Below, in pieces: positions 1-23,480 of a stretch of 23,480 nucleotides of DNA (its first letter is position 1; every line of letters begins with the position of its first letter). Below the pieces are notes generated by a model. It did not search any database. It had not been told where the DNA came from and worked only from the letters and a program-made list of their open reading frames with translations. Location of the stretch: positions 1-23,480 of the IMG/VR virus record IMGVR_UViG_3300047359_001380, one strand, 5' to 3'. The stretch comes from a virus. The position numbers and the translations under genes were made by a program.

Positions 1-188
1 AAGATAACATTTGGCACATGCAACGTGAGCTAGGTGATGTTATGTGGTACTGGATGCAAGGCTGTATGGCTCTTAATATTGATCCAAACGAAGTAATCCA
101 AATGAATATTGACAAGCTAAAAGCACGTTATCCAGGCGGCGACTTTGACGCACACTACTCCGAAAATAGAAAAGAAGGCGATTTGTAA
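1..188 (+). CDS. MazG-like nucleotide pyrophosphohydrolase, C-terminal part (5' truncated)
   Basis: The open frame enters from the left edge (first whole codon at base 3) and stops with TAA at 186-188, so only the last 61 residues are visible. They carry ELGDVMWYW, then MNIDKLKARYPGG and an acidic tail. This is the typical end of MazG-type all-alpha NTP pyrophosphohydrolases: the ELGDV helix supplies metal-binding Glu/Asp residues and the KL-x-x-RYP stretch follows it. Family members hydrolyse (d)NTPs to NMP and PPi. In marine T4-like phages MazG is a common auxiliary gene, proposed to alter nucleotide or ppGpp pools. The N-terminal half and start lie outside the window, so full length and any fusion cannot be judged. 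Confidence 0.75.
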   Translation, partial: DNIWHMQRELGDVMWYWMQGCMALNIDPNEVIQMNIDKLKARYPGGDFDAHYSENRKEGDL

Positions 189-197
189 TAAAACCGC

Positions 198-226
198 TTG
201 ACAAACTCCGCATTATAAGTTATAAT
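198..226 (+). promoter_or_regulatory. Consensus sigma70-type (early) promoter
   Basis: TTGACA (198-203) and TATAAT (221-226) are separated by exactly 17 bases, a perfect match to the housekeeping promoter consensus. It lies in the 61-base gap between the mazG-like stop and the start at 250, 23 bases upstream of that ATG. It would be read by unmodified host RNA polymerase, so the tightly packed genes from 250 onward (membrane peptide, exonuclease, clamp loader, oxygenase, ferredoxin) are probably an early transcription unit. Confidence 0.8.
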
Positions 227-249
227 AATAATACTAATGAGGAGTTTGT

Positions 250-414
250 ATGAAATTACCTACACAACTTAGTGGCTTAGGTACAACTGGCCTAACAGGC
301 GTTGTATTAATGACACTTCATTTAACTGATTATTTAACAGGATGGTGGTGGCCTATCTTATACATACTTCTTATATTATCTGGTATTGGGCAAGAAAATA
401 GGAAAATTAAATAA
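250..414 (+). CDS. Small hydrophobic membrane protein, 54 aa
   Basis: The frame runs from ATG at 250 to TAA at 412-414. GAGG just upstream (about 240-244) can serve as a ribosome-binding site. The product is strongly hydrophobic, with segments around residues 14-27 (LTGVVLMTLHL) and 31-47 (GWWWPILYILLILSGIG) and a short basic tail ending in RKIK, so one or two membrane passes are likely. It is the first gene after a perfect sigma70 promoter, and its stop overlaps the next start (TAATG). I do not recognise a family. Being first in an early unit fits a host-takeover or membrane-modifying role, but that is only position-based inference. Confidence 0.7.
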   Translation: MKLPTQLSGLGTTGLTGVVLMTLHLTDYLTGWWWPILYILLILSGIGQENRKIK

Positions 415-950
415 TGGCTATACATGCAATGATTGATCTAGAAACACTAGATACTAAACCAAGTTGCCAAATACTTAGTTTAGGTGCTGTAAAATTTAAT
501 GCACTTACTAGTGACGAACCTCATTCTGAACTATACATTAAACCTGATATTGATCAGCAAGATAGTGCTGGCAGGACTGCTAGTGATAGCACGATTGAAT
601 GGTGGAGTAAACAAGATCCTAAAGCAATGGAAGAAGCATTCTCCGAAGCAGGACGCATGGATGTAGATACAATGTTAGATCAGCTAACAAAATGGTTAGT
701 TGGTGTTGACACTATTTGGGGTCATGGCTATGGATTTGATATTACAATTTTAGAAGACCTATATAGAAATTGGAGTCGTCCTATTCCATGGCAATTTTGG
801 CAAGTCAAAGATAGTCGCACACTGTTTAGTTGTTGTAAAGTAGATCCGCGTAAAGCAATGCAAAGTGATCTCCACAATGCACTAGCAGATGCATACTTTC
901 AGGCTAAATCAGTACAAGTAGCATACAAAGAACTAGGAGTGCAACGTTGA
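414..950 (+). CDS. DEDDh 3'-5' exonuclease, DexA / Rv2179c-like
   Basis: The 178-residue protein opens with AMIDLETLDT, the ExoI motif, giving metal ligands D8 and E10. ExoII is near residues 102-110 (WGHGYGFDI, D109) and ExoIII is LHNALADA with H154 and D159, completing a DEDDh active site. The conserved DLETL, LGAV and TIEWW stretches fit the Rv2179c-like 3'-5' exoribonuclease family that also contains phage T4 exonuclease A (DexA). Such enzymes remove nucleotides from 3' ends with two metal ions. There is no polymerase or BRCT extension, so it is a stand-alone nuclease. Start ATG overlaps the previous stop (TAATG), and the downstream clamp-loader gene overlaps its TGA. Whether RNA or DNA is the natural substrate cannot be read from sequence. 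Confidence 0.85.
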   Translation: MAIHAMIDLETLDTKPSCQILSLGAVKFNALTSDEPHSELYIKPDIDQQDSAGRTASDSTIEWWSKQDPKAMEEAFSEAGRMDVDTMLDQLTKWLVGVDTIWGHGYGFDITILEDLYRNWSRPIPWQFWQVKDSRTLFSCCKVDPRKAMQSDLHNALADAYFQAKSVQVAYKELGVQR

Positions 951-1861
951 AAGATTTATGGGTAGAAAAATATAGACCGAAAACAGTTGATGGTTATGTG
1001 TTTCGTGATGAAGCACAACGATCACAAGTAAAAACTTGGATTAAAGAAAAGACTATTCCGCATTTGTTGTTTAGCGGTAATGCAGGTATTGGTAAAACTA
1101 CACTTGCAAAACTATTGTTTAACGAACTTGAAATAAATGATTTAGATATATTAGAAATAAACGCATCACGTACAAATTCTGTAGATGATGTACGTGATAA
1201 AATTGTAAACTTTGTACAAATGATCCCATTTGGGGACTTTAAGGTTGTATTATTAGATGAAGCTGATTACTTATCTCCCAACGCTCAAGCGGCATTGCGT
1301 GGTGTTATGGAAGAGTATCATACTACTGCTCGTTTCATTCTTACTTGTAACTATCCAAATCGTGTTATACCCGCTTTGCATAGTAGGTGCCAAGGTTTCC
1401 ACATTGCTAAAATTGACCAAACTGAATTCACAGCTAGAGTTGCTGAAATCCTTATTACCGAAGGTGTTACTCCTGATCTGGATACGCTCGATACCTATGT
1501 AAAAGCAACATATCCTGATTTACGTAAGTGTATTAATACAGTACAAATGAATGTGCAAGACAACAGTTTACTAAAACCCAATGAAGGCGACACAGGCGAA
1601 GCAGATTGGAAGCTTGATATGGTTGAATTGTTCAAAGCTGGTAAAATACAAGAAGCACGTAAGCTATTGTGTGGCGCAGTCCGTCCAGAAGAAATGGAAG
1701 AGATTTACCGCTGGTTATATGATAATATTGAATTATTTGGTGACGAAGAAAAGCAAGACACAGCAGTTCTAACTATTAAACAGGGCTTAGTTGATCATAC
1801 GTTAGTAGCTGATCCGGAGATTAACCTAGCAGCAACGCTAATTAGATTGGCAAGGCTATAA
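947..1861 (+). CDS. 44: Sliding-clamp loader large subunit, T4 gp44-like AAA+ ATPase
   Basis: The protein is 304 residues (T4 gp44 is 319). It starts with LWVEKYRPKTVDGYVF, the classic clamp-loader/RFC opening. Walker A is GNAGIGKTT (residues 44-52), Walker B is VLLDEAD (101-107), sensor 1 is the Asn in LTCNYP (N135), and the SRC motif (146-148) supplies the trans arginine finger. With gp62 it would form the ATP-driven complex that opens the gp45 clamp and places it on primer-template DNA. The start is TTG at 947, chosen because it overlaps the exonuclease TGA (TTGA), has AGGAG upstream (936-940), and gives the expected N-terminus directly. No gp62 or gp45 gene lies in the window; they are expected to the left or right. 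Confidence 0.92.
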   Translation: MKDLWVEKYRPKTVDGYVFRDEAQRSQVKTWIKEKTIPHLLFSGNAGIGKTTLAKLLFNELEINDLDILEINASRTNSVDDVRDKIVNFVQMIPFGDFKVVLLDEADYLSPNAQAALRGVMEEYHTTARFILTCNYPNRVIPALHSRCQGFHIAKIDQTEFTARVAEILITEGVTPDLDTLDTYVKATYPDLRKCINTVQMNVQDNSLLKPNEGDTGEADWKLDMVELFKAGKIQEARKLLCGAVRPEEMEEIYRWLYDNIELFGDEEKQDTAVLTIKQGLVDHTLVADPEINLAATLIRLARL

Positions 1862-2442
1862 TGGATTTTAAAAAAGAAGGCTTTATTGGAATATTTGATA
1901 ATGCATTTAATGAAAATTATTGTAATGATTTAATTAAATATTTTAATCTCAAAGGCAATAGATTTATTTCTCCTACACGAGGACTAAAACACGACAATGA
2001 TATGGAAGAAATATTTTTAGATGATCCAAAGACACTTCACGATGTGCATCCTTCTTTTGTAGATCATTTTTTTGAAATCATATGGAAGCAATTATTTCCA
2101 ATTTATTTAAAAGAATTTAGCACATTAATTAATATGGACATGCAAGGTGCTGGTTTAAAAATGAAAAAAATAAAACCAGGTGGCGGCTTTCATAACTGGC
2201 ATTACGAGTCTATTGGAGAAAGGTCTCCAAGAAAAGTTGTTGTACAATTATACTTAAATGACATCGACGAAGCAGGCGAAACAGAATTTTTATACCAAAA
2301 CAAACGTATTAGTCCTAAGCAAGGTAGAGTGCTTATGTGGCCGGCAGATTGGACTCATTCTCACAGAGGAAATCCCCCTATTGGAAAGGAGGATAAGTAC
2401 ATACTAACAACATGGCTTGAACAAGTCGTAAAGGGATACTAA
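1861..2442 (+). CDS. 2-oxoglutarate/Fe(II)-dependent dioxygenase, prolyl-4-hydroxylase-like
   Basis: A 193-residue protein whose C-terminal half has the double-stranded beta-helix signatures of the P4H-like superfamily: HNWHYE provides the proximal iron ligands (H114, E116), MWPADWTHSHRG the distal histidine (H166 or H168), and KYILTTWL the likely 2-oxoglutarate-binding Lys (K179). These enzymes couple 2-oxoglutarate decarboxylation to hydroxylation of a protein, nucleic acid or small molecule; the substrate is unknown. Similar oxygenases are frequent in cyanophages and other marine T4-like phages. The start overlaps the gp44 stop (TAATG), so translation is probably coupled. A ferredoxin gene follows 3 bases later. 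The N-terminal 90 residues give no recognisable domain. Confidence 0.85.
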   Translation: MDFKKEGFIGIFDNAFNENYCNDLIKYFNLKGNRFISPTRGLKHDNDMEEIFLDDPKTLHDVHPSFVDHFFEIIWKQLFPIYLKEFSTLINMDMQGAGLKMKKIKPGGGFHNWHYESIGERSPRKVVVQLYLNDIDEAGETEFLYQNKRISPKQGRVLMWPADWTHSHRGNPPIGKEDKYILTTWLEQVVKGY

Positions 2443-2445
2443 TTA

Positions 2446-2790
2446 ATGACTTACCTTGTAAATGAAAATTGCATTAAGTGCAAGCATATGGATTGTGTAG
2501 AAGTATGTCCTGTGGATTGTTTTTACGAGGGTGAGAATATGCTTGTTATTAATCCAGATGAATGTATTGATTGTGGAGTTTGTGTGCCAGAATGTCCAGT
2601 AGATGCTATTATTCCAGATGCAGAAGCTAGTAATCATTCAATTGATTTGTTAGAAATTAACTCTAAGTACAGTTTAATATGGCCCGTCATTACAGAAAAG
2701 AAAGAAGCACCAGCTGATGCAGCTGATTGGGATGGAGTAGAAAACAAATTTGAAGAACATTTTTCAGAGGAGCCAGGAGAAGGCGATTAA
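2446..2790 (+). CDS. fdxA: FdxA-type 7Fe (3Fe-4S/4Fe-4S) ferredoxin
   Basis: At 114 residues this is a full-length bacterial FdxA-class ferredoxin. [20 protein letters not shown] and DECIDCGVC-x3-C closely parallel Azotobacter ferredoxin I. C9, C17 and C50 correspond to its 3Fe-4S ligands; C21, C40, C43 and C46 to its 4Fe-4S ligands; C12 and C25 are the family's extra free cysteines. The C-terminal extension is also kept ([19 protein letters not shown], then DWDGVENKF). The protein shuttles electrons at low potential in the cytoplasm. Partners are unknown; the adjacent oxygenase and the FAD-dependent ThyX are redox enzymes, but no link is shown. Most phage ferredoxins I know of are plant-type 2Fe-2S, so this class is unusual. 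TAA ends it before a promoter-like gap. Confidence 0.93.
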
Positions 2791-2815
2791 CAATAAAAAA
2801 CTGATAAATTATATA
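2787..2815 (+). promoter_or_regulatory. Possible sigma70-type promoter upstream of thyX
   Basis: TTAACA (2787-2792) and TATATA (2810-2815) are spaced by 17 bases. The -35 box overlaps the ferredoxin stop codon and the -10 box is 22 bases before the thyX start. An overlapping GATAAATT (2803-2810) is one base from the late-promoter core GATAAATA, so early, late or dual use is possible. Confidence 0.4.
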
Positions 2816-2837
2816 GTACATATAAAGGAGAAGCACT

Positions 2838-3515
2838 TTGGCCGTTAGATTAGTAAGTTATAATGCACCCAGCAAGGAATTTTTAGACGAAGGACTTGAA
2901 AATGTTCAAGATTTAATTGCATTTTGTGCTAGGGTAAGTAATCCTTCAGCACAAATTAACAGTGAAACTAGTGAAAAGCTTATTAAGTACCTGATCAAAC
3001 ATCAACATTGGTCACCATTAGAAATGGTAAATGCTGTTTTAGAGATTGAAACTACTAGAGATATTGCACATCAAATAGTTAGACATCGTAGCTTTGCATT
3101 CCAAGAGTTTAGTCAGCGTTATGCAGATCCCAAAGAACAAGGAGAAGTATTTGTTACTAGCGAAGCACGTTTGCAAGACACTAAGAATAGACAAAACTCG
3201 ATTGACATTGATCTCGGTGAAGAGGGAATGCCTGAGCTTATTAATCGCTGGGAAGAACTACAACAAGATGTTTGTTATACAGCAGGAAGAGCATATGATT
3301 GGGCTATAAAAGCAGGTATTGCCAAAGAAGTAGCACGTAAAGTATTGCCTGAAGGTTTAACAAAAACTACATTATATATGAATGGCACATTACGCAGTTG
3401 GGTACATTATATCGATCTTCGTAGTGCAAATGGTACACAAAAAGAACATATGGATATTGCAAAAGAGTGTGCTAAGATTATTGCTGAGATATTTCCACTA
3501 ATTGAGGAACTTTGA
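2838..3515 (+). CDS. thyX: Flavin-dependent thymidylate synthase ThyX
   Basis: The protein is 225 residues, a normal ThyX length. It holds the diagnostic RHR-x7-S motif (R82 H83 R84 ... S92, in RHRSFAFQEFSQRY), the HWSPLE stretch before it (57-62), and a C-terminal LRSWVHYIDLR that contributes to the dUMP/FAD site. ThyX methylates dUMP to dTMP using methylene-tetrahydrofolate with FAD and NADPH, feeding phage DNA synthesis without consuming tetrahydrofolate as ThyA does. The start is TTG at 2838, chosen because AAGGAG lies at 2825-2830 with good spacing and the product begins exactly at the conserved strand (AVRLVSYN). The stop overlaps the next ATG (TGATG). Confidence 0.95.
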   Translation: MAVRLVSYNAPSKEFLDEGLENVQDLIAFCARVSNPSAQINSETSEKLIKYLIKHQHWSPLEMVNAVLEIETTRDIAHQIVRHRSFAFQEFSQRYADPKEQGEVFVTSEARLQDTKNRQNSIDIDLGEEGMPELINRWEELQQDVCYTAGRAYDWAIKAGIAKEVARKVLPEGLTKTTLYMNGTLRSWVHYIDLRSANGTQKEHMDIAKECAKIIAEIFPLIEEL

Positions 3516-4267
3516 TGTTTAAAAAGAAACCAGAACCAACTATATTATTTGAATGTGAAAATTGGGCAACACGGAAGTATAGCCCAATTAGACCCGCGGC
3601 AGAATTTATACCAGAAAAATTTAAAAATCTTCCTACAGTTTTACATAAGGGAGAATTTCAAAAACAAAATGTTTACAGTGTCAAAATTTGTCCGGGGTTG
3701 CAACATTATATAGGACAAGGATTTGTAATACCTGCTTGGTGTGACATTGATGTTAAAATAATAAACGACCATCCCCATGTTACATACTCTGATCCAGATT
3801 GCAATCACGCATATCACAGTAAAGAGCAAATGGGAGATTTTTTAAATACAAGATTTAGTTTACAAACTCCGGTCAAATTAGATAATCCGTGGATTATGTA
3901 TACTAAAAAAGGATGGAGTACAACATACTTGCCAATGCTTTTTCACGAAAATCCTTACTTTGAAGCTGTTCCTGGTTCTATCAATCACGATAAAGGACCA
4001 GGTCAAACTCCAATAAACATAATGCTAAAAACAAATAAAGACTTTGTTATCAAACAAGGCACTCCTTTGGTTCAAGTTATACCATATCCCAGAGAAACTG
4101 TAGTAGCAAGAACAGGTGATATCAGTAAAACAACAAGTCGAAGATATCATTCATTAATAAAAACAGCAGTACTTACATTCAAAGGCTGGCGCTTCTTTAT
4201 GGCAGATGAAAAAAACAACTATATAGTTGACGCCCGCGACACTGATGTTCCTTCCGACCTAGACTAA
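3515..4267 (+). CDS. Conserved hypothetical protein, possibly DUF6065-like
   Basis: The likely start is ATG at 3515, overlapping the thyX stop (TGATG), with GAGG at 3504-3507; a TTG one codon earlier is in frame but unnecessary. The 250-residue product is soluble, with no signal or membrane segment. The region around residues 130-200 reads LPMLFHENPYFEAVPG, SINHD, then QGTPLVQVIPYPRE near its end. That order (two proline-rich beta edges, a Gly-x-Ile-x-x-Asp turn, and a G-T-P-x-x-Q-V-I-P strand) resembles what I remember of DUF6065 proteins, which are common in marine phages and small biosynthetic clusters. No catalytic motif is evident and no function should be assigned. It closes the thyX unit; a gap with a late-type promoter motif follows. 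Confidence 0.7.
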   Translation: MFKKKPEPTILFECENWATRKYSPIRPAAEFIPEKFKNLPTVLHKGEFQKQNVYSVKICPGLQHYIGQGFVIPAWCDIDVKIINDHPHVTYSDPDCNHAYHSKEQMGDFLNTRFSLQTPVKLDNPWIMYTKKGWSTTYLPMLFHENPYFEAVPGSINHDKGPGQTPINIMLKTNKDFVIKQGTPLVQVIPYPRETVVARTGDISKTTSRRYHSLIKTAVLTFKGWRFFMADEKNNYIVDARDTDVPSDLD

Positions 4268-4321
4268 ATGTAATCTTTTGTAACAAAGCTAGTATTTAGG
4301 TTGCATTTTTAAAAAGATGTG

Positions 4322-4329
4322 CTTAAATA
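4322..4329 (+). promoter_or_regulatory. Possible late promoter (CTTAAATA)
   Basis: The 86-base gap 4268-4353 holds CTTAAATA at 4322-4329, a variant of the T4 late core TATAAATA, 24 bases before the ATG of the cytochrome/PHM-like gene. That spacing equals that of the perfect core at 11166. AGGAG (4341-4345) is the ribosome-binding site. A weak sigma70 reading (TTGCAT at 4301, N17, TAAATA at 4324) overlaps it. The timing of the redox cassette therefore remains open. Confidence 0.4.
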
Positions 4330-4353
4330 TTAGTAAGTTCCAGGAGAATTACT

Positions 4354-5637
4354 ATGAGAAAATTAATCGCAGCGTTCGCTGTGCTATTCCCAATGACATT
4401 ATCTGCTCAGACTTATACTGATAGTGTTGCACAAATAATAAACGACAATTGTGTAGTATGTCATCGTCCAGGCGGCATTGGTCCTATGAGTTTTGTAGGC
4501 TATGAAGCAGTTCGTCCGTGGGCACCTTTAATACAAATGAAAGTAGCTAATAGAGAAATGCCACCGTATGCATACGATCACGGTATAGGCATACAAGACC
4601 TACAAGGTGATTGGCGACTGTCACAAAAAGAAATAGATACTGTAGTAGCTTGGGTTGACTCAGGCTCCCAATATGGAGATAACGATATAGTCGTCCAACC
4701 TCCAAATCTTGCTGACCCTGACGAATGGAATTTTGCTGGTGACCTTGGTCAACCTAATCTAATTATTCCTAGCGTTCCAATAGATATTCCAGCAAGTGGT
4801 AACGATCTGTGGCATAAGCACCTAGTACCAACAGGGCTAACTGAAGATAGATGTATAAAAGCAGTCCAAGTAAAGCCTAGAGGTGATGCAAAATCAGTTG
4901 TACATCATGCAAACTCTAATGTTGTGATCGACGGAGGTCGTGAAGGCATGCTCACGGAGTATGCTATGGGAAAGTGGGGAGAGATTGTTCCAGAAGGAGT
5001 ATGTCGTACACTACCGGCGAACTCGCAAGTACGTTGGGACATACATATGTTCCCAGGTGGACTTGGAGCAATGGCACCAGGATCAGTTATTCGAGACAAC
5101 GTAGTGGAAATTGGTCTTTGGTTATACAGCGAAGAGGAAAGCCAAGAACTGAAATACAAACAAGATTTAAGTTTATATCGCTTAGGAGATCAGGCAGATA
5201 TAGTTATCCCCCCGCATGGTTTTCATATGACCCAAGGGTTTCACAGTTTTGATCATCCTGTAAGATTAGATAGTTTTCAACCGCACGGACACTTGCGTAT
5301 GAACGCAGCAAGTTTGGAAATATTCTATCCTAACACAGGACGTACAGAACAGATTAGCCAAGTAAGTAATTGGAGTGCAACATGGCATCACAGCCATTTG
5401 TACGAACCAGACGTAGCACCATTAATACCTGCAGGAGCAGTTATTATATTAAAGCAGTGGTACGATAATACTGCAAACAATCCAAACAATCCAGACCCTG
5501 ATATGTGGGTAATGGGAGGATCAAGAACAGGTGATGAAATGACACATGCTTGGCTTGCTATTACACATCTAGACGAAGAAGGATATGAGAAACTAAAGGA
5601 AGAAAGGAATGAAAAAATTAATATTGCTAGTAGGTAG
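4354..5637 (+). CDS. Secreted cytochrome c / PHM-like copper type II monooxygenase-like protein (copy 1)
   Basis: The 427-residue protein starts with a signal peptide (basic MRK, hydrophobic core to about residue 14, TLSA-Q cleavage near 18). A mono-heme cytochrome c domain follows: CVVCH at 33-37 with M69 in REMPP as likely axial ligand. From about residue 125 the layout matches bacterial proteins annotated as copper type II ascorbate-dependent monooxygenase C-terminal domain (peptidylglycine hydroxylating monooxygenase fold). Candidate copper ligands are H184-H185 (VVHH), H231 (DIHM), H311 and H313 (PHGH) and M396 (GDEM). It should act in the periplasm and needs host Ccm heme attachment. 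PHM-fold enzymes hydroxylate C-H bonds with O2 and electrons; here the heme domain could be the donor (inference). C167 and C217 might form a disulfide. Its 3' end overlaps copy 2 by 29 bases. Confidence 0.82.
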   Translation: MRKLIAAFAVLFPMTLSAQTYTDSVAQIINDNCVVCHRPGGIGPMSFVGYEAVRPWAPLIQMKVANREMPPYAYDHGIGIQDLQGDWRLSQKEIDTVVAWVDSGSQYGDNDIVVQPPNLADPDEWNFAGDLGQPNLIIPSVPIDIPASGNDLWHKHLVPTGLTEDRCIKAVQVKPRGDAKSVVHHANSNVVIDGGREGMLTEYAMGKWGEIVPEGVCRTLPANSQVRWDIHMFPGGLGAMAPGSVIRDNVVEIGLWLYSEEESQELKYKQDLSLYRLGDQADIVIPPHGFHMTQGFHSFDHPVRLDSFQPHGHLRMNAASLEIFYPNTGRTEQISQVSNWSATWHHSHLYEPDVAPLIPAGAVIILKQWYDNTANNPNNPDPDMWVMGGSRTGDEMTHAWLAITHLDEEGYEKLKEERNEKINIASR

Positions 5638-6847
5638 TTTATTAACATCTGTTGCATATGCACATGAAGATGTAGATATAGACTATGCTGAAAACGTAGC
5701 ACCTATATTTGTAGAGCAGTGTCAAGCATGTCATAGAGAAAACGGTATAGCACCGTGGGCAATGACTAACTATAAAATGCTACAAGCATTTGCTCCTGCA
5801 ATTAAAGAAGCTATTGAAACTAAACATATGCCACCAGGACAAATAAATCCTGTGTATGCAGACCGTATTATAAACCACAGGACACTAAGTCATACAGAAA
5901 TAGAGACTATTGTACAATGGATTGATGCAGGTACTCCTGTAGAAGGTGATAGAGATCCTCTAACAGAAACAGTATACTCAACTTCAGAATGGGTACATGG
6001 TGAACCTGATATGATTATTGAGGTACCAGCACAAGAAATACCAGCAATAGGAACACTTGGACCTAATGCAATACCTTATAGATACACACAAGCAGACCTA
6101 GGACTAACAGAGGATCGTTGGCTACGTGGATCACAGTTTTTACCAAGCGAGCCTACAGTAATGCATCATATGCTTAATACAGTAAGTTTACCTGGCGAAC
6201 GAAATATGAATCTTTTAGGCGCACAAGGCGAAGGCCAAGGAGATATGAACTATGCAACTATTAGTGCATATGTTCCTGGCGGCGATCCAGAATACTATGA
6301 CGAAAATACTGGTGGGTTACTACGTGCAGGATCAATTGTAAATCTACAGTTACACTATACACCAGACGGAACTGCTAGAACAGACAAAGCAAGGATTGGT
6401 TTATACTTTCATGATGAGGGAGTAGTACCTCAAGAAAGAATGGCAGGTGATTGTGCTTGTATATTCCCTAACACTTGGACAAATATACCTCCTTATGATC
6501 CTAACTTTGTACAAAAAGCTGAAATAACTGTACAAAACAATGTAAACTTACATACATTTTTACCGCATATGCATTTTCGTGGTAAAAGCATGAAAGCAAC
6601 AGCATATTATCCAGATGGAACATGGGAAGAACTAATAGATATTCCCAAATATGACTATGCTTGGCAACTTTCATATACTTGGCGTGAACCTAAATTTATC
6701 CCTGCAGGTACTGTGTTGCATGTAGAAGGAGCATTTGATAATTCAGAAGATAATCCTATGAATCCTGATCCAAGCAGAAGTGTACCTTGGGGGCAAATGT
6801 CAGAAGATGAAATGTTCTTTGGAGCATTTACGTGGAAAAACTTATAG
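5609..6847 (+). CDS. Secreted cytochrome c / PHM-like copper type II monooxygenase-like protein (copy 2)
   Basis: The 412-residue protein is a diverged paralogue of the preceding one. It has a signal peptide (MKKLILLVGSLL, cleavage after VAYA at residue 18), a CQACH heme motif at 38-42 and M74 in HMPP. The PHM-like part begins at about residue 125 with SEWVHGEPDM. All six expected copper ligands are visible: H186-H187 (VMHH), H249 (LQLHY) for the first site; H320 and H322 (LPHMHFRGKS) and M402 (DEMFFGAF) for the second. PHMHFRGK and NPDP close to the end are hallmark family stretches. The ATG at 5609 lies inside copy 1, with AAGGAAGAAAGG directly upstream, so the two are translationally coupled and probably made in similar amounts. 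C281 and C283 form an extra Cys-x-Cys pair. The stop TAG is 13 bases before pqqA. Confidence 0.85.
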   Translation: MKKLILLVGSLLTSVAYAHEDVDIDYAENVAPIFVEQCQACHRENGIAPWAMTNYKMLQAFAPAIKEAIETKHMPPGQINPVYADRIINHRTLSHTEIETIVQWIDAGTPVEGDRDPLTETVYSTSEWVHGEPDMIIEVPAQEIPAIGTLGPNAIPYRYTQADLGLTEDRWLRGSQFLPSEPTVMHHMLNTVSLPGERNMNLLGAQGEGQGDMNYATISAYVPGGDPEYYDENTGGLLRAGSIVNLQLHYTPDGTARTDKARIGLYFHDEGVVPQERMAGDCACIFPNTWTNIPPYDPNFVQKAEITVQNNVNLHTFLPHMHFRGKSMKATAYYPDGTWEELIDIPKYDYAWQLSYTWREPKFIPAGTVLHVEGAFDNSEDNPMNPDPSRSVPWGQMSEDEMFFGAFTWKNL

Positions 6848-6859
6848 AGGAGAAGAATT

Positions 6860-6931
6860 ATGTGGACTAAACCAACTTACGAAAATATAAGACTTGGATT
6901 TGAAATCACTATGTATTTTTCAACGAGGTAA
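6860..6931 (+). CDS. pqqA: PqqA, pyrroloquinoline quinone precursor peptide (23 aa)
   Basis: A 23-codon frame opens with MWTKPTYENIRLG and continues with FEITMYFSTR to TAA at 6929-6931. That is the length and sequence pattern of bacterial PqqA (MW-x-KP, RLG, E-x3-Y). E15 and Y19 are the two residues that PqqE joins by a C-C bond and that become PQQ; both are at the canonical positions of the 23-residue form. AGAGGAG at 6846-6852 is a good ribosome-binding site, and the stop overlaps the next start (TAATG), so it is placed as a real gene. PqqB, C, D and E are not in the window and would come from the host. It sits 12 bases after two periplasmic cytochrome/PHM-like genes, and PQQ dehydrogenases pass electrons to periplasmic cytochromes c, so a joint role is plausible but unproven. 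Confidence 0.93.
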   Translation: MWTKPTYENIRLGFEITMYFSTR

Positions 6932-7395
6932 TGGTTGAAATATCTTTGGCGATAGCGGCAGCTTCCAAAGCCGTTAATGTAATATCCAAAGGGTTAAAAG
7001 CTGGTAGAGAAGCTCAAGACTTAGCAAGTCAGTTCTCTACCTTTTTTGATGCTAAAGATAAAATAGATACAGCTAAAACAGAATCTGAAAATCCTACTAT
7101 TGGCAGTAAAATGTTTTCCAAACAATCTGTCGAGTCGTATGCACTAGAAGTAGCATTAGCTGAGCATAAAACAAAAGACATGGAAAAACAATTACGAGAA
7201 TTGTTTGTGTATTCAGGTCAAGGTGATGTGTATAAATCTATGATGAGGACAAGACAAAAAGAAAGACAAAGACGTTTACAGGCTGCAAGAGCTTTAGCTG
7301 AACGCAAAAAGTTTTTAGCTGACGTAATACTAATAGGAATTTTAGTAAGTATTGGGCTTAGTATTGTCGGCGGATTAATCTACGTAGTAATATAA
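6931..7395 (+). CDS. Unknown protein with coiled-coil and C-terminal membrane anchor
   Basis: The 154-residue product begins with an Ala-rich helix (SLAIAAASKAVNVISKGLKAG), has a long charged helical middle including RTRQKERQRRLQAARALAERKK (about 105-126, partly quoted here as key residues), and ends in a hydrophobic segment at about 129-153 (VILIGILVSIGLSIVGG). This suggests a tail-anchored, coiled-coil protein. The start is ATG at 6931, overlapping the pqqA stop, with ACGAGG inside pqqA as ribosome-binding site. I recall similar small proteins in marine T4-like phages but no function. It is the last gene before a strong terminator, so it shares the transcript of the redox cassette. Confidence 0.75.
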   Translation: MVEISLAIAAASKAVNVISKGLKAGREAQDLASQFSTFFDAKDKIDTAKTESENPTIGSKMFSKQSVESYALEVALAEHKTKDMEKQLRELFVYSGQGDVYKSMMRTRQKERQRRLQAARALAERKKFLADVILIGILVSIGLSIVGGLIYVVI

Positions 7396-7417
7396 TTGGG
7401 GGACGAATCCCCCAATT
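7394..7417. terminator. Bidirectional intrinsic terminator between converging genes
   Basis: AATTGGGGG (7394-7402) pairs perfectly with CCCCCAATT (7409-7417) around a six-base loop. ATTTTATT follows on the plus strand and an A/T-rich tract (ATTATATTA) on the minus strand. It ends the plus-strand transcript (copper cytochromes, pqqA, 6931 gene) and the minus-strand phoH transcript, which converge here. Confidence 0.85.
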
Positions 7418-7420
7418 ATT

Positions 7421-8152
7421 TTATTCATCTCCGTAAACTTGTAACACCTCCTTAACAGCGTTATGGCGCTCAATGTCTCCTTGAGCGAAGTGGACTATGT
7501 CCAAATGTGTTGAATTACTTTTAGCTAGTAAGTTAGTAAAATCAATTAATCCATTATCTGCTTTCCGATCAGCTTGTGCTAAATCTCCAGTAACAGCCAT
7601 TTGACTTTCTTCACCTAGTCTAGTAAGCAACATTTTCATTTGATTAGGGGTTGCGTTTTGCATTTCATCTGCTAGAATAAAGCTTCTTTTGAAAGTACGC
7701 CCACGCATATATGCAAGCGGTGCAATTTCAATAATTCCTTCTTCTATCATACCTTCAATTTCCTTTGCTTGGAAATATTCACGCAATACATCGAAAATAG
7801 GTCTAGTCCAAGGCGCCATCTTTTGTTCTAGCGTACCTGGTAAGAATCCTAAATCTTCGTCTACAGACACAGCTGGTCTAGTAACAATGATTTTATCAAT
7901 TTTCCCTTCGAGAAATTGTTTAACTGCGACCTGAACTGCTAGTAGTGTTTTACCTGTACCAGCTGGTCCGATTCCGAAGACTATATCCTTGGTGTCATCT
8001 AACAGTTTTAGAACATAAGTTTCTTGATTTCTATTTCGGGGGAGTATTGTAACGTGTTTTTGTTTTTGTTTTGTGTATGATGTGTTTAGTTGTACAACAT
8101 TTGAAAAGTTGTTATTTTGATTTCTCTTACGAGAAGCTCGTTTAGCACCCAT
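7421..8152 (-). CDS. phoH: PhoH family ATPase
   Basis: The only minus-strand gene. The 243-residue protein has Walker A GPAGTGKT (62-69), Walker B FILADE (158-163), VTRPAVSVDEDLGFLPG (90-106), and later RLGEESQMAVTGDLAQ and IVHFAQGDIERH, all PhoH hallmarks. The first 40 residues are basic and low-complexity, beyond the ATPase core. PhoH proteins are NTPases linked to RNA metabolism; phoH is very common in marine phages and its phosphate-stress role in them is unproven. AAAGGAGG lies 8 bases before the ATG (minus strand), a very strong ribosome-binding site. Upstream, at 8230-8223 on the minus strand, GCTAAATA resembles a late promoter core. Confidence 0.95.
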   Translation of the reverse strand: MGAKRASRKRNQNNNFSNVVQLNTSYTKQKQKHVTILPRNRNQETYVLKLLDDTKDIVFGIGPAGTGKTLLAVQVAVKQFLEGKIDKIIVTRPAVSVDEDLGFLPGTLEQKMAPWTRPIFDVLREYFQAKEIEGMIEEGIIEIAPLAYMRGRTFKRSFILADEMQNATPNQMKMLLTRLGEESQMAVTGDLAQADRKADNGLIDFTNLLAKSNSTHLDIVHFAQGDIERHNAVKEVLQVYGDE

Positions 8153-8222
8153 AAAGTGTCCTCCTTTGGGATATTAAAGAAGTAAGTCTAATAAACCGTA
8201 AGGCTTATCGTCCCTACATTAA

Positions 8223-8230
8223 TATTTAGC
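8223..8230 (-). promoter_or_regulatory. Possible late-type promoter for phoH (GCTAAATA, minus strand)
   Basis: Read on the minus strand, 8230 to 8223 is GCTAAATA, a variant of the T4 late core TATAAATA, about 70 bases before the phoH start. The 156-base divergent gap 8153-8308 holds this and the plus-strand GATAAATA at 8275; I see no tRNA, riboswitch or peptide gene in it. Confidence 0.35.
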
Positions 8231-8274
8231 TTTCTTCCATCCGCCGAAAAAAGACAAGTTAACTCTAAAAAGTC

Positions 8275-8282
8275 GATAAATA
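8275..8282 (+). promoter_or_regulatory. T4-type late promoter core (GATAAATA)
   Basis: GATAAATA at 8275-8282, in context CGATAAATAACTATAG, differs from the T4 consensus TATAAATA at one base and recurs upstream of other plus-strand genes (16070, 22024, 22242). It sits 26 bases before the ATG at 8309 and probably drives the 8309-11151 run including the lysis genes. Confidence 0.7.
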
Positions 8283-8308
8283 ACTATAGCAAATAATTGG
8301 AAATTCAT

Positions 8309-8830
8309 ATGCAAGACGTTTTAGATATTATAAAAAACATTGAGTCTATATACGATTCAAATACTTCTTTTCAAGTTCTTAAAGACTTTGAAAGAGTATT
8401 AGATGAATTAGATATCTATGTGTATAAAAATTGGAAAGAAGGCGAACTGTGCGAAGGACCTAAAATAGATAGGCACTGGGTTACATGTTGTTTTATGTGG
8501 CCACAAGACGAAATGCCAGATCCTCAAGGTGGAAAGCGTTTATTAGATTATGATTGCAAGGTATCTTATTCAAAGTCACATTTAATTGTACCAAGAAAAA
8601 TTGAAGAACCTGACGATATTCGCCCGGGAACAAAGAAAGGTAAACTTGATCGAAATCCTATCTGGATTGTAACGATTAAAATGCCTAAAAAATTAATTGC
8701 AGATATCTATACAGGATATAGAGACGAATCGATTATGGATCCGTTAAACATTCCCGCAAGCCCGCCACCAGTGGCTCAGCCAGCAGAGGAAGTAGCAGCA
8801 GAAACTATGGATGAAGTTGAGAGTACATAA
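8309..8830 (+). CDS. Conserved phage protein of unknown function, 173 aa
   Basis: The start ATG at 8309 is preferred over an in-frame TTG at 8297 because it follows GGAAA and gives a usual N-terminus (MQDVLDIIKN). The protein is soluble: a helical N-terminal part, a middle with WVTCCFMWPQDEMPDPQGG and LDYDCKVSYSKSHL, a basic stretch (RPGTKKGKLDRNPIW), and a flexible tail rich in Pro, Ala and Glu (from about 145). The core up to IVTIKMPKKLI resembles beta-strand-rich virion proteins of T4-like phages, but I cannot place it in a family. It follows a late promoter and overlaps the next start (TAATG), so a virion or assembly role is likely by context only. Confidence 0.7.
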   Translation: MQDVLDIIKNIESIYDSNTSFQVLKDFERVLDELDIYVYKNWKEGELCEGPKIDRHWVTCCFMWPQDEMPDPQGGKRLLDYDCKVSYSKSHLIVPRKIEEPDDIRPGTKKGKLDRNPIWIVTIKMPKKLIADIYTGYRDESIMDPLNIPASPPPVAQPAEEVAAETMDEVEST

Positions 8831-9558
8831 TGACACTACAACAAAATGATTTACAAGATTTAGTAAGTGAAGTAATAGAGATCGACTCTGATAAGTCAAA
8901 AATGGGAGACGATGCTGATATTATTACAGTTACCTTTAGTACTGTTACTAAAGAATCAGCAGATGACTTAGCAGGGTTTTTTGAAAGAGGTTATTCTTTT
9001 GTTTTAGATGCAGATAAAACTACCGGCGAACAAGTAGACGGTACATATAAAGTATTTGTTGAAATAGAAAGAGATAATCAGGCTGGCGAAAATATAATGG
9101 AACTAGCAAATGGTGTTGAAAATCTATCTGGTGTAAAAGATTTAAGATTTAGATATCACAAAGAATTTCGCAGTCAAGGGTTAACACAGGAAGCACTAGA
9201 AGAAGTTATGCCTTTAGATCCAGACTTATACGGCGTTGACCAAAAAGGTATGAATGAAGACATTCTTAACAATTATAAAGATTTTTTCAACAAAAGTTTT
9301 GTAGAATCTATTGCAATGACAGGTAATAAAATTACAATTAAGAAAAAATACGCAGATCCTATACAATTTAAATTTGTAGATTTTGGTCCTACTGTACAAA
9401 CAATAAAAAATATTAAAGAATCTTTTAATGCAGATGATTTTGCTGAAATTATCTTTTTAAGCAAATATATAGGTGATTACAATATTACCAAATATGGAAA
9501 TAAACTAACTTTTGATAATAGTGGTAGTACATTAGTATTAGAACGTGTAGTTGTGTAA
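8830..9558 (+). CDS. Unknown acidic late protein, 242 aa
   Basis: The frame starts with ATG overlapping the preceding stop (TAATG). The product is acidic and soluble, without signal peptide or membrane segment. The first half alternates beta strands and helices (DIITVTFSTVTKESADDLAGF, YKVFVEIERDNQAGENIMEL; FRYHKEFRSQG), and the second half has TIKKKYADPIQFKFVDFG and ends in short strands (KLTFDNSGSTLVLERVVV, abbreviated). No catalytic motif stands out. Two aromatic and Asp-rich stretches near LDPDLYGVDQKG may mark a loop. It is co-transcribed with the 8309 gene from a late promoter and precedes a small Cys-rich protein. A structural or assembly role is possible; I would not name it. Confidence 0.65.
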   Translation: MTLQQNDLQDLVSEVIEIDSDKSKMGDDADIITVTFSTVTKESADDLAGFFERGYSFVLDADKTTGEQVDGTYKVFVEIERDNQAGENIMELANGVENLSGVKDLRFRYHKEFRSQGLTQEALEEVMPLDPDLYGVDQKGMNEDILNNYKDFFNKSFVESIAMTGNKITIKKKYADPIQFKFVDFGPTVQTIKNIKESFNADDFAEIIFLSKYIGDYNITKYGNKLTFDNSGSTLVLERVVV

Positions 9559-9567
9559 GGAGGCATT

Positions 9568-9726
9568 ATGGCGGTACAACAATATACCGATGAAGAACTA
9601 AAGAGATGTAGAAATTGTGGCCAACCGTGTCACGAAGGATACGAAATAACTTACTTTCTACGAGATACAGAAGGTAATATAACTGATGTTGTTGCTACGT
9701 GCGATGACTGTGACTGCAATGAGTAA
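9568..9726 (+). CDS. Small Cys-rich (zinc-ribbon-like) protein, 52 aa
   Basis: A 52-residue frame with a perfect ribosome-binding site (AAGGAGG at 9557-9563, 4 bases before ATG). It has CRNCGQPCH (C14, C17, C21, H22) and CDDCDC near the end (C45, C48, C50), separated by a beta-like stretch (YEITYFLRDTEGN). Two Cys-x2-Cys knuckles about 28 residues apart suggest one treble-clef or ribbon zinc site. It lies between an unknown late gene and the endolysin. Function unknown; a metal-stabilised DNA- or protein-binding adaptor is a reasonable guess. Confidence 0.7.
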   Translation: MAVQQYTDEELKRCRNCGQPCHEGYEITYFLRDTEGNITDVVATCDDCDCNE

Positions 9727-9740
9727 AGAAAGGACACAGT

Positions 9741-10253
9741 GTGGCTAAAGAAAATTACGATAAATGTTTAGAAACTATACTACATCATGAAGGTGGATAT
9801 GTAAACCATCCTAAAGATCCGGGTGGAGAAACTAACTTGGGTGTTACAAAAAGAGTTTACGACGAATGGGGCGGAAATAAAAATATGAAAGACTTATTAG
9901 TCGAAGACGTTGCTCCTATCTATAGAAAAAACTATTGGGATAGAATGAAATGCGACGATCTACCTAAAGGCTTAGACTTATGTGTGTTTGATTTTGGCGT
10001 TAATGCTGGAACAGGCCGGTCAGCCAAGTACCTACAGAAAATGATTGGTACTACAGTAGACGGTGGTATTGGACCAAATACGTTAAAAGCAGTATGGAAT
10101 TACGTTGACGAAGTAGGTGCTGAAGGTGCTGTTAAAAACTTTCAAGAAGCACGTCAAGGATACTACGAAAGATTAAAAACTTTTGAAACCTTTGGTAGAG
10201 GTTGGACACGTAGAGTAACGGAGACAACCGAATTAGCTATCAAAATGGTCTAA
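9741..10253 (+). CDS. Endolysin, glycoside hydrolase family 108 (N-acetylmuramidase)
   Basis: The 170-residue protein matches GH108 lysozymes: HHEGGYVNHPKDPGGETN (15-32) contains the catalytic Glu (E17) and the GG-x-T-N-x-GVT turn. LCVFDFGVNAG (81-91) is the next conserved strand/helix. The C-terminal part with VDGGIGPNTLKAV resembles the attached PG-binding type 3 domain. It cleaves the MurNAc-GlcNAc bond of peptidoglycan. There is no signal sequence, so it needs a holin to reach the periplasm; candidates are the membrane genes at 11472 and 11891. The start is GTG at 9741 with AAAGGA at 9729-9734. T4 itself uses a different lysozyme family (gpe). Confidence 0.92.
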   Translation: MAKENYDKCLETILHHEGGYVNHPKDPGGETNLGVTKRVYDEWGGNKNMKDLLVEDVAPIYRKNYWDRMKCDDLPKGLDLCVFDFGVNAGTGRSAKYLQKMIGTTVDGGIGPNTLKAVWNYVDEVGAEGAVKNFQEARQGYYERLKTFETFGRGWTRRVTETTELAIKMV

Positions 10254-10271
10254 CTTTGGATAACTAACTTT

Positions 10272-10736
10272 ATGTTCGGATCAATTAAAATAGTGCTCAT
10301 CCTGATGCTGCTCGCAGGAGCAGGGGGAGCCTACACATATGTAACTAACTTACAAAAAACTTCAGAAATTCATCGATTGAATGCCTTAAAGTTCGAACAA
10401 GCTGCACAACAAAATGAAGAAGCATTACGAGTACAAAAAGAAAACTATATAGCTCTACAAAAAAACTTAGAAGAAGTTAATGCAGAGTTTCAAGCTACAA
10501 GAGCTCAAAATAATGTACTATCAACTAAGCTAGCAGAACATGATATAAATGTATTAGCTGCAGAAAGACCTAAGAGTATTAAAAGGTTAATTAACAGAGG
10601 AACTGTTAATGCTAATAGATGTTTTGAAATATTAAGCGGTGCAGAATTAAACGATAAAGAAAAGGAGGCAAAAAGTGCTACATCGTTCAACAAAGAATGT
10701 CCTTGGTTGTGGCCTGGCCCTACTACTGCTGAGTAG
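10272..10736 (+). CDS. Probable inner-membrane spanin (Rz-like)
   Basis: A 154-residue protein with an N-terminal membrane anchor (IKIVLILMLLAGAGGAYTYV, residues 5-24) and a long alpha-helical, Gln/Glu-rich coiled coil from about 27 to 95, then a Cys-containing tail (NRCFEIL, KECPW). This is the i-spanin layout: type II membrane protein with periplasmic coiled coil that links to an outer-membrane lipoprotein to fuse membranes at lysis. It follows the endolysin by 18 bases, and its last 62 bases overlap a lipoprotein gene in another frame, the usual Rz/Rz1 arrangement. C117 and C143 could form disulfides. No strong ribosome-binding site precedes ATG 10272; coupling to the endolysin is possible. 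Confidence 0.72.
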   Translation: MFGSIKIVLILMLLAGAGGAYTYVTNLQKTSEIHRLNALKFEQAAQQNEEALRVQKENYIALQKNLEEVNAEFQATRAQNNVLSTKLAEHDINVLAAERPKSIKRLINRGTVNANRCFEILSGAELNDKEKEAKSATSFNKECPWLWPGPTTAE

Positions 10737-11151
10737 TTGTGCTAGTTTACCGCCGAGCATAACAGTAAGTACAAAGCCTATTGAAAAACCTACCTTGATT
10801 GTACCACCAATTGACCAAGTTACTATGAAAGAAGTAAAGTGGATTATTGTAACAGAAGAAAATCTTGAAGAAGTTATTGCAGAATTAAAAACTTCAGGAC
10901 AGCCACTTGCTATCTTTGGATTATCCGGACAAGGATATGAAAATTTAAGTACAAACTTTAGTGCAATTAGAGCAATGGTGCAACAGCAACAGACTATTAT
11001 TGCTGCATATAGACAATATTATGAAGCATCAAGTGATGCATTAGATAGTGCTAATCAACAAATTGAATCTACACAAGATGAAATTGATTCGCAACAAGAT
11101 GCTAATAGTAAAAAAGAATCTGTGTTAGATAAATTAAATCCCTTCAAATAA
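10675..11151 (+). CDS. Probable outer-membrane lipoprotein spanin (Rz1-like, enlarged)
   Basis: The 158-residue product has a lipoprotein signal (KNVLGCGLALLLLSSC) with lipobox LSSC, acylated at C22; the +2 residue is Ala, compatible with outer-membrane sorting. A Pro-rich stretch follows (SLPPSITVSTKPIEKPT), as in Rz1 proteins, then a helical Gln-rich region (110-150). The start is GTG at 10675, chosen for AAGGAGG at 10662-10668. It overlaps the 3' end of the i-spanin gene by 62 bases in another frame. At over 130 mature residues it is much longer than lambda Rz1 (about 40), so it may carry an extra function or belong to another lipoprotein family; o-spanin is inferred from context and architecture. 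Confidence 0.65.
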   Translation: MLHRSTKNVLGCGLALLLLSSCASLPPSITVSTKPIEKPTLIVPPIDQVTMKEVKWIIVTEENLEEVIAELKTSGQPLAIFGLSGQGYENLSTNFSAIRAMVQQQQTIIAAYRQYYEASSDALDSANQQIESTQDEIDSQQDANSKKESVLDKLNPFK

Positions 11152-11165
11152 TTACTCCAAATAGT

Positions 11166-11173
11166 TATAAATA
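11166..11173 (+). promoter_or_regulatory. Perfect T4 late promoter core (TATAAATA)
   Basis: TATAAATA at 11166-11173 in the gap between two genes is identical to the T4 late consensus recognised by a gp55-type sigma. A leader with AGGAG (11187-11191) precedes ATG 11198. It should drive the three small membrane-protein genes 11198-12259. Confidence 0.82.
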
Positions 11174-11197
11174 CATATAACTAAACAGGAGTACTAA

Positions 11198-11482
11198 ATG
11201 TGGTTATGGCTGGTATCGAGTATCGCAGGCAGTCTGCTTGGAGCAGCTACTACCAGGTGGTTCAAAGATACAAAAGCAGGCATTTGGTGCTATAAAAAAT
11301 ACGAAGCAATAGCGAATTGGGCAACTGATCGCTATGGCATAGATATTCTCAATAAAGAGGATATTGCATGGAGATCAAAATATCCAAATGTAGCGAAGAG
11401 GACTGATGAGCTCGAAGAAAGAATTAACTATCTTGAGTTAGAGATCAGAAGGTTACAGAAAGGTAAGGGTAATGGAAAATGA
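11198..11482 (+). CDS. Small membrane-anchored protein, 94 aa
   Basis: It begins with a hydrophobic N-terminus (WLWLVSSIAGSLLGAATTRWF, quoted only to mark residues 2-20) that can act as anchor. A basic aromatic middle (WCYKKYEAIANW, DIAWRSKYPNV) and an amphipathic coiled-coil end (ELEERINYLELEIRRLQ) follow. First gene after a perfect late promoter, with AGGAG at the right distance. Its 3' end overlaps the next gene by 11 bases. No family recognised. Together with the next two genes it forms a membrane trio beside the lysis genes, so a lysis or lysis-timing role is possible but unproven. Confidence 0.7.
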   Translation: MWLWLVSSIAGSLLGAATTRWFKDTKAGIWCYKKYEAIANWATDRYGIDILNKEDIAWRSKYPNVAKRTDELEERINYLELEIRRLQKGKGNGK

Positions 11483-11891
11483 AATAATGGATGTAGCAAC
11501 ACTAGCAAATGATATAACTTTACTAATAATGCCATTTATAAGTGTACTTGTAATGGTAGTAATTACCTTGTGGTTCAGAGACTTCGCAAGTAAGATTGCT
11601 AAAGGTTTATCTTTCAGTATGAACAAGCAATTTCAAGAAGGTGATAAAGTTATACTTGATGGTGAACGTGCATTAATTGTAAAGATTGGAATTACCCAAA
11701 CAGTATTCGGTGTAACTAAAACTTCTGGTGAGTTTGACGGAGATTATGTATGGAGATATGTTCCTAATGAGCGTATTCCATTTTTAAAACTTGAAAAAGT
11801 TATATTTGATACAAAGCCTGTGCATAACGAGTCTAAGATAGAAGAAAATGCACAAGAAATTCACAAAATTAAAAACGGAGGAAAGAAATAA
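11472..11891 (+). CDS. Membrane protein with MscS-like beta domain, 139 aa
   Basis: One strong membrane segment (LLIMPFISVLVMVVITLWF, 17-35) is followed by an amphipathic helix (RDFASKIAKGLSFSMN) and then QFQEGDKVILDGERALIVKIG, ending in VWRYVPNERI (94-102). The order GD-K-V-x-x-x-G... IV-x-x-IG-x-x-x-T ... VPN-x-x-I is that of the cytoplasmic beta domain of MscS mechanosensitive channels, with the pore helix directly before it. The first two MscS membrane helices and the large C-terminal vestibule are missing, so this is a one-helix mini-MscS. The tail (111-139) is charged. It may oligomerise as a pore; a holin role is a testable guess. ATG 11472 follows AAGGTAAGG. Confidence 0.55.
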   Translation: MENEIMDVATLANDITLLIMPFISVLVMVVITLWFRDFASKIAKGLSFSMNKQFQEGDKVILDGERALIVKIGITQTVFGVTKTSGEFDGDYVWRYVPNERIPFLKLEKVIFDTKPVHNESKIEENAQEIHKIKNGGKK

Positions 11892-12259
11892 TGGCAGAGG
11901 GAAAGAACACAGTAAATGTTGATAGAGCAGAATATGATGCAATGCGTGATAAAATTGCAGCATTAGAAGCAGATGCTCCTGCACCGGCTGACTCAGATGG
12001 ATGGTGGAAAACTAGACCAGTTTCTAAAGAAGGTTGGTTATGGATTGCTCCTGAATATTTTAGTCGTTGGAGAATTTTTCCAAGAGCATTTATATCAATG
12101 TACATATACTTGCTTTGGAGAGTAGTAACTTGGTTCATGGCTTTACAAGCACCAGTAGCAGAACAAGCAGCACTTGTAAGTGTTGTTGTAGGTGCTGGCG
12201 CAGCGTGGTTTGGTTTATATGTAAACTCAAACGCAGGCGGTCCTAAAAAAGAATCGTGA
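11891..12259 (+). CDS. Holin-like membrane protein, 122 aa
   Basis: The frame starts with TAATG overlap to the preceding stop; GGAGGAAAG is the ribosome-binding site. It has a soluble acidic N-terminal part with a short helix (EYDAMRDKIAALEADAP), then two membrane segments: about 66-85 (AFISMYIYLLWRVVTWFMAL) and 92-111 (QAALVSVVVGAGAAWFGLYV). The second, with a G-A-G-A-A-W-F-G pattern, resembles the last helix of the 3-TM holin group found in marine phages and gene-transfer agents; the first may cross twice with WLWIAP upstream. Its place next to endolysin and spanins supports a holin. No experimental marker motif is known for such holins, so the call is tentative. Confidence 0.6.
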   Translation: MAEGKNTVNVDRAEYDAMRDKIAALEADAPAPADSDGWWKTRPVSKEGWLWIAPEYFSRWRIFPRAFISMYIYLLWRVVTWFMALQAPVAEQAALVSVVVGAGAAWFGLYVNSNAGGPKKES

Positions 12260-12273
12260 CTAGCTAACGCAAA

Positions 12274-12297
12274 TACTACTACAAATAAGTAGTAGTA
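12274..12297 (+). promoter_or_regulatory. Perfect hairpin abutting the dnaJ-like start, overlapping a late-promoter-like core
   Basis: TACTACTAC (12274-12282) pairs with GTAGTAGTA (12289-12297) across a six-base loop AAATAA; the last paired base is the A of the ATG. No Shine-Dalgarno sequence precedes that ATG. The loop and left arm also spell TACAAATA (12280-12287), one base from TATAAATA, which would start transcription near the ATG. It is not a terminator since no T-tract follows. Confidence 0.5.
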
Positions 12298-13151
12298 TGA
12301 GCGACTTTTATAATATACTTGGCGTAAGCAAACAAGCATCTGACGCAGAGCTTAAAAAAGCATACAAAAAAGCTAGCATGCAACATCACCCTGATCGGGG
12401 TGGTAACGAAGATACGTTCAAAAAAATTAACGAAGCATATAGTACATTAAAAGATCCATCAAAGCGTCAAATGTACGATCAATACGGAACTGCTGATCCT
12501 CAGCAAGCTGGTCCACAGGGTTTTAATTTTAATTCAAACGACTTTGCAGGTGGCAACCCATTTGCTGGTACACCGTTTGCTGATATGTTTTCAGGCAATA
12601 GTCCATTCGGACAAAGGCAGCAACCTAGAAATCAAGATATGCGTATCGCAGCACAAATAGATTTGCGAGATGTAGTATTAGGCAAAAGCTTAGTCGCTCA
12701 AATACAACTAGGTTCTGGCAGAATTGAAACTATAAACATAGATGTTCCTCCTGGTGCAAGAGATGGTGATACTATCCAATATGAAGGATTAGGTGATGAT
12801 AGGCACAGAGAACTAAGAAGAGGAAATTTACATGTTGTTGTACAAGTAAAGCCTGTATCTGGTTGGGAACGAAGAAATAATGATTTAATTACAAGAAAAA
12901 CCATAAATTTGTTTGACTTATTGCTAGGATGTGTTATAATAGTAAACACATTAGACAATAGAAACGTTAAATTAACTATACCAAAAGGCACAAACCCAGG
13001 ACAAAGATTCAGTATTCCAGAGTATGGTATACCCGATATTAATACAAGACGCAGGGGAAATATACACGTTATTATTGACGTTAAAACACCTGAAATTAAT
13101 GACGAAAGTCTGTTAAATAAAATACAACAATTAAGAGATGAGATAAAATAG
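12297..13151 (+). CDS. DnaJ-like co-chaperone (type II, DnaJB/CbpA-like)
   Basis: The 284-residue protein starts with a J domain (FYNILGVSKQASDAELKKAYK), HPD at 31-33 (HHPDRGG), and KRQMYDQYG at its end. A Gly/Phe-rich linker follows (about 65-115: NPFAGTPFADMFSG). The zinc-finger CXXCXGXG repeats of DnaJ are missing. The two C-terminal beta domains are present (LGSGRIETINIDVPPGARDGD, quoted by key residues I-x-V-P-P-G-x-x-x-G, and KLTIPKGTNPGQ). It should stimulate host DnaK ATPase and deliver substrates. Tandem with a ClpA unfoldase, 1 base apart, it suggests a phage-encoded protein quality-control or remodelling set. Upstream there is a hairpin, not a ribosome-binding site. Confidence 0.92.
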   Translation: MSDFYNILGVSKQASDAELKKAYKKASMQHHPDRGGNEDTFKKINEAYSTLKDPSKRQMYDQYGTADPQQAGPQGFNFNSNDFAGGNPFAGTPFADMFSGNSPFGQRQQPRNQDMRIAAQIDLRDVVLGKSLVAQIQLGSGRIETINIDVPPGARDGDTIQYEGLGDDRHRELRRGNLHVVVQVKPVSGWERRNNDLITRKTINLFDLLLGCVIIVNTLDNRNVKLTIPKGTNPGQRFSIPEYGIPDINTRRRGNIHVIIDVKTPEINDESLLNKIQQLRDEIK

Positions 13152-13152
13152 T

Positions 13153-15399
13153 ATGGTCGAACCAAGTAAAGAGTTACAGTTAGTATTTGATAAAGCAATT
13201 AATGATGCTAAAAAGCTTATGCATGAGTATGTTACTTTAGAGCATCTGCTTTATGCTATTTTTTGTGAAGAAAAGTTCTGTAATATAGTAGGCATGTTTG
13301 GAGCAGACATAGAATATATCAAATCTAATCTTGAACACTATCTTAAAAATAATTTGACTGAAATTATTACTGATAATGATAAAGTTAAACCTAAAAAAAC
13401 GCATACTGTAGAAAGAGTTCTTAATAGAGCATTTACACAAGTTTTATTTGCAGGCAGGAATACTATTGAATTAACTGACGTAGTATTGAGTATGCTTAAT
13501 GAAAGAAAATCTATTTCAGTATTTTATCTAGAAAAAGGCGGCATTGATAAATCCAAGTTTGGAGAATTTTTACATAATGAAATAGAAGAAGGATTGTTAG
13601 AGGAGGACGAAGTTTCTAGCGAAGCAAAACGTGCTCTACGTGCATTTACTACTAATTTAAACGAAGAAGTAAAAAAACAAAAAATTGACCCTATTATAGG
13701 TCGCTCAACTGAATTAGAAAGTTTAGCATTAGCATTAGGACGTAGACAAAAAAATAATGTGCTAATGGTAGGTGATCCTGGTGTTGGTAAAACTGCTATT
13801 GCTGAAGGACTTGCATATAATATCGAAAACGATAATGTTCCTAGCTTTTTAAAAGAGTACAAAGTATATAACCTTGACATTGGAGCTATGCTTGCAGGAT
13901 CAAAGTATAGAGGTGATTTTGAAGAGCGATTCAAACTAGTACTATCAGCATTAACAAAACAAGGTAAAACTATTATGTTTGTTGATGAAGCACATATGAT
14001 GAATGGTGCTGGCGCTGCAGGCGGTGGAAATTCAAATGATTTAGCAAACATGCTAAAGCCTGCTCTTACTAAGGGAGACTTAAAAGTAGTTGCTTCAACT
14101 ACATGGGAAGAATACAGAAAATATTTTGAATCTGATCGTGCATTAATGAGAAGATTTCAAAGAGTAACTATAGGTGAGCCGTCTAATCAAACTACTAAAG
14201 AAATCTTACTAGGCATTAAAAAATATTATGAAGAGTTTCATGGCACTACTATTACAGAAGATGCAATTGATACAGCCATAAAACTAAGTGTAAAATATCA
14301 AAGCGATAAAAAACTTCCTGATAAAGCAATAGATCTAATTGACATTGCGTGTTCAAGATTCAAAGTAACTGATAGTAAAAACAAAGAAAAAATTGTTGAA
14401 GCTACTAATATTGAATTTGAACTTGCTAAAATAGTTGATATGCCAACAGAGCGTATTGCCGAAAAAGAAACAGACAGCCTTGCAAACTTAGAGAAGAATC
14501 TTAAAGGGGTTGTTTATGGTCAAGACGAAGCTATTGAACAAATTGTAGACAAAGTTCTTGTAAATCAAGCAGGTCTGAAAGCAGACGATAAGCCTATTGG
14601 ATCGTTTGTATTCATGGGACCGACAGGCACAGGTAAAACTGAAACTGCAAAACAACTTGCAAAAAATCTTGGTGTTAAACTTATACGTTTTGATATGAGT
14701 GAGTACCAGGAGCGACATAGTGTAGCAAAACTTATTGGGTCGCCTCCAGGATATGTAGGTTATGAAGAGAATAACGGCATCCTAATTACTAAATTACAGG
14801 AATCACCTAACTGTGTACTGCTACTTGACGAAATTGAAAAAGCACACCCGGATGTTTCTCAAATTTTATTGCAACTAATGGATAATGGTAAAGTAACCGG
14901 ATCCAATGGTAAAGTAGCTGATGCACGTAATTGTACACTTATCTTAACAACTAACTTAGGTTCACATAAAGCTGAACAAAATTCAATTGGCTTTACAAGA
15001 GAACTAGAACAACAGTATGAAGACACTGATCTTAAACAGTTCTTTGCACCAGAATTTAGAAATAGACTTGATGGTACAATTACTTTTGCTAAACTAAGCA
15101 AAGAGATAATGATGAAAATTGTTGGCAAATTCCTTGTTGAGCTAAAGGACATGGTTAAAGATAAAGATATTGCACTAACTATTACAGACGATACATTAGA
15201 TTACTTAGTAGATAAAGGATTTGATCCTAAAATGGGTGCAAGACCTTTACAAAGAGTAATCGATAAAGATATCAAACGTAAACTAGCAAGAGAAATGTTA
15301 TTTGGTAAACTGAAAAATGGCGGTTCACTCATTATCGATTATCGTGATAAAGAGATACAGTTGGATTGTGTAGAAGATGAAATCACCGAATCTGCATGA
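13153..15399 (+). CDS. clpA: ClpA-type AAA+ protein unfoldase, full length with ClpP-docking loop
   Basis: At 748 residues it is about as long as E. coli ClpA (758). The N-terminal Clp repeat domain is at about 1-140 (YVTLEHLLYAIF). AAA-1 has Walker A GDPGVGKT (207-214) and FVDEAH (277-281); AAA-2 has GPTGTGKT (489-496) and LLLDEIEKAH (556-565). There is no ClpB/ClpC middle coiled coil. The tripeptide I612-G613-F614 (NSIGFTRE) lies where ClpA carries its IGL loop that docks into ClpP, so it is probably able to feed host ClpP. GARPLQRVI is the sensor-2 region. The protein would unfold substrates at the cost of ATP. The start is ATG at 13153 directly after dnaJ; 23 bases of its end overlap the next gene. 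Confidence 0.93.
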   Translation: MVEPSKELQLVFDKAINDAKKLMHEYVTLEHLLYAIFCEEKFCNIVGMFGADIEYIKSNLEHYLKNNLTEIITDNDKVKPKKTHTVERVLNRAFTQVLFAGRNTIELTDVVLSMLNERKSISVFYLEKGGIDKSKFGEFLHNEIEEGLLEEDEVSSEAKRALRAFTTNLNEEVKKQKIDPIIGRSTELESLALALGRRQKNNVLMVGDPGVGKTAIAEGLAYNIENDNVPSFLKEYKVYNLDIGAMLAGSKYRGDFEERFKLVLSALTKQGKTIMFVDEAHMMNGAGAAGGGNSNDLANMLKPALTKGDLKVVASTTWEEYRKYFESDRALMRRFQRVTIGEPSNQTTKEILLGIKKYYEEFHGTTITEDAIDTAIKLSVKYQSDKKLPDKAIDLIDIACSRFKVTDSKNKEKIVEATNIEFELAKIVDMPTERIAEKETDSLANLEKNLKGVVYGQDEAIEQIVDKVLVNQAGLKADDKPIGSFVFMGPTGTGKTETAKQLAKNLGVKLIRFDMSEYQERHSVAKLIGSPPGYVGYEENNGILITKLQESPNCVLLLDEIEKAHPDVSQILLQLMDNGKVTGSNGKVADARNCTLILTTNLGSHKAEQNSIGFTRELEQQYEDTDLKQFFAPEFRNRLDGTITFAKLSKEIMMKIVGKFLVELKDMVKDKDIALTITDDTLDYLVDKGFDPKMGARPLQRVIDKDIKRKLAREMLFGKLKNGGSLIIDYRDKEIQLDCVEDEITESA

Positions 15400-16078
15400 A
15401 ACAAAAAAACTTTTTTATAAAAAGTATCTTTATAAAATATCCTTAAATAATGAACTTAATCATATTTTTAGAGCCGAACTTCAAAAAAGTAAAAATCTTT
15501 CTTATACAAGAGATAAGCTAGACGAATTTGCTAGTAACTATCGTAATGGTCAGCCATTAGTACAAACATTCTTTAGAACAGAACGTGAAGTACCTATGAA
15601 TCATTACTTAGATGCTAAGAACTTATACTTAATATTAAAGAATCAAAACGGAAATTTTAAAGTTAGAGTCGAAACCGGAACTAGTTTATCTATCTATACT
15701 AACGATGATAATTTATTGGATAACATTACTAATCGTATTCAATATACTTTAGAAAATATATGGAAACCAAATTCTAGAGGAAAACATTTATTAGAACATG
15801 ATACGATTATAGTTGATCGCCCTCCAGAGTTTCCATTTCGAATAATGCTTAAAGATGAAAAGATATCACCTGACTTTGCTAATTGGTTACGTGCAAATAG
15901 AGATAAGTCTAGGATAGGTGATAAAGCATTGCAATGTATTGACGATAATCTACATATGGGAGGGTTTTACTTACATGTACGTGATGAAAAGGTGCTATCA
16001 ATTGTACATATGTTAATAGGACATGCTATACGCGGTGTATACAAATTATTACATATGCCTCCAACTATTGATAAATAG
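15377..16078 (+). CDS. Unknown protein, 233 aa
   Basis: The ATG at 15377 overlaps the clpA end by 23 bases. The product is basic and aromatic at the N-terminus (LFYKKYLYKISL), has a Tyr/Asn-rich middle, then WKPNSRGKHLLEHDTIIVDRPP, FPFRIML (about 152-158), NWLRANRDKSRIGDKA and a final part LHMGGFYLHVRDEK. No signal peptide or membrane helix. I do not recognise a family. The clear strand-turn-strand alternation and conserved-looking basic and aromatic residues suggest a nucleic-acid- or protein-binding fold. Its last codons contain a GATAAATA late promoter that serves the following gene. A function is not assigned. Confidence 0.7.
   Translation: MKSPNLHETKKLFYKKYLYKISLNNELNHIFRAELQKSKNLSYTRDKLDEFASNYRNGQPLVQTFFRTEREVPMNHYLDAKNLYLILKNQNGNFKVRVETGTSLSIYTNDDNLLDNITNRIQYTLENIWKPNSRGKHLLEHDTIIVDRPPEFPFRIMLKDEKISPDFANWLRANRDKSRIGDKALQCIDDNLHMGGFYLHVRDEKVLSIVHMLIGHAIRGVYKLLHMPPTIDK
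16070..16077 (+). promoter_or_regulatory. T4-type late promoter core (GATAAATA) inside the previous gene end
   Basis: GATAAATA at 16070-16077 overlaps the last codons of the 15377 gene. Only five bases separate it from the ATG at 16083, so a late transcript would begin at or within a few bases of the start codon. The same five-base spacing occurs at 22024-22037. Confidence 0.65.
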
Positions 16079-16082
16079 TTAT

Positions 16083-16424
16083 ATGAGCAGTAATAGTGAA
16101 ATAATTTTATCAGCAAACACCCACCCAGGAGATAGTACTTCTGTAGCAGTAGAAAGCTCTCATTTCAAAGGAGACGGATATTACGGTCGTAGCGACGGCT
16201 TGCATACTGTCCAATATAATTATACTGGATTTACTGGAACAATGAAAATAGAAGCTACATTAACTACTACACCTGTAGACGGTGATTGGTTTCAAGTTGA
16301 CAGTATAACACTATCAAATAGTACAGGAAGTACTATTAGTAATTTTACCGGAAATTATGTATGGCTAAAAGCCCAAATAACATATACTGACGGAACTGTA
16401 AATTCAATAGTAATGAATCATTGA
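16083..16424 (+). CDS. Small beta-rich late protein, 113 aa (possible virion protein)
   Basis: The start is ATG at 16083; a longer in-frame reading from 16023 would lie inside the upstream gene and is not needed. The 113 residues are rich in Thr, Ser, Gly and Asn and alternate short strands (TVQYNYTGFTGTMKIEATL, DGDWFQVDSITLSN, GNYVWLKAQITYTDG). The pattern is that of a small beta-sandwich, as in phage decoration or fibre-associated proteins. A late promoter sits 5 bases upstream, which agrees with a virion role. No signal or membrane segment, no Cys. Family not recognised. Confidence 0.65.
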   Translation: MSSNSEIILSANTHPGDSTSVAVESSHFKGDGYYGRSDGLHTVQYNYTGFTGTMKIEATLTTTPVDGDWFQVDSITLSNSTGSTISNFTGNYVWLKAQITYTDGTVNSIVMNH

Positions 16425-16433
16425 GGAAATAAT

Positions 16434-17027
16434 ATGGAACACTTTGTAAGAATAGTAATGGAAAAAGACGAGAGTATAACTAAGCTAGACGAGTCTATAC
16501 TTCCTAATAACGAGGTGTATGAATCAGAGCAAGGTGCAACAGTAATTGAAATACCTTTAGACAGATTACTTGACGAAGATGAAGCAACAGAGTATGCTAA
16601 TCGTTTAGCAAACTATATGTTTGAATCAGGCTTCGAAGACTTTGATATCGAAATTAGTACAGATATGACAGACCCAATTGACGAAGAAACTTATGATGAC
16701 GATGACGAGTTTTATGAAGAATATGGTATGCTTTGGTATAACGAAGATGACGATCCAATGGACGAAGCAGAGTATCAAGGACGTAAAGTAAAATTGGGAA
16801 AGCCAATGGCCGGTGACGTAAAAAAGTTTAAAGTTTACGTTAAGGATCCAAAGACTGGTAATGTTAAAAAAGTTAACTTTGGCCATGGTGGATCAAGTGT
16901 AAAAGGCAAGTCCATGCGTATTAGAAAAAATAATCCTAAAGCACGTAGAAGTTTTAGAGCAAGACATAACTGCGACAATCCAGGTCCACGCACTAAGGCA
17001 CGTTACTGGTCATGTAGGAAGTGGTAA
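16434..17027 (+). CDS. Bipartite protein: acidic N-terminal half, basic Cys module at the C-terminus
   Basis: The 197-residue protein has an acidic first half (DEATEYANRLANYMF, DEETYDDDDEFYEEYG). Around residue 112 it switches abruptly to a basic module beginning YQGRKVKLGKP, then KFKVYVKDPKTGNVKKVNFG, ARRSFRARHNCDNP and ARYWSCRKW at the end. I recall that this C-terminal module, with two Cys about 16 residues apart, recurs in many marine T4-like phage proteins. GAGGAA at 16423-16428 overlaps the previous stop and is the ribosome-binding site. The acidic-basic split may allow self-masking or processing by the prohead protease; function unknown. Confidence 0.75.
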   Translation: MEHFVRIVMEKDESITKLDESILPNNEVYESEQGATVIEIPLDRLLDEDEATEYANRLANYMFESGFEDFDIEISTDMTDPIDEETYDDDDEFYEEYGMLWYNEDDDPMDEAEYQGRKVKLGKPMAGDVKKFKVYVKDPKTGNVKKVNFGHGGSSVKGKSMRIRKNNPKARRSFRARHNCDNPGPRTKARYWSCRKW

Positions 17028-17028
17028 A

Positions 17029-17358
17029 ATGCGTATAGACGAGTTTACAAAACCAGAAGAAGCTCGTATGCCATTTGATGTGGTAGACGATCTTTCTATC
17101 TTTATGCGTAATGATCCTATGTTTTATAGAAAGAAAATGTTTCCTTGCATTATGCAAATGAAAGATGCTTATGGTAGGCAACAAAGTATTGCACCACAAA
17201 AGTTATTAGGACCTATAGTTGACGAAGCTATGGAGTTATATTGCAATAAATTTAAACTAGGTAAAAGAGAAAAAATTTTTAAGCTAGAAGACCGAGATGA
17301 GTGCATTAACAAGGTATATGGCGAAGAAATGAAAATGATTGAATGCGGAGCATACTAA
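17029..17358 (+). CDS. Conserved small late protein, 109 aa
   Basis: It starts one base after the preceding stop, with AGGAAG upstream. The N-terminus MRIDEFTKPEEARMPFD is followed by DDLSIFMRNDPMFYRKKMFP (about 19-38), a helical region and an end with DRDECINKVYGEEM. Mostly alpha-helical and soluble, with three or four Cys. I recall the DLxxFMRNDPxFYR pattern in marine T4-like phage hypotheticals near virion genes. The next gene begins directly after its stop, so the unit 16434-20989 is tightly coupled. No function known. Confidence 0.7.
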   Translation: MRIDEFTKPEEARMPFDVVDDLSIFMRNDPMFYRKKMFPCIMQMKDAYGRQQSIAPQKLLGPIVDEAMELYCNKFKLGKREKIFKLEDRDECINKVYGEEMKMIECGAY

Positions 17359-18375
17359 ATGCTACTCAGGGAATTATACGAAGCTGAAAAAGCTGCATCA
17401 CTAGCATTCGGAAGAATGAATCCTCCTACTATTGGACATAAAAAACTTGTTGACGTTGTAGCATCTCAGCCTGGCGATCCTTTCCTTTTTATAACCCACA
17501 CACAAAAACCTAAAACAGATCCTTTAGATTTTCAAACTAAATTAAAATTTGCAACAAAGTTTTTTCCTAATGTAACTGTTGGAGATAGTGAAGTAAACAC
17601 AATTATAAAAGCACTACAAAAGCTAGAATCAATGGGCTACACAAGTATTACATATGTAGCAGGTAGTGATAGAGTTGAAGACTTTAAAAATCTTATTACC
17701 AAATACAACGGCAAGGACTATAACTTTAATAATATTAGTGTTGTTAGTGCAGGCGAACGTGATCCTGACGCAGATGGTGCTGAAGGTATGAGTGCTAGCA
17801 AAATGCGGGCGTCTGCGATGTCAGATGACTTTGATACATTTAAACAGGGTGTAGTCGATCAGTCATTAGCTAATGCATTATATGACGCAGTACGTAAGGG
17901 CATGGGACTTACCGAGCGTGAACTTAGTAAAGGCGAAGAAAAAGAAAAAGAACGTATTGTCAAAGGAATGAAGAAAGCTAAAGGCGGATTCAAAAAGCGT
18001 TATGGCAAAGATGCGGATGCAGTAATGTATGCAACAGCAACAAAACTTGCTAAAGAAGATAATGTTAACGAAGGCGATCTTGTTTTAGACAAAAGTGCGT
18101 TAGTTAATCACTTACAACAAGAAATAGAACGTTTTGCTCGTGAAGAGGATGATGTAGAAAAGTTAAGCTACATACTAAAACAACTAAGTGGTAAGAAAAT
18201 TAAAACACGTAATAATAGATACTACACTATTAGCGATGAAGATATTCAAGAAGGTATTGGGCGTGTATTAAAGGGACTTAGGGGACCAGGATATTACTCA
18301 TTAGACAAAGACAATCCAGATCATCCAGCAGATATAAGTGATAAACTTAGAAAACGTTTAAAGAAGAAAAAATGA
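17359..18375 (+). CDS. Nucleotidyltransferase (HxGH family) with C-terminal phage modules
   Basis: Residues 1-11 (MLLRELYEAEK) form an acidic amphipathic leader. Then AFGRMNPPTIGHKKL carries the T-x-G-H motif (24-27) and MSASKMRAS (144-152) the S-x-S-K-x-R motif of the cytidylyl/adenylyltransferase superfamily (NMN/pantetheine adenylyltransferase-like fold). Such enzymes join NTP to a phosphorylated substrate, releasing PPi; the substrate is unknown. After about residue 190 come modules not part of the enzyme: KGEEKEKERIVKGMKK with RYGKDADAVMYATATKLA, and SALVNHLQQEIERFA with RNNRYYTISDED, found in other marine phage proteins. So it is a fusion of enzyme and accessory pieces, possibly packed in the head. 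Confidence 0.82.
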   Translation: MLLRELYEAEKAASLAFGRMNPPTIGHKKLVDVVASQPGDPFLFITHTQKPKTDPLDFQTKLKFATKFFPNVTVGDSEVNTIIKALQKLESMGYTSITYVAGSDRVEDFKNLITKYNGKDYNFNNISVVSAGERDPDADGAEGMSASKMRASAMSDDFDTFKQGVVDQSLANALYDAVRKGMGLTERELSKGEEKEKERIVKGMKKAKGGFKKRYGKDADAVMYATATKLAKEDNVNEGDLVLDKSALVNHLQQEIERFAREEDDVEKLSYILKQLSGKKIKTRNNRYYTISDEDIQEGIGRVLKGLRGPGYYSLDKDNPDHPADISDKLRKRLKKKK

Positions 18376-18578
18376 ATATCGAACGACTTAAAGAGCTAGC
18401 AGGTGTAAATGAATACAAAGGCTATACAGAATATACACTAGAAAACATGAGCAAAACTGCTAACGAGCTAAAGAAGAAGGAAAAGAAAAACAATATAAAG
18501 CCTGGAGATAAGGAATGGTTTGAGCTTTGGTTTAGTAAACCTTATATGACAGGAGCAACTTTTAGAGGAAGGAAGTAA
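18372..18578 (+). CDS. Small basic protein with LAGV leader, 68 aa
   Basis: The ATGA start overlaps the previous stop. It begins MNIERLKELAGVNEY, a motif echoed in the truncated last gene (FAKLAGVQLNEGE, about residue 74). The middle is Lys-rich (ELKKKEKKNNIKPGDKEW) and the end is WFSKPYMTGATFRGRK. It is small and basic, likely helical at first and basic at the end, fitting a DNA-associated or head-internal protein. The ELKE/LAGV stretch resembles the (L/I)-x-E sites cut by the T4 prohead protease. No family name is known to me. Confidence 0.6.
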   Translation: MNIERLKELAGVNEYKGYTEYTLENMSKTANELKKKEKKNNIKPGDKEWFELWFSKPYMTGATFRGRK

Positions 18579-18823
18579 TGAGCTTAAAAACTTGGTGGCA
18601 AAGAGTTACTAAAGAAGAATACGAACTAATTTTAACAGTATCTAATGATACATTGGTTCATGCTGACGGAACTAGAACTGAATCTACTAAACAGGTTAAA
18701 TACAAAGCAAAGAAACTTGTAAAGGTAACACCAAAGCACATTATTTTTAAAGATTTAGATAATAATAGAAACGAATTAAAATTTTTGAAACCAATAGAAT
18801 ATCATATTAAGAAGGTGTGGTGA
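18578..18823 (+). CDS. Small protein of unknown function, 81 aa
   Basis: It starts with a TAATG overlap after GGAAGG and is basic. The sequence starts SLKTWWQRVTKEEYELIL and continues as alternating strands (VSNDTLVHADGTRTEST, KQVKYKAKKLVKVTPKHIIF, LKPIEYHIKKVW by key residues), which suggests a small all-beta domain of five or six strands. No Cys, no membrane segment. I do not recognise it. Position within the tightly coupled run of Lys-rich late proteins suggests a virion-associated role. Confidence 0.6.
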   Translation: MSLKTWWQRVTKEEYELILTVSNDTLVHADGTRTESTKQVKYKAKKLVKVTPKHIIFKDLDNNRNELKFLKPIEYHIKKVW

Positions 18824-18824
18824 A

Positions 18825-19019
18825 ATGAAAGTAAATGAAGTAACAGAACAACAACTTATGACAGAAGCAGAATTTGACGAAGCTGCAGGTGAAAAAGATG
18901 CTTGCTATAACAAAGTTAAAAGTCGCTACAAAGTTTGGCCAAGTGCATATGCAAGTGGAGCATTAGTACGCTGTCGAAAAGTAGGCGCAAAGAATTGGGG
19001 CAATAAGTCAAAAAAATGA
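18825..19019 (+). CDS. Small two-Cys module protein, 64 aa
   Basis: The N-terminus (MKVNEVTEQQLMTEAEFDEA) is acidic and amphipathic. The rest (GEKDACYNKVKSRYKVWPSA, then YASGALVRCRKVGAKNWG) is a compact basic module with two Cys (C27 and C50). This module recurs in marine T4-like phages, alone or attached to other proteins. Its stop overlaps the next start (ATGA). The first 20 residues look like a leader, possibly a capsid-targeting sequence. Function unknown. Confidence 0.65.
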   Translation: MKVNEVTEQQLMTEAEFDEAAGEKDACYNKVKSRYKVWPSAYASGALVRCRKVGAKNWGNKSKK

Positions 19020-20989
19020 AGTTCGACGATTTTAAAGAAGGAACACGTTGCTGGAAGGGCTACAAGAAAAAGGGCATGAAAACCATGTTTGGCAAACGTG
19101 TGCCTAATTGTGTAAAGAATGAAGCAGAAGCACAATGCAAAGAAGGCGAATACTTTTGTAATACAGATCAAAAATGCAAACCAATTCCTGATGGTCATAC
19201 AGTGGACAACGATGGAATCCTAGTAAAAGAAGATCTACGTGCATGGTTTGGCAAAGGTAAAAAAGGCGGCGCTGGCGGCGGCGGGTGGGATCGTTACAAT
19301 TCAAAAGGCGAACGCATTGGAAAATGCGGAGATTCTAAACCAGGTGAAGGCAAACCAAAATGTTTAAGCAAGTCTAAGGCAGCAAGTCTTAGATCAAGTG
19401 GTGGTAAAAAAGCTATAAGTAACGCTGTGAAAAGAAAAAGAAAGAATGATCCTAATCCGGACAGACGTGGTAAAGCTAAAAATGTAAAAAATAAAGTAAA
19501 AGACAGTATTGAAGAATACGGTGTTGGCATTGTAACAAAACAAAATGCAACAAAGGATGTACCTGTTGGTGGCGAATACATGAATGTAAAAAAGCTATCA
19601 TTAGATAAAAAACCTAAAAAGAAAACAAAAAAACTTAAAGCAAATTACAATCGCAATGAACTACCACAAATTAAAAACAAGCAACTTGAAAATATCAAAC
19701 ATACTCTTGAAACAGTAAACGTAAAAAAACTTATACCAGTACAAGAGGAACGTATAGTAGAAAACTTTAAAAAGCAAGTAGACAATATTGTTGCAGGCGA
19801 GTACAATCCAATTATAGTTGATAGCAAAAATAGAATTGTTAACGGACATCATAGATATACTGCACTACAAATGCTGGGTATTAAAGAAGCAGATGTTGCT
19901 AGGTTACCTTATACACTAGAACAAATACTAGAAGTTTTTGAAGCACATCATTTTAAAAACCCAAAAAATACTTTTCTTACAAAAGCTGACACAGCATACG
20001 ATTTTCTACGTGTAGGCAAAACAATTTCTAATCTATCTAACGCAAAAAAGAGCGACAACAGAGATGAACCTGATGTAATGGTTGTTCCTTTCGGTGGCGA
20101 AAAAGAAAAGAAACACCTTAAGAAAGGCCTTAAAAAAGCAGGCTACAAAACACAAGACGCCGGTAGTAAGGGTGATGATGCACACGTAGACGAAGATGCA
20201 CATAGTGGTGATATAAAAAAAGTTAAATTTGATGCAGATTTAAAATTACCAAATGGTAAAAATATAGTTTTGCAAGCAGACGATGACGAATATACAAGAG
20301 GACTTGTTATACGTAGTAATGCTGATGGCAGTTATGATTCGTACTATTGGTATAATGATCCTAAAAAGAAATATCCTATTGAAGTTCAAGTTGACGGTAA
20401 GTCAGTTAGTAAAGATGCAAAAAATGTTCACTGGAAATATCATCCAGAGCTAAAAGAAAACAGTCCTGTTGGCATGTCTAAAGACACAGCGGTTGCATTA
20501 GGCAATATGAGCAAGGATACTAGTAAAGCAATTGACAAGTATCAACAAACTAATACTACAGGCAAGACAAGTCGTGCATTTACAGACATTGAAGATGAAT
20601 ATCTAGACATTAGATTACTTGCTATGAAGTTAATTAAAAACGGCTTAGATCCTTACGTAGCATACTACAAAGCAAGTGAAAAAATGCAGTTTGATCCTGC
20701 TATGGTATTTGATTGGATGGGTTCAGAATATAAAGACGAAGAACTCGAAGACTTTATTCCAGTAGAATACGAACGTGATTGGATTAAAAGAGCAGAACTA
20801 GGCATGACTGAAAACTTTGCTGACGGTAAGAAAAAAGGCAAAAGTCGTCCAGGTAGAGTTAAAAAGTCTGGTGCTAGTTGTAAAGGCTCAGTAACTGATC
20901 TACGCAAACGTGCCAAAGGCGCAAGTGGTGAAAAGCGTAAAATGTATCACTGGTGTGCCAACATGAAGAGCGGTCGTTCTAAAAAATAA
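19016..20989 (+). CDS. 657-aa mosaic protein with ParB-like domain and Lys/Cys modules
   Basis: Successive modules can be seen. Residues 1-35: CWKGYKKKGMKTMFGKRVPNC. Residues 40-60: a second Cys cluster (CKEGEYFCNTDQKC). Residues 72-155: DLRAWFGKGKKGGAGGGGWD, with KCGDSKPG, KPKCLSKSKA and a basic tail. Residues 225-310: a ParB/sulfiredoxin-like fold, with VKKLIPVQEE, NPIIVDSKNRIVNGHHRYTA (NGHHR at 276-280). Residues 350-400: VMVVPFGGEKEKKHLKKG. Residues 520-600: a helical acidic part. Residues 605-657: GKSRPGRVKKSGASCKGSV and MYHWCANMKSG. ParB-like domains can be nucleases or NTPases or simply bind DNA; the activity here is unknown. The ATGA start overlaps the 18825 gene. I think it is a head-associated mosaic. 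Confidence 0.7.
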   Translation: MKFDDFKEGTRCWKGYKKKGMKTMFGKRVPNCVKNEAEAQCKEGEYFCNTDQKCKPIPDGHTVDNDGILVKEDLRAWFGKGKKGGAGGGGWDRYNSKGERIGKCGDSKPGEGKPKCLSKSKAASLRSSGGKKAISNAVKRKRKNDPNPDRRGKAKNVKNKVKDSIEEYGVGIVTKQNATKDVPVGGEYMNVKKLSLDKKPKKKTKKLKANYNRNELPQIKNKQLENIKHTLETVNVKKLIPVQEERIVENFKKQVDNIVAGEYNPIIVDSKNRIVNGHHRYTALQMLGIKEADVARLPYTLEQILEVFEAHHFKNPKNTFLTKADTAYDFLRVGKTISNLSNAKKSDNRDEPDVMVVPFGGEKEKKHLKKGLKKAGYKTQDAGSKGDDAHVDEDAHSGDIKKVKFDADLKLPNGKNIVLQADDDEYTRGLVIRSNADGSYDSYYWYNDPKKKYPIEVQVDGKSVSKDAKNVHWKYHPELKENSPVGMSKDTAVALGNMSKDTSKAIDKYQQTNTTGKTSRAFTDIEDEYLDIRLLAMKLIKNGLDPYVAYYKASEKMQFDPAMVFDWMGSEYKDEELEDFIPVEYERDWIKRAELGMTENFADGKKKGKSRPGRVKKSGASCKGSVTDLRKRAKGASGEKRKMYHWCANMKSGRSKK

Positions 20990-21000
20990 TAATTACTAGT

Positions 21001-21732
21001 ATGAGAATATTGTTAGCAGGGGATAGTTGGGGCTGCGGCGAATGGAAAGAATATAATCGTCTATTAGAAGGAAGACATGATGCTGTTGCCCATAAAGGTT
21101 TAGAAGAATATCTAACACAAGATAATCATGAGGTAAAAAATGTTTCTGTACCTGGGGCTAGTCTCAAAACTATACATTATCAAATAAGAATGCAAGGAAA
21201 GAAACACTTACTAGATAAAGAAGTTGAAGATGATTCTAAACCATATAAACCATATGATGCAACCTTTATTATAGTAACCGATACTCTTCGTAATATTGAG
21301 AGAGGCAAAATATGGGATAAAGCTTACTCGTACCAAGATTATGTTGAGATGCATAACAATAATTTACGTGAATTTATTGCTGATATATCTCGTATAAACA
21401 ATAAAATACTTGGTCAGGTATATTTAATAGGAGGATTATCTAAAGTAACAAGTGATTTACTAAAAGACACACAACTTAAAATAGCAATACCTAGTATATT
21501 AGAATTACTTGTACCTAATAGTAAGCAACACGATGTAATGTTTGTACATCATCTTAGTACTATCAGTAAACACAACACAAACAAAAAAGCTGTAAAAAGA
21601 ATATATGCACAAAATAATTTATGGGAACTATATACTAAAGAGTCTATAATGTGGCCAGATGGACACCATCCAAATAGAGAAGGACATTTTAAGATATATC
21701 AGTATCTTAAAGAGAATAAATTTTTATCATGA
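21001..21732 (+). CDS. SGNH/GDSL-like hydrolase
   Basis: The 243-residue protein has block I at its start (ILLAGDSWGCGEW; S9 is the nucleophile), a block II-like Gly (SVPGASLKTIHYQ), and block V WPDGHHPNREGH with D220 and H223 completing the Ser-His-Asp triad. SGNH enzymes are esterases, lipases, or acyl/acetyl transferases on carbohydrates. No signal peptide, so it acts in the cell or on the virion. Similar proteins are common in marine T4-like phages and may modify surface glycans or be part of the tail; the substrate is unknown. It begins 11 bases after the mosaic gene, without an evident ribosome-binding site. Its stop overlaps the next possible start (ATGA). Confidence 0.78.
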   Translation: MRILLAGDSWGCGEWKEYNRLLEGRHDAVAHKGLEEYLTQDNHEVKNVSVPGASLKTIHYQIRMQGKKHLLDKEVEDDSKPYKPYDATFIIVTDTLRNIERGKIWDKAYSYQDYVEMHNNNLREFIADISRINNKILGQVYLIGGLSKVTSDLLKDTQLKIAIPSILELLVPNSKQHDVMFVHHLSTISKHNTNKKAVKRIYAQNNLWELYTKESIMWPDGHHPNREGHFKIYQYLKENKFLS

Positions 21733-22019
21733 AGTTACTAAACACAGGACTGCTTATGGCAGTCTTTTTTTGGTTTTGGCCTATGAGACTATTTACTAGC
21801 AAGAACAACTGTTACTTTTGGACACTAGAAAAATTAATTAAAGACGGCGGTAGTATTGAATGGTATCCTTCACGTAGATGGAGAGGTTATCATGTAGTAT
21901 GGGTAGACCAAGATAATGTAGCTTGGGAATATACTCGTAAAATGCATAGGCACAATCCTTGGTATACTATGATATTCTACACAGGTCATGTACGTAGATT
22001 TCGTGGCAAAAGAAAATAA
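21729..22019 (+). CDS. Small basic aromatic protein, 96 aa (start uncertain)
   Basis: The reading starting at 21729 (ATGA overlap) gives a hydrophobic N-terminus (LLMAVFFWFWPM). An in-frame ATG at 21783 would give a 78-residue product MRLFTSKNN... that begins directly with the conserved-looking part: NCYFWTLEKLI, GGSIEWYPSRRWRGYHVVW, AWEYTRKMHRHNPWYTM, ending in RRFRGKRK. The shorter start also leaves the terminator at 21748-21771 outside the coding region, which I find likelier. The core is Trp/Tyr/Arg-rich and probably binds nucleic acid or another virion part. I recall similar marine phage hypotheticals but no function. A late promoter follows its stop. Confidence 0.55.
   Translation: MKLLNTGLLMAVFFWFWPMRLFTSKNNCYFWTLEKLIKDGGSIEWYPSRRWRGYHVVWVDQDNVAWEYTRKMHRHNPWYTMIFYTGHVRRFRGKRK
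21748..21771 (+). terminator. Intrinsic terminator (or attenuator) at a gene start
   Basis: GACTGC (21748-21753) pairs with GCAGTC (21759-21764) around loop TTATG, and seven T follow (21765-21771). This is a textbook Rho-independent terminator. It lies just after the SGNH stop and inside the first codons of the 21729 reading. It would end the long 16083-21732 transcript. Confidence 0.72.
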
Positions 22020-22023
22020 TAAG

Positions 22024-22031
22024 GATAAATA
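22024..22031 (+). promoter_or_regulatory. T4-type late promoter core (GATAAATA), 5 bases before ATG
   Basis: GATAAATA at 22024-22031 lies between the 21729 gene stop and the ATG at 22037, with only five bases in between. No Shine-Dalgarno sequence fits in that gap. It is identical in core and spacing to the site at 16070. Confidence 0.68.
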
Positions 22032-22036
22032 TTATT

Positions 22037-22246
22037 ATGAAAATGTACGAAATATTAGACGAAGAAGCAACAGCAGGCGGCACTAACGCAAGTAGTATGG
22101 CAGTAGTAGCAAATCCAACTGTTAAAACTAAAAAAGGTAAGTACGGTGCACCTAAGGCTCCCCAAGCTACTAAAGCAGACGGAACTGCTAAAAACGCACT
22201 AGATATGAAGGCCAACGTTATGGGCGGCAAAGCTATTAAACGATAA
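22037..22246 (+). CDS. Small Ala/Lys-rich protein, 69 aa
   Basis: MKMYEILDEEATAGG forms an acidic amphipathic N-terminus; NASSMAVVANP is next, then a low-complexity Lys/Ala tail (KKGKYGAPKAPQATKADG, MGGKAIKR). Largely disordered and basic after residue 30. The N-terminus resembles the T4 internal-protein capsid-targeting sequence (M-K-x-Y-x-E-x-x-x-E-A). A late promoter sits 5 bases upstream of the ATG, implying a near-leaderless mRNA. I infer a head-internal DNA-associated protein. Confidence 0.65.
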   Translation: MKMYEILDEEATAGGTNASSMAVVANPTVKTKKGKYGAPKAPQATKADGTAKNALDMKANVMGGKAIKR

Positions 22247-22249
22247 ATA
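22242..22249 (+). promoter_or_regulatory. T4-type late promoter core (GATAAATA)
   Basis: GATAAATA at 22242-22249 overlaps the end of the 22037 gene (its TAA). In context CGATAAATACATATAG it closely parallels the perfect core at 11166 (TATAAATACATATA). The ATG at 22275 is 25 bases downstream. Confidence 0.7.
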
Positions 22250-22274
22250 CATATAGAATAACGGGAACTGTAAG

Positions 22275-22991
22275 ATGAGAGAAAAAGAGATTACTGAAGG
22301 ATTAGGCGAATTAGCAGATATTGCCGAACGTGATCACGAAGTACAAATGGCTCGTGCTGACCTTTATAAGTCTGCCAAATATGCAATTAAGCTACATGAC
22401 ATGCTCAAAGGTGTAAGTGAAGCAGAAGGCTTAGAAGGTTGGGTACAATCCAAAATTACCAAAGCAGCAGACATGCTCGGTAGTGTTTATCATCATATGG
22501 ACTATGAGGAAAGTGGACTAGCAGACGAAGCTGTTGTAGTAGGCGAAGCAAAAAAAGACACACACTGTTCAGACAAATGCTGTGGCGCAGATGTTAAAGC
22601 AGAAGACTGTGGATGTCCTCCGACATGCAAGCATTGTAATTGCAATGCAACTAATGAATCAACTAACGAAGGTCCATTTAAAGGTGCCGGTAAAGTGATG
22701 ATGAAGCGAAAGCTCAAGAAACAATATAAAAAATCAGACCTTGCAAATTTCGATAAGTCAGGAATAGACACAAGCGGAAAATCACCTGAAGAGGTTGGGG
22801 ATATGAAGTCAGATTTCTATCATGGTCATATGGACAAGGCGGCTAGAGCAAAAAAAGCTATGAACCGGTTATCAAAAAAGAAAGAATCTTACAAAGAAGA
22901 ACTACATTTAAAATTAGAAGGTAAGAAAAAGTTCAAATCAGCTGCACACCGTAAAGCAGTACATGCCGCGAAAGCTTCAGGCAAGAGATAA
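22275..22991 (+). CDS. Late protein with helical domain, 8-Cys insert and basic tail, 238 aa
   Basis: Residues 1-80 are helical (REKEITEGLGELADIAERD, then YAIKLHDMLKG, EGWVQSKITKAADMLGSVYH) and resemble a domain recurrent in marine T4-like phage proteins. Residues 98-123 are a Cys-rich insert with eight Cys (C98, C102, C103, C112, C114, C118, C121, C123) plus His, suited to bind metals. Residues 130-238 are basic (MMKRKLKKQYKKSDL, KKAMNRLSKKKESYKEE, KKFKSAAHRKAVHAAKASGK). It follows a late promoter. The stop overlaps the next start (TAATG). A head-associated role is inferred. Confidence 0.68.
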   Translation: MREKEITEGLGELADIAERDHEVQMARADLYKSAKYAIKLHDMLKGVSEAEGLEGWVQSKITKAADMLGSVYHHMDYEESGLADEAVVVGEAKKDTHCSDKCCGADVKAEDCGCPPTCKHCNCNATNESTNEGPFKGAGKVMMKRKLKKQYKKSDLANFDKSGIDTSGKSPEEVGDMKSDFYHGHMDKAARAKKAMNRLSKKKESYKEELHLKLEGKKKFKSAAHRKAVHAAKASGKR

Positions 22992-23480
22992 TGGACTATC
23001 ATGCTCTCCAGCAAAAACTATTTGAAATTGATCCTGCAGATCCTGCAGAAGATATACGCAAGCTTACTGAAATGGCTTCAGGAAAAGCATCCGTTGGATC
23101 TGAAGATTTAACAGTAAATCATTTAGAAGAAAGTGTTTCTGATATTCCAGAAGGCACTATGCCAGTAGATAAAGATTATAGTATAAGTGATTTTGCTAAA
23201 CTAGCAGGCGTTCAACTTAATGAAGGCGAAAAGTTCGATAATTTTAAGAAAACTATTAAAACTGGTGCTAAAGCGGCAAAAGCTGCAGTCAAGTCCGGTG
23301 CCAGCTCTTTTAAAACTGGAGCAAAAGCAGGCTATAAAGATCCTCATAAACTAAGTCCAGCGTTTAAGGCTGCTAAAGACGAATACGATAAAGCTAAAGA
23401 GCCAAAAGTACCTACAGCCAAGCCAAAGCCTAAGACATCTAAAGATTATAAAGATGAATACAAGGCGCAACAAGGTCAAA
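22991..23480 (+). CDS. Late protein with ID-P-A-D-P leader, 3' truncated
   Basis: The ATG at 22991 overlaps the preceding stop (TAATG), and the frame stays open to the right edge (163 codons visible). The N-terminus MDYHALQQKLFEIDPADP is followed by EDIRKLTEMAS, DFAKLAGVQLNEGEK (about 72-86), then a Lys/Ala-rich stretch with repeats of K-T-G-A-K-A (about 87-115) and a Pro/Lys-rich part (EPKVPTAKPKPKTSKDYK). The LQxKLFEIDPxDP opening resembles marine T4-like phage proteins near the head genes. GATCCTGCA is doubled at 23031-23048. Being truncated, its function cannot be judged. Confidence 0.65.
   Translation, partial: MDYHALQQKLFEIDPADPAEDIRKLTEMASGKASVGSEDLTVNHLEESVSDIPEGTMPVDKDYSISDFAKLAGVQLNEGEKFDNFKKTIKTGAKAAKAAVKSGASSFKTGAKAGYKDPHKLSPAFKAAKDEYDKAKEPKVPTAKPKPKTSKDYKDEYKAQQGQ

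Follow-up and report, generated by a model that had tools for sequence, protein, structure and literature searches.

Why would a virus carry a gene for PqqA, the 23-residue precursor peptide of the redox cofactor PQQ? In many bacteria, the main methanol and sugar dehydrogenases depend on PQQ as their cofactor, and PqqA is the source of all of the carbon and nitrogen of PQQ. We found such a gene at positions 6860 to 6931 (plus strand) of the window, by which we mean the whole stretch of 23,480 nucleotides that was analyzed (IMG/VR virus record IMGVR_UViG_3300047359_001380). With a probability of about 0.78, we consider that this phage-borne pqqA would act as an auxiliary metabolic gene, providing precursor for PQQ synthesis by the host.

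The pqqA gene and its viral setting

The pqqA frame opens with ATG, runs for 23 codons, and closes with TAA, and the translation of 6860 to 6931 is MWTKPTYENIRLGFEITMYFSTR. Its start lies 12 nt downstream of the upstream gene, here called cytB, and is immediately preceded by AGAGGAGAAGAATT. The ribosome-binding site region (6847 to 6859, plus strand), as read from the sequence, contains GAGGAGAA a few nucleotides before the ATG and begins right at the stop of cytB (6847); the position of this site is the same in three other loci (L208, L140, and L152). At the other end of the gene, the stop codon and the ATG of the next open reading frame (ORF) at 6931 have one base in common, forming TAATG. 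An earlier note, made from the sequence alone, had described this ORF as encoding PqqA, with a ribosome-binding site in front and a TAATG link behind, and all three points were confirmed at exactly these coordinates.

The profile search suggested in that note gave strong matches, well above both curated cut-offs. The Pfam PqqA model (PF08042) matched the peptide with an E value of 3.6e-10 and 40 bits (cut-off, 21.1), and the NCBIfam equivalog model TIGR02107, "PQQ precursor peptide PqqA," matched it with an E value of 6.5e-13 and 48.2 bits (cut-off, 20). These PqqA models were the sole families matched in Pfam and NCBIfam; PHROGs held no family for the 23-residue peptide, and a PDB sequence search returned no match for it or for the cytB product. 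Besides, a loose PqqA regular expression matched once in the window and in none of 200 shuffles. The peptide agrees with bacterial PqqA (PF08042 and TIGR02107) in its scores above the cut-offs and in its hallmarks, all of which are present in the translation as previously claimed: the length, the MW-x-KP start, R11-x-G13, and E15-x3-Y19. The last of these is the Glu-x-x-x-Tyr pair that PqqE cross-links, and we take E15 and Y19 to be the residues turned into PQQ. Indeed, 18 of the 23 residues are identical to those of a Pseudomonadales PqqA (L230). Unlike the bacterial genes, however, the copy in the window resides in a phage, away from pqqBCDE, with a copper-monooxygenase gene on one side and a phage ORF on the other. 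Judged by these sequence matches, positions 6860 to 6931 are a genuine PqqA gene of a virus.

The viral nature of the surroundings is evident from the genes of the window, which encode a 3'-5' exonuclease, a clamp loader, a 2OG oxygenase, a ferredoxin, ThyX, PhoH, virion proteins, a GH108 lysozyme, DnaJ, and a ClpA/B-like ATPase. Viral genes (the clamp loader gene, thyX, phoH, and virion genes) flank pqqA on both sides, in accordance with the earlier placement of pqqA in a phage genome. The ferredoxin gene (2446 to 2790), which adjoins those for the 2OG oxygenase and ThyX, encodes a phage ferredoxin with a DUF3470 tail and is conserved in the lineage. The window contained no tRNA genes that might serve as a host clue. 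Among deposited phages, the clamp loader was nearest to those of Pseudomonas jumbo phages around PA5oct (54%; 285 to 288 kb), and environmental relatives of the window lineage were found on contigs of up to 357 kb. Based on this PA5oct-like clamp loader and on relatives with contigs of up to 357 kb, the 23-kb window is probably a fragment of jumbo-phage origin.

Neighboring genes and the modular presence of pqqA

pqqA is the third gene in the run cytA-cytB-pqqA-orf154. The gene cytB (5609 to 6847, plus strand) encodes a secreted protein of 412 amino acids that combines a heme-c motif (CxxCH) with a PHM/DBH-type copper monooxygenase, as indicated by invariant residues and a fold search, and its paralog cytA (4354 to 5637, plus strand), approximately 27 to 30% identical, overlaps the cytB start by 29 nt. 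Downstream, orf154 (6931 to 7395, plus strand), the start of which overlaps the pqqA stop, encodes a 154-amino-acid protein with a C-terminal hydrophobic helix and matched PHROG 32327, a family without an assigned function (E value, 2.3e-5). In 15 loci, relatives of orf154 in either orientation were also observed close to pqqA. A strong Rho-independent terminator (7392 to 7427, plus strand) with a 12-bp stem and a T-rich tail (-17.5 kcal/mol; z, -3.6) would close the cytA-cytB-pqqA-orf154 run ahead of the convergent phoH gene. Sigma-70 promoter matches around pqqA were not above chance.

The two genes upstream of pqqA had been described as periplasmic cytochrome-type genes. This description stands for the CxxCH heme-c domain; the greater part of each protein, however, is a PHM/DBH-type copper monooxygenase. 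In 30 sequences, the pattern CxxCH, HH, H, HxH, and M was invariant, corresponding to C38, C41, H42, H186, H187, H249, H320, H322, and M402 of cytB. The top fold matches of a cytB model (mean pLDDT of only 64) were peptidylglycine monooxygenase and dopamine beta-hydroxylase (Foldseek E value, 1e-9), and the model aligned with PHM/DBH structures with Z scores of 12 to 13 over about 240 to 250 residues. The invariant HH, H, HxH, and M set fits the six copper ligands of PHM/DBH in this predicted fold; the ligands would presumably be H186, H187, and H249 together with H320, H322, and M402, an assignment taken from knowledge of PHM and not from superposition. Although cytA and cytB share the predicted fold and the HH, H, HxH, and M residues with peptidylglycine alpha-hydroxylating monooxygenase and dopamine beta-hydroxylase, they are only 13 to 17% identical to these enzymes and differ from them by an N-terminal heme-c domain. 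Since the Pfam Cu2_monoox_C model scored only 16 bits on cytB (E value, 0.0087; cut-off, 23), both proteins are PHM-like rather than filed members of that family. Relatives of cytB were detected on 117 viral contigs, with identities of approximately 76 to 100% across 80 of them, and none was found in deposited phage records. Independently of pqqA, the tandem, secreted cytA and cytB (4354 to 6847) look like a viral metabolic gene pair that has not been described before.

Among the 80 viral contigs with cytB relatives that were examined, 18 carried pqqA downstream of cytB, mostly within 15 nt. Two stretches (L159 and L161) represent the empty site, in which the same cytB end leads directly into an orf154 homolog without pqqA, and in L377, the nearest relative when the whole region is compared, both cytB and pqqA are missing. 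pqqA was absent from the region examined in all 80 nearest relatives of the lineage, and a different PqqA was encoded elsewhere in 2 of 50 related records (156 and 358 kb). As most relatives of the window phage are without pqqA, the gene is optional; the comparison of these loci indicates that it is a modular insert, mobile yet kept in many viral backgrounds. No pqqA was found beside bacterial cytB copies in the short loci inspected.

PqqA in other viruses and its conservation

A tblastn search of 50,697 deposited phage records with the window peptide yielded 12 matches. Nine of these were Methylophilales phages (Melnitz, four times; Venkman; MEP301; MEP401; MEP402; and P19250A), and one was the uncultured Manatee Spring podovirus. 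Two records labeled "Acinetobacter phage MD-2021a" (L002, CAKLQF020000010.1; L010, CAKLQH020000055.1) were rejected as bacterial DNA containing pqqABCD, the polyphosphate kinase gene (ppk), and fur. All nine cultured carriers with a known host infect Methylophilales, and complete isolate genomes are included among them. Methylophilales use PQQ-dependent methanol dehydrogenase, and XoxF, a PQQ-dependent methanol dehydrogenase, dominates coastal methylotrophs. Like the window, these phages encode a PqqA of 23 to 24 residues that scores above the TIGR02107 cut-off, a cut-off exceeded by all ten representative phage peptides, whereas only 12 to 13 of 23 residues in the Melnitz and Venkman peptides are identical to the window peptide, and no deposited phage contains a cytB relative. 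PqqA is annotated in none of the ten deposited phages (the nine Methylophilales phages and the Manatee Spring podovirus); instead, an ORF antisense over pqqA is annotated in Melnitz (L003, 3961 to 4056) and in the Manatee Spring podovirus (L005, 2067 to 2195). The Melnitz paper names PQQ solely as a medium supplement.

We further searched IMG/VR using three degenerate DNA patterns derived from PqqA. The pattern MW-x-KP...LG-x-E was found in at least 120 stretches, and all those listed encode a 23-residue PqqA; the pattern R[LF]GFE[IV]TMYF was found in 115 stretches (complete) with 41 peptides. The third pattern ends at residue 14 and leaves E15 and Y19 free, so that losses could have shown; it was found in at least 120 stretches, 19 of them new among those listed. 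Combined, the three scans gave at least 244 viral stretches with a PqqA peptide. In other phages, pqqA is located in many unrelated neighborhoods, and nearly all of the viral copies from these scans are preceded by a good Shine-Dalgarno sequence, most having a ribosome site of their own.

All of the third-pattern matches examined (100% of 141 distinct nucleotide sequences) keep E15, T17, Y19, and the stop at codon 24. A homolog with an interrupted frame or an altered E15 or Y19 would have spoken against the PqqA assignment, and no such phage was among the listed matches of this pattern ending before residue 15; together with the profile scores, this supports the overall reading of the ORF as PqqA. 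The differences between near-copies were almost all silent, with a pN/pS of approximately 0.02 over 165 distinct DNA sequences, a value computed from non-independent pairs and from searches whose patterns favor conserved copies. These data suggest that strong purifying selection acts on pqqA in a wide diversity of viruses.

The earlier statement that phage PqqA is little described holds almost entirely, the exceptions being a metagenomic report from 2020 and a mention from 2026. In VP_266, a T4-like phage of Lake Baikal Methylophilaceae, PqqA was proposed in 2020 to feed PQQ synthesis of the host (PMC7678222), and a 2026 paper lists phage PqqA among phosphorus-cycle genes (PMC13188868). The open-access literature contained nothing on phage PqqA beyond these two, subscription papers and preprints being outside the scope of the search; a paper that mentions co-expression of the host PqqA family with defense systems concerns bacterial copies (PMC11118758). 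Its length of only 23 residues explains why phage PqqA has hardly been noted in the literature. VP_266 and the window have in common a phage-encoded PqqA and its proposed supply to host PQQ synthesis. However, the PqqA of VP_266, a methylotroph phage, is located beside a phage methanol dehydrogenase, whereas pqqA in the window is located beside heme-c/copper monooxygenases in a jumbo-type lineage whose host is probably a member of the Pseudomonadales, and a VP_266-style quinoprotein alcohol dehydrogenase was found beside pqqA in none of 80 viral records here. What appears to be new is that nine methylophage isolates have an unannotated PqqA, that PqqA occurs in at least 244 environmental stretches with the cross-linked residues strictly conserved, that viruses show a PqqA-only pattern, and that in a jumbo-type lineage the gene shares a cassette with copper monooxygenases.

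Probable precursor supply to the host and rival explanations

In 48 viral records, among them contigs of 116, 217, 340, and 356 kb, the PqqE profile nowhere reached its cut-off and gave weak generic radical-SAM matches at most; in 80 viral records, there was no match to the PQQ alcohol dehydrogenase family. This implies that the rest of PQQ synthesis would be carried out by host enzymes and that the viruses probably supply the substrate peptide alone, although pqqBCDE may be located elsewhere in the window phage, since the viral records searched were mostly fragments and the window represents 23 kb of a probably much larger genome.

Bacterial cytB relatives were found in Pseudomonadales, with identities of 45 to 54% in the best genomes; they are longer than cytB and number up to six per genome. 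Among 20 Pseudomonadales genomes with such relatives, 8 contained both PqqA and PqqE and 12 contained neither. The gene for the Pseudomonadales PqqA with 18 of 23 residues in common with the window peptide (L230) is immediately followed by pqqB-like and pqqD-like genes. From the cytB relatives, the eight genomes with PqqA and PqqE, and this PqqA match, we infer that the host of the window phage is probably a PQQ-making marine Pseudomonadales bacterium. Against this host assignment, neither PqqA nor PqqE was found in the Pseudomonadales MAG with the closest bacterial cytB (G001; 76%), which may be incomplete and whose contig is odd-looking. A Pseudomonadales MAG contig (L211, JALRBG010000283.1), with a cytB 75% identical, a truncated cytA, and bacterial-looking genes, is possibly a phage-derived or chimeric contig.

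According to the precursor-supply reading, the phage PqqA peptide would be produced in quantity during infection and bound by host PqqD, host PqqE would join E15 to Y19 by a cross-link, a host protease would trim the cross-linked peptide, and host PqqB and PqqC would complete PQQ. The added PQQ may keep the periplasmic quinoprotein dehydrogenases of the host (methanol, ethanol, and sugar dehydrogenases) loaded, and these could sustain the electron flow and the ATP supply that phage production draws on. The two secreted heme-c/copper monooxygenases beside pqqA are perhaps part of the same redox remodeling of the periplasm. It is doubtful, and at best a tentative idea, that cytA-cytB-pqqA constitutes one unit in which PQQ dehydrogenases, strengthened by the phage PqqA, would pass electrons via heme-c to PHM-like copper oxygenases along a new periplasmic route; if true, this unit would be a virus-spread copper monooxygenase system fed by quinoproteins.

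It has been reported that pqqAB overexpression in Acetobacter pasteurianus increased PQQ by 29%, that pqqA alone has been overexpressed in Gluconobacter oxydans, and that overexpression of the whole PQQ operon in acetic acid bacteria gave eightfold PQQ (PMC7936290). Given these increases in acetic acid bacteria, PqqA on its own could plausibly raise PQQ, though perhaps only modestly; the eightfold effect of the operon versus the 29% of pqqAB implies that PqqA need not be the limiting step.

Three other explanations each fit worse than precursor supply. It is improbable that the gene serves to interfere, either because phage-driven PQQ fills a PqqU-type importer that is the receptor of other phages or because the peptide ties up PqqD or PqqE. 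PQQ does prevent a phage that targets PqqU from infecting E. coli, and PqqU occurs widely in Gram-negative bacteria (PMC12124388), but a decoy would not need such strict keeping of the cross-linked residues, length, and frame, and the cultured carriers track PQQ-dependent methanol users. Equally improbable is a hitch-hiker, taken from a host with adjoining genes and without effect on infection. Such an origin would agree with the modular insertion, the empty site in L159 and L161, and the loss of both cytB and pqqA in L377, whereas the apparent purifying selection across very diverse viruses, the many unrelated neighborhoods, the ribosome site of most copies, and the lack of any broken copy among the matches examined argue against it.

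We regard it as very unlikely that the ORF is a look-alike, namely, the precursor of another radical-SAM-modified peptide or a chance ORF. The gene is very short, and weak peptide similarity can arise by chance; nevertheless, the equivalog match (6.5e-13), the lack of matches in the shuffles, the hundreds of intact homologs, and the 18 residues shared with a PqqA upstream of pqqB-like and pqqD-like genes point the other way. Contamination of viral records with bacterial DNA, as in the two matching "Acinetobacter phage" records that are clearly bacterial with pqqBCD adjoining, is refuted for the window and for the isolates by the position of pqqA between phage genes, by the complete genomes of isolated phages among the carriers, and by the lack of PqqE above the cut-off in the 48 viral records.

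Precursor supply to the host is thus the reading that we prefer. Auxiliary metabolic genes stay hidden in a blind spot for short ORFs, as illustrated by the two deposited genomes in which an antisense ORF occupies the place of pqqA. Besides, the presence of pqqA on hundreds of phage contigs and in nine methylophages suggests that viruses commonly push the quinoprotein metabolism of their hosts, and topping up host PQQ looks like a common viral strategy.
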